Of a stretch of DNA of 64,000 nucleotides, positions 1-64,000 are shown in pieces (positions within the stretch are counted from its first letter, which is position 1; the number at the start of each line of letters is the position of its first letter). Origin of the DNA: Pycnococcus provasolii (lineage: Eukaryota; Chlorophyta; Pseudoscourfieldiophyceae; Pseudoscourfieldiales; Pycnococcaceae); assembly GCA_938743325.2 (NCBI GenBank), contig OW568862.1:1217501-1281500 (forward strand), in the 5' to 3' direction. The notes below the pieces were generated by a model. It was given only the letters and a program-made list of their open reading frames with translations, made no database searches and was not told where the DNA came from. A program made the position numbers and the translations under genes.

Positions 1-192
1 CAAACGTCACAAGGATGCGGCGACGAATGACGAATCTAGGAGGACGAAGAGGGCCAGGCGAGCTTAATTAACATTTCTTTAGTAACTCGAATTTTGTTAA
101 TTTTGTCGAATTTCGTGCTGAGCACGGCGCGCGAATTGCATGTGGCATCCGAGGCTGCGGCTGACGCCGCCGTAGCAAGCTTCGCCATTATT

Positions 193-935
193 TCAGTCCA
201 TGGCGAGCCACCACAGCGCCGCAAACACCACCCCGCCCCCCTCGGCGTGATTCGTCAACGTCTGCTTCAAGTCGCGAAGAGATACCATGCTCACTTCAAT
301 GTCCTCCGTATCCTCAAGTGCCTGCTTAGGATTCGCATTCACGGCGGCATCCAAGTCAACGCTCACCTGAACCAAATGTATCGTCTCGTCCGTAAGTCCA
401 GGCGACATGGCGAGGGCCGGAGACACGTCGTCAACCGTTCCCGTGTACCCTGTTTCTTCCAGGAGTTCGCGTAAAGCAGCTTGCGCCGGCGTCTCACCCT
501 CGTCGATGAGTCCCGCGGGAAGTTCCAACGTGTACGCGTTCACCGGCGGGCGGAACTGCCTAAAATAAGGGAAAAGTCAATGAGCATTTGTTTTTCGAAA
601 AGAAAACACAGCACAAGGGGGTGTCAGAGAGGTGGGTGTCAGCAACTAGGAACCAAACGCAAGACACAAAAAAGAAAATGGTCGCTGAAGAAAGGTTTTT
701 ACCTTACGAGCATGGTGGACGCCTCTTTGCCAGCCCCACGTAATTTCACAAAAATGGCAACCGCGTCTGCCGCGGTTGGCGAGCGTTTGGTGGTTCGGCT
801 GACGAGGTCCCATTTGCGTGATTCGCCTTTGGCGTCCCTGTAGGTTAGCGTGACTAGGGAGAGCCAGCGTGTGGAGGCAACGACCGTGCGTTCGAGCACG
901 GTTTGCGCGCTTTCCGTCGAAGACGTCGTGCCCAT
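193..935 (-). CDS. Nudix hydrolase (ADP-sugar pyrophosphatase-like), paralogue 1, one intron
   Basis: Predicted to hydrolyse a nucleoside diphosphate linked to another moiety, with ADP-ribose/ADP-sugar type substrates suggested by similarity to the NUDT5 group. The Nudix box is complete: GLIDEGE, then REL and EETGY with the expected spacing. Exon 1 is 935-703 and exon 2 is 559-193. The 143-nt intron (702-560) has donor GTAAAA and acceptor TTTTAG and is in phase 2, restoring the motif VRQFRPP that is uninterrupted in the neighbouring paralogue. The product is about 199 aa. I chose the Met at 935 because homology to the next gene begins shortly after it; the frame stays open upstream to 1199, so a longer targeted form is possible. 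Lies tail-to-head in tandem with the gene at 1111-1818. Confidence 0.85.
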
Positions 936-1110
936 GAGCAAACTGCGGAGAATGACGACGAACCTGCGGGGAGGGTCACAACAGAGACTGCCCGGGCCCG
1001 GGGAGGGGCTGAGGAGCACGTTCAGCAGAGGGGATCCGCCCTTGAGCCCCATTTTCCTCGTGGGGGAATCGACTATTCGGGCTTTTTTTGGCATGAACGA
1101 AAATCGTAAT

Positions 1111-1818
1111 CTATACAGTTTGGTGGTACAGGCCAGCGAAGACGACGTCGCCGCGCTCACTCGCCTTATCCAAGAAACCGCGTAGGTCCTTGACAGCAAC
1201 CACGCTCACTTCAATGCTCTCCGTATCGTCAAGAGCTTGCTTCGGATCCGCGTTAACAGCGGCGTCCAGATCGACGGTGCACGTCACGAGGCGAATGCAC
1301 TCGTCCGTGAGGCCCGCCGAGAGGGACAGAGGCGGAGAAACGTGCTCGACAACGGCGGTATACCCAGTCTCCTCCTTGAGTTCACGCAGGGCAGCCTCCG
1401 ACGCAGTCTCGCCTGCGTCCAGGAGTCCCGCTGGCAGTTCGATCGTGTGGCAGTTGAGCGGCGGGCGGAACTGACGCACGACGATCGTGCGAACAGGCTC
1501 ACCCTCCTTGTACATTTTCGTGAAGATTGCGACGGCGTCAGCGTCAGCGTTTTCATTTCTGGTCGTTCGTCGCACCATATCCCACTTCCGGTCGTTTCCC
1601 TTGGCATCCCTATACGAGAGCGTGTCGAGTGCGAGCCAGCGCGTTGCCGCGACTTCCTGCCGATCCGTGACTTGCGGCTTGCCAACTGAGGATACGTCGT
1701 GGAACGAAGAAGAAGCACGTGATGAAGCACGTGATGAAGCACAAGAACGGGCACAAGCACAAGCATGTCTGAACCGAACAAGACTACCCACACCATACCA
1801 CACTGTCATAGCGGACAT
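1111..1818 (-). CDS. Nudix hydrolase (ADP-sugar pyrophosphatase-like), paralogue 2
   Basis: Intronless 235-aa paralogue of the adjacent Nudix gene. The Nudix box GLLDAGE followed by REL and EETGY is intact at about residues 136-158, preceded by VRQFRPP, and the DLDAAVN.DPKQALDDTE segment is shared with paralogue 1. The N-terminus (about 55 residues, basic and Ser/Arg/Ala-rich with an imperfect ASSR repeat) looks like an organellar transit peptide. The start at 1818 is the first Met and lies 170 bp from the divergently transcribed pseudouridine synthase, so the two probably share a promoter. The tandem arrangement and the extra intron in paralogue 1 point to duplication followed by intron gain or loss. 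Substrate is inferred only from family resemblance. Confidence 0.88.
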   Translation of the reverse strand: MSAMTVWYGVGSLVRFRHACACARSCASSRASSRASSSFHDVSSVGKPQVTDRQEVAATRWLALDTLSYRDAKGNDRKWDMVRRTTRNENADADAVAIFTKMYKEGEPVRTIVVRQFRPPLNCHTIELPAGLLDAGETASEAALRELKEETGYTAVVEHVSPPLSLSAGLTDECIRLVTCTVDLDAAVNADPKQALDDTESIEVSVVAVKDLRGFLDKASERGDVVFAGLYHQTV

Positions 1819-1987
1819 ACAGTAGAGTGGAGCACTACTGCTGATGCCGATAAGGAGTGGCCTTCGGGCTTCCCCTTTGCGGTGGGATTTCAGGATTTTG
1901 CCAGCTCACACCCGTCTTTAGGGTACTTTTTCCGACCCTCTCTCTCTCCGGCTGGCTGTCCGGGTACTCACTGGTTCGCCCTCTGTC

Positions 1988-3127
1988 ATGGCTGCCACGA
2001 CTTCAGTTGGACAACACGTCCTCAATAGTGGTAGTACCAATCATAGGTGTGTTGCTCGTCCTCGTCCTCGTCCTCGACCTCGTCCTTGTCGTTGTCTTGG
2101 CCGTGCATTTCCATTCACTGGCTCTGGGTCTCGGTCTCCTCTTCCCTTGCTTGCTGCGGCGTCGTCGTCATCCCGTGGGGTTCGAAATTCGTCACCACAA
2201 CAACACGTCCAACGCAGGTCTCAGAAGCATAATAATGTTGGTCATCTTCACGATAATAACAAAGTTAATGGTAAAATTGAGGAAGCAGGCGTGCGTGTCA
2301 ACAAGGCGTTCAGACAAACGCACAGTCGACGGGAGGCTGATGCACTCGTGGCGAGTGGGCGAGTACACGTGAACGGAACGAAGCCCGAACCGGGAACGAG
2401 ACTCCAACCAGGTGATGTCGTGACGCTCGACGGAAAACGTGTCGCGTGGGAACGCCTCGAGCCAACATCAAAGAAACGTCAAACGAAAGAAACGGCAGCT
2501 TCTTCGAAGGCTGCTTCAACACCTGCAGACGTACGGCAATCGATGAAGAAATTCGTTTACATTGCATACCACAAGCCGAAAGGTGTCACGTGTACGACAG
2601 ATCAGAAAGACGCCACGAACCTACTCGCAGCTCTGCAGCGTGCTGGCGTGGAAAAAAAGTCGAAAAATCAGCGACTTTTCCCCGTCGGTAGGCTGGATAA
2701 GCTGTCCACGGGCCTCCTGGTCGTGACGAGCGACGGACGTGTCCCGAACGCCGTGCTGGCACCAGACGCAAAATATCAAAAGCAATACGTTGTGAAGCCG
2801 CACGAGCGCGTCACCGACGAGCACCTGCGCGAACTTCGCTCGGGCGTCATCATCACAACCACCGCTCAGAGGAAGGGTGCAAAACCTCTGACAGCCAAAA
2901 CGATGCCTTGCCAAGTCGACCGACGTGGCGACGATCTCTGCTTCACCCTCGAAGAAGGCCGTAATCGGCAAATTAGACGCATGCTGGAGGCGCTTGGATA
3001 TCGCACGCTTGCACTGCACCGTCCAAGCTTCGCTGGGCTTAAGTTGCACGGCCGAACGGCAGCGCCAGGCGGGTGGGCACTTCTCGAAGGAGACGAACTT
3101 GACGTCGTCGCTAAATGGTTAAAATGA
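1988..3127 (+). CDS. S4-domain rRNA pseudouridine synthase (RsuA/RluB/RluF family), probably organellar
   Basis: Isomerises uridine to pseudouridine in rRNA, most likely of plastid or mitochondrial ribosomes. The 379-aa product has a basic, Ser-rich N-terminal targeting region (about 1-95), an S4 RNA-binding domain (about 96-150, with VNKAFRQTHSRREADALVA and a GDVVTLDG end), and a PSI-synthase catalytic domain from about 185. The catalytic motif is GRLDKLSTGLLVVTSDG, with the conserved Asp in GRLD. The C-terminal EGRNRQIRRMLEALGY motif is typical of the family. The start is the first Met of the open frame, just after the divergent promoter. Its stop codon TGA is the first triplet of a dispersed repeat also found at 8176-8272 and 23987-24032. 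Convergent with the ERV46-like gene. Confidence 0.9.
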   Translation: MAATTSVGQHVLNSGSTNHRCVARPRPRPRPRPCRCLGRAFPFTGSGSRSPLPLLAAASSSSRGVRNSSPQQHVQRRSQKHNNVGHLHDNNKVNGKIEEAGVRVNKAFRQTHSRREADALVASGRVHVNGTKPEPGTRLQPGDVVTLDGKRVAWERLEPTSKKRQTKETAASSKAASTPADVRQSMKKFVYIAYHKPKGVTCTTDQKDATNLLAALQRAGVEKKSKNQRLFPVGRLDKLSTGLLVVTSDGRVPNAVLAPDAKYQKQYVVKPHERVTDEHLRELRSGVIITTTAQRKGAKPLTAKTMPCQVDRRGDDLCFTLEEGRNRQIRRMLEALGYRTLALHRPSFAGLKLHGRTAAPGGWALLEGDELDVVAKWLK

Positions 3128-3222
3128 GATCCCTCATTCAGTAATGGAGTGTACTTTTAGTTTGTCCAACGTGTCGTTCATTCACACCATTCACTTTCAC
3201 CATTCAGCCCATTCACCGGTGC
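3125..3222 (+). repeat. Dispersed 3'-end repeat, copy 1
   Basis: About 98 bp starting with TGAGATCCCTCATTCAGTAA, followed by a TTTAGTTTGTCCAA block and an (A)CCATTCAC-rich tail ending near CACCGGTGC. The first TGA is the stop codon of the pseudouridine synthase. It matches 8176-8272 on the other strand over its full length and 23987-24032 over the first 45 bp. It therefore supplies the 3' UTR of this gene. Confidence 0.85.
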
Positions 3223-3272
3223 CATTCACCGCGCGTTTTTGTTCATTGACAAATTAGTTCTTAGATTACATC

Positions 3273-4439
3273 TCAGGTTGATTCCATCGCCTTCCAAGCC
3301 CATCTGTCAACCATTCTTGTGACTGCGAAGACGCCTCCAACTACGGCGCACACACGCGTGAGATAGTGGCCAAACTTGAATGGAACCTCGTCAATCGTGA
3401 TGGCAATGGGACTCAGGTCGTACACGAAGAACACGGCGGGTACCACACCGTCGCCAGGCTTAGTGTGGCTGACGTACTCGGTGACCGAGTACTGGTTCGT
3501 ACGAAGCACACGCCTTCCCTCGTCATCGTCAAACGTGGGCTCGTCACCCTCCTCCTCGCGCCTCTCCACCTCCGCCGCCGCCGCCGCGGCAGATGCCGCC
3601 CGCGTTGTCACAACGCGAGGAACAGCTCTGGCACTGCGGTAGCGGTAGTTGGTCGGAACGATCTTCATGAAGTAGCGAAACGTGCTCGCGCCGCTCGAAA
3701 CCGTGCGCGCTGTTCCGTCGAGAGGGTTGACCCGTCCGGGATACGCGCGGCCGAAGCTGAGTATGTCGATGGTGTGGCTCGTGTTAATACGCGCGGTGTC
3801 CGCGGCGAACAGCTGCTGCAGCACGAAGAAATTTTGCGTGTGCACGCTGATGTGAAAGTTTCCACCCACGCGCTCTACGTCGAGGTGTCCGTACACACGG
3901 CAACCTTCCTCTCTTCCCAGCGCCTTCTCGATGTCGCGCACAATCTGCTGCGAGTGCTGGAACGCGCGCACGTGGCGCTGCAAGGCGGACGGTGCGGAGT
4001 TATCCTCCTTGCCGTCCTTGGTCATCAAACCACCCTGCTGCGGCGTATCTCTCAGCGTCCACTCTCGCTCTGGCGTCTTTCCCACGATCGCCGCGCCGTT
4101 CGAGTCGAGCGGCTGCTTGTAGATGGACGTGTGCAGGTCCACCTCGTGCTTTCCACTTTGGTCGAGCGCGTCGAGGGAGACTGCGACGCATGGCAGGCGC
4201 CACAAGCTTATGTCCACGTGTATGCGTAGCTTTTCGTGCTTCGTGGCGTCGACGTCCATTCTCTGCACGGTGGCTGGCCTTAACGAGAGCGCCGTCTCGT
4301 TCACGAACAGCACGAGCGCGATGACGATGCCCATGAGCGTGACGACCGCGCCGGTTGTTGTTTGCGTGGTAAGGTGTTCTTGCGCGCGCGGGTACGCGGA
4401 CAGGCGCCGCAGCGACGAGAGCGGGCCGGCGCGCGCCAT
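3273..4439 (-). CDS. ERV46/ERGIC3-like ER-Golgi cargo receptor
   Basis: Membrane protein of COPII vesicles that cycles between ER and Golgi and acts as a receptor for cargo, normally with an ERV41 partner. The 388-aa product has the family topology: a short cytosolic N-terminus, TM1 at about 29-46 (TLMGIVIALVLFVNE), a large lumenal domain, and TM2 near 355-375. Family landmarks are DISLWRLPCVAVSLDALD, the GCRVYGHLDVERVGGNFHIS block (about 180-200), and VFFVYDLSPIAITIDE just before TM2. Length fits the ERGIC family. The C-terminus lacks an obvious dilysine signal. Start at 4439 is the first Met and faces the ankyrin gene across a promoter region containing a telomere-like tract. Confidence 0.88.
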   Translation of the reverse strand: MARAGPLSSLRRLSAYPRAQEHLTTQTTTGAVVTLMGIVIALVLFVNETALSLRPATVQRMDVDATKHEKLRIHVDISLWRLPCVAVSLDALDQSGKHEVDLHTSIYKQPLDSNGAAIVGKTPEREWTLRDTPQQGGLMTKDGKEDNSAPSALQRHVRAFQHSQQIVRDIEKALGREEGCRVYGHLDVERVGGNFHISVHTQNFFVLQQLFAADTARINTSHTIDILSFGRAYPGRVNPLDGTARTVSSGASTFRYFMKIVPTNYRYRSARAVPRVVTTRAASAAAAAAEVERREEEGDEPTFDDDEGRRVLRTNQYSVTEYVSHTKPGDGVVPAVFFVYDLSPIAITIDEVPFKFGHYLTRVCAVVGGVFAVTRMVDRWAWKAMEST

Positions 4440-5145
4440 CGTGCTGCCCCTTCGTCCAACTTAAGCGGTTTTTATCTCAGCAGCGGGATGGGGAGCCGAT
4501 CCAAAAGTGAAGGCGGACGGAGAAGGAGAGGAGGGGAGAACAGAACATGGGGGAGGGAGAACAAAACCCTAACCCTAACCCTAACCCTAACCCTAACCCC
4601 GTAACCCTAACCCTAACTGTTTTAATCGCTAAGGTAAGTTCGGGCCTTCCTAACCGTAATTACCACCGACAACGGACCCGGTTAACCCCTGATCTGTCCC
4701 TCCCTCACCACGGGCCTCTCCTCTCCTCTGGGGAGTTCCTCTGGGGTGCCATTGCAAGGTTGCATTGCATGCAGGGAACTTGTCCTCCCCCTCTCCCAGC
4801 CTGGAGGGGGAGGGGTCCCCGGCGCCGGCCCTGGGAGGTGGGGTGGCCCTTAAGGCGTTGACCCGGTCAGCCGGTGCAAGTACAGGTACCGCACGCCGGC
4901 CATTCGCTCATTCGTTCTCAGCTCCTACGATAGCTCAGATCACGCAGTTCAGCTCTTTCATGCCGTTCTCGCCATTCTCAGCTGGATTGGGAATAGGTCC
5001 AGCTGGTCCAGCTACTTCCCAGGTGGAGAAGAAGGAGCAGCCTTACACGACGGGACGAACCACCTCGCGACCGGGACGACACGGCGCGCGATGGCCGCTC
5101 TCTGCAAGAGAGAAAACGACAAAGGCGATCGGAGACCCGACCACG
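4440..5145. promoter_or_regulatory. Divergent intergenic region, ERV46-like / ankyrin gene
   Basis: About 700 bp between two outward-facing genes. It holds a CCCTAA tract (4567-4618) and GC-rich sequence. The ankyrin frame is open back to about 4765, so part of this stretch may be coding if an upstream start is used. No other element was recognised. Confidence 0.5.
4567..4618 (+). repeat. Interstitial telomere-like tract 1 (CCCTAA)n
   Basis: About eight CCCTAA units, interrupted once by CCCCGTAA. Located in the divergent promoter of the ERV46-like and ankyrin genes. Confidence 0.95.
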
Positions 5146-8028
5146 ATGACCATCGCGCAGCTCGCCGCGGTCGTCGAGGCGGCGGGGAAGACGAAGGAAC
5201 TCGCCAGCGCGAAGTCGAGAGAAGAACTCGTCCAACTCTGCTCACAGGTGCTCGCGTCAGAAGCCGCGCAGGCGCGCGCATCCGCCAAACTCGGCACAAT
5301 GCCGCGCACGCTAGGAGGGGGTGTGCAGACGACGTCGCTCGCCGTCCTCAGTCCGAGGGCAGTCTCAGCAAGACAGGCGAAAACCAACCAAAAGGACTAC
5401 AACGCCCAACCCGCGAGGAGGCCGGCGTCTGCCACCACAACAACAGCGAGCACTACAACGGCACAAAGACGCGTGGGACATGACGTCGCCAACTTCAGAC
5501 TGTGCCCAAACGTCAAGGCGACGAGAAGAACGGCGTACAGTGCAGCCTTGGAGGAGTCAACGCGCGCGCGCTTAACGTCCGGACTTGGCCTCGATCTCGC
5601 CGCGCCACCTTCCTTTCCTGCCACAGTTACAGCGAAATCGCCGCGCGGCAGGCACAAGTACAGGGGACGGACGGTGCACATTCCAACCAGGTTGCCTGGG
5701 AACGAATCGCCGCGCGTTTTGAATGCTGGAAAACCGCCGTCTCCTAGCCCCAAATCGCCTGACGAACCGAAAGTCATGTCGCCTCCGCCAAGGAAGGCCA
5801 TTAAGGTCGGCGATGTCGACGTTCCGACAAGACTCGAGGCGCAGCGCACGGCACGTGAGATTGTCATGAACATGTCGATGTCCCTGAGCCTTCTGCGGCA
5901 ATTCACCGACACAAGTAAATGCTGGCTCAGCCTCGTTGCGGACGTGGCTGCGTGTGTCGACAACGGAAGCTTTGGGCTGCCGTGCCCAACGAGCCGACCG
6001 CGCGACACCGTCCGTGTTGTGGTCGTGCTCCCGGGCCACGATGCGCTCTGGGGCGACGTCATGGCTGCGCTCGAGTACGCGTCGCGCGAGGGAGGTCCTG
6101 GAGACAAGGAACTCAAGTCCATTCGCTCACAGGAGATTCGATACGACAGTTCCACACGTGAATACGAGGTTGGGATTGATGACGCCTTTGCGCCGAGGCT
6201 GGCTGCGCAGAGCGAGACGCGCTTCGTCATTCCCGCACTCTCGTGCGCGGGCTTCAGCGAGGGAGAAACCGCGATGATCATCTCGCAGGCGTGTCGCATC
6301 GCGGACGCCGTGCTCGTTCCCTTTGGTCGCCCAGCCGAAACGAAACCGTCGGCGCTGTATCGTCCGACGGGCATTAAGGGTTCGCAGAGTCAGGTGCACG
6401 CATGGCCGATGGGCATGCGCAACAAGAACCCGCTTAATCTGCTGAGCCATATTCTTGCGATCGTCGAAGCGGACGATATTGACGTTCCGATCGTGGCTGT
6501 AGCTCGCCAAATCGAAAATCTCTCAGACCTCAAGGCAGCCACAGACGCGTCGAACCTTGACGCCGACGTGTGGCCAGCGTCGACGGAGGTGAAGCACAGC
6601 AACATGCGCTGGATCTTTGCCAACATCCTAACAATCGACGGTGACGTCCCTTGTGCCGGCGAAAGCCGCGATCGGCTGAACTTGTACGCGTACCTTCGAC
6701 GACAAACGCGGTACATCGATGCCACGAGCTTAGCAAGCCGCGCTCGCGGCATTGCATCGCGTTTGCTTATATCGAACATTTTCCTCTACCCGGAGCTCGC
6801 GGTGCTGTCGTGCGGCCTGACATTTCCGCCACGGGCAGCAGTTGATGACATGAGGCGTGGTGCAACCAGCGCGACTATGCTGCACGCCGCGTCGCTCGCA
6901 AAGCATGCGTCGGCCGTCACCGCGCTTCTGAACCGAGGCGCAGACGTTAACGAGGTGGATGACTTCGAGAGGACGGCGGTGTCCTACGCCGCCGAGTCTG
7001 GGTGCGCCGTCGTGGTGAGTAGATTGCTGGATGCTGGCGCAGATGCTATGCGACCATCACGGCTGGGTCAACCGAAGGAAATTGTGTATGAGGAAGGACA
7101 CACAGATCGCGACGCTGATACGACTAATGATACGGCATTCACGCTCAGCGCTGTGAAAAGATCAGCGACAGATGTCGATGAAGAGCGGAGGCGGCTGGGC
7201 ATACCATCGCCGCCACCGGCAGACCATCCGTTGCGCGAGCCAACCCCGCCTGGTGAAGACGACAACGCTACACCCAAACATGAGCATCACCTGCTAAAGG
7301 GCCACGAGCTCTACGACAAGTCTCCGATCCATTATGCGGTTGCGCATCATGGTCGCGCATCCGCGCTGCGCGCCCTCTTACGTACAAGGGATGGCATAGA
7401 CGTTCTCGCGCAGGACTCGTATGGCATGACCGCACTTCACTACGCCATACTCTTGAATCGCGTCGACGCGGTGAAGACGCTACTGTGGGCAACCTTTGAC
7501 CCTTCGCTAGGTCCGAACGCGGCTCCTTGGGGCGCACGTGGTGGCGAACGTGGGCGTGACATGAGGGAAATTCTGATTGCCGAGGGCGCTCGTGTTGCCA
7601 AATTGCCTCACATCACGGGGAATTCGAGCATTCTCGAAGTGGCTGCGGAGATGCTGCTCGTTCAGGCACAGGACGGGACGACGCCCGCGGCAATCGCCGC
7701 GGGGCTGAGCAACCAATCTGTCATCAGCTTGATTGAAAAGGTCGTGGTGAAGCTTCGCCGCCCGGCGCCGCTTTTGGCACGCCGCGTGCTACAGGAGGGT
7801 TACCACTGCACGCGAATCCCTGGAGCGGCGTGGTTGGAGACGGGACTTCATGGCGCGGGAGTGAAGGAGGCTGAGGAATGGGATGCGGAGGCGATCGGCG
7901 TGGGAGGTGAGTCCATCGGAAATCCCGGTTGGCTTGGACTCTCCGGCGAGGTCAGTGAAGCCTCGCTCCGATGCATCCAGCAGAGCAGGGTGGAGGCTCC
8001 TGGGCTCCTCCCGGCGCGTCTCCGGTGA
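5146..8028 (+). CDS. Ankyrin-repeat protein
   Basis: 960-aa protein from the Met at 5146; the frame is open upstream to 4765, giving up to 1,087 aa. I prefer 5146 because the sequence after it (MTIAQLAAVVEAAGKTKELA) looks like a structured helical start whereas the upstream part reads like untranslated DNA. Residues about 70-230 are low-complexity and basic. The middle region (about 280-560) is globular with no family I recognise. Ankyrin repeats follow: about 572-635 (TMLHAASLAKHASAVTALL and GADVNEVDDFERTAVSYAA) and about 720-785 (SPIHYAVAHH and GMTALHYAILLNRVDAVKTL). The two ankyrin blocks are separated by a charged linker. It probably acts as a protein-interaction scaffold; partners are unknown. 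Convergent with the TMEM209-like gene. Confidence 0.75.
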   Translation: MTIAQLAAVVEAAGKTKELASAKSREELVQLCSQVLASEAAQARASAKLGTMPRTLGGGVQTTSLAVLSPRAVSARQAKTNQKDYNAQPARRPASATTTTASTTTAQRRVGHDVANFRLCPNVKATRRTAYSAALEESTRARLTSGLGLDLAAPPSFPATVTAKSPRGRHKYRGRTVHIPTRLPGNESPRVLNAGKPPSPSPKSPDEPKVMSPPPRKAIKVGDVDVPTRLEAQRTAREIVMNMSMSLSLLRQFTDTSKCWLSLVADVAACVDNGSFGLPCPTSRPRDTVRVVVVLPGHDALWGDVMAALEYASREGGPGDKELKSIRSQEIRYDSSTREYEVGIDDAFAPRLAAQSETRFVIPALSCAGFSEGETAMIISQACRIADAVLVPFGRPAETKPSALYRPTGIKGSQSQVHAWPMGMRNKNPLNLLSHILAIVEADDIDVPIVAVARQIENLSDLKAATDASNLDADVWPASTEVKHSNMRWIFANILTIDGDVPCAGESRDRLNLYAYLRRQTRYIDATSLASRARGIASRLLISNIFLYPELAVLSCGLTFPPRAAVDDMRRGATSATMLHAASLAKHASAVTALLNRGADVNEVDDFERTAVSYAAESGCAVVVSRLLDAGADAMRPSRLGQPKEIVYEEGHTDRDADTTNDTAFTLSAVKRSATDVDEERRRLGIPSPPPADHPLREPTPPGEDDNATPKHEHHLLKGHELYDKSPIHYAVAHHGRASALRALLRTRDGIDVLAQDSYGMTALHYAILLNRVDAVKTLLWATFDPSLGPNAAPWGARGGERGRDMREILIAEGARVAKLPHITGNSSILEVAAEMLLVQAQDGTTPAAIAAGLSNQSVISLIEKVVVKLRRPAPLLARRVLQEGYHCTRIPGAAWLETGLHGAGVKEAEEWDAEAIGVGGESIGNPGWLGLSGEVSEASLRCIQQSRVEAPGLLPARLR

Positions 8029-8175
8029 CAAGGTACAATAGAGTAATATATATATGACTATCGCATGTTTGATACTTTACAGTAATTACACGTCGCTCCC
8101 GCCGTCGCTTCTTCCCGGATCCCCGTCGCGGACCGTAACTGTCGCGTAATCTTGCCACAACGTCCCATTGGGGAA

Positions 8176-8272
8176 GCACCGGTGAATGCGCTGAATGGTG
8201 AAAGTGAATGGTGTGAATGGACAACCGCTGGACAAACCAAATTGCAATTTCATTACTGAATGAGGGATCTCA
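8176..8272 (-). repeat. Dispersed 3'-end repeat, copy 2
   Basis: Minus-strand copy of the repeat at 3125-3222, including the CACCATTCACTTTCACCATT section. On the minus strand its first TGA (8272-8270) is the stop codon of the TMEM209-like gene, exactly as copy 1 provides the stop of the pseudouridine synthase gene. Confidence 0.85.
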
Positions 8273-10459
8273 GGAAAGCACGCCGCTCAAGCGCAGCTCG
8301 GGACCGTTCACGTGCAAGCTTCCAATCATGCCGCGTCCTTCGGCGCGAGCCGACGCGATCAGGAGAATGGCGGCGTGAAAGGCACCTGCGTGGCCTCGGC
8401 AAGCCACCTCGCCAAGCCCATCAGCCGCGCTTTTCATCAGCTTATCGCCACCGTAGTGGCCAACGTCGGCGCCGCTGGCAGGCTCACCGAATAGCACGCT
8501 GAAGCTTGGCAAGCCGTGGTCACGCCGCGGAGGGCAAACAAGCACACGCGCTCCCGCGGGCAAGCGGCATGCCGGATAGCGCGGCAGAAGTGCGCTAAAT
8601 CGCAGCGGCGTAACGCGCGATGGAACCTTGCGCGCATCGAGGTAAAGTGGCCCGCCAACGCCAACGGCACCAGCCTCGTTCGCGAACGGTAGCGGTTTGC
8701 CGGTGGAGGGAGACAGGTCAAAGGTGTACCCCGGGTGCCGCAGCCAAGCGGCTAGAAGATGCAGCATGAGCGTTCCGTCGTCCGTCTGCTGTGACGACGC
8801 ATTGCCCACAGCCGCATCGCTGGCAGCGCCGGTGGTGCCAACGCCAACTCGGCTTCCGGGTGAAAACGATGCGCCTCGAGCGAGGCTTTCGCCAAGCGAC
8901 TCGCCGCCGCCATCCCAGACATACGCCGCGAGACATGTGCCCTTCGCGAGATCGCGTAGGCGGCGTAGCGTCCACTGCGGCGGGAGCGAGCCGGTCAATC
9001 CCTCGTCTGGCGGCCCGTCGCAGCTAGGTGCGCATGCGCCACTCAGAATGGCATAGAGGCATCTGTAGTCGTGGCATGCCGCAGCGAGGCGGCGCCATGC
9101 TTCGACGTCATTCCTCAGCGGCGGTTTCTGCTGCTGCTGCTGCTGCTGCGGTTGTGGTGCGCCGAACAGACCTCCTCCCGCGGCGCCTCCTCCAAAGAGA
9201 CCGCCACCGCCACCCCCAAAGAGACCACCACCGAAGAGCCCGCCAGTTCCCGCGCCTCCACCGCCAGCGCCACCACCGCTCGCGGCGAGCTGCTTGATCG
9301 TGCTTGCGCATTGTTCGTGCAGGTGCATGAGGATGTTGTCCACCTCCCACTCGCTCTTCAGCGAGGTGGACGCTCCGGCACCTCGAAGCGGCCAAGCCGC
9401 GGGGATGTGAGGAGTCTGCACCATCGCCCCGGGCGCCGACACAGCTGCGGGCAGCTGCTGGTCAACGGGTGTGCTCGGCGACGTGCGAAGCTCCGTGTAG
9501 AGTGGGTCTGACGTGATGCGTTCCGCGACCGCGTCCACCTTTTTCAGGAAAGCTGACAGGAGCGTTCCTGCGTACCACTCGCGAAGGTTATCCACCCAAG
9601 GCTCCGTGTCGCCGCCAGGTGGCGGGCATCCAAGCTTCTGCAGTGCGGCTATGACCGCCGCGACAGACCCGCCAGCTGCCATAGCGTCTGTCAGCGTCGC
9701 GTGCGGCGCTGCACGCCTGGCGGAGGGCTGGTACGTCTTTTCCGCTAGTGGGTTTTCTGGCACAGCGGGGCTCACGGCGTGAGCCGCCAGCGGCAACGCG
9801 GGAGCGGCTGTGCCCACTGCGGACGCGAGAGCGCGCGCGAAAGACCCCCACGTTGACGTTGCGGGCATGGCTGCCCACATACCAGGTGGCACGTCGGCAA
9901 CGGGAGGCGGCGGTGGCGGCGTGAATGGCAGCGCGCTGGGAACTGCTTGCGTTGGCGTGGAGGAGCTGTTGGAGGATGTGGCGGTGGAGGTGGAGTGCAC
10001 GTGTCCCGGTCGCAGTGGTGACAGCGTTTGGTATTTCGGTTTTTGCTCCTGTTGCTGTTGTGCTTGTTGCGCCTTTGATTTGTGTTGTTGTGCGTGTGTT
10101 GGTGGTGGTGTGGACGACGGTGCGTAGCACTGCAGGACGATTGCGGCAGCGAGTGCTCCGACGGCAACCATGGCTGCGTACGGCTTCGCCTTGCACGCGT
10201 CGATGGCTGCGTTGATGTGCGTCTGAAGGAAGGTTTGGAGGATGGCGGGGAGGTTGGTTGATGAAGCGGGAGAGAGCGTGAAGAGGGAGTATGTAGCGAT
10301 AACTAGCACGAGGAGTATGACGAATAACACTGCACCAAAAGAGGAAGACTGAGGCGGAGTATTCTGCAGTCGTGCTGTTCGCGCTTTTGACGACGGCGAT
10401 CGCGCGAACGGAATGCCGCCGTTGTGGTGGTTTCCTGGTGGTGGGCTCGTCGCCGCCAT
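8270..10459 (-). CDS. TMEM209-like nuclear-envelope protein with GLFG repeats
   Basis: 729-aa protein. Two N-terminal hydrophobic segments lie at about 42-64 and 92-112. The C-terminal domain (about 420-729) resembles the TMEM209 / 'cytochrome b561 N-terminal' family, whose animal member is a nuclear-envelope protein associated with nucleoporins. Features are the DGTLMLHLLAAWLRHP block and the ending FHAAILLIASARAEGRGMIG. Inserted at about 395-440 is a run of GLFGGG repeats followed by poly-Gln; GLFG is the hallmark of the FG nucleoporins that line the nuclear pore. The family assignment rests on remembered motif resemblance. The repeat and membrane segments are directly visible. The stop codon lies inside a dispersed repeat. 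A telomere-like tract lies just upstream of the start. Confidence 0.62.
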   Translation of the reverse strand: MAATSPPPGNHHNGGIPFARSPSSKARTARLQNTPPQSSSFGAVLFVILLVLVIATYSLFTLSPASSTNLPAILQTFLQTHINAAIDACKAKPYAAMVAVGALAAAIVLQCYAPSSTPPPTHAQQHKSKAQQAQQQQEQKPKYQTLSPLRPGHVHSTSTATSSNSSSTPTQAVPSALPFTPPPPPPVADVPPGMWAAMPATSTWGSFARALASAVGTAAPALPLAAHAVSPAVPENPLAEKTYQPSARRAAPHATLTDAMAAGGSVAAVIAALQKLGCPPPGGDTEPWVDNLREWYAGTLLSAFLKKVDAVAERITSDPLYTELRTSPSTPVDQQLPAAVSAPGAMVQTPHIPAAWPLRGAGASTSLKSEWEVDNILMHLHEQCASTIKQLAASGGGAGGGGAGTGGLFGGGLFGGGGGGLFGGGAAGGGLFGAPQPQQQQQQQKPPLRNDVEAWRRLAAACHDYRCLYAILSGACAPSCDGPPDEGLTGSLPPQWTLRRLRDLAKGTCLAAYVWDGGGESLGESLARGASFSPGSRVGVGTTGAASDAAVGNASSQQTDDGTLMLHLLAAWLRHPGYTFDLSPSTGKPLPFANEAGAVGVGGPLYLDARKVPSRVTPLRFSALLPRYPACRLPAGARVLVCPPRRDHGLPSFSVLFGEPASGADVGHYGGDKLMKSAADGLGEVACRGHAGAFHAAILLIASARAEGRGMIGSLHVNGPELRLSGVLS

Positions 10460-10525
10460 GGCTGCTCAGGTTTCGGTGTGCTGGGAGGAAAAAGGGCGCG
10501 CGAAGTCGAAAAGGGAACATTTCGA

Positions 10526-10550
10526 TTAGGGTTAGGGTTAGGGTTAGGGA
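10526..10550 (-). repeat. Interstitial telomere-like tract 2
   Basis: About four TTAGGG units on +, hence CCCTAA in the sense direction of the TMEM209-like gene, about 70 bp upstream of its start. Confidence 0.93.
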
Positions 10551-10629
10551 GAGTAGTGGATACTCGACATCAATTGTCAAAGGAATGGCGTCCTGTATGG
10601 CATACTCTTTATTTATGTGGTCGTAGTAG

Positions 10630-11099
10630 TTACTCCTTGCCCTTGTCGCCAAACAGAATTTCGTCGATCGCCTGGCCCTTCGGCGTATACCTACGTGTTT
10701 GAGTGGTTCGGTTCGTGTGTGTTTGGGGTAATGGGTATATGTCAGCACGGCGAGAGCGTGGTGATCGGTGCGTCGTCCGCGCGTTCTCAAGACGTACACA
10801 CGCCCCGCTTCCGCCGCGGCTGGACACGGGCGGTACACCTTGATGGGCCACCAGTCGACGAGCGCACCCATGCCACCCTTGATGCGCCCCTTTCCGTCGC
10901 AGAACTTGCGCAGCTCGGGCGAGCACCCCACCGCTTCACACTGCGTCGTCGGCGCGGATTCTCCCGAGTCGCCCGTTGACGCCGCCGCCGCGTCACTGTC
11001 GTTCGACGCTCGTGCTCGAACGTGGAGACGCGACGACGACCGCCGGTTAACGGCCGCGCGTAATCGCAGTCGCGGAGAGGAAGCAGGTGCAACTATCAT
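10630..11099 (-). CDS. Small conserved plastid-targeted protein, one intron
   Basis: About 120 aa. Exon 1 is 11099-10798 and exon 2 is 10690-10630. The 107-nt intron (10797-10691) has donor GTACGT and acceptor CGTAG. Splicing is in phase 2 and gives AGRVYTPKGQAIDEILFG across the junction. The N-terminal 30-40 residues are Arg/Ser-rich, like a chloroplast transit peptide. The mature part contains CSPELRKFCDGKGRIKGGM and WWPIKVYRPCPA, a compact Cys/Trp-rich signature I associate with small plastid proteins of green plants, although I cannot name its function. Met 11099 was chosen; an upstream Met at 11138 is in frame. Divergent from the CotH-like gene across a degenerate telomere-like tract. 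Confidence 0.7.
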
Positions 11100-11239
11100 C
11101 AGGTGAAACAGTTTGGTTTGGGCGTGAATGGAAAACAAAAGGACGACGACGACGATCGGAACAACTCTGATTCTACCCTACCGTAGACCGGGTAAGATTT
11201 CTGATGATATGATAGGCTGATAGAATTTCTACATGCTAC

Positions 11240-11350
11240 GAACCCGAACCCCGAACCCCGAACCCCGAACCCCGAACCCTAATTCTAACCCTAACCCTAA
11301 CCCTAACCCAGGTACCCAGTTCGGGGTTAGGGGTTAGGGGTTAAAACTTA
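11240..11350 (+). repeat. Interstitial telomere-like tract 3, degenerate
   Basis: Four to five ACCCCGA units grade into CCCTAA units (11285-11310), followed by GGGGTTAGGGGTTA on the same strand. The two halves are inverted relative to each other. It lies in the 5' region shared by the small plastid gene and the CotH-like gene (11100-11680), in which I see no other element. Confidence 0.9.
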
Positions 11351-11680
11351 GGGTCCTTTTTTTGTTCCTTCTTCTTTCCCAGTAAGAAGAACTTGGAATC
11401 CATTCCGGACGTTCCTTCTTTCGAGGTGACCCCCGAGACGGGTTTGTGACTTCCCAGACTCCTCCTCCCACGCACCTCTGGACCACAGGCGAGAAAAAAG
11501 CCCCCCGGAAGGTTCACATCCATTGGATGTGATGTCACAGTTGTACTCCACCTCCTTACCTAACACAGATCTGTCCGTTCCATTCTTCTTCAGCAGCAGC
11601 AGTCTTTCTTCACGTACGTGACGTTCGTGACGTTCGTGTTCTTCCCAATCGCGTTCACCACGTAGTCTTCCTTGATAAGG

Positions 11681-14494
11681 ATGAGGATGAACAACTGCAT
11701 GATGCTTCTCGTCGTCGCCTCTGGACATTTCGTAACGGTGGTGCTGCTGCTGCTACTTATAGCTTCCACGACGACCTTGGGGACACACATGATGATGAAT
11801 GGAGTCGGCGCAATTTCTCCTTCCAGCAACGACAATGTCAACAACAACAACAGTACGTCTACTACTATTGCTGCTGCTGCGCCAGCTGCGGCTCTTGCTA
11901 CGCCGGTTGTTGTGGTCAACAGCAAGGTGGTGGCGGCTTCTGGTGAAAAAGAAGAAGAAGAACCTGGCACCATCGTGGAAAAGCAAGGGAGGAGGATGCC
12001 AGCGCCGTCGTCGTACTCATCATATCCACCAGGATGGCCTGTCGATCCCAACACGGGAAAGCCGCAGGCACCAATACGCCGTGTCAGAGCTAGAGCAGCA
12101 ATGATGACGCAAGCGGCGGTGTCGCGGAATCTCGTCGTCGTCGACGATACCACACCAACAACACAACAAGAGCAAGACACAACAAACAACAACAACGACG
12201 ACGACGACGACGAGAAGAATAAGCCACCATTCTTCGCGAAACCTCTCATGTCTCGCGTTGAGACCACTCAGGCGACACGCACATTCAAGTCGAATCTACC
12301 ACTCCTCGTCATCAGAATTCCTGCGCCGTCTACGACGCGTGAAATAATGAGCAAAAATGGCGAAGAAGGCAGCGCCGAAGGAAGCAACACCACTACAGCT
12401 TTCGACTCCACGTTCCGTGAAGACATCCCTGACGAGCCTAAAACACTCGCCACGTTGTGGGCAAGCGATTGTGGCGTTCAAGGCGCGAAACCTTCGAAAT
12501 GGGAGAATGCCACATTGAACAACAAGCAGCTCACATGCTCGTTTTTTGACACGCCTTCGTATGACAAGTTCATGGGCATCGAGGTACGAGGTCGATCGAG
12601 CAGGCGATTTGGAAAAAAGCAGTACTCGATCGAACTCAGGAAGCAAATTCCTTCAACCTCCCCCTCCTCCGCGACGATGACGACGACACCACCGCCCGAG
12701 CATCAAACCCAGATTTCGCGTGGAGAGGCGCAAATGCTCAGCACAGAGCCTCCGACGACCACAATGTTCCTGAATGACACGAAAGGAAGGTTAGCAGGCA
12801 TGCCCAAGGGTGAGGACTTCGTCATCAATGGACCTTTCGTCGATCGATCGCTGATTCGAAATGCATTCGCGTATCGAATTGGACGTGCTATGTCCGATGC
12901 GGACGGAAAGTACTACGTTCCACGCAGTGAACCTGTGGAGCTGTTCTGGCTCAAAAGCAAAAGTGATGGCAGTCGCAGCAATGCCGCTTTCGATGTGAAC
13001 GACCCTGAGCAGTACGGCGGTGTTCACGTGGTGAAAGAGGCACTTCGAGTAGGCAAGAATCGCGTCGACGTGCGCAAATTTGACGCGGACGCAGCCAAAT
13101 TATCTGGCCATCTGCCGCCGTGGGGACCGAGCTATCTCTTCGAGGTTGCCGTCGAAGGCCTAGAACGCTGGTCCGCCTGCGATGGCGATTCCACGAATCA
13201 CGTCCAATGCACGCTCGCCTCAGGACGAGGTGGCCCAGTCGACTACGCGAGCACACTTCCCAATTGGTTTCACCTGTACAATCACGGAGGAGCGAACGCA
13301 AAACCACATCAGAATAGGATCGACCTATCGTCGTATGGTACGGATGCGAGTGTGCGCGCGGCAATGGAGCGGTATAATGCGAATGCAAGTCGGCCCCTTC
13401 CGAACGTCGAGACCGCTGCGCGCATCGGCATCGTCGAAAGCAGCAAGTCCATTCGCCGCGAAGGATCCAAGGCATCACGCAACGTCGGTGGATCTGTTCG
13501 AATAGCCTTAAGGCATCCGAAAATCGAGGAAGCCGATCCAACGGGGACAAACGACGACGTGAAAAATTGGCTTCGCGCACATCTCGCGTCGTTCGAGTCG
13601 ACGCTCTTCGGACCGTGCTCAATTCCATCGCCAGATCAGTGTCCGAGCGCCTACACAAACGCGAACCTCGCACGTCGCAGCAGCTACCGGCGGTATGTGC
13701 ACCATCGCACGTGGGTTGATTGGCTCCTGCTGCAGGAGCTCACGGGCAATGTGGATGCCTATACTAGCAGCGTCTACCTTCATAAACAGGAGGGCGATCC
13801 ACGCCTGCGCATGGGGCCTGCGTGGGACTTCAATCTGGCTTTTGGTCTGTCAACCGTGGACGGCCGTGGCGAGCCGGACAACGGACGCCGTTCATCGCCC
13901 GACGGACAGTGGTTGTACAACTACTTCCTCGAACGCTGTCCAGCCCTGCCCGGCGCGAGCGGTGGTGTATCCGAATGCACCACAAGTCAGCAGCGTGTCA
14001 GCCGGTGGTATGGACGTCTTCTCGAGGATCCCAAATTCCGATCTGCTGTTGCCGGTCGCTGGAAGTACTTGCGCCGTAGCGGACTGACAGATGCCGATGT
14101 GAACGCGCTCATCACAGATCTCAAGGAATCGCTCAGCGCGGGCGGTGCGACGAAACGTGAGCTGAGGCGATGGCCGTACAGTGATCGCACGAGTCTTGCG
14201 ACGTTCGGCGGTCGAGGTCTGATTGCCGATCCACCTGACACCCGCGAGACGCGCGCCGCAGGTGGTGAGTGGGAAGCGGAGGTGGAGCGCGTTCGATCGT
14301 GGGTGATGCGCAGACTTCGTTGGATGGACGAGCAGTTGCTCAAGTCGAATCCAAATTTGCCGGCAAGCGACGCGCTCAGCGAGCGAGGACGACAGATTTT
14401 GCCATCCCTTCTCCCAGGGCCGCCGCAATCATCACCGTCGTCGGCTCGACGTCAACAACGAACGACGCTTCCAGGCTTACCACCACTGTTCTAG
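11681..14494 (+). CDS. CotH-family (secretory atypical kinase-like) protein
   Basis: 937-aa protein with a hydrophobic N-terminus (LLVVASGHFVTVVLLLLLIA) that should act as signal peptide or anchor, so the protein is probably secretory. The start is the ATG at 11681; an in-frame TTG lies just upstream. Residues about 40-200 are low complexity (Asn, Asp and Thr runs). The CotH domain follows, with FMGIEVRGRSSRRFGKKQYS, a DRSLIRNAFAYRIGRAM block, a YGGVHVVKEALRVGKNRVD block, YRRYVHHRTWVDWLLLQEL, and the metal-site motif MGPAWDFNLAFG. CotH proteins are atypical protein kinases first known from Bacillus spore coats. A poorly conserved insert separates the N and C halves of the domain. Substrate unknown. 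Convergent with the lactonase gene. Confidence 0.83.
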   Translation: MRMNNCMMLLVVASGHFVTVVLLLLLIASTTTLGTHMMMNGVGAISPSSNDNVNNNNSTSTTIAAAAPAAALATPVVVVNSKVVAASGEKEEEEPGTIVEKQGRRMPAPSSYSSYPPGWPVDPNTGKPQAPIRRVRARAAMMTQAAVSRNLVVVDDTTPTTQQEQDTTNNNNDDDDDEKNKPPFFAKPLMSRVETTQATRTFKSNLPLLVIRIPAPSTTREIMSKNGEEGSAEGSNTTTAFDSTFREDIPDEPKTLATLWASDCGVQGAKPSKWENATLNNKQLTCSFFDTPSYDKFMGIEVRGRSSRRFGKKQYSIELRKQIPSTSPSSATMTTTPPPEHQTQISRGEAQMLSTEPPTTTMFLNDTKGRLAGMPKGEDFVINGPFVDRSLIRNAFAYRIGRAMSDADGKYYVPRSEPVELFWLKSKSDGSRSNAAFDVNDPEQYGGVHVVKEALRVGKNRVDVRKFDADAAKLSGHLPPWGPSYLFEVAVEGLERWSACDGDSTNHVQCTLASGRGGPVDYASTLPNWFHLYNHGGANAKPHQNRIDLSSYGTDASVRAAMERYNANASRPLPNVETAARIGIVESSKSIRREGSKASRNVGGSVRIALRHPKIEEADPTGTNDDVKNWLRAHLASFESTLFGPCSIPSPDQCPSAYTNANLARRSSYRRYVHHRTWVDWLLLQELTGNVDAYTSSVYLHKQEGDPRLRMGPAWDFNLAFGLSTVDGRGEPDNGRRSSPDGQWLYNYFLERCPALPGASGGVSECTTSQQRVSRWYGRLLEDPKFRSAVAGRWKYLRRSGLTDADVNALITDLKESLSAGGATKRELRRWPYSDRTSLATFGGRGLIADPPDTRETRAAGGEWEAEVERVRSWVMRRLRWMDEQLLKSNPNLPASDALSERGRQILPSLLPGPPQSSPSSARRQQRTTLPGLPPLF

Positions 14495-14580
14495 CCTAAG
14501 GTTGCTCATTCTTCTTCAGTAATAATGGCACTTGTTGTGAAAAAAAATTACGAATGCAAGTATAAAAATTAGTAGAGAAG

Positions 14581-16041
14581 TCACGCAAGCACACCCACGC
14601 AGTGCGGCGACTCCCAAACGGCGCCTGTCGGCGTTAGCGAGCCATCCACGGGATTGCGCTTGAAAATAGTCGCATTGCCTGGCTCTTTCCCAAGAGGAGC
14701 GAGGCGGTTCGGATCTGCATCATGCGCACCCCCCTCCCTCGCGCTTGGGTCGTCAGCGTACTGGTTCGTGACGACGAGCAGCGTGTCCGAGGCGAACGAT
14801 AGCGACCAGGCCACCCTTCCACCCGACGGTACCGTGGCCTGGGTCGTGGGAGATAGAGATCCATCCTCGCCGACGGCGAAACCGGCGACTGAGTCATGTC
14901 CACGTGTGCTGCAGTATAGGTGCTTGCCGTCGGGCGAAAGCGCGATGGCACCATTGTAGCTTGGTTGCGCGAAATGCTTGAACTGGAGTGCAGGATTTGA
15001 GTCGAGCCAAGCTTGCGGCACACACGAGTGCGGAGAGCCGACTGGTTCAAGCTCGCCTGTCTGTTCGTCGAACTTGTATGCCATCGCGGTGTGATCATTC
15101 TCCATCACACAGAAGAGCGTCTTGCCATCCTTGGAGAACAGAATGTTCTTCGGACCCGCACCGTGGTGCCGATTGGAATGCGGAGCGAGGTGCGCCTCCA
15201 GCGTGAAGTGCGGCTTGAACGTAGTGCCCTCGTCGATGGGAAGCTTGTACACCGTCAGCGAATTCGCGCCAAGGTCGCATCCAGCGAGCCACTTGCCGCT
15301 CGGGTGCAGCGCGTTGCCGTGCGGGTGGGCCTGGTCTTCCGGTGCACCATCAGGCCATCCAAGTGCCTTGGCCGCCTCGCTCTTTCCCACGCGGATAGCC
15401 TTTTCCGGCACGCCCGCGTGTTCCGCCCAGCAAACACTTGACGGGCCCACCACCTCTCTCTTCTCGAGGTCCACTGGCACGGCGGCGACGTAAGCGCCGA
15501 GGAACATGTTCACGTACATCGTCGTGTCCGCAAGTGAGACGTAGATGGGCCAGTCTCCCCACGGGCTCGGTATGGCATCCCGTCCCTCGACATTCACATG
15601 TAATGCCTTAGCCTCGCCTACCATCTCGCCGCCAGCTCCCAGCTCGTAGAGTACAACACCGTGCTTTCCCGCAATAACGCCGAGCTGTTTTCCGTCGTTC
15701 GATTTTGCGAGGACGAGCGGGAGGAGTGCGCCGTTCGGCATTTCCTTGCTCTCGTGTTCCTTGATTTGCGTTCCGTCTTCGGAGATGGCGAGGCGCGTGA
15801 CGACTGCGGGTCTCGGCCCTTCAGGAGCGTCGTCTGGGAACGGCGCGTTGAAGCAGCGCGATGTGACGTAGACGTCGTGCATATTGCCCTTAAGGTTAAC
15901 GGAGCTTGCTACGAATCGCTTCGTCGAAGGCAGCGACGCCGCCTTGAGGTTGATGAGGCGAGGCAAGATGCGGTGGCCACGAGCTGCGAAGAGCGTACAT
16001 CCAAGCGAGTTGCCCATGCCGAGTGCGCCCACGAGCGCCAT
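14581..16041 (-). CDS. Lactonase-type seven-bladed beta-propeller (6-phosphogluconolactonase-like)
   Basis: 486-aa protein of the YbhE/Pgl-type beta-propeller lactonase family, whose bacterial members hydrolyse 6-phosphogluconolactone. Repeating blades are visible, including HPHGNALHPSGKWLAGCDLG, GAGPKNILFSKDGKTLFCV, and YNGAIALSPDGKHLYCSTRG, each with the SPDGK-like turn of the family. The first about 50 residues may be an organellar targeting sequence. It is longer than bacterial members (about 330-370 aa) through that extension and inter-blade insertions. The exact lactone cannot be deduced. Divergent from the thylakoid-lumen gene, with a TTAGGG tract in between. Confidence 0.78.
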   Translation of the reverse strand: MALVGALGMGNSLGCTLFAARGHRILPRLINLKAASLPSTKRFVASSVNLKGNMHDVYVTSRCFNAPFPDDAPEGPRPAVVTRLAISEDGTQIKEHESKEMPNGALLPLVLAKSNDGKQLGVIAGKHGVVLYELGAGGEMVGEAKALHVNVEGRDAIPSPWGDWPIYVSLADTTMYVNMFLGAYVAAVPVDLEKREVVGPSSVCWAEHAGVPEKAIRVGKSEAAKALGWPDGAPEDQAHPHGNALHPSGKWLAGCDLGANSLTVYKLPIDEGTTFKPHFTLEAHLAPHSNRHHGAGPKNILFSKDGKTLFCVMENDHTAMAYKFDEQTGELEPVGSPHSCVPQAWLDSNPALQFKHFAQPSYNGAIALSPDGKHLYCSTRGHDSVAGFAVGEDGSLSPTTQATVPSGGRVAWSLSFASDTLLVVTNQYADDPSAREGGAHDADPNRLAPLGKEPGNATIFKRNPVDGSLTPTGAVWESPHCVGVLA

Positions 16042-16186
16042 AGACTAGACTGTTTCCCACTACCGGTACCAAAGGAAGGCGAAGAACTGGGTGGGTCCCA
16101 GAAGGCGAGAAGAGGGTCACGTGATGAGATACGTGATGGGAATTCCCGGGAAGGGGAGGAGTCGGAGGAATGGGAGGGCCTTGACG

Positions 16187-16209
16187 GTTAGGGTTAGGGT
16201 TAGGGTTAC
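16187..16209 (+). repeat. Interstitial telomere-like tract 4 (TTAGGG)n
   Basis: Three to four TTAGGG units in the 290-bp divergent region between the lactonase and lumen-protein genes. Confidence 0.92.
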
Positions 16210-16331
16210 CTTGGATTTGCACGCTCGGTATGCCCCTCTCCTCTCTCCACGTAGGGTACCTGATAGTTGGTATCTCGATCCGAGCTTCGATCCACTCTCG
16301 CCGTTGCGGTATCTGATATCATATTTGTGCT

Positions 16332-17147
16332 ATGTCGCGTTGTTTGGCGCATCAAAACCATAAACACAACCACGGTCAGTCCAGGAGACCTTCTCAACGT
16401 CGATCGTCCTTGGTGACGTGTCGTTTTCCTGCTTGCGGCTTACGCGCTGACGCTCCCTCGCGTGCGTTGGCAAGGTACACCGCGACGTGCGCGACAAATG
16501 GGAGGAGGAGCGACGACTCTGCCGCCACCGCAGATGCACCGATGCAGTGCGTGATGCCCGTGCTCGCGTCGGCGATGATCGCAATCTCGGTGTCGGCGAC
16601 GTCGCCAGCGTGGGCGTTGGAGAGTGACGCGGGTGACGACGCCGACGTGGTGGCGGCGGCGATCGCGAGGTGTCGCACACAAACATGTGTCGACCTTCTG
16701 AGCAGGCCGGCGAACGCCAAGAAGCTCACAAGAGGACAGAGGCTGGAGCAGTGGCGCGACCGGCGCAAGTCGTTCGCGCGAAGGGAGGCGCAGGACGTGA
16801 CGACGTTCTCCAAGGAACGCCAGTTCCAAATGAGATACGAACGAGCTTACGTCCTGAAGAGCTTGGCGGAGCAAGCGGCGGCGGAGGAGGGACGTGCGAC
16901 GGGCGTGAGCGAGGAGGAGATTAAGCGCCGCGTCGAGAGGGAAGGCCGCATCGCTTTTGAGCGAGAGGTTGCCGCCATCGATCGCGAGGAGGCTGCCTTC
17001 GCTCTGGAGGCTGAGAAGGAGAAAAACGCGAAAGGGAAAAAAAGCGCGGGAGTGGCAGACACGGCGCCGGATCCTGACGCCCCCGCCACACTGGACATGC
17101 CCGTCGTCGGTCTCGGCGAACCGCGCGGCGTGCTCCCAGGCTTTTGA
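16332..17147 (+). CDS. Probable thylakoid-lumen protein of unknown function
   Basis: 271 aa. The first about 60 residues are basic and Ser/Arg-rich (stroma-targeting). They are followed by a hydrophobic stretch (VMPVLASAMIAISVSATSPA) ending in an AxA-type site, SPAWA before LESDAGDD; together this is the bipartite signal expected of a thylakoid-lumen import substrate. The mature part carries a Cys pair (CRTQTC), a DLLSRPANAKKLTRGQRLEQW block and a long charged helical region rich in Glu, Arg and Lys (about 130-240), probably coiled-coil. No known family recognised. Confidence 0.72.
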   Translation: MSRCLAHQNHKHNHGQSRRPSQRRSSLVTCRFPACGLRADAPSRALARYTATCATNGRRSDDSAATADAPMQCVMPVLASAMIAISVSATSPAWALESDAGDDADVVAAAIARCRTQTCVDLLSRPANAKKLTRGQRLEQWRDRRKSFARREAQDVTTFSKERQFQMRYERAYVLKSLAEQAAAEEGRATGVSEEEIKRRVEREGRIAFEREVAAIDREEAAFALEAEKEKNAKGKKSAGVADTAPDPDAPATLDMPVVGLGEPRGVLPGF

Positions 17148-17274
17148 AAAGAGAAAGAGCGAAGGACTGTAAATTAAAAGCGCTCAATTTTTCGCGAACT
17201 TGCCGTTTTTACAGTAGTTAGCCAAATGCCGACGTCGACGAGGACATGACGCGCCACCAACTCTCTCCAAAACT

Positions 17275-17293
17275 TTAACCCTAACCCTAACCC
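17275..17293 (+). repeat. Interstitial telomere-like tract 5
   Basis: Three CCCTAA-type units about 85 bp upstream of the start of the selenoprotein gene. Confidence 0.85.
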
Positions 17294-17376
17294 CCGGGTT
17301 CGGGAAATCTCGGGGGCAAATCTGAAATCTTGGGGCAGTTTCTTTGCTGGCCTCACACTTTTGGAAAATAATAAAT

Positions 17377-18330
17377 ATGGCGTCCCTCCCCCTATCTTCC
17401 GCCGGAGTGATGGCGCTCTCACGCCTCCTCGGAGTCAGAAGCGTGCCTTCGCCTTCTTGCCTTACTTCTCGTCTGCCTGGCTCCTTCGCATTCCTCTCGT
17501 CGTCGTCCACTCCGTCGTCATCATCCCCGTCTTCTCCTCCTCCTCGCGTCATTCCCGTCGAGCTCATCAGCGATACCATGTGACCCAACGGATACATCGG
17601 CAAACGACACCTCGTCAACGCTATGCACGAGGTGATGCGCGAGCCGATGGATGCTTCAAGGCCTGCTGGGTTTGCCGTACTGCGTGTCCCGTTCTTCCTC
17701 GAGCCTGACTATCCCGAAGATTCGAGTTTCGAGGAGACGAATCTCAACAGACTGCAACGCAAGTGGGGAGGAAAGGCGGAATTTGAGGCGCAGAAAAATA
17801 GACACATGCTCAAGGAGCGTGGCCACGAGGTGGGCATTCCTCGGTTCGACAACAAGAGAACTGCAAGCAACACCATGGCGAGCCACAGGCTCGTTCAGTG
17901 GGTCACGAGGGAGTACGGCTCGGAGCTGGCTGAGAAACTTTACCAGGAATTGAACTACAACCACTTCGAGCTCGGGCAGAAGCTGAACGACGAGGAGTTT
18001 CTCGCGCGAGCAGCGGCATCTGTCGGTGTGAGCCGCGACGATGCGCTGCACGTAATTCGAAACGGAGTGGGAAGAGAGTACATACAAGCGGCACAAAAGC
18101 TTCTGCGTCGCATGGGTATTCACTCGATCCCTACGTTCATCGTCGACGGGAAGTATGTCTTAGGTGGCGCAGTGCCTGCCCGCGAGCTGGTCGAGCTCTT
18201 CCGTTCCATAGAGACGTCGCCAGACGAAGAGAGCGGCGGATTCGTCTTTGCCGAAGCTCTTGGCATACCCGCAGAGCGCTTGGCAGAATCACTGCCAATG
18301 CCTGACAGGGTGTACGAAGCGATCGCGTAG
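17377..18330 (+). CDS. DsbA/FrnE-like thioredoxin-fold selenoprotein (in-frame TGA decoded as Sec)
   Basis: Predicted thiol/selenol oxidoreductase of the DsbA-like FrnE group, 317 aa if TGA 17581-17583 is read as selenocysteine. The upstream 204 bp encode a Ser-rich targeting peptide and then VIPVELISDTM. The same frame continues after the TGA as PNGYIGKRHLVNAMHEV. In the family this place reads D-x-x-C-P-W-C-Y-x-G, so the TGA replaces the first catalytic Cys exactly and Gly replaces the second, giving U-P-N-G. Downstream, FFLEPDYPEDSSFEETNLNR, NTMASHRLVQWVTREYG and the cis-Pro loop IHSIPTFIVDGKYVLGGA are family-typical. A SECIS-like hairpin follows in the 3' UTR (18385-18448). Start 17377 is the first ATG in frame. 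A spurious stop in a pseudogene is the alternative, but the rest of the frame is intact. Confidence 0.85.
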
Positions 18331-18384
18331 GGAGGAGTCTCATCTTCCTCACAGTTCGTGCATCATACAAATTTGCGTGCTTGA

Positions 18385-18448
18385 GTGAAAGGCGTCGGAC
18401 TGAAAACCATTGGTGGTTCTGCATACCACTCTTCCGACCGCCTGGACA
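18385..18448 (+). promoter_or_regulatory. Candidate SECIS element (form II) in the 3' UTR
   Basis: Starts about 55 nt after the TAG stop. The 5' quartet strand is GTGA(A) and the 3' strand is GGAC, which allows tandem G-A/A-G pairs. Directly above, AGGCGTCGGA pairs with TCCGACCGCCT with one bulged base. The apical part begins CTGAAAACC, giving the unpaired A-run 13 nt after the quartet. An extra mini-helix, GGTGGT with ACCACT, makes it form II. The 5' quartet has G instead of the commoner A before TGA. The lower helix is weak. Read with the in-frame TGA of the upstream gene, it supports Sec decoding. Confidence 0.75.
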
Positions 18449-18559
18449 ACATAGACTAACTATCAATGCGCGGTTACGTTTGTTTTTCCTTTGCGCGACA
18501 GCGAGTGTACATAAACAATACCCAAGTAAAATTCTCTCCTAAAAATCGCCTTACATCAT

Positions 18560-19474
18560 TCAAAATTTTGTTTCTGAAGATGCCGAGCGACCAGTGCGAT
18601 CGCGCCACTCCTTGTCGGCGGCGGCGATGGTCAAGCCAACGGGTGGACCACCTTTCATAAAACGCACGTTGCGATACACGCCGGTATGCACGACGCCCTT
18701 CACTGACTTGAGACTCTTAGCCAGGTTCGATGCACGCGTCTCCGCCGCCTTGGAGATGCCTCGCGCATCCGTTGGCCCCGCGTTTGCGCCCGTCACGCGC
18801 GCAACAACCACCGCGGATCCATCTGCTTCATTCGTCCATGCCTCCGCCGCGACAAAACCCGGCGCGTCGGAGGCGGTGTCGCTCCATCCCTTCCAGTCTT
18901 CCGCGCTCGTGTTCGCCTCGACGACGCCCACGACGAGCGCGCACTCGGCATCGGTGAGCACGCCCGCATCATCTGCGATGACAGTCTGTGCGAGCGACTC
19001 ATCTGTGACCGCGAAGAACCCTGAATCCTGTCCTTCGTCCGCCTCGAGGGCAAACTCGACCGCATCAGCAAAGTCCGTGTGTGCGTCAAAGACGTCTGCG
19101 GGGGCTGCAAACTGCGCGGACGAGCCGTCGAGTCTGTGCAGCACGACGTACGGGTACGGCGTTCCTGCGATGAGCACTTCGTCGTCTACGGAGCTGAAGA
19201 ATTCCCCGGACGTCCACTGCGTGTGCGCGCGGAACACCTCCACGACGTGCGTGATGGCGTCGAGGGGCCCGTCAAAGTATGGCGAGTCCTGTGGCGTTTT
19301 TGCAATGACGTGAAGCATGGCGGGGACCGTGGCTGCGGGCGCCTGACTGGTCGTTTGTGCGGCTGACGCTTTGAGGTGGACGTGTCTATGAACTGGAGTG
19401 CGCTGTGCGCCTTTGAGCGGCCGTGGAGTTGCAAACGGGCGTGCGGCACCACGCCCGAGTAGAGTCGCGGACAT
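18560..19474 (-). CDS. Unknown plastid-targeted protein
   Basis: 304 aa. The N-terminal about 45 residues (RGAARPFATPRPLKGAQRT) resemble a chloroplast transit peptide. The mature protein is acidic and Ala/Asp/Val-rich, and its C-terminal third is basic (RASNLAKSLKSVKGVVHTGV, then RFMKGGPPVGLTIAAADKEW). No catalytic motif or membrane segment recognised. Its 3' end converges with the selenoprotein gene, about 110 bp from the SECIS. A degenerate telomere-like tract lies upstream of its start. Confidence 0.68.
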   Translation of the reverse strand: MSATLLGRGAARPFATPRPLKGAQRTPVHRHVHLKASAAQTTSQAPAATVPAMLHVIAKTPQDSPYFDGPLDAITHVVEVFRAHTQWTSGEFFSSVDDEVLIAGTPYPYVVLHRLDGSSAQFAAPADVFDAHTDFADAVEFALEADEGQDSGFFAVTDESLAQTVIADDAGVLTDAECALVVGVVEANTSAEDWKGWSDTASDAPGFVAAEAWTNEADGSAVVVARVTGANAGPTDARGISKAAETRASNLAKSLKSVKGVVHTGVYRNVRFMKGGPPVGLTIAAADKEWRDRTGRSASSETKF

Positions 19475-19573
19475 CGCAGGATATCTAAGGTATCTACGGT
19501 ATCTCCGAGGGGTTGATTTTGTGCGGTCGGAAAGCGAACCCAGCTGGGCCAGAGGAAAATCACCCGGAGTGTT

Positions 19574-19629
19574 TGGGTTAGGGTTGTGTTGAGTGAGGGA
19601 TAGGGTTAGGGTTACGGCTAGCTAGGGTT
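19574..19629 (-). repeat. Interstitial telomere-like tract 6, degenerate
   Basis: Broken TTAGGG units on + (GGGTTAGGGTTG, ATAGGGTTAGGGTTAC, TAGGGTTACC) in the 420-bp divergent promoter of the unknown plastid gene and the MAPEG-like gene. The same region has a GAGT microsatellite (about 19752-19778) and a CTCTC run; nothing else was recognised. Confidence 0.85.
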
Positions 19630-19895
19630 ACCATGGCTCGTCCCTTGATCAATCACGTGACGGCATTCCCAGATTCCTGCAACTTCACGTGACCCGTGTT
19701 ATGTAGGTGTCGTTGCCGTTGTGTTATTGTCGTTGTTGTTCGCTTCGCTTCGCATGAGTGAGTGAGTGAGTGAGTGAGTTTGTCACTCTCCTCTCCTCTC
19801 CTCTGCACTATCGTACTTCCTACGTACGGGCTCATTATTATTATTCGCCTTACTCCTTGCCTCTTTGCCTCTTTGCTGTAGACCCTTAGCTGAAG

Positions 19896-20618
19896 ATGGC
19901 TTCACTCTCGTTGACCTCTCTTCGCAGCTTGAACCATGCGCGAATCAACGCGGCTCGCCCAGTCGCGCGAACGTCGTCGTGTATGAAAAGTCGTGCGACG
20001 GCGACGACAATTTGCAACGCGCACGCAGGCCGTGTCGCGTGCGTACCCGCGAACGCGCCGGGAAACTACGCTCAACGCATGCGCGACGCTGGTAAGACGC
20101 AGGGCGTGGCCAAGGCTGCGATCGCCGCGGTCAAGACTGTGGACATCGCCGCGCTTGAGCCGGTCGCGTACCTCTCCGCTCTCAGTGCAGTGCTCTATTA
20201 CTTCTGCTTGACCATTAACGCCGTCATGATGTTTACCGGCGAAATGACTCCCAAGCATAAGAATTGGGGCGTGCGCGTGTTTGGGAATATGACTGAGCAG
20301 TGGCCGATGTTTTTGTCCGCTCTATGGACGCACGCAATATTCGTGTCGCCAGTTACGGCGGTGCAAGCGGGTTATGTGTGGCTTGCGATGCGAGCGCTGT
20401 ACCCGTTTGTGAGGCTGTTCACCAACGAGAATGAACCTGCTACCATGGCAACGACGATGCCGCAGTACTTTGTTAACGTGTACCTTGTATTTGCGGTCGT
20501 GATGAAGATTGGATTTGGAGCGACGTTCAACCCATTTCTTTCGCCGATCGTTTACATGGTTCTCTGCGGAACCAGCATGATGGTCGTGCACCCGATTGCT
20601 AAGATGTTTCTCAAGTGA
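19896..20618 (+). CDS. MAPEG-like multi-pass membrane protein, probably organellar
   Basis: 240 aa. The first about 50 residues form a basic, Ser/Ala-rich transit-like peptide. Then come four hydrophobic segments at about 90-112, 135-158, 190-210 and 215-235. The loop and helix RVFGNMTEQWPMFLSALW followed by AMRALYPFVR recall the N-x-x-E and R-x-L-Y positions of MAPEG proteins (membrane glutathione transferases, leukotriene C4 synthase). The match is partial and catalytic residues cannot be assigned, so an enzyme role is only a suggestion. Convergent with the plastid FKBP gene, about 110 bp apart. Confidence 0.6.
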   Translation: MASLSLTSLRSLNHARINAARPVARTSSCMKSRATATTICNAHAGRVACVPANAPGNYAQRMRDAGKTQGVAKAAIAAVKTVDIAALEPVAYLSALSAVLYYFCLTINAVMMFTGEMTPKHKNWGVRVFGNMTEQWPMFLSALWTHAIFVSPVTAVQAGYVWLAMRALYPFVRLFTNENEPATMATTMPQYFVNVYLVFAVVMKIGFGATFNPFLSPIVYMVLCGTSMMVVHPIAKMFLK

Positions 20619-20726
20619 AGGTTGTGCATGGAGCACACGAAGGGGCTGTGGGGCACCGATACTTTATGAGCTGCTCAGACAGTTGGGATGGTTATTATTA
20701 AAGAAACAAAACTGTTCATAAAGCTC

Positions 20727-21608
20727 TCAGCTCGGTGGAACGCTGATGCGCTCCACCTCAATTTCGTAGACGACGTCCGCACCGCCAGGCACGATGCCAC
20801 CGCTCGGGAACGCGGCACCGTTGTTGCCAAAGGCGAGGCTTGCGGGCACGAAGACACGCCGCCGCCCGCCGGCGCGCATAGACGCGACGGCAGCCTCGAG
20901 ACCCTCTGTCAACGCCCCTCTCAGAGGACGTCGTGCGAAGAGGAAGGCGACGAGTTTGCCACCGTTGTCATCGACGAACGTCCCCTTCGCATCCGTCCCT
21001 GAGCCAGCACCGTCGGCGAGCCACACGGACACCTTGCCGCTAATGATGTCGCCGCGTTCGGGGTATCTCGGCTGTCCTGCGTTTCCAACACCTCCACCAA
21101 GGCGCAGGTCCTTGTACTTGACGCCGCTGTCCAAGGCAACCTCCTCCGCGTCACTCACGTCGACGGTTCCCGTCTTCTCGAGAAAATTCTCGCGTCGCGT
21201 CTTGAGTTGTTCAGAAACGACGCCGAACGTGAGTACGCCGAGCCACGCGATTCCTCCCGCGATTCCAAATCGTCTGGTGAGGAACGTCGCGATGGCGTCC
21301 GTGCTATCTGCTTTCCTTCTTGCGGTTTTCTTTTGTGTTTTTTGCTGCTGCTGCTCCAAGACGAGCTGCTCGAGGGACGGCTCGTCATCGTCTTCGTTGG
21401 CCGCAGAGCCTTCCCCTGACGCGCGCGTTTTGGTTGCGAGTCTTTTTGTGTTCGCCCACCGGGGAAGACCCCCACAGTTGGCGGCACAAGAGGGCGGCGT
21501 GCGAATCGCCTTGAGGGCACGCGGTGAGTTGTTGGCGAGCAGCAAGCCTCGTGGATGTGTCGCTCGAGCGCGCATAGCACTACCCATACCAGCAGCACGG
21601 GTGGACAT
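20727..21608 (-). CDS. Plastid FKBP-type peptidyl-prolyl isomerase
   Basis: 293 aa. A targeting peptide (about 1-60) and an acidic/Gln-Lys linker are followed by one hydrophobic segment (GGIAWLGVLTFGVVSEQL, about 118-135), which could anchor the protein or serve as a lumen signal. The FKBP domain (about 155-290) shows KYKDLRLGGG, the LTEGLEAAVASMRAGGRRRV core, VPASLAFG, and the closing VPGGADVVYEIEVERI. The AFLFARRPLRG segment matches the atypical, partly degenerate active site of plastid lumen FKBPs, so isomerase activity may be low. Divergent from the Sec14 gene. Confidence 0.85.
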   Translation of the reverse strand: MSTRAAGMGSAMRARATHPRGLLLANNSPRALKAIRTPPSCAANCGGLPRWANTKRLATKTRASGEGSAANEDDDEPSLEQLVLEQQQQKTQKKTARRKADSTDAIATFLTRRFGIAGGIAWLGVLTFGVVSEQLKTRRENFLEKTGTVDVSDAEEVALDSGVKYKDLRLGGGVGNAGQPRYPERGDIISGKVSVWLADGAGSGTDAKGTFVDDNGGKLVAFLFARRPLRGALTEGLEAAVASMRAGGRRRVFVPASLAFGNNGAAFPSGGIVPGGADVVYEIEVERISVPPS

Positions 21609-22373
21609 AGTTTTTTTTGGGAATCACGACTATTCGCGACAACGACGACGACGACGGAACAAAACCAAAGCAGATACCCGTAAGGATAAGGCGGGATTCC
21701 CAAAAACCCGAACAACAAACCCGAAAAACCCGAAAACCCTAAAGCGTTAACCCTAACCCTAACCCTAACCCTAACCCCAAACCCTAACCGAGCATGGTTT
21801 TCTTCCATTGGGAACAAGTTGGGAATTGGGATGGCTTGAAGGAGTTCGAGCACGTGATGCTTCTCGTGATCGCCCTTAGTAGGACTCCCAGACCAGGTGC
21901 ACGGGTGCAAGGCCAGTCGTCCGTGCCACAGGCACCGTGCTCTGTGGTACGGTGGTGGCCTTCTTCGTCTTCGTCTTCGTCTTCTTCCTCGCTCTCTGCT
22001 CTTCCGCTCCAAATTCCCTCTCCTCTCCCAGGTTCGTGAGGAGGTTCGTGCCTGTCATCCGGCCGGCCCCCTTGTGGTCATCGTTCTCTTTCGCGGGAGT
22101 GTGTGTGTGTGTGTGTGTCTTCTTGAATCGAAAGAAGATTCATCGCCTCTTCTTCTTAACATCTTAACCCTTGTTCGTGGCATCCTTATTGCTTAAGGTT
22201 ATCGTATATAGTACCTACCACTCTAGTGCTCGTAGTGCTCGTGCTCGCTCGTTTCGTCGTGCCCGGGCGATCAGATCAGCCCCAGGGGAACTGACTCGCG
22301 TGTGTGTGCGTGCGTGTGTGTGTGGAAGGAGTCGAATTCTCGATTATTGGCGATTCATTGGCAACACCAACCA
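21609..22373. promoter_or_regulatory. Divergent intergenic region, FKBP / Sec14 genes
   Basis: 765 bp containing a telomere-like tract (21746-21789), CGAAAAACCC-type degenerate units just before it, a TCTTCGTC run near 21962-21990, and (GT)n at about 22098-22118 and 22300-22322. No conserved gene-like sequence was seen. Confidence 0.5.
21746..21789 (+). repeat. Interstitial telomere-like tract 7 (CCCTAA)n
   Basis: About six CCCTAA units, with CCCCAAACCCTAACC at the end, between the FKBP and Sec14 starts. Confidence 0.93.
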
Positions 22374-23974
22374 ATGAGCGCAACGTCACCTTCGATGACT
22401 GATAGAACGGACTCGGAGGCGGAAGAGATGGAGGAAACGACGAACGTGAGGTGCGCGCCGCGACTAAGGCAGAGAAGGACGTCGAGAGACACCACGGCGA
22501 CGAGCGAAGACGGTGCAAATGGTGAGTCCAAGGCGCAGGCACGAAACCGAAAGGGTGCCGTGGCGCGCATGAAGGCGTCGTTCGAGAGGCGAAGGGACGC
22601 AGCGAAGGAACGCATGGCTCGCATGAGAGACAGGTTTGGAACGATGAAGCAGAAGGCGGGTGCAAAGATCTCGCAGGGACTCAAGAACATTAGAGAGAGG
22701 CGGGCGAGCGCACGAGAGCGAAAACGGTACGACAAGGCGCAAGCCACTCGCAAAACCTGCTTTAAAGCTCACCAATACATTTCGCAGCTCGTAGCTCACA
22801 ATACATGAACTGGATACACGCACACACACAAACACGCGCACACAAAAACCAACACAGCGAGAAGCAGCGCACGAAGGGAACGGAGGAGGAGGAGAAGAAG
22901 CTCGTGGAGTTCAAGGCGATGATTGAGAGTAAAGGTCTCGACGTTCCGCCGGAAATGTGCACAGCTGACGATCGTGACGCGACTCTCATGCGGTTCCTCC
23001 GCGCGCGAAAGCTGAACTTAGAGAAAGCGTACGAGATGCTCAGCAACACCGTAACCTGGCGCAAGGAGCAAGGCGTGAACGACATTTTGTCCAACCCGCT
23101 GCCGGTGGATGTTGTCAACTCCATCCGCGCGCACATGCCCGCGGGCTACTGTGGATATAGCTACCGTTCGCAGCCAATCTACGTGCAGCACCTTGGCGAG
23201 CTTGACACGGAGGCGCTTGAGCGGCTAGGCGTGACGGACGAGCAGTACCTGCACTACCACATGCAGGAGATGGAGTACGCGAACAGGTGCCTGCTGGCCA
23301 AGGCGTCGGAAGAGCAGGGAAAGGTTGTGGAGACGTTCCTTAACATCCTCGACGTGGAGGGTATCTCGTTGAGCAAGATGACGTCCACGTTTCTGCGCAT
23401 CTTCAAGGCACAGATGAAGATTGACCAGGACAACTACCCTGAGACGAACGGCGGCGTCTTCATCGTGAACGCTGGCTGGGTGATGTCCACGGTCATGGCG
23501 GCCGTGGGGCCTTTCATTGACCCGAAGACACGTGCGAAGATAAACGTCATCACCGGCGACGGCAAGAAGTGCGCTGAAAAGCTGCGTGCGATGAAGCTGT
23601 TCGACAACGCGGTCATTCCTCGCCTTGGCATAATGGGCGAGCCTCGTCAGATTCCGACGCCGAGCATGATTAAGATGGACGAGGAGATCCAGGCGCGCGC
23701 GTTGGGGCATAAGCGCGACGAGGCTCGTCGGCTGAGCCTTGATGCAGGCACGGGCGAGGAGGACGAGGAAGAGAAGGCGGGGGATGTGGAGGACGTTGAC
23801 GACATCGACGAGGAGGACGAGGATGAGGAGGTTGACCTGAGCGAGCTGAGCCCCGAGGTATCGGTTGCGCTCGCGGACACGGACGCGATTCTCGAAGATC
23901 TGAAAGGCGTGGAGAAGAGCCCGAGCCGCGGTGGCCCCGCTGAGACGCAAGGCTGCGCGTGCGCAATCATGTAG
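22374..23974 (+). CDS. Sec14-like (CRAL-TRIO) lipid-transfer protein with CaaX prenylation motif, one intron
   Basis: Phosphatidylinositol/lipid-transfer type protein of about 489 aa. Exon 1 is 22374-22726 and exon 2 is 22858-23974. The 131-nt intron has donor GTACGA and acceptor ACACAG and includes a CA-rich stretch; splicing is phase 2 and joins RERKR to EKQRTKGTEEEEKKLVEF. Exon 1 encodes a basic, Arg/Lys-rich helical extension. Next come the CRAL-TRIO N-domain (MRFLRARKLNLEKAYEML) and the lipid-binding domain (about 190-350), with VETFLNILDVEGISL, FIVNAGWVMSTVMAAVGPFI, RAKINVIT and RLGIMG. The tail is acidic (EEDEDEE) and ends in CAIM, a CaaX box, so the protein is probably farnesylated and membrane-bound. 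Start 22374 is the first Met of the plausible frame. Confidence 0.87.
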
Positions 23975-23986
23975 ATAGATATGACC

Positions 23987-24032
23987 TGAGATCCCTCATT
24001 CAGTAATTGAACGTACTTTACTTTGTCCAACT
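23987..24032 (+). repeat. Dispersed 3'-end repeat, copy 3 (partial)
   Basis: First 45 bp of the 3125-3222 repeat, TGAGATCCCTCATTCAGTAA then a CTTTACTTTGTCCAA block, starting 13 bp after the Sec14 stop codon. The CATTCAC-rich tail is missing. Confidence 0.8.
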
Positions 24033-24067
24033 AAGCAATGAGGATTTATGTATGTTATTTTATTAAA

Positions 24068-24235
24068 ACACACACATGCACACACATGCACATGCACATG
24101 CACATGCACATGCACATGCACATGCACATGCACACTTACACACACACACACACTTACACACACACACACACACACACTTACACACACACACACACACACA
24201 CACATGCACACACGCGCACATGCACACACTTCTGC
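24068..24235. repeat. (CA)n / (CACATG)n microsatellite
   Basis: Compound simple repeat: CACATG hexamers at about 24085-24130, then CA runs interrupted by CTTACA blocks, then CACATGCACACACG. It lies in the 3' flank of the Sec14 gene. Confidence 0.95.
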
Positions 24236-24365
24236 ATGTGATGTGCACCTACCACCACTATTCGTAGGCAAGCACTAAGTATGATCTTCGTGTGCGTTAC
24301 AAAAAAAAGTCACGGTACAGAACTTAGGAGCGGTTTGCCCCGTTGCCCGAAAAGCAGGAGTAAAG

Positions 24366-24644
24366 TTGACCACCCTACAAACGCCTACGTACTGGCATGT
24401 ACTCGTTGTACTACCACCGTCTACCACAGATGTGGATACCGTACCAGACGATGCGTCGCGAGAGGCGGTGCACCGCTTTGGCAACCTGACGACGGACGTC
24501 GACGGCCTGGAATTTTCGCGCGACGGAAGCCAGCTCTGCTTTCGGAGTCAGCCAGCACGCGACGCGCTCAGGGTGGCACACCTCGCAAGTGGCACGGTGT
24601 ACTCCAACTTGCGAAGCTCGAAGACGCCGCTACACTTCGGATGA
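24366..24644 (+). pseudogene. UTP18: UTP18 fragment (U3 snoRNP WD40 protein)
   Basis: About 92 codons; the last two thirds match the C-terminal WD40 region of UTP18, a component of the small-subunit processome for 18S rRNA maturation. Diagnostic segments are VHRFGNLTTDVDGLEFSRDG, ARDALRVAHLASGTVYSN and SSKTPLH. The final blade (the FSP..G..A.GN..G block and the C-terminus) is absent: the frame stops right after SKTPLHFG, and nothing upstream encodes the other blades. It is a truncated relic or a captured fragment. A rearranged intact copy could lie elsewhere. Confidence 0.72.
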
Positions 24645-24739
24645 GTTTCATGGCCGAAATGACCGTAGTCTGTGCCTGCGGCAAAGGCAAAGGCGAAGGC
24701 GTCTGCGCTGGAGACAATAGTAGAGAACGCCACGCGCTT

Positions 24740-25224
24740 CTAGAATTCAGCAGTGTCTTGCGCCGTCCGTGCCTATCACGACCAGGCCTGCTGCGCGAAC
24801 CGCTCGTTGTTGGCGCAAGTCGTTGTCTTGAAATGCGAATGCGATGCCGTTCCGGTGGAAGCAGCGCATGTTCGTTGCAAACCCAGCCCACAGATTCCAG
24901 TGCCTTGCGCAGCGCGTTGTCGAAGTAAAAAGAATCTTCCCCCTCAAATCTCGACATCGAGAAGTGATCTCCCGCAACGGTAACCACCTCCAACTCATCC
25001 GCATGCTCGCTCCATGAGATGCCGTGCACAAAGCTTGCGTCTGCATCTGACGCGTCGTCGTCAACGTATGGCAATTTACCCCCTTCGCCTGCCTTCAAGA
25101 ATAACAGTTTCGCAGGTGCCGAGAGCCTACCACCATGCAGGCTGGCAATTGTGCAAAAGCTTTGCCGCAGCGTGCATGCGTTCGTCGTGGGTGATAGTAG
25201 GCGCGAGGAGACACCTGTGCGCAA
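24740..25224 (-). pseudogene. Possible thioesterase-domain fragment
   Basis: The minus-strand frame contains APAKLLFLKAGEGGKLPYVD, SWSEHADELEVVTVAGDHFS and DNALRKALESVGW, a layout resembling the C-terminal end of alpha/beta-hydrolase thioesterase domains of polyketide or peptide synthases, where GDHF carries the catalytic His. Ser- and Asp-bearing parts are not present and no start is evident. I read it as a relic of a larger gene; the assignment rests on one motif and general shape. Confidence 0.38.
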
Positions 25225-25286
25225 CTTTTGTCAATGCTGGCGAAGCGCTGGATGCGGACAACGTTCACGCGACTCGCATGAAAGTG

Positions 25287-25327
25287 AACCCTAACCCTAA
25301 CCCTAACCCTAACCCTAACCTTAACCC
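25287..25327 (+). repeat. Interstitial telomere-like tract 8 (CCCTAA)n
   Basis: Six CCCTAA units ending in TTAACCCTGCAG, directly against an exon-like fragment, with the last bases forming a plausible splice acceptor. Confidence 0.93.
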
Positions 25328-25332
25328 TGCAG

Positions 25333-25453
25333 GCTGGCAAGGACGCTCGCCGATGCGGCGGCCGCGCGTTGGGAACGCGAGAATCGCAGCGTGCAATTCA
25401 AGTTGGTTCCCAAGGACACGCCTGCGCGCCCAGATGCGAAGGTGGTTGTGTAA
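25333..25453 (+). pseudogene. Orphan terminal exon fragment, unknown gene
   Basis: A short open frame begins after the acceptor-like CCCTGCAG and reads LARTLADAAAARWERENRSV, then QFKLVPKDTPARPDAKVVV and a TAA stop. Composition and codon usage are like real genes of the window. No upstream exon could be found on this strand, so it is probably the 3' end of a broken gene. Confidence 0.4.
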
Positions 25454-25664
25454 AAAGAGTCAGTCAGTCGTGCTTGCACTGTGAGTGAGCCGAGACCGAG
25501 ACTCCTGAGGTGAGGTGAGGCTCACCCACTCACGAGATACTGCAAGTGCAAGTGCTGACATGAGTCGTCATACATACTGTATTAATATGACGTCTGTGTG
25601 ACAAAAGATTATTATTTCACTGAAATTCATCCGTACATATCCTTAAAATGATTCAGCAACACCT

Positions 25665-25685
25665 ACCCTAACCCTAACCCTAACC
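25665..25685 (+). repeat. Interstitial telomere-like tract 9
   Basis: Three CCCTAA units. The surrounding 25454-26053 holds no recognisable gene; a TCGCACC triplication lies near 25880-25903. Confidence 0.88.
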
Positions 25686-26053
25686 GTACGACCACCTTTA
25701 TGGTAGGCGCATTCTTGCCCTCTCTCATCACTCATCATCATCGGAAGCGTCGATTTCTCTTCTTCTCGATTTTTTCTTCATTTTTCCTCCTCTGATGAAG
25801 TCTATGTCTTCTCCCCCCTCCAGGCTCCAGGCAGCAAGGTGGATGGAGGCCCTTGCATCCATTAGGGGATACTCTTCTCGCACCTCGCACCTCGCACCTC
25901 GCACGAAGCTCCTCGGAAGTCGGACGAAGCTCCTCGGATGAAGAAGCTCCCGGCTCCCGCCCCCTTTCATCAGGCTGTCAGGGCTCTGAATAGTGAATTC
26001 CTCTGAATTTTGTCCGCCTAGAAAAGGTATTTCGTCCCGTGTTTTTTTTTCTG

Positions 26054-26863
26054 TCAGACAGACGTGCGCGTTAACGTGACGCACGGCAATTCATTCGTCT
26101 TCTCAATCTCGTTCATGCGCTTCTCGATTTCGTCCAGGCTGTCGAACGTATCATTTCTCTGCGCCTGCTCCGCCCCTGCTGTGCGAGGCGGGCCACCAGC
26201 TTCCTCGTGTTCGTGCTCACTTGCCGGAGCACGTGCGGACAAAGTGTCCCGCTGTCTCAGCTTTGCACCGCCACCCTCTTCTGCCCTCGCCTCCTCGTCG
26301 CCGTCGCCGTCGCTTTCGTCGACGAGCCGTCGCCTGCTCGCGGCGCCGCTTGCGCGGCTTGCGCGCCCGCCAGGGCTGTTCTGCTCCTCGTGTTCGAGTC
26401 TCCTTCTTCTGATGAGTTCGTGGAAGAAGTTGTCGAGTGGGTGGTCTTGCACCTCCTCCTGCGTGTCCTCGTTGTAGAAGACTGTGTCTCCATTTTCGTC
26501 GTGCGCCTCACTCCAACCGTCGGGCAGCGGTGCGCTGACAGCCAAGCGCGCGACGTCTTGCACCGCCTCGCAGTCGTCCTCTTGGATTTCCAGGAAGTCG
26601 GCCATGTCCGCAATTTCCTCGTCTGTGGGAGGGTGTCTAGCCTCCTCCGCCTTTAGCAGCTGGTACCCTCTCCTCTGCATGAACGCCTCTCCGAGGAAGT
26701 AGTCCATGAGCGGGTGACTCCAGCTCGTCTCGTTGGTTTCTGTGTTGTGGTAGTACACGCGCCCCGAGCTTTCGTCTTCGTGCGCGTGCCATTCTTCTGG
26801 GAGTAGGTGCGGCGGGTCTTCGAGCGCGAGTGCCTCCGCGCGTTCTTCGTCTTCGTGCGCCAT
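26054..26863 (-). CDS. WW-domain protein, CEP164-like (basal body)
   Basis: 269 aa from the Met at 26863 (the frame is open to 26920). Two WW domains are visible: residues about 19-57 (LLPEEWHAHEDESSGRVYYH, then NETSWSHPLMDYF) and about 112-152 (PLPDGWSEAHDENGDTVFYN, then HPLDNFFHELI). In the second the last Trp is replaced by Gln. The first closely resembles the N-terminal WW of CEP164, a distal-appendage protein needed for docking basal bodies and building cilia. The rest is acidic, low-complexity and ends in a short helical segment (DEIEKRMNEIEKTNEL). It is much shorter than animal CEP164, so it may be a separate WW protein. A ciliary role would agree with the dynein remains nearby. Confidence 0.68.
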   Translation of the reverse strand: MAHEDEERAEALALEDPPHLLPEEWHAHEDESSGRVYYHNTETNETSWSHPLMDYFLGEAFMQRRGYQLLKAEEARHPPTDEEIADMADFLEIQEDDCEAVQDVARLAVSAPLPDGWSEAHDENGDTVFYNEDTQEEVQDHPLDNFFHELIRRRRLEHEEQNSPGGRASRASGAASRRRLVDESDGDGDEEARAEEGGGAKLRQRDTLSARAPASEHEHEEAGGPPRTAGAEQAQRNDTFDSLDEIEKRMNEIEKTNELPCVTLTRTSV

Positions 26864-27055
26864 GGCGTGCGAGGCGAGTTGCGTGTGAGGGATGACGCGT
26901 ATTGTCACCCAAGGCGACAATACGCGGCCCAGGAAGGGAAGGGAAGGGAAGGGAAGGGAAGGATGAGGGGAAAGGGGAATGGGTCAATGGGAGGGAGGAT
27001 GGGGCCGCGTGTGTGTGTGTACTTGTTTGAAATTCGGTGAGGCGCGCGCGATAAG

Positions 27056-27202
27056 GACGAAAAAGAGTGCGAAACGACGCTCGACCTCATGCGCTCGCCA
27101 TATTCGAGCTGTCTGGAGGTGGACACGACCGACTGCCCGCTCTGGACGGCCACGCCCGATATGCTAGACACGCTCGCCGTGACGGGCGCGCTCGCCGTGT
27201 GA
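27056..27202 (+). pseudogene. Exon-like fragment of unknown gene
   Basis: An open stretch after an acceptor-like GATAAG encodes ECETTLDLMRSPYSSCLEVD and TTDCPLWTATPDMLDTLAV before TGA. Cys spacing and codon usage look coding, but there is a stop immediately upstream and no start. Probably a relic in this patchwork region. Confidence 0.35.
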
Positions 27203-27262
27203 GTGCGTCGCTCGCGGCGCGCGCTGTTGTAACATGAGTATTTCTTATCATAAAACCGCGTA

Positions 27263-27398
27263 CACGACTTCGCGCCGCCGCTGTCGCGCTGCCAGCGCGC
27301 CAAAGACGCACACGCTCAGTCCCGCCCACGCACGACTTCGCGCCGCCGCCGTCGCGCTGCCAGCGCGCCAAAGACGCACACGCTCAGTCCCGCCCACG
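27263..27398. repeat. 68-bp tandem duplication
   Basis: Two near-identical 68-bp copies (27263-27330 and 27331-27398), starting CACGACTTCGCGCC, differing at about one base. The unit is the 3' end of the minus-strand surface-protein frame; because 68 is not a multiple of three the duplicate is out of frame. Confidence 0.93.
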
Positions 27399-27762
27399 CG
27401 AGCACCGCGACGGCGAACCACGTCCAGAACGGCTCGAGGTTCGAGCTCCGACGAGCGCGCGCGGTGCCCGATGATGCGACGAGCAGCTGCGGAGGCGGCG
27501 GAGGCGGGGGTGACGGAGCGGGGGAGGGAGGAGGGGGCGACGGCGTCGGCGTCGCGCACGTCGCGCTCGTCCACACGCCGCCGTCGACGACGGTGGTGAA
27601 GGCGTTGGGGCTGGTCAGACCGACGGACGCTTGGGTCGTTCCCGCGCAGCGCGCCGAGTCATCTGATGCCGACACGCACACGAAGCCCGCGCCCACGGCG
27701 AGGCGCGAGACGGTCACCGACGGAGACAACGGGGGGATGGAGACCGCCGCCGAGGGGTACAC
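27316..27762 (-). pseudogene. C-terminal fragment of a proline-rich membrane-anchored surface protein
   Basis: The frame shows VSRLAVGAGFVCVSASDDS, an RCC1-like repeat shape, then a PSPPPP tract, then one transmembrane helix (WFAVAVLAWAGLSVCVFGAL) and a basic cytosolic tail. This is the typical end of a green-algal type I surface protein. No N-terminus or signal peptide is found; upstream sequence (27763-27975) is a GAC repeat and an unrelated plus-strand frame ending near 27973. The stop was displaced by a 68-bp tandem duplication. Confidence 0.5.
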
Positions 27763-28010
27763 CGTCGTCGTGCCTCGTCTTGCTTCACCGCCCTCATCAC
27801 CACGTCATCGCGCTGAGCTATCGGCAAGGGCACGCGACCTCCTTGCTGACCTGAGCGACGACGACGACGACGACGACGACGACATGGCCGCGGCCGCGGC
27901 TCTTGCCCGTTTGATTGTGCAGGAGGGCGTTGCCCCAGGTGCCTGTCAGACAAGCGAAGGAGGGGAGTGTTGAAGGGCGGTGAGTGGTGATGGCGATGGC
28001 GGAAATGGCC

Positions 28011-28055
28011 GTTTTTTCGCTACCTCCAGGAGCCTCCTGGAGGTAGCGAAAAAAC
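28011..28055. repeat. Perfect 21-bp inverted repeat (hairpin)
   Basis: GTTTTTTCGCTACCTCCAGG plus A, then spacer GCC, then its exact reverse complement ending CGAAAAAAC. The T-run and A-run pair at the base of the stem. No flanking gene explains it. Confidence 0.95.
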
Positions 28056-28331
28056 CAGGAGGACCTCTCCACAACGGGGCGTTAGGTCGGCGGGGAACAA
28101 CGGGGCGATAGGTCGGCCCTCCACCAAACCCGGTACGAGAGCACGGGCACTCAGGTCGTGCTTCCCAGAAAAACTCAACTCTTGTGACGTGAATTTAGTC
28201 TGCACCAGTTTTTGCACCAATTTTTGCCCAGGTAGTAAACCCTCCGTAGGAGTGGGGACCCGTCCCTGGTCTTGCACCAGTCCCATACAAATGCTTCAGC
28301 GCTAATTCCTTACTCAAGCACCTTACTCATC

Positions 28332-29174
28332 GATAACGGTTTCTCACGTGCTCGCTGGCCCATGCAAGATAGGATCCCCGAATCCCCAATGACCCGAAGC
28401 GATAACGGTTTCTCACGTGCTCGCTGGCCCATGCAAGATAGGTTCCCCGAATCCCCAATGACCCGAAGCGATAACGGTTTCACTGGAGGAAGCCGGCCCA
28501 TGCAAGATAGGATCCCCGAATCCCCAATGACCCGAAGCGATAACGGTTTCTCACGTGCTCGCTGGCCCATGCAAGATAGGTTCCCCGAATCCCCAATGAC
28601 CCGAAGCGATAACGGTTTCTCACGTGCTCGCTGGCCCATGCAAGATAGAATCCCCGAATCCCCAATGACCCGAAGCGATAACGGTTTCACTGGAGGAAGC
28701 CGGCCCATGCAAGATAGGTTCCCCGAATCCCCAATGACCCGAAGCGATAACGGTTTCACTGGAGGAAGCCGGCCCATGCAAGATAGGTTCCCCGAATCCC
28801 CAATGACCCGAAGCGATAACGGTTTCTCACGTGCTCGCTGGCCCATGCAAGATAGGATCCCCGAATCCCCAATGACCCGAAGCGATAACGGTTTCACTGG
28901 AGGAAGCCGGCCCATGCAAGATAGGATCCCCGAATCCCCAATGACCCGAAGCGATAACGGTTTCACTGGAGGAAGCCGGCCCATGCAAGATAGGATCCCC
29001 GAATCCCCAATGACCCGAAGCGATAACGGTTTCACTGGGGGAAGCCGGCCCATGCAAGATAGGTTCCCCGAATCCCCAATGACCCGAAGCGATAACGGTT
29101 TCACTGGAGGAAGCCGGCCCATGCAAGATAGGATGCCCGAATCCCCAATGACCCGAAGCGATAACGGTTTCACT
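28332..29174. repeat. 69-bp minisatellite, 12 full copies
   Basis: Unit of 69 bp (23 codons) from GATAACGGTTTC to CCCAATGACCCGAAGC. Two variant middles alternate irregularly: TCACGTGCTCGCTGG (A) and ACTGGAGGAAGCCGG (B). The order is A A B A A B B A B B B B, followed by a partial unit. A second polymorphic site (GATCC, TTCC, AATCC or GATGC) varies independently. Because 69 is divisible by three, both strands are open for about 290 codons; a protein is possible but nothing identifies a start or family. 28056-28331 upstream shows nothing recognisable beyond a doubled ACAACGGGGCG motif. Confidence 0.95.
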
Positions 29175-29294
29175 TAGCCGGCCCCTTGGCTCTCTGCGAC
29201 GCTCGCTTGTACTCACACCCTCCACGGCAGCGGCGGCGGCCTCTAGGCCGTCGTGTGTTGGTGGTGTTGCAAATGGTGTGGTGCTGGCCTTAAT

Positions 29295-32200
29295 ATGGGT
29301 GGTGGGTTCAAAGGGTTAGGCACGACGACGCCTACGTCCGCAAATAAACAGCTGCCACCGCTTATGCCGGTGACGCCAGGGACGATGAGACTCGCAAGAC
29401 TCCCGTCGGTGGAAGGGCGCGGCCGAGGCGGATTCACACCCGCACGGAAAACCAGACAAAGGACGCCTGGGTGCCTGAAACGCCCGCGGCAGCACCGGCA
29501 CAGTACCACGAAAGCAGCAGTGTCGCAGCCACGCCGGCGGCACACACAACTTCCGTGAGATTACAAGAGGCTGCAAAAACAACACCAGCCGGTCGCTTGT
29601 CGTCGAGCATCTTCAACCTGCTCCCACAGCTGGCAAGCGAGCGGTACCAGAACTTTATCAACGAGGTGCACGACGCGACGGCGAAGCTCTCCTCGTCACC
29701 CGGCTCGGTGGAAGAGTTTGTTGCGTACATCGAGTTCATGGAGTCTTGCCTCGCTAAGCGAAGTGATTTTGATGACGAATTCATGCTGGTCACGGCGTAC
29801 TACGAGCTCATCGAAGAGTACCACATTCAGGTGCCGGACATCGATCACGCGGCGTTCAAGACGCTCCCGACGGACTTCAATGCGTACAAGGGCTCGCTTG
29901 ACTTCGCGGAAGGCAGCCACGAGGAGCGTGAGATGAAGTTCAGCTCGGACCTCGAGCGAGAGGTGGAGGGTGTCGGCAAGGAGGTTGCGGACATTCGCGT
30001 GCTCGCAGGACACGAGATGATTCTCGACGGGTCTGCCAAATCGAGCGAGGTCATTGAGCTCACCACCCGCCTCGTGTCGAAGGTGGAGGAGCAGAAGGCG
30101 CAGGCAAAGCGCATTCAGAAGTATCAGAGGCTCTTCAAGGTGTTCGAGACTTCGTTCGAGGATATCGACGAGTGCAGCGAGGAGGTGACGTTAAAGCACA
30201 CCCTTTGGACTGGCTCGTAGCCTGCACAGGTCGTCATCTCCGTAAGTCAGACGTACTGGTGCGCCGCGACGACACAGTGCCTCGAGCAGACGGAGCGCCC
30301 CACCAAGGATGCGCTGGACGAGTGGCGCAAGGTCAACGTCAGTCAGCTCGTGGAACTTTCCGAGGTGGTGCGGCAGGACCTGACGGGTCTGCAGCGCAAG
30401 ATTGTCGTCTCGCTCATCACGATTCATGTGCATGCTCGCGACATTGTCGAGAATCTCATGGCTGATAACGCCACGCGTTCCACGGATTTTGAGTGGCAAA
30501 TGCAGCTCAGGTACTACTGGTACGAGGAGAACGAAGCGACAGTTGTGCGTCAGACGAACGCCACTTTCATCTACATGTACGAGTACCTTGGCGCGCAGAG
30601 CCGCCTTGTCGTCACGCCGATGACAGATCGCTGTTATATGACTTTGACTGGTGCGCTTCACCTCAAGCTTGGCGGTGCACCCGCCGGACCCGCCGGAACG
30701 GGAAAAACAGAGACAACGAAGGATCTCGGCAAGGCTCTCGGCGTTCAGTGCGTCGTCTTCAACTGCGGCGACAACCTCGACTACAAATTCATGGCAAATT
30801 TCTTCTCGGGACTTGCGCATTGCGGCGCGTGGGCGTGCTTCGACGAGTTCAATCGCATCGATATCGAGGTGCTATCGGTCGTCGCGCAGCAGCTTCTGAC
30901 GATCCAAAATGCGCTCAAGGCGGAGGTGTCAAAGTTCAACTTCGAGGGCAAGGAGATTCGCCTCGTCCCAACTTTCGGTGTCTTCATTACGATGAATCCG
31001 GGATACGCAGGTCGAACGGAGTTGCCGGACAACCTTAAGGCGCTGTTCAGGCCGATGGCCATGATGATTCCCGACTACGCTCTCGTGGCTGAGTTGATGC
31101 TGTATGCCGAAGGGTTCGCCGACGCCAAAACTCTAGCGCGAAAGATGGTTAAGCTGTACAAGCTCTCCAGCGAGCAGCTGAGCCAGCAGGATCACTACGA
31201 CTTTGGCATGCGTGCTCTGAAGTCCGTGCTTGTGATGGCAGGTTCGCTCAAGCGTGCCAACCCAACATTGTCCGAGGATGTGACGCTCATCCGCGCTATG
31301 CGCGACTCGAATGTGCCCAAGTTCCTTAAGGATGACGCCGCGCTGTTCCGCGCAATTTTGCTTGACCTCTTCCCCGGCGTGGAGGTGCCGCTGAACGACT
31401 ACGGTGACCTGCAGACAGCGGTGGAGGCGAGCCTCGTAAACGCGGAAAAGCAGGTGGTGGACGAATTCGTTCTCAAGACGATCCAGCTGCACGAGACATT
31501 CAACGTTCGATTCGGAGTCATGCTCGTGGGTCCCACGGGTGGTGGCAAGACGGTCGTGTATCAGACTCTCAAGGCGGCGATGACGATTGCTCCGTGAGCA
31601 GAAGCACAAGGACGACACGTACCAAGTGACGCACACGTACACGTTCAACCCGAAGTGCATCAAGATGGGTGAGCTGTACGGCGAGTACAACCTCATGACG
31701 AACGAGTGGACGGATGGACTCGGCTCCACGCTCATCCGCAACGCCGTCGCCGACACGACCAACGATCGCAAGTGGGTTGTATTCGACGGTCCCGTGGATG
31801 CCATCTGGATCGAGAACATGAACACGGTGCTTGACGACAACTGCACACTCTGCCTGCCAAACGGCGAGCGCATCAAGCTCAACCCAGTGACGATGCACAT
31901 GCTGTTCGAGGTGCAGGACCTCGCCGTGGCGTCGCCCGCCACCGTAAGCCGATGTGGCATGGTGTACGTGCCTCCGGAGGAGCTTGGCTGGATGCCGTTC
32001 GTAAAGACTTGGGTCCGCCAGCTTGGAAGAGAGCTTTCGAACGAGGATGTGAAGGTGGAGCTGACTCCGGAGACGATCGAATTCGTCGAAAGGCTCTTCG
32101 ATCGGTACTTGCCCGAAGGTTTGGAGTATGTGCGCAAGAACTGCAAGGAGGCGATACCAACGGTTGATATTAACCTCGTGACGTCAACGGCAAACATCTT

Positions 32201-35200
32201 CACGGGAATGTGCGTTCCCGAGCGCGGCGTCGACTTCACCAAACCGGCGGAGGACCTGTTCCCCATGCTCGCAAAGATTTTCGCGTTCGCATTCGTCTTT
32301 GGCCTCGGTGGCTCCATGAATGCCGTGCACTGGGATGCTTTCGACGAGTGGGTGCGAAACAAGTTCGAAACGCAGCAGGATGAGTGCATGGTCAAGTTCC
32401 CACCCCAGGGACTTGTGTTCGACAACTACATGGACATTCAGTCGGAGATTCTGCAGCCTTGGGAAAACATCCTGCCCGAGTTCAAGTACAGTGCTGCGGT
32501 GCCGTACTTCGAGCTCGTCGTTCCGACGATTGACACGACGCGGTACTCGTTCATCCTTGAGACTCTGCTGAACGTGAATCGCTCTTCACTTTTCACGGGA
32601 GGGTCGGGTGTTGGCAAATCAGCGTCTGTCGTGAGCAAGCTGAACGAACTCGGGTCGAAGAAGTGGATGCAGATTCCGATCAACTTCAGCGCGCAGACGC
32701 CGGCGATTGACACGCAATACATTATCGAGAGCAAGCTCGAGAAGAAGCGCAAGACGCGCTTCGGCGCGCCGATGGGAAATCGCATCGTGGTGTTCGTGGA
32801 CGACGTGAACATGCCCGCGAAGGAAACGTACAGCGCGCAGCCGCCGGTGGAGCTTCTGAGACAGTTCCAGGACATGAAGGGATTCTACGATCGCAAAAAG
32901 CTGTTCTGGAAGGACATCGAGGATACAACCCTGTGCTGCGCGTGCGCACCCACGGGCGGTGGACGCCAGGAGCTCACGCCACGCTTCGTGAGGCACTTCA
33001 ACATCCTCAACTTCCCACAGCCAGGCGATGAGGTGATGCGCACCATCTTCAGCTCTATCCTAGGTGGTTTCCTTGAGGCTTTCCCGTCGGAGTTCAAGGG
33101 ACTCACGAAGTCTTCCGTGGACAGCACGATCGAGGTGTACGAGCGCGTGAGCGAGGAGCTTCTACCCACGCCATCAAAGAGCCACTACACTTTCAACCTG
33201 CGCGACGTTTCCAAAGTGTTTCAAGGTTGCCTCATGATCAGTCCCGCGCATTGCCAGAGCAAACCAGTGTTTCGGGACCTTTGGATACACGAGGTGATGC
33301 GTGTGTTCCACGACCGCCTTATCGACGACACCGACAAGGGGTACTTCACGCAGCTTGTTTACGAGATGCTGCGCATGCGCTGGGACGTGAGCGATAGCCA
33401 CGACGATCTGTTTGTGGAGCGAAAGAACTTCTTCGGCGATTACATGCGTATGGGAGCCACCGGGGATGACCGCGTGTATGAGCAGGTTCTTGACACCGAT
33501 AAGATGCACAACATTCTGCTCGCGTACCTCGAGGACTACAACGCAAGTGCGACGAACCAAATGAATCTGGTTTTCTTTGCTGATGCCATGGAACACCTCG
33601 TTCGCCTCTGCCGCATCTTGCGCCAGCCACGTGGAAATGCCATGCTCGTTGGTGTCGGCGGCAGCGGCAAGCAGAGCATGACTCGGTTTGCATGCTTCAT
33701 GGCGGAGTACAAGTGCTTCTCTATTGAGCTCACTCGTTCGTACGGCATGACCGAGTTCCGCGAGGACCTGAAGAATCCATACAAGATGGCTGGCATCGAC
33801 GGCTACAACTGCTGCTTCCTGTTCACCGACTCGCAGATCATGAGCGAAACGCAGCTCGATGACATCAACAACATGCTGAACAGCGGCGAGGTGCCGGGCA
33901 TGTACGGCAACGATGACAAGGAGAAGATCATCGCGGACATTCGCCCGTACGCACAGGAGCGCGGCATTCCCGAGACACGCGAGGCTCTCTACCAAGCGTT
34001 TGTCAATCGCGTGCGCAACAACCTGCACATCGTGCTGTGCATGTCTCCCGTAGGAGAGGCGTTCCGATCGCGCTGCCGCCAGAATCCAAGCCTGATCGGA
34101 TGCACGACCATCGACTGGTACACCGATTGGCCGGAGGCTGCCCTCCACTCCGTGGCTGAACGATTCCTCGAGAAGGTGAAGCTCGAGAATGACGAGGTTC
34201 ACGCATCTGTGGTGGAGATGTGCGTGACGATCCACACGTCGATTGCCGCCATGTCCGAAAGACTGTTCACCGAGCTTCGACGAAGGTACTACATCACGCC
34301 CAAGTCGTACCTAGATCTGATCAACCTTTACGTTCAACTTCTCGCTGAGAAAAGAGAGGAGTACACGGAGGCTCGCGATCGACTGCTGAATGGATTGATG
34401 AAGCTGAACGAAACGAATGAGGTGGTTGACACTGGTTGACACTCTTCGCGACGAGATCACGCGCATGCAGCCGATTCTCGCAGAGAAGGCGGAAGCGACG
34501 GCGGTGCTTCTCGTGCAGGTGAACAAGGACAAGGAGGAGGCGGAAAAGGTAAAGGCTGTGGTCGCTGTCGAAGAGGCTGAGGTGAAAAAGAGTACGGCTG
34601 AAACGCAGGCAATTAAGGATGATGCCGAGGCTGACCTTGCCGAGGCTCTGCCGGCGTTCGAGGCGGCGCAGAAGGCTCTTAACGCGCTGAACAAGAACGA
34701 CATCGTCGAGATCAAGGGCTTCGTGAAACCTCCTTCGCTCGTGCAGCTGACGATGGAAGCGGTGTGCACGCTGCTTGGCGAGGCGAGAAGACGGACTGGG
34801 ACTCTGCGAAGAAGGTACTCACAGACGGCAACTTCCTCAAGCGTCTGTTCGACTACGACAAGGACGCGATTGAGCCCAAGGTGCTCAAGCAGCTGAAGAA
34901 GTACGTCGACGATCCTGTGTACACGCCAGATCAGGTTGCGAAGCAGAGTGTGGCGGCCAAGTCGCTTTGCATGTGGTCGCGTGCGATGGACTTGTACGCG
35001 AAAGTTGCCAAGGTTGTTGGGCCGAAGCGACAGGCGCTTCGCGAGGCTGAGGAGTCGCTCCAGGGGATGCAGGCGGCTCTCGCGGAGAAGCAGAGAAGCA
35101 GGCGCAGCTCAAGGCTGTTGTGGACAACGTCGCGGCGCTGGAGAAGCAGCTGCAGGATGCCATGGACGAGCAGCAGCAGCTCAAGGATGACATGGAGCTG

Positions 35201-35560
35201 AGTGAGAAGCGTCTCGTACGAGCGGGAAAGCTGACGTCGGCACTCGGTGACGAGGCTGTGCGCTGGGATGAAACGTCCAAGAAGATTGGAGAGGACATGG
35301 TGCTTCTCATTGGTGACGTTTTCCTCGGCGCCGCTTGCGTATCCTACTACGGCGCATTCACGGGAACGTACAGAAACGAAATCGTCGACCACTGGGTCGA
35401 GGAGGCAAAGGAAAGAAAAATTCCCGTCAGTGAATCGTTTAGTCTGCAGAGCACGCTGTCTTTCTCCAATTGTGACGCGTGAGTGGGCCGTCTTTGGTCT
35501 TCCCACAGATGCCGTGTCCACGGACAACGGCGTGCTCGTCACGAGAGGTAAACGACCACA
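29295..35560 (+). pseudogene. Axonemal inner-arm dynein heavy chain pseudogene
   Basis: Remains of a single-headed inner-arm dynein heavy chain, the AAA+ motor of the ciliary axoneme. In order: an N-terminal start-like segment (29295, MGGGFKGLG), part of the linker (to 30217), AAA1 with P-loop GPAGTGKTETTKDL, AAA2 (GPTGGGKTVVYQTL), AAA3 (GGSGVGKSASVVSKL), AAA4 (GVGGSGKQSMTRFA), the stalk and microtubule-binding region, and the beginning of AAA5 up to LPTDAVSTDNGVLVTRG. It is broken by a TAG at 30218, where several hundred linker residues are missing; a 1-nt shift near 31587; tandem duplications at 34424-34443 (10 bp), 34778-34787 (5 bp) and 35086-35101 (8 bp); and a 1-nt shift near 35470. Most N-terminal tail, the rest of AAA5, AAA6 and the C-terminal domain are absent. 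Protein sequence between breaks is well preserved, so decay is recent. Confidence 0.85.
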
Positions 35561-35763
35561 TCGCAGCGCGACGCTTTCTCCCGGACTTTCCTCCAGTCAA
35601 AGAAGCGAAGGCGGCCGTTCAAGACGAACCCTGACGTGCTTCCTCCTCCACCGCCATCGCCGCCGATTGCAACGGAAACGGGCATCAGGGCACTTGCCCT
35701 ATAGGTGGAGGCGATTGGGGAGAAAGATGAAACGTGTAACACAAAAAAAAAACAAATTTTTTA

Positions 35764-44472
<8,709 letters not shown>

Positions 44473-45484
44473 TTGCTTGCGTGATGATGGCGTGATGGCG
44501 TGGAAAGGGGTGCAAGGGGACGAGCTGGCAGGGGAAGGGCTGAAGAGGGGGGACACCTAGGGGGAACCAAAAAATAACAGATGCAGATGCACTGTGCTAT
44601 ATTTGTCAATTTCAAAGTCAAACTTGATTCATTTCTCTCGATAAAATTGGTCCACTCTGATATCGGGCGCAGGTCCTAACTCTGCCGCGGCTTGTCTCTA
44701 CTAATGAATTCTAGGGTGGGACTCGGAGAGTCGGAAGGGTAGAGCGGATATGACAGTAGTAGTTCTACTACGTAAGTACACCAACTACATACTATGGATA
44801 CTACGGTCCTACCTGGCCAACATGGCAAAAAGTGAGCACCTGCCACCTGCCATATACAGCAATTTTAGTTGGTAGATAGAAGCACGAATCTGCATTGCAT
44901 GATTTGCACATGAGTCGTTCATCTTTATTACACTCCCTTTTTATGTAAATTATGTAAACAAAGTTGAGCGACGGACGACGAATCAACGGTCCACAAACGC
45001 CTTCACCACCCTCGTCCCTCGTCCCACGAGCGCGCACTACAGTACACCTTGTTGAAGCCTTTTTCTCAGGAGCGCTCATCAATGAAGGCCGCGGCAGCCT
45101 GCCACGAGTGCATGTGAGCCAACCGGGCCTGTCGTAGTGCCGACGGCCCTCTTCGTCGATGAGCTGAACTCAATACAAGATGAACTCGTGCGAGCCGAAG
45201 TGTGACGTCACGGGTTTGGTGATTCGTAGGCGGCACGTGGGTTGCAAACCCCGCGGTCGGGTCTTGCATGGATGCAAGCCCCTGGAAAGCCTTGCAAGGA
45301 TGCATGGCATAGATTCCTTTGGATCAGGGGATGAGGTAACATTCGGTTCGGTCTCCCTAGACCCCCTGGTGGCCCTTCATGCTGTGTTGTGCCCCCCGGG
45401 GAGGGCGACCTTAAGGCTCGGGTCTCCCTTGTGTGTGCCCCTAGTAAGTAGTAACAATTCATTAATTACATCAACTGGTGGTGG
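44473..45484. other. Intergenic stretch without recognised features
   Basis: About 1 kb between the giant gene and the retroelement remains. Short frames occur on both strands but none has domain resemblance. A TTGCA(T/A)GGATGCA-type motif recurs at 45265-45305. No tRNA or repeat was recognised. Confidence 0.5.
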
Positions 45485-45762
45485 TTACACTGTACTTGTG
45501 TAACTTAAGGAGATCTTTTCCGTTTCCTCACACCGATCGGTGGAGCCAGAGTGATACGGTCCTCCCAGTGATACACACACCAGTTGTTGTGTAAGACTGT
45601 AAGTTGTGCAGAAACCGAAAAAGAAAACCGCAAGACAGCGCCACGCAATGGAGGAAAATCCGGAAATCAATCAGCAAGAAATCATCAACATCACGGTTGA
45701 CTTGTCCATACAAGACCGTATGAAGCTTGTCAGCGGAATCACGAGCGAAATCAAGCATCAAG

Positions 45763-46205
45763 TTAAGCCGGAGTCTGCTGGGGAACATCTCTACGACGGA
45801 GGTACAGCTGACTACCACAACTGGTCAGCCTCTCCTCCTCGTGCGAAAACTTGCATGGCATCGTGCATGATCCTGCGTTCTGCGCCTCCCGAATACATCC
45901 GAATGGATTTTTCGGGTTCCCGCCAACTCGACGCTCATGCGTCTGCGCTGGCATCGTACTTCCTGCCTGCGAGGCCGTGCTCGCCATCGCCTTCATCTCC
46001 TTCGCCAGATCCTCTGCCCACTTCGGTCGAGTGCTCTTCCCTCCGCCGCCGCCAGCTCCGCCGTCTGCGCCGCGCTTCTTCGTCTCTTCCTTCAGCTCCT
46101 GCTTCTCTTTCTTCGGCGGCACTGCAGCCTTCGCAGCTACTAGGATAGTCCGCGCGTTTTCCTCCGCCTGCCTCAGTCGCAAAACTTCCTCGGAGTCCAT
46201 GCAGA
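45763..46205 (-). pseudogene. Gag-like fragment with CCCH zinc knuckle
   Basis: The minus-strand frame reads CMDSEEVLRLRQAEENARTI, a Lys/Glu-rich helical section, a KSTRPKWAEDLAKEMKAM block and PFGCIREAQNAGSCTMPCKF followed by SH, that is C-x8-C-x3-C-x3-H, a zinc knuckle seen in retroelement gag proteins. The frame opens without a Met where the opposite-strand RNase H frame begins, suggesting an inversion breakpoint near 46205. A short plus-strand frame (from 45606, with NPEINQQEIINITVDLSIQD) just outside it may be another element piece. Confidence 0.45.
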
Positions 46206-46206
46206 T

Positions 46207-47010
46207 GTGACGCCACAGGGAGTGACTTTCTCCGCGACACCTGGACGACTCGAGGCTACGCTCGATATCATCGCCGCAATACGCGCACGACGAACCATCA
46301 CAGTGATGGACATTCAAGTCCTCGAAGGCAAAACCAGATTCCTGCTTGAGGCGACGCACGGACGCCTCGGGCGTGCGCCGCTGTCGCCACTCCGGGCTGC
46401 CATATCTTCTGGTGAGTGTCGCTACACTGAAGCGCTCGACGTCAGCCTTCGCTACCTGCAAGAACTGCTGCCGACGCTGCCGCCGAAGGCGCACGTCTTC
46501 GTCGGAAACGATGGAGAGGCTCGCGTCGTACGGATCTACGCTGACGCGTCGACGTCTTACGGCGTCGGAGGCGTGCTACTTGTTGGGGAGCTGACATGGT
46601 ACTTTTCGCTGGCAGTACCAGAGCTGCTGCACTTACGGATCGAAGTACTCGAACTGCTGGCTGCGGCAGCAGCATACTATACGTTCGCGCATCTGCTGCC
46701 GCCTGACCGCGTCATCGTCCACTTCATCGACTCGCAGGTGGCTTTCGCATGGGTAGCCAAAGGCTACGCCTCACAGCTTCACGTCGCGGACATTGTGAAC
46801 CAACTGCACCTCGACCACTTGCACAGACAAGTCTGGTTCGAGTGGTTGGACTCGGATGCAAACATCGCTGACATTCCGAGCAGAGGAGATCCGGAGGATC
46901 CTGCCCTGGCTGGAGACTACGCCATACTGCGAGAACTAGGTGCGACGCGCATAACCGCGAAACTCCCACCCATCCCACCCTCTTACTACGCAGCCGCAGC
47001 TACACCTTGA
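46207..47010 (+). pseudogene. Retrotransposon RNase H domain fragment
   Basis: 267 codons. The four RNase H acidic positions can be seen: IYADAST, RIEVLELLAAA, FIDSQVAFAWVAKG and DANIADIPSRGD. The preceding TPGRLEATLDIIAAIRARRT and DIQVLEGKTRFLLEATHGRL match the connection region between reverse transcriptase and RNase H in DIRS-like and related elements. The reverse transcriptase itself is missing upstream, where sequence switches to opposite-strand gag. The frame is intact to its stop, so insertion and rearrangement are fairly recent. Confidence 0.65.
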
Positions 47011-47153
47011 GGTTCTCCCTCTCTGTGTCTGGCACGCTCGGCTTTGCCGTTCCTGCCAGGCATGGGGAAATGGAGAAGTCGACCGCGACGACAACCTCCT
47101 GCCAACGATTCGTTCGTCGTTGGGCGCCCCCACCTGTAATTACACATCTCGTG

Positions 47154-47627
47154 TAAGACTCGTCGCAGTTATCACTTCTCAAGTCATCGCACAGTTCCTC
47201 CCCGTCACGCGATTAGACCTCCCCGTCACGCGATCACGCCCCCCAACCGTACACAATCCAAAGGACGGGATTGGCAGGGGGGTTCCCGAAGGGGGTACCC
47301 GAAACCTACAGAAACCCCCTTCGTCGTCATTTTGGGACTTGTTCATCTGCTGTTCATCTGATATCAGTGGCTGCTGCCTGCCCTCTCTCCTTTCTTTTTT
47401 CGTGCGTGTCTGGTCCTTTTTATCTGGTGGTGGGGTCACACTCTGGGGTCATCGTCTCGGTCGGTGTGTTGTGCTTCTGCGCCTGTGTGTGTCACGACGC
47501 ACGACCGGCTCTGCACACCTGCACCTGACGAGCAGGTGCTGCCGCTCATCACTTTTGCTCATCACGTGGTGGGCGTGAGTGCGTGAGTGCGTACTCCACG
47601 TCGTGACTCTGGCGGTGCACTGTGGTG
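47154..47627. other. Intergenic stretch upstream of the MUB gene
   Basis: A 474-bp region with a doubled CCCCGTCACGCGAT motif (47199-47237) and no gene-like frame or telomeric tract. It presumably holds the promoter of the MUB gene. Confidence 0.4.
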
Positions 47628-48005
47628 ATGGCGGGCCCGGCTTCGTTCAGCATACGCTTTCGCCTCGTCGACGGCGTGGACGTTGGCCCGAACCTGTACG
47701 AAGCGTCGACGACCGTGGGAGCGCTGAAGGAAAGCCTGCTCACTAACTGGGGAAGAAGTCCAGGCGCGGCATCGAGCCAAACGCCGAGCGCGACGACGGA
47801 AATGAGGCTAATCCTCGCTGGAAAGTTTCTCGACAACGCAGCGACGCTCGAACAACTGCGAGGGCCCATGGGCTCACCTCCCGACAGCGAAACGGTCGTT
47901 ACCATGCACCTTCTCATATCCAGCCCTCCACCGTCTGCAGCAGCGGGCGCGGCGGGTGACGCGGAGAAGGTGACAAACCCATGCGCAAAGTGCACGATTA
48001 TGTGA
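47628..48005 (+). CDS. MUB: Membrane-anchored ubiquitin-fold protein (MUB/UBL3)
   Basis: 125 aa. A ubiquitin-like fold that is not conjugated but anchored to the plasma membrane by prenylation; in plants MUBs bind E2 enzymes of the UBC8 group, and in animals UBL3 sorts proteins to vesicles. Start ATG 47628. Diagnostic segments are FSIRFRLVDGVDVGPNLYEA, TTVGALKESLLTNW, MRLILAGKFLDNAATLEQLR and TVVTMHLLI. After a short Pro/Ala linker it ends in CAKCTIM, a CaaX box (CTIM) with a nearby second Cys that could be palmitoylated. Length and layout match the family closely. Confidence 0.92.
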   Translation: MAGPASFSIRFRLVDGVDVGPNLYEASTTVGALKESLLTNWGRSPGAASSQTPSATTEMRLILAGKFLDNAATLEQLRGPMGSPPDSETVVTMHLLISSPPPSAAAGAAGDAEKVTNPCAKCTIM

Positions 48006-48127
48006 GTGTTACAAAGAAAACATTGCCCGTTGAGTCGTGGAGTTGAATTACTTCGTCGAACTTTGGTCGTCCATTCACACGCCCTCCATGATTCCCCACT
48101 CGGCTCTTTTTTAGCGGCGCCCCTCAG

Positions 48128-48148
48128 GGTTAGGGTTAGGGTTAGGGT
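48128..48148 (-). repeat. Interstitial telomere-like tract 10
   Basis: Three to four TTAGGG units between two convergent genes (MUB and the coiled-coil protein). Unlike most other tracts it is not in a 5' region. The rest of 48006-48346 shows only a TATGGTAGTC triplication near 48190-48225. Confidence 0.9.
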
Positions 48149-48346
48149 GGTCGGCGCCTCCCCTTTTCGTGACGGCAGCGGTGTGGCGGGTATGGTAGTC
48201 TATGGTAGTCTACGGTAGTCTATGGTGGGTGGTTGACGTTGAGAAGAGTGACGTCGTTACAAGCATCACCATTTTTAATCATCAAATCAATATTTGCCAC
48301 CACTCACCACTATTCACCGCGCGCGCTGCACATTAGACACAACACC

Positions 48347-49741
48347 TCACAGGTCACGACTAATGTTCTCGAGGCTCTCCGTTGCCTTGCCGAGTCGGTT
48401 CGTCAGCTCCGAGTGCCATTGCTCGAGCGCACGTCCGTGACTGCGGTCGTCATCGCGACTCAACAGAGAGTTGCGATCCAACCTGGAGGAGATCTGCGCC
48501 AAAAGTCCCTTCTTCTCCTCCTCGGCGCTCAGCATCGCCGTCTGGTAGCTTTCGCGCGCCGTGCGGATTGCGCGCAGCTCGCGCTCAACGTCGTTGACGG
48601 ATGTGGCTGGGTTCTCGCTCACATAGTCTGCGAGAGCGTTGGACGCCAGCGGCGAGCGGACGCGCAGGTCCTGAGGGGCGGAAACGAGCGCCTTGACGTC
48701 GTGGATGTCCCTCGCCATGTGCTCGACGTTCTCGCGCTGGTATTCGCGCAGCAGCGCCACCTCTTTCTGCAGCTCGCGCAACTCCTCGTTCTTTGCAAAG
48801 AGCTCGCGCTTGAACAGGCTGCTCGCCTCCGCCAGCGTTCGCTCGACGTCGAGCCGGCGGTTTGCCTCTGCGTCGGCGTTGTCCTTCGCGGTGTTGAGCT
48901 GCACCGTGAGCTCGCGCAGCTTGCCCTCGCGCACAGTCTCCTTGTCCGCCATGTCGCGAAGTCGCTCCGTGATCTGCTCGACGCGACGCTCGACGTCCTT
49001 CTTCAAAGAGTTCTCCGACGCCCGCGCGCGCTGAATCACCTTCTTAATTTCCTCCTCCATGTCCATCAGTCGCATCTGCAGCTGCTTTTCGCGGTGCGTT
49101 GCCGAATCCGCGTCAACGGCAGCCTTCTGCTTCATCTTCTCCATGTCGTTCTCGAGGCTCGCACGCTCGTGCTCCAGGCGTCGGCTCGCTTCGACAAACT
49201 CCTTGATGAGCGCATCCTTCTCGTCGAGCGCGCGCTTGCAGCGGTCCACCTTGTTGCTCTCCGCCTCGAGGTCGAGGCTGCTCTGCTGCAGAGCCTTTTG
49301 CAAGGCGACAATCTGCGCCGCCTTCTCGAGGTCCTCGCTCGTGCGCTCCGCGAGGGTGCGCTCGACATCTTCCCGGCTTACACGCGCCCTGTCGAGCTCT
49401 CCGAGGAGCTGCGTGATGCGTCCCTCGAGCGCGGAGTTGTTCCGCTGCATCTCGAGCACCTGCTTGTTCTTCTGCCCGAGGTCGAACTCGCAGTTCTGCA
49501 GCTGCGCCTCGAGCTGCGAGAGCTTGGACGTTTGCTCGTCGTAAGCGCGCTGCACCGTCTCGCGCGTATGCTTCTCCTCCTCCCTCGCCCGCCCGAGTTC
49601 CATCTGCAGAGCCTCGATCGCGTTCTTGGTCTTGAAGAGGAGGCGTCCACGATCCTCGAGTTCGACATCCTTTTGCTTCAGCTGAAACTCGAGTTCGCGC
49701 GTTCGCTCCGAGAGGGCCTGCGTTGCGGAGCCGAAGTCCAT
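48347..49741 (-). CDS. Long coiled-coil protein
   Basis: 464 aa, almost entirely predicted coiled coil from about residue 5 to 350, rich in Glu, Arg, Lys, Leu and Gln with heptad spacing (for example LSQLEAQLQNCEFDLGQKNK). A hinge around 355-380 (APQDLRVRSPLASNALADYV) separates a second helical region (about 390-464) ending in TNRLGKATESLENISRDL. No motor, kinase or membrane segment. In a flagellate alga such proteins are often structural parts of axoneme or basal body, but nothing here proves that. Start 49741 is the first Met. Confidence 0.8.
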   Translation of the reverse strand: MDFGSATQALSERTRELEFQLKQKDVELEDRGRLLFKTKNAIEALQMELGRAREEEKHTRETVQRAYDEQTSKLSQLEAQLQNCEFDLGQKNKQVLEMQRNNSALEGRITQLLGELDRARVSREDVERTLAERTSEDLEKAAQIVALQKALQQSSLDLEAESNKVDRCKRALDEKDALIKEFVEASRRLEHERASLENDMEKMKQKAAVDADSATHREKQLQMRLMDMEEEIKKVIQRARASENSLKKDVERRVEQITERLRDMADKETVREGKLRELTVQLNTAKDNADAEANRRLDVERTLAEASSLFKRELFAKNEELRELQKEVALLREYQRENVEHMARDIHDVKALVSAPQDLRVRSPLASNALADYVSENPATSVNDVERELRAIRTARESYQTAMLSAEEEKKGLLAQISSRLDRNSLLSRDDDRSHGRALEQWHSELTNRLGKATESLENISRDL

Positions 49742-50603
49742 GGTTGCGTCTTGACAAGTTTACGGGCCTGTTGATGGTGTGCTGGGAAGAGGGGAACGAG
49801 GGCGGCCGACAGCCCGAGCGTCGACTTCGACTCGCTGCATGCATCGATCGCATCCTGAGAGCTCCTCCTTCAGTCATTCGGCATCGCATCGTTCCAAGTC
49901 CGTCGCATCGCTGATCGCTGATCGCTCGCCTCAGTGGGCTTGCACCCCCTTGCAAGACTCTTGCACCCAAACTCACTCCCAAACTCAGTCCATTTGGCCA
50001 GTTGCCTGCCAGTTGCCAGCCGACGAGACGTGACGTTCTTTTATGTAGGGTACTGGAGAGCCATGCATGGCCATGGAGTGGAGGCGACGCAAGGAAGGAA
50101 GGAAGGAAATAGTGAAGGCCGGCCTGATACAGTAATTGATATCACACACAACACCTAAGGTACTGTACACACAACCTTCAAGGGTTGATAACACCATCAC
50201 CAACTATCGTAGCAGTCCACCACAACCATATGACCACCACCACCATATGACAGGTCCATATGACCACCCTAGCTAGACTCTTCTCATGCGTGAATTCATG
50301 AATTCCTTCCTTCCTTCCTTCCTTCGGGGTGCATTCATTCGGGGTTCTGATTCGGGGTTCTGATCGATTTCGATTACGTGGTATGTATTCGGGGTTCCCC
50401 TTTCCACCTTTCCCCTTTCCACCCCCCCCTCCTTGCCTTTTTCGCCGCTTTTTGTTATCCCCCTCCCCTTCTGAGTTCTGACCTTCTCCGACATCCGGCC
50501 GCCGAATCATTCCATTCCCCTGTTAGGTGTTGTTGTCTTTGTCCAGCACACGTTTCGAAGAAGACAAGACATTGTAGTGAGTGTAGTGAGTGTCATATAG
50601 GCT
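49742..50603. promoter_or_regulatory. Divergent intergenic region, coiled-coil / unknown gene
   Basis: 860 bp with simple repeats: GGAA units near 50095-50110, a CCATATGAC motif three times (50225-50265), TTCC units at 50306-50325, and GGGGTTC-type degenerate units (50325-50400). No complete telomeric tract, only GGGTTGGGGTTAGG near 50662 inside the next gene. Confidence 0.4.
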
Positions 50604-51653
50604 ATGCATAGTCTACGCGTGAAACATATGCGGAGTGGCGCCGTGTGCTCGCATAACATGAGGGTTGGGGTTAGGACTGTGCACTGTGATGTGGGGCGTT
50701 GTCGTGCTCTTCAGGCTCATCAGGCTCATCTTTCTCATAGGGCCGGCGTCTCTCAGGGGATGGTTAGGATGGTTAGGACTCAGGCAGGAGGACTCGTCTG
50801 CTGCGTGGCGTCGTCGTCGTCCTCCTCCTCCTCCTCCTCGTCGTCTGCTGATGATATCGTCGTGCCGCCCCTAAAAACGCACATTGGCGCATTCGAAACG
50901 TCCCTGTCGTCTCTCATGGGACTCGCGCACGAACACGGGTACTTTGCCGGCGAGGGAGTTCCGCAAGGTGTCATCGACGGAAGCGGCGTTGGACTGGACG
51001 CTTGGCTTGCGACGCGCGGCGGGTACGCGGCAACAAAGAGAGCGCTGGCGCAACTTGCGAGGCAGCACGAAACGGAGGGAAACCTCAAGCCGGTCGACGA
51101 CGTGCACGCGCAGAGCCTCGCGGCGCTGTCGTGCCCCGCACCGAACAGGAAGGCGGCGAACGCACACAAGCGCCTACGCGCCTGGGCGGGACTTGAGCCG
51201 CAACACCCAAGTCAGGGACCATACGAACCCGGAGATGCCATGGGGAACGTTGGACTATCTGACGTCCTCAGGCTCGTGCTTTGCACCGCATGTGCGGGAA
51301 GCGAACAGGCGGCTGGAGCTGCCGGGACGTGGACGAAGGGGCCATTCAAGGTGGGTGCGAGCCACCGCGCGGCTGCGGCAGCCGCGGTGGCGGACGTCGA
51401 CGCCGCGCTGCGAGACGACGGAATCCAGCCTGCGAACTTTGGACGCACCATGGAGACGCGCGCACGACGTCGCGACGAGCTATTCACGGACAAGCAGAGG
51501 CGATTCCAGAAAACGACCAAAAGACGGGAGTTCCGAAAGTCTCGCAGCACGCGGGGATATGGGCGCGATGCGCGAGAGGCGCGCATCAGATCGCATGGGG
51601 CGGAGGAGCAGGATCGTGAAGACATTGACGGCGACGCTGTGTCATCCGCATAG
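50604..51653 (+). CDS. Unknown protein, possibly organelle-targeted
   Basis: Up to 349 aa; later Mets at 50658 and 50760 are also possible starts. The N-terminal about 85 residues are basic and contain a Ser run (12 Ser encoded by TCC/TCG repeats), which would fit a transit peptide. The middle (about 95-260) is Ala/Gly-rich and helical, with GLDAWLATRGGYAATKRAL, PNRKAANAHKRLRAWAGLEP and LSDVLRLVLCTACAGSEQAA segments. The C-terminus is strongly basic (RRRDELFTDKQRRFQKTTKR), which could bind RNA. No known family. Convergent with the KCR gene. Confidence 0.62.
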   Translation: MHSLRVKHMRSGAVCSHNMRVGVRTVHCDVGRCRALQAHQAHLSHRAGVSQGMVRMVRTQAGGLVCCVASSSSSSSSSSSSADDIVVPPLKTHIGAFETSLSSLMGLAHEHGYFAGEGVPQGVIDGSGVGLDAWLATRGGYAATKRALAQLARQHETEGNLKPVDDVHAQSLAALSCPAPNRKAANAHKRLRAWAGLEPQHPSQGPYEPGDAMGNVGLSDVLRLVLCTACAGSEQAAGAAGTWTKGPFKVGASHRAAAAAAVADVDAALRDDGIQPANFGRTMETRARRRDELFTDKQRRFQKTTKRREFRKSRSTRGYGRDAREARIRSHGAEEQDREDIDGDAVSSA

Positions 51654-51764
51654 TACAGTGTAGACTAAGAATCGACCTGTTTTTGTTTTTTCCCTTGTGA
51701 TTCACATGCACACACAATAGAACTCTCTCTTACTCAGGACGCCGAACAAACCTACGCCCCGTTC

Positions 51765-52811
51765 CTACTTCTTTTCCTTCTCCTTCTCCGCCTTTTTCTT
51801 CAGCGCTCGCTTGCGAATGGAAAGGCACATGCTCATGCGCGCGTAGTCCACCGCCGTCTCCGGGATGGTGTTCAGAATGCTCCAGAGCACGCCGTGCACC
51901 CAGTACGGCGTCGTCACGATGGGGGGATTTCCCACGCGTCCCAGGCTGCTCTCGACGAACGTCCTGGCGCTTGGCGCGGTGAATGTAGCCTTACGGATCT
52001 TCGCCATCTTCGTCGCCACGTACAGAGGCGCCTGCAGCTGGAACGTCACCTTCTTCGCCCTGTATTCGACAGCCATGCTTCGCGTCCACTGCTGCACGTA
52101 CGCCTTGGATCCCGCGTACACGGAGTACAGCGGGTCGCTTGGCAGCGCCGTGGCGGCGCCGCTTCCGATGTTGAGCACCACACCACCCTTCGTGGCATCC
52201 GTCGCGCGTCCCATGATGGCGGGAAGCAGGGCGTGCGTGACGCGCGTGGTGGCGACGACGTTGACGTTGATCAGGGACGCGATGGTCTCGGCGTCGAGCT
52301 CGTGGAAGAACATCGCGTGCGGGTAGCTCATGCCGACGTTGTTCACGAGGAGCGCGACGTCGCCCATGTGCTTGTCTCCGAACGCGCTCAGCTTATCGTA
52401 GTCCTTGTCCGTGGCCTTGGCGAAGTCGATGGCGATGTACTCGACGCTTCCCTTGGTGTTTGGCAGAGCCTCGAGCTTCTCCTTCGCATCCTTGAGTTTG
52501 GACTCTGTGCGCGAGACGAGCAGGACGTTGAATCCGCGCTTACGCAGCGCGATCGCGTACTCGAGTCCGATTCCGTCGGTTGCTCCGGTGACAACGGCCC
52601 ACGATCCGTGCTTTCGTCGGATGCTGGGCAGCGACGCCGGCGAGAGGAACGCGCGCCAGATGCAGGTGAGTAGCGAGAGGAGGTACTTGCCTACGACGAC
52701 GAACCCGACGAACGCCAGTGCGGCGAGTGCGAGTTCGCGCGTCTGTATTGATTGTGCGAAGGCGGTCATGGCCGCCTTCAGGTCTGCGAGCGTCGGGCGA
52801 GGCACGGCCAT
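51765..52811 (-). CDS. KCR: Very-long-chain beta-ketoacyl-CoA reductase (KCR, SDR family)
   Basis: Second enzyme of the ER fatty-acid elongation cycle, reducing 3-ketoacyl-CoA to 3-hydroxyacyl-CoA with NADPH. 348 aa from Met 52811; the frame extends to 52913 but that part is not like the family. There is an N-terminal membrane segment (about 17-40). The Rossmann domain has VVTGATDGIGLEYAIALRKR (cofactor motif TGxxxGIG), LVNNVGMSYP (NNxG), and the catalytic LNIGSGAA and YSVYAGSKAYV (Tyr-x3-Lys). It ends in KAEKEKEKK, a lysine-rich tail consistent with ER retention. It probably works with elongase condensing enzymes, a dehydratase and enoyl-CoA reductase located elsewhere. Confidence 0.92.
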   Translation of the reverse strand: MAVPRPTLADLKAAMTAFAQSIQTRELALAALAFVGFVVVGKYLLSLLTCIWRAFLSPASLPSIRRKHGSWAVVTGATDGIGLEYAIALRKRGFNVLLVSRTESKLKDAKEKLEALPNTKGSVEYIAIDFAKATDKDYDKLSAFGDKHMGDVALLVNNVGMSYPHAMFFHELDAETIASLINVNVVATTRVTHALLPAIMGRATDATKGGVVLNIGSGAATALPSDPLYSVYAGSKAYVQQWTRSMAVEYRAKKVTFQLQAPLYVATKMAKIRKATFTAPSARTFVESSLGRVGNPPIVTTPYWVHGVLWSILNTIPETAVDYARMSMCLSIRKRALKKKAEKEKEKK

Positions 52812-53180
52812 GATCGCTGGAGAGCAGTGATCGGTGAAGATCGCAAGCAAGCTGATGGCGTCGGTTTGGGGGTTGCTCAAAAAAAGAGAGAGAGAGAAGC
52901 GGACAAGTGACAAGGGGAGTTGGGATCAGGGATCAGTCGGCTGGAGGGGTCGGCTGGTCGGGAATCCCCCACTTGCGGAGCGATTTCCGACGGGTAGGCC
53001 CCCGACGTGCGTCCCCGACCTGGATCACCTCCTTTTCCCCGGCCGGGCGATTCAGGGCACGGGCACGGGCTGCCCGTGTGGGGGGCGTTGACTAATGACT
53101 TGTCGTCGTTCCCCTTGCCCTACCACTACCCCCTTGCCCTTGCAGCCTTGCGGCCTTGCAGCAACTTGGCCACCATCACC
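52812..53180. promoter_or_regulatory. Divergent intergenic region, KCR / proline-rich giant gene
   Basis: 369 bp with an AGAGAG run near 52883-52896 and a CCCTTGCCCT doublet near 53114-53142. No telomeric tract. Confidence 0.4.
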
Positions 53181-53777
53181 ATGGCCGGGTGGCTCGGTCT
53201 CATCAGCTCTTATGTGCTGATAATTTTCACATTTACATGTTGCTCGCTCGTTCAAATAGCTTGCAGCCAGACCGTTCAAACAGTTTCGGGATGCACGTAT
53301 AGTACGGCACTTAACTTTAATCCTAACGCGACAGTCGACGACAACTCGTGCTACTTCGTCGACGTGCCAGGGTGCACGTACGGAGCAGCGCTCAACTTTA
53401 ATCCTAACGCGACAACCGACGACAGCAGCTGCTACTTCGTCGACGTGCCAGGGTGCACGTACGGAGCAGCGCTCAACTACAATCCTAACGCGACGGTCGA
53501 AGACAACTCATGCTTCTTCGTGTACCCGCCACCTCCGCCGCCTTCACCGCCACCTCCACCGCCTTCACCGCCACCGCCGCCAAGCCCACCGCCGCCACCA
53601 AGTCCGCCGCCAACGCCGTGCACATCCACTGGAACGTGCCCACCACCACCGCCGAGCCCGCAACCGCCACCCTCCCCGCCACCGCCTCCTCCGCCTCCTC
53701 CGCCTCCTCCCCCTCCTCCCCCTCCTCCCCCTCCTCCGCCTTCGCCGCCGCTGCCGCCACCCTCTCCTCCACCGCCA

Positions 53778-53809
<32 letters not shown>

Positions 53810-56800
53810 GCCTTCTCCTCCGCCTTCACCACCACCTCCACCTCCACCGCCACCACCAAGCCCACCGCCCCGTCCGCCACCAAGCCCGCCGCCGTCACCC
53901 TGCACGGCCGACGGTAGTTGCCCGCCTCCACCGCCGAGCCCGCCGCCGCCACCACCCTCGCCGCCGCCGCCTCCTCCTCCACCTCCACCACCCTCGCCTC
54001 CTCCGCCGCCTCCACCGCCGCCGTCGCCACCTCCGCCTCCACCCCCTCCACCGCCGCCGCCGTCGCCACCTCCACCTCCAAGCCCGCCGCCGCCGCCTCC
54101 ACCGCCGCCATCGCCTCCACCCCCTCCACCGCCGCCGCCGCCACCATCGCCACCTCCACCACCTCCTCCTCCACCATCGCCACCGCCACCGCCAATCGTG
54201 CTTGCCGCTGAAGTACGTGAAGCGCTCATGCGCCTAGACCTGACGGCGCTAGATGCAAGGCGTGCCGCGAATGCCACGAGATCCGGCGACGAAGGCTACG
54301 ACGACGCGCCAGCTGGCGTGTCCATGCCCGTGTGGGGATCCCTGGCCGCACTTGCTGTGCTGTTTTGCGCAACGGCGCTCGCCACCGTCAGCTGGAGGCG
54401 TCGTCGACGATCACGCGTGCGCGTTACGGATGATCGCAAGGGTGGATTCACAGATCTCGAGCGAGCGGTGCCCATCGCCAACGATGCCGCTGGCAGCGAT
54501 GCTGGACTTCCCATACCGCTCTCTCGTTCCACGACCACCGCCCGCGCATTGTCCAGCTATCCCATTCCCTATGCCCTCCCCAACGACATCGCCACACAAC
54601 GAACGCCTCCTCCGATCACGCCTGCAGCATCTGCGCCAAACTCGATGGTCAATTACCTTGTCGAGCTCTTCTCCGCGGATGTGGACGACGCTGGTGCCCG
54701 CGGCAACGTTGCAATCTCATTCGCGGCAGACCAACCGAACATGCCGCCGACTCTTGTGGAATCTGTACTCGAGTGGAGGCCTGCGGACGCACCAAGCTCC
54801 ATCCTACCCTCGGTTCTCGCGAAGAATAGCCACGTGCTTGCTTACGCATTCGCACCAACGGAAATGCACAGGCAGCATTTAGGTCTGCCGTCCGCCGTCA
54901 TGGTTCGGCATCTGCCAGCTACCAGCACCGCGCACGGTGGCGCGTGGTGTCCCCTCGGAGTTCGTGTTTCGTGGGTGGACGTTGAATCTGGTACGACTTT
55001 GCGATCTGGAGAGTACCCAAATACGGATGCCAGATGGTTACGGCACGAACTGCCGGGCTCAGATCGGAGGTGGCTTCCACTCGAACAAACGGAACAAGGT
55101 GTGCAATCTTCACGTGCGCGTCTGCCGCCAAGTCCTGCGAAATTACCAGCCCCGATTGTGAGGGAAAGCCCGGCTAGGCCAAAAGCTGCTCGTCTCGTGA
55201 GATTCGCACCTTCTAGTGACGACTACGCCGGCGGCGGCGAAGGTGAAAGGGGAACGTCAAGACCTCTTCGCTTTCCAGCCAACTCAGCAGCGGTGGGTGC
55301 AGGCATAGTTGTTGCCACCGCTGCCGCAGGAGCCGCCGCATACGCAGGGATGGCAGCTTTGGGCACGAAAAAAGGCAAAACAGGTCTCGTTCCGCCCGCG
55401 GACCCACTTGAACATGTTGCTCCAGGCACAGATGTCGTTGGGATTTTAAGGTCACATGTGAAAGACAATCGTGCGATGCTGAAGAGGCTATTTGCACGTG
55501 CGGATAAGGATAGATCAAACAGCCTCGACGAGATCGAAACGCAAAAGCTTGTTGCCAGAATCATCCCAGACGTCAGTGCGAACGACTTTGAACGATTCTT
55601 TTCACTCGCGGACGCCTCGGGCGACGGCCTTCTGGATTACACGGAGCTTGAGACGGTGCTGATTGATGCTCGGCGCGCTCAGCGTGACGCGAAGAAGGCG
55701 TTTGGGCTCGCGACGGGAGAATCCGACGACAGCGACGACGAAGATGGCGATCAAGATGATGGGGTACTCCGCACAAAGGAGGCTTTTAAGAAGTTTCTCG
55801 ATGAACTGCTCCGGCGCGCCGGGGATGTTCCGTCAGACACAGAATCAGAACAAGAACAGGAAGACGACGACAGTGATGGCGAGAAAATTCAGACACGTGC
55901 CAGTACAATAAATGCGGATGACGACCCAATTCTGTACGAGCTGGAACGTGGAGTTCATACGGTGATGGAGGAAAGCGTGCAACCTGACATCCTTCCGCCG
56001 AACGTGGGACCAAGGGTGGTGCATGACCTTGTCCGTAAAGTTCTATCCTCCGCACAAGATGTTGATCAGCAAGAAATACGAGCTGTTTCTGAGATGGTTA
56101 GCATAGTTACTGGACTGCATATGGGCGCGAATCGCCCGAGCGGAGCGGTTTCCGAAAGCCTTGCACGTTACATCTATGCCCACGTTACGAACAATGAGGA
56201 TGCGGAAGCATTTCAACCCGAAGGAGGGGAGGTCGCAGAGCTGCCAGGCCTAACGCCCATTAGGACGCAAGAGCCAACATCATCGAAGTTGCCTGCTGCA
56301 CCCGCACCTGCTGTAGTGTCTGCTGCAACAGCAGGGACTAGTGCCAATCCTGAGGTTACAGCTGTGCGGGCGTCTCGTCCGACACAGCCGACGGGAGGAT
56401 CTGGACCAACCGCATCAGCTGTTCCCGTGGCTGTGGCAGGTGCGGTGACGGCTGGTATCGTGGGTGGAACGGTAGCCATGGCTGGGCCATCCGGCCCATC
56501 GGATCAACCAGGCATACTTTCAGGCTCTGAGGATGCAGCTGTGCGGGCGTCTCGTCCGACACAGCCGACGGGAGGATCTGGACCAACCGCATCAGCTGTT
56601 CCCATGGCTGTGGCAGGTGCGGTGACGGCTGGTATCGTGGGTGGAACGGTAGCCATGGCTGGGCCATCCGGCCCATCGGATCAACCAGGCATACTTTCAG
56701 GCTCTGAGGATGCAGCTGTGCGTGCGTCTCGTCCGACACAGCCGACGGGAGGATCTGGACCAACCGCATCAGCTGTTCCCGTGGCTGTGGCAGGTGCGGT

Positions 56801-59800
56801 GACGGCTGGTATCGTGGGTGGAACGGTAGCCATGGCTGGGCCATCCGGCCCATCGGATCAACCAGGCATACTTTCAGGCTCTGAGGATGCAGCTGTGCGT
56901 GCGTCTCGTCCGACACAGCCGACGGGAGGATCTGGACCAACCGCATCAGCTGTTCCCGTGGCTGTGGCAGGTGCGGTGACGGCTGGTATCGTGGGTGGAA
57001 CGGTAGCCATGGCTGGGCCATCCGGCCCATCGGATCAACCAGGCATACTTTCAGCTCCCGTCAAGCCTGACCCGGTGGATGAGGCTCTTGCCGGTCTTGA
57101 TGACGATACTGACGAAGACGATGAAAGTGGAAGCAACACAAATGCTCTTTCATCGCGCAATAAATCCGCTGCAACGGCACCCGGTGGCTCGGGAGTCTTA
57201 CCCACGGAGTCTCAGGGTGGTACTTCGACGAATACTGGTACTTCTGCAAATGTACCTTCTCAAGCGGTACTACCTCCGGAAGCAGCGCCTGTGTCGAGCG
57301 CGACACCTGGCGGCGGCGTCCCTGCTGGTGCACCCGCGCCTGGTGGCGGTAGTGTCGCGACGAATCGCGCGCCGACATCGTCGGGATTGCAGACTCGTTC
57401 GGCGCCAGCTTCGAGCGTGACACCCACACCTGGCGGCGGAAGCGCCGCGACAGGTGCTCAGCCAGGTCCGTCGGGATTGCAGCCTCTTTCGGCGCTAGCG
57501 TCGAGTGCGACACCCACACCTGGCGGCGGTATTACCTCAGCTTCTGATGCACCGGCGCCGTCGGGATCGCAACCTGGATCGGCGCCAGCGTCGAGTGCAA
57601 CACCTGTTGGCAGCGTCGGCGCGCCTGCTGGTGCGCCCGTGCCTGTTGGCGGCACTGCCTCAGCTTCTGATGCACCGGCGCCGTCGGGATCGCAGACTGG
57701 ATCGGCGCCAGCGTCGAGTGCAACACCTGTTGGCGGCGTCGGCGCACCTGCTGGTGCGCCCGTGCCTGTCGGCGGCACTGCCTCAGCTTCTGATGCACCG
57801 GCGCCGTCGGGATCGCAGACTGGATCAGCGCCAGCGTCGAGCGCGACACCTGGCGTCGGCGCGCCTGCTGATGCGCCCGTGCCTGTCGGCGGCATTGCCT
57901 CAGCTTCTGATGCACCGGCCCCGTCGGGATCGCAACCTGGATCGGCGCCAGCGTCGAGCGCGATACCTGGCATCGGCACGCCTGCTGATGCGCCCGTGCC
58001 TGTCGGCGGCATTGCCTCAGCTTCTGATGCACCGGCGCCGTCGGGATCGCAACCTGGATCAGCGCCAGCGTCGAGTGCGACACCCACACCTGGCGGCGGC
58101 ACTGCCTCAGCTTCTGATGCACCGGCGCCGTCGGGATCGCAACCTGGATCGGCAGCAGCGTCGAGCGCGACACCCACACCTGGCATCGGCGCTCCTGCTG
58201 GTGCGCCCGTGCCTGTCGGCGGCATTGCCTCAGCTTCTGATGCACCGGCGCCGTCGGGATCGCAACCTGGATCGGCAGCAGCGTCGAGCGCGACACCCAC
58301 TCCTGGCGGCGGCACTGCCTCAGCTTCTGATGCACTGGCGCCGTCGGGATCGCAACCTGGATCGGCAGCAGCGTCGAGTGCGACACCTGGCGTCGGCGCG
58401 CCTGCTGGTGCGCCCGTGCCTGTTGGCGGCACTGCCTCAGCTTCTGATGCACCGGCGCCGTCGGGATCGCAGACTGGATCAGCGCCAGCGTCGAGTGCGA
58501 CACCTGGCATCGGCGCGCCTGCTGGTGCGCCCGTGCCTGTCGGCGGCATTACCTCAGCTTCTGATGCACCGGCGCCGTCGGGATCGCAGACTGGATCGGC
58601 AGCCGTGTCATCTGGAGGTGGAAAGGGTGCACCTTCTCAGAAGGAGGAACCTAAGCGGCCGACGCACATCAAGTTCAAGCCTTTAGCAATTGCCGTTTGG
58701 TTTTGCATCAGAATACGCCGGCAATTTGGAATCGTAAACCTCGATCTGACCGTTTTTGCACCGAGGCGCAATGCGACACCACTAAACGACTTTTTCGACT
58801 TGATTGATCGCAAAAATCCACTTGGAACGAATCGCCTTCGAGGCAAGCTTCCTGCCAATAGCGGCGGAGCAACCCCTATGGAGAAGGATCGAATGGCAAG
58901 CGACTGGAAATTTATTGCAGGCTCGACGGCGAAACCGCATCGGCGTCTGTTGCAACTGATTAGGCAGAAGGATCCGACGTGCCGAGCTTTGCGACTTGAC
59001 AAAGCGAAAGCGATGCAGCAGTCGAAAGCCGAGATTAAGGCGCTGCACAAGGTGATACTGGAATATCACACTTTGCTGACTATGATGCACGCGTACTTTT
59101 CGACTATGGACAGCCTAAATCAGAGCTTTTGCATGACTGCAAATGAGTTCAACCATTTTTGTACATTCCTCAAAATTCAAGACCCGAACGCACCGTCGGA
59201 TACCGTGCGTCCACAGGATCTGCAGATGTGCTTCAGTCAATCAACTTTCGTCGAAGGTGAGACGACTCAGAACTTCGTTACTAGGCACCGCTTCATAGTC
59301 GTGATGATTCGCACCTGCACGCGAGTCTTCTGCGCCGCCCCGGTGGGCGTTTCGCCGGAATCGAGTGCAAGCCGAAGCATGTCCCACGCGCTGGGTCGGC
59401 TCATAGACTTAGCTCGCGAAAAGATTCAGGCGCACATCCCGGTGGCCATAGAGTACAACGACCTTTTCCGCGTTGACCGATTCTACTGCAAAAGCGTGAA
59501 TAATGTGCTCGCGAAACATCTCGTCTTTCTTCGCGCCGTTTACGTGCGGTACAAGTCTGGCGTGAACTTCAATCTCGTGCCGAACGGCGCCGGTCCAGGA
59601 TCTTTCGCGGCTTTCTACATGTCCCAAAAGGCCTTTACCCAAGTGATCTCCATGATGCGTATATTAGGTGGTGAGACAGTCAAGAAGGCTTCCCAGGTTA
59701 AAGAGAATGCTTTGGACGTGGATGATTCGGTCAATGCGCACGATTCTGGTTTTGGCATATCACGCCGCGAATGTGAATTTTGCTTCACTCGCAGCGTTTT

Positions 59801-60485
59801 CGAGCCTACGCAGTTGGAAGAAGAAGGATTAAAAATGATGAGCTCAGACGGAAATCTTGACTGCGTTGGATTTTTTGAGGCGCTATGTCGCGTGGCTGAT
59901 GTGCTAAGCCCACCACCGCCGCGCAAGCACTCGGCGGAAGATAAGCGAAAAGACTTGGCCGACTTCTTCGATGTGCACAATGAAGCACTTCCGAGCTTTC
60001 CGACGTGGCGCTTCATGGATGCGCTTTCCGGACCTGCAATTGATCCTTCACAGACGACATCAGCTGCATCAACAGATCCGGACAATGACACGTTCATCCC
60101 AGCGCCAACGCTGAGCACTGACGCGCACCGCTGCTACCCGCGCCCAAGTCGTGGGATGATGAAGCCTAAGACTCGAATGGTGGCTGAGAAGCTTGAGTGC
60201 CTAATCGAGCTGATGTACCGCGGCTTGTGCTGCCGCATGCGCGCACCCACGCCTCTGTACAACGCAGCGTGGGGCGACCCATTTACGGAAGGCACTGGCA
60301 CATCCACGTCGCCGAAGCTATGGGTGAAGAAGCTGATCGTCGAGATGGAGAAGGAGGGCACACACGGCGGTCAGCAAAACGCAAGCGCTCAGGCGATTGT
60401 GCGTACGGCACGCGACGGCACGCAGTTCCTCGCTGCGTCGAGCGGCGCGGACGTGGACGAGTATCTGAAACGTCACATCACCTGA
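53181..60485 (+). CDS. Giant proline-rich membrane protein with EF-hands and two repeat families
   Basis: 2,434 aa from the ATG at 53181, which has a CACCATGG context and starts a signal peptide (LISSYVLIIFTFTCCSLVQI). Residues about 36-115 hold three GCTYGAALNFNPNAT-type Cys repeats. A PPPSPPP tract of over 200 residues (about 116-338) resembles pherophorin and hydroxyproline-rich cell-wall rods. A transmembrane helix (PVWGSLAALAVLFCATALAT, about 381-405) is followed by RRRRR. Two EF-hands (DKDRSNSLDEIE and DASGDGLLDYTE, about 770-830) come next, then four 59-aa repeats, about ten SASDAPAPSGSQ repeats, and a globular region (1827-2434) with LNDFFDLIDRKN and TANEFNHFCTFLKI that I cannot assign. 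The layout suggests an extracellular rod linked through the membrane to a calcium-responsive cytosolic part. Confidence 0.8.
53528..54195 (+). repeat. PPPSPPP-encoding repeat tract
   Basis: Nearly pure CCN codons with interspersed Ser, broken by two CTxxGxCPPPPPSP units (CTSTGTCPPPPP and CTADGSCPPPPP). It is the hydroxyproline-rich rod of the giant surface protein and opens false Gly- and Ala-rich frames on other strands. Confidence 0.95.
56361..57056 (+). repeat. 177-bp tandem repeat, four copies, coding
   Basis: Units start at 56361, 56538, 56715 and 56892, each encoding 59 aa (AVRASRPTQPTGGSGPTASA at the start, SDQPGILS near the end). Only a few bases differ among copies, so the array was recently homogenised. 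Each unit includes a hydrophobic AVAGAVTAGIVGGTVAMAG stretch, giving four membrane-like segments in the protein. Confidence 0.95.
57530..58615 (+). repeat. Degenerate SASDAPAPSGSQ-encoding repeat array
   Basis: About ten units of roughly 25-40 codons, each with SASDAPAPSGSQ(P/T)GSA then ASSATP and a variable GVGAPAGAPVPVGG linker. Units differ in linker length, suggesting unequal exchange. The same DNA is open on several other frames. Confidence 0.9.
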
Positions 60486-60786
60486 TTGTGATTGGGTTTG
60501 ATGGAGCCTAAAGGTACAGTCATTTGTTCTCAGTTTGTCCCACTTTTCAAACTCCGTAGGTGCCGTTGAACTAAACTTTGGAGGAACTCTGGAGGAACTT
60601 TTGGAACTCAAACAGGAACTTTTGGTCGAGGAACCCTCTCCGACCCTCTCCAGCGTCCCCACGCTGGGAGGCCACGGTCCAGCGTCGCAACTCTTGTTGG
60701 TTGTACCTTCAGGTTGTACGGTTGTACGGTTGGCCCCTGTCTCGATACTTTGTCTACACCAGGAAGGTGGTACGGCTTGTGGCGCC

Positions 60787-60869
60787 ATGGCGTCATCGCA
60801 GGCGGTGGTGGCGCGCGTAGCGGCGCAGCATGAGGTGTTGGGCTTGAAGACTGGCTTACTGGGTGACTG
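60787..60869 (+). pseudogene. First-exon-like fragment in the left arm
   Basis: ATG followed by ASSQAVVARVAAQHEVLGLK and TGLLGD, then a donor-like TG/GTGAGGC. It looks like exon 1 of a gene whose later exons are not here. Function unknown; the identical copy lies inverted at 61139-61057. Confidence 0.4.
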
Positions 60870-61056
60870 GTGAGGCGTAAGTATACTTAATGTAAGTTAA
60901 TGTTGTAACAACTTCCTCAACATCAAACCAACATGGAGGGGAGAGACTAAAGAAGGCGACCTTAAGGGAGAGTGGGTTGACCTTAAGGTTGTATACAACG
61001 AGATGTTGTTGACAATGTTACAACATTAACTTACATGAGGTATACTTACGCCTCAC

Positions 61057-61139
61057 CAGTCACCCAGTAAGCCAGTCTTCAAGCCCAACACCTCATGCTG
61101 CGCCGCTACGCGCGCCACCACCGCCTGCGATGACGCCAT
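61057..61139 (-). pseudogene. First-exon-like fragment in the right arm (inverted copy)
   Basis: Mirror copy of the fragment at 60787-60869 with the same start and donor-like sequence. The two face each other across the spacer. Confidence 0.4.
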
Positions 61140-61753
61140 GGCGCCACAAGCCGTACCACCTTCCTGGTGTAGACAAAGTATCGAGACAGGGGCCAACCGT
61201 ACAACCGTACAACCTGAAGGTACAACCAACAAGAGTTGCGACGCTGGACCGTGGCCTCCCAGCGTGGGGACGCTGGAGAGGGTCGGAGAGGGTTCCTCGA
61301 CCAAAAGTTCCTGTTTGAGTTCTAAAAGTTCCTCCAGAGTTCCTCCAGAGTTCCTCCAGAGTTCCTCCAGAGTTCCTCCAAAGTTTAGTTCAACGGCACC
61401 TACGGAGTTCGAAAAGTGGGACAAACTGAGAACAAATGACTGTAAATGCATGAACTTGCATAAACTTTGTTTTTGTAAATTTCATACCATATTTGGTACA
61501 AACTAAGTTACCACTCTCTCTTGACCACGTTGAATAAGATTAAGTTAGTCGAAAGGTTTATCGCCGTATCGCGCTGCAAGCCCAGATACGACACGAGTTG
61601 GGTCACAACTTGGCAAGAGAGAGGCTGTGAGGGACAAATTGACGAGGGATCAGGTGGAGGGAATCAGGTGAGGGAATCCGAGTTCGTTCTCCCCATCCCC
61701 CAACCCGTGACAATCCCGCTCAAGACGCCCACACGTGCAAGGGGGGCCTTGAC

Positions 61754-63790
61754 ATGTCTCGCTCTCGCACGCGCGCCGCTGCCGTCGCAGTGCCCTTCGC
61801 GCTCGCCTTGCTTCATATGAGCAGTGCCGTTCACGGCCTCGAGAACGGCGTAGCGTCCACGCCGGCGCTCGGGTGGAATACTTGGAACAGTTTAAGGTGC
61901 GAGACGCTGTCAGAGTCGACAGTACTGGAAGTGGCGGCGGCTATGATCTCCTCCGGACTGAGAGACGCGGGATTCCGATACATTGTGATAGACGACTGTT
62001 GGATGGCGCCTTCGAGACATCCCACGCTGGGTACGCTCATGGCTGATCCGATACGCTTCCCAAGCGGAATGAAAAGTCTAGGCGACAAGCTGCACGAGCT
62101 TGGATTTCTTTTTGGCATCTACTCGGACGCTGGCACCAAGACATGCGAAGGCTTGCCAGCGAGTTACGGCAACGAGGCCATTGACGCGCTGACATTCGCA
62201 GCATGGGGTGTGGACTACCTTAAATACGACTTCTGCAACACTCCTCCTCAGACAACGCCGCAACAGCTGTACTCGAAGATGAGCCGTGCCTTAAATGCGA
62301 CGGGACGGCCCATGGTGTTCTCGCTGTGCTCTTGGGGTGTCGGCGCGCCTTTTGACTGGGCAAGGCCTCTCGCTCACTCTTTTCGTAGTAAGTCTATTCA
62401 TTACTAGCTACAGTATCTGTACTGCGTGCCAACAACAAACACTAACCTAACACCACAATGATATGAAACAGCCGGGCGAGACGTCTTCGCCGTGTGGGAC
62501 GAGGAGGCGACTCGGCGACATGGCCTTCCGAATTATCTGCAAAGCGTGATGCAAGCCGTGCAAGTGCAGAGCGACAGGGACAAGTTTGCGGGCGTTGGTG
62601 CACATAATGATCTCGACATGCTCGTCGTCGGCCTCGAGGATGGCATGCAGCCTTACGGCATTGTGGAGACGTGCCCACCCGCTGTTCCAGAATGCAGACC
62701 AGGTGAATACATCAGCCGCGAGCGCTGGGGGAGAGTGGGCGGGCTGAATGCGGCGGAGGAGCGCGCGCACTTCTTTCTTTGGGTGCTAATGGCAAGTCCA
62801 CTCATGTTGGGACATGACCCGAGACATATGAAGCAGCGCACGCGCGAGCTCATCACAGCTCCAGAGGTGCTGGGAATACAGAGAGACGCGATGGCGGCGC
62901 AAGGGTATCGGACACAGCGCGACGGCACGTCAAGCAAGCACGAGGTTTGGTGCAAGCCACTTGCAGGCGACGGCGAGCATCTCCAGTTTGCGCTGCTGCT
63001 CTTCAATCCGTCCACGGAGAACATTCGAGCCAATACCGCATCTGTTGACCTGCGGCTCTCGCTGATTCCATTCGCGGAGCGGCATGGCAAGACATTCGAG
63101 GACATGCGTGCAGAGCAGGCGCGCAAAGATGCGGCTGAGGATGCAAAAGATCATCCCTCCTGCACTTCGCCTGATAGTGCGGAGCATTGCCAAGGCTGGG
63201 CAGACACGGGTGAATGCGAAAAGAATCCTGGTTTCATGAGAACATCTTGCGCGTGCAGCTGCGCACGTCGGTCTGTCGTCTTGCAATCGCCAACGAAGGA
63301 GTCAAGCATGACGGCGTTTCCACCAAGCCTGGCGACTACGCTCGCGGATCGCATGATGAAGGAGCGTGCAGCTGGTAAGGCGGTGCGTGCACATATCCGC
63401 GACGCGTTTGCTCGTGCGGATTTGGGAATAGTTGAGGACAATTTCGTCTGGCCTGGCGAGATTGAAGCGCACGGCGCCGAGCTCCTGCTTGTGACTGTGT
63501 TGTTTGACGGGGCTTCGTATCAGTCAAGGGACACGAAAGTGTCCTGGAAAGCTACCAATGCCGTGCCGCATCTAGATCCCACAGGTCATGGCGACGTTGA
63601 CAGCAAGGTTCAGCAACAACATATTGAAGAAGAGCTCGAGAGTTCCCATCGGCGCGAGACACTTGTTGTGATGGTCCTTATGGTTGAAACGATCGCGCTC
63701 TTTGTCATGGTTGGCGTGGTTGCGAGAGGCATGCGCCAGCGAGAGGCGACAGGCTCAGGCAACAGACGCAACCTCTTGAAATCTGTGTAA
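61754..63790 (+). CDS. Alpha-galactosidase (GH27) with ShK domain and C-terminal membrane anchor, one intron
   Basis: Removes terminal alpha-galactose from glycans in the secretory system or cell surface. Exon 1 is 61754-62387 and exon 2 is 62472-63790. The 84-nt intron has donor GTAAGT and acceptor AAACAG; splicing is phase 1 and restores HSFRTGRDVFAVWDEE. The product is about 650 aa. Signal peptide about 1-28 (VAVPFALALLHMSSAVHG). GH27 landmarks are TPALGWNTWNSLRCE, YIVIDDCWM, the nucleophile in YLKYDFCN, the likely acid/base Asp in RTGRDV, and HNDLDMLVVG. A six-Cys ShK-type module follows (about 445-480, EHCQGWADTGECEKNPGFMR then SCACSCA). A C-terminal helix (VMVLMVETIALFVMVGVV) and basic tail would tether the enzyme in the membrane. 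The ShK and anchor additions are unusual for GH27. Confidence 0.9.
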
Positions 63791-64000
63791 AATTAATTAT
63801 ATTTTATTTGTAGCAAATGCCTTTATTCACGCGCACGCGCACGCCTCAAGTTATTGTTTTCAACACTATCACACTTTTTTTTATTACACTTTTTTCTACA
63901 CCTCTAGGCATCCTCTACAACTAAGACTTACTACACCTCAACCTATGCCGCATCAACCCAAGCGAGCACAGCATCCATCAGCGCATCATCACTCTCAACA
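63791..64000. other. Window end, no gene recognised
   Basis: A T-rich 210-bp stretch after the alpha-galactosidase stop, with an AATTATATTTTATTTGTA segment that may belong to its 3' end. Nothing else recognised. Confidence 0.4.

Follow-up and report, generated by a model that had tools for sequence, protein, structure and literature searches.

Does an in-frame TGA in a gene of the green alga Pycnococcus provasolii end translation or encode selenocysteine (Sec, or U), and what kind of enzyme would the second reading give? We addressed this for a locus within a 64,000-nt stretch of genomic DNA, here called the window. With TGA read as U, the frame at 17377-18330 encodes 317 residues, its sole internal TGA being codon 69, and then ends in TAG. 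We refer to the gene and its product by the motif U-P-N-G at this codon. The features of the locus, in window coordinates, are as follows.

17377..17547, + strand: N-terminal extension, residues 1-57, a probable organelle transit peptide (judged from composition, as is the targeting)
17548..17580, + strand: coding sequence before the putative Sec codon, residues 58-68, first thioredoxin-fold strand (IPVELISDT identical in homologue P0088; strand 57-65 in the structure model)
17581..17583, + strand: in-frame TGA, putative Sec codon, residue 69 (aligned with the first Cys of the FrnE CPWC and with U24 of the paralogue)
17581..17592, + strand: active-site motif U-P-N-G at the start of predicted helix 70-88 (translation; structure model)
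17584..18327, + strand: coding sequence after the putative Sec codon, residues 70-317, DsbA/FrnE fold
17623..18330, + strand: database gene model of 235 aa starting at Met83, past the TGA (P0002, NCBI "DSBA domain-containing protein [Pycnococcus provasolii]"), equal to an open reading frame (ORF) of the window
18130..18132, + strand: Pro252 (S-I-P), in the place of the thioredoxin-fold cis-Pro and invariant in 33 rows of the homologue alignment
18328..18330, + strand: TAG stop codon
18385..18447, + strand: SECIS-like element, form II, with GUGA, helix II, AAAA apical loop, mini-helix, and 3′ GGAC

Pro252 would be cis, as is general in the thioredoxin fold.

The frame reads as one protein on both sides of the TGA. 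The Pfam DSBA match covers residues 61-268 (2.3e-14), and the alignment with FrnE of Deinococcus radiodurans (5cnw, 5coh, 5xwh), which shares the DsbA-like fold over residues 56-285, also crosses the TGA, placing CPWC opposite U-P-N-G and the first catalytic position of FrnE opposite U69. A preliminary description of the locus had proposed exactly this, namely, a single DsbA/FrnE-like protein with the TGA on the first catalytic Cys of CPWC and Gly in place of the second Cys; the alignments, coordinates, and translation bear it out. Apart from the TGA at 17581-17583, the frame is intact. The window contains a single instance of the pattern [U/C]PNG[Y/F]IGK, and 100 shuffles contained none. As all five ORFs taken as neighboring genes end in TGA, the codon also serves as a stop in Pycnococcus, and we rejected a reassignment of the genetic code. 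In the portion compared, the database protein has R where the window encodes M, and it is possibly not from an independent assembly. Residues 1-57 contain no D or E, 4 K or R, and 21 S or T, a composition that suggests a transit peptide and hence a probable organellar location; in the predicted structure, residues 1-8 and 20-43 have a pLDDT below 50. Just upstream of the gene, at 17275-17294, lies a short telomere-like stretch, TAACCCTAACCCTAACCC.

Two homologue searches (8000 candidates scored and 120 of 195 matches listed in the first; 120 of 406 matches listed in the second) yielded 239 distinct proteins among the matches listed, to which all family counts refer. Named members among these matches come from Pycnococcus, the cryptophyte Hemiselmis, and the diatoms Thalassiosira, Cyclotella, Conticribra, Cylindrotheca, Ditylum, Eucampia, and Mayamaea. 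The position equivalent to Sec was identified by the motif and by its distance from the conserved RVPFFLEP block. It is not reached in 214 of the 239 listed homologues, and another 21 extend further back with nonhomologous sequence before (G)YIGK, which is probably intron read as protein. The motif is covered in the remaining four, CPNG in P0088 and WPNG in P0124, P0133, and P0151, all of them xPNG following EL[IV]SDT. P0088 is the only Cys form at this position among the listed homologues, and both the IPVELISDT before it and the PNGYIGK after it are identical to those of the UPNG protein. The in-frame TGA therefore sits where a homologue has Cys, between conserved flanks, as expected for a eukaryotic selenoprotein. 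Given the match of P0088 around the motif, what the shorter models lack is most likely a genuine, conserved segment. A FastTree tree of 241 proteins places P0088 in a group with P0122, P0128, and P0216, all three too short to reach the Sec position, and the three W proteins in separate small groups. Such scattered placement fits translation of TGA as W under code 4, which is probably the origin of the three tryptophans; TGG is also possible. With residues 54-98 alone as the query, a search yielded one candidate and no match.

The preliminary description had also pointed to a form II SECIS-like hairpin beginning 55 nt past the stop, and we recovered it as a GUGA-type element at 18385-18447, a candidate SECIS in the putative 3′ untranslated region (UTR), whose 10-bp helix carries one bulge. 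With a first descriptor, its score (21.0) equaled the largest among 300 random 1-kb pieces (99th percentile, 20.7), which were drawn from the same window and may include the element itself. A second descriptor ranked it first of 61 matches on both strands of the window by combined score (35.0, versus 34.6 for the next) and second by helix score alone; one of eight Markov-randomized single 64-kb strands held a slightly better match (35.5). With a third descriptor it scored 24.0, and one match in the window, at 29555, scored higher. We rejected that match as a SECIS, as it lies inside an ORF, and likewise a descriptor match at 27987, which lies at an inverted repeat. A tandem array at 28357-29174 of the window consists of a 69-bp unit in 11.9 copies with 92% matches and is open in several frames on both strands. 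Applied to both strands of 61 other genome loci (205,218 nt, some loci overlapping each other), the third descriptor gave 24 matches scoring at least 16, 14 at least 18, and 9 at least 20; from the last figure, about 1% of genes would by chance have a match of at least 20 in the 400 nt past the stop. This gives good support for a SECIS, short of proof. As free RNA, the 111-nt region folded no better than shuffles (z, −0.73), and the trimmed element reached a z of −1.87. Rfam returned no SECIS match for the UPNG gene in the window, which is uninformative, since it found none in any of the 11 Sec loci of the genome. A MAFFT alignment of six SECIS candidates left the helices unaligned and hence gave no covariance model. 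The element shares with the SECIS elements of Ostreococcus described by Lobanov et al. in 2007 a G preceding the quartet and a long mini-stem (PMC2375036).

Besides the UPNG gene, 10 genome loci have TGA at a position judged to be catalytic, and the hairpin resembles those past several of these genes. They are given below with the third-descriptor score in the 400 nt past each stop, against 24.0 for the UPNG gene; names finer than the Pfam family are our own assignments.

L002 1477-2178, − strand: another FrnE with Sec (U-P-W-C), followed by a GUGA-type SECIS-like element from nt 126 past the stop (27.3)
L005, L007, L008, L009: GPX, TGA at the catalytic position (L005, 7.0, no convincing element; L007, no match, irregular element only; L008, 10.4, a longer element visible by eye only; L009, 22.5)
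L010, L011: SelT-like and SelW-like, TGA at the catalytic position (19.1 and 19.7)
L013, L015: MsrA, TGA at the catalytic position (L013, 25.3; L015, no match, no convincing element)
L038, around 1576: PDI-like protein, TGA in a U-G-H-C active site, SECIS-like element past the stop (16.1)

The frame of L015 is not simple, as TAA codons lie within its match. A thioredoxin match at C6:500684 with one TGA and one TAA was dropped from the count. Genome searches with PF13911 gave no TGA loci, and those with PF00578 gave a single one, already in the list. Telomere-like repeats similar to TAACCCTAACCCTAACCC also occur near L002, L007, and L008.

By sequence comparison, the genome also encodes machinery for Sec insertion, namely, tRNA-Sec, eEFSec, SecS, and a SelD domain. 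The tRNA-Sec, with anticodon UCA, is at C2:1211690-1211775 (L003 1500-1586, − strand). It lies on the same contig as the UPNG gene, some 6 kb ahead of the window and 23 kb away from the gene, a proximity that is probably coincidental. SecS was matched in two pieces (446.5 bits together). Of 22 genome matches to the bacterial SelB model, none exceeded the cutoff (best, 186.6 bits); the third of these, L026, is eEFSec by comparison with the human protein (1.5e-150 to 5izk). The selenophosphate synthetase domain was matched with 265 bits. This domain (L089, C14:757116-758039, − strand) lies in an 825-aa open frame behind an apparent NADH-dehydrogenase-type domain; an Ndh-SelD fusion has been reported in Ostreococcus (PMC2398784).

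These observations have to be weighed against two readings in which the codon is not Sec. The TGA could be a real stop, with translation restarting at Met83 and the 235-aa database protein as the functional product. P0002 is exactly this product, and 129 of the 239 listed homologues begin at the same aligned position, 83; a shared start there is, however, what gene callers are expected to produce on meeting a Sec TGA. By the structure model, strand 1, the catalytic residue, and the greater part of helix 70-88 in the active site would be missing from the shorter product, and the residues ahead of the TGA are conserved (IPVELISDT in P0088; ELVSDT in P0124, P0133, and P0151). We consider a restart very unlikely. 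A pseudogene or sequencing error, in which a Cys codon (TGC or TGT) was mutated or miscalled as TGA, is more improbable still. TGA is indeed one base away from the Cys codons, and P0088 has Cys at the position, but P0002, even if possibly not an independent assembly, likewise begins past the TGA, most of the listed homologues are truncated around the same point, the remaining frame is intact, and a SECIS-like element lies downstream of the gene. We therefore favor, with a probability of about 0.9, the reading that the product of the UPNG gene is a eukaryotic selenoprotein with the DsbA/FrnE fold, UGA 69 being read as Sec, a recoding that we infer from sequence. Decoding would be carried out by tRNA-Sec and eEFSec, directed by the SECIS in the 3′ UTR.

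The active site departs from that of known FrnE proteins. The UPNG protein has the DsbA thioredoxin fold, with FrnE closest, and lacks the CXXC or UXXC of the FrnE subfamily, the second Cys being Gly; for this reason, we file it as a divergent, FrnE-derived subfamily apart from the dithiol FrnE proteins. FrnE of D. radiodurans has, in addition to CPWC, a C-terminal CXXXXC that is thought to regenerate the active site (PMC8945050). This second motif, present in many FrnE proteins, is absent from the UPNG protein, which has one Sec and no other Cys in the domain; its sole Cys, at residue 28, belongs to the presumed transit peptide. Among the 239 listed homologues, which are mostly truncated, Cys columns shared with the UPNG protein each occur in at most 33, and 124 lack Cys altogether. 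The preliminary description had regarded the lost resolving Cys as unusual. The loss itself stands, but it is not peculiar to this gene, as all four homologues covering the motif read xPNG; with no Cys column conserved among the listed homologues, it looks like a family trait.

In dithiol oxidoreductases of the thioredoxin fold, the second Cys releases the substrate. With Gly in its place and no other conserved Cys found, an enzyme working with one Sec is to be expected, and an enzyme of this fold having only one Sec would need release by an outside thiol. The extension would direct the protein to its probable site of action, the mitochondrion or plastid. There the Sec selenolate, at the start of the active-site helix in the place of the first Cys of FrnE, would attack an oxidized substrate (a mixed disulfide, disulfide, or peroxide), and an external thiol, glutathione for example, would then restore the selenolate from the resulting selenenylsulfide or selenenic intermediate, as in GPX or monothiol glutaredoxins. 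Glutathione seems the likeliest reductant by analogy with these enzymes and with the perhaps nearby kappa-class glutathione S-transferase (GST) fold. Taking the absence of Cys together with the fold analogy, we lean slightly toward a one-Sec mechanism with regeneration by an external thiol. A real Sec protein might instead act like a kappa-class GST or HCCA isomerase, as a glutathione-binding transferase or isomerase and not an oxidoreductase; this we regard as doubtful, though less so than either reading without Sec. Our best reading of the sequence is that the UPNG protein would be a FrnE-derived single-Sec oxidoreductase, probably organellar and regenerated by an external thiol.

Sec-containing DsbA and FrnE proteins of algae are already known, and the UPNG protein is a variant of them. 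The available text of earlier reports places Sec-containing FrnE in Mamiellophyceae and Mesostigma (PMC6627142) and counts DsbA as one of the most widespread Sec families in algae (PMC7539508); the UPNG protein resembles these proteins, whose motifs are not printed in the text compared. The Pycnococcus U-P-W-C protein P0241, 31% identical to the UPNG protein, looks like a canonical Sec-FrnE that keeps the resolving Cys. The Sec-DsbA of Ciona, amphioxus, and Micromonas, with U(or C)XXC and, in Ciona, a form II SECIS, likewise has Sec for the first catalytic Cys but retains the second, where the UPNG protein has Gly (PMC2874816). The DsbA-domain selenoprotein "DsbA 3" (UxxV) of the GOS marine metagenome survey, a rare entry (first count column, 5), also lacks the second Cys, with Val where the UPNG protein has Gly (PMC2398784). 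Ostreococcus has a "thioredoxin-fold protein" and hypothetical proteins 1-3, and Thalassiosira has a thioredoxin-like selenoprotein (PMC2375036); compared by description only, these are, like the UPNG protein, algal or diatom selenoproteins, one group having the thioredoxin fold. In the accessible part of a 2026 review of prokaryotic selenoproteins, UxxG appears for other families only, and DsbA-like proteins have UxxC or DxxUP (PMC13188914). Our literature search, made chiefly among the main texts of freely available papers, turned up neither a DsbA/FrnE family with UPNG or UxxG nor a selenoproteome of Pycnococcus. The available main text of PMC7539508 does not contain "UPNG," "UxxG," or "Pycnococcus," and PMC8629427, which pairs Pycnococcus with selenoproteins, is a genetic-code screen whose available text mentions selenoproteins once, in the methods. 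Published sets of DsbA proteins from algae may already include UPNG proteins without remarking on them.

Two family peptide patterns and single-protein scans found no confirmed relative in viral or prokaryotic contig collections, and on this ground we rejected a prokaryotic or viral origin of the UPNG protein. The back-translated motif gave 13 matches (1 in a viral contig and 12 in prokaryotic ones), all out of FrnE context. Judged from their protein sequences, relatives of the UPNG protein would also use Sec, and entries cut near the Sec position may conceal a broad group of selenoproteins from algae. It seems somewhat more likely than not that the UPNG proteins form a wide, eukaryote-only family of phytoplankton selenoproteins that have given up the resolving Cys of FrnE, act as one-Sec, thiol-regenerated organellar enzymes, and are hidden in databases because most entries start past the Sec codon.

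If this is true, a family that keeps Sec without the resolving Cys would offer a natural experiment on the replacement of a dithiol mechanism by selenium. Many phytoplankton proteins, including those of diatoms, would then be annotated without their active sites, and selenium dependence would accordingly be undercounted in gene catalogues.
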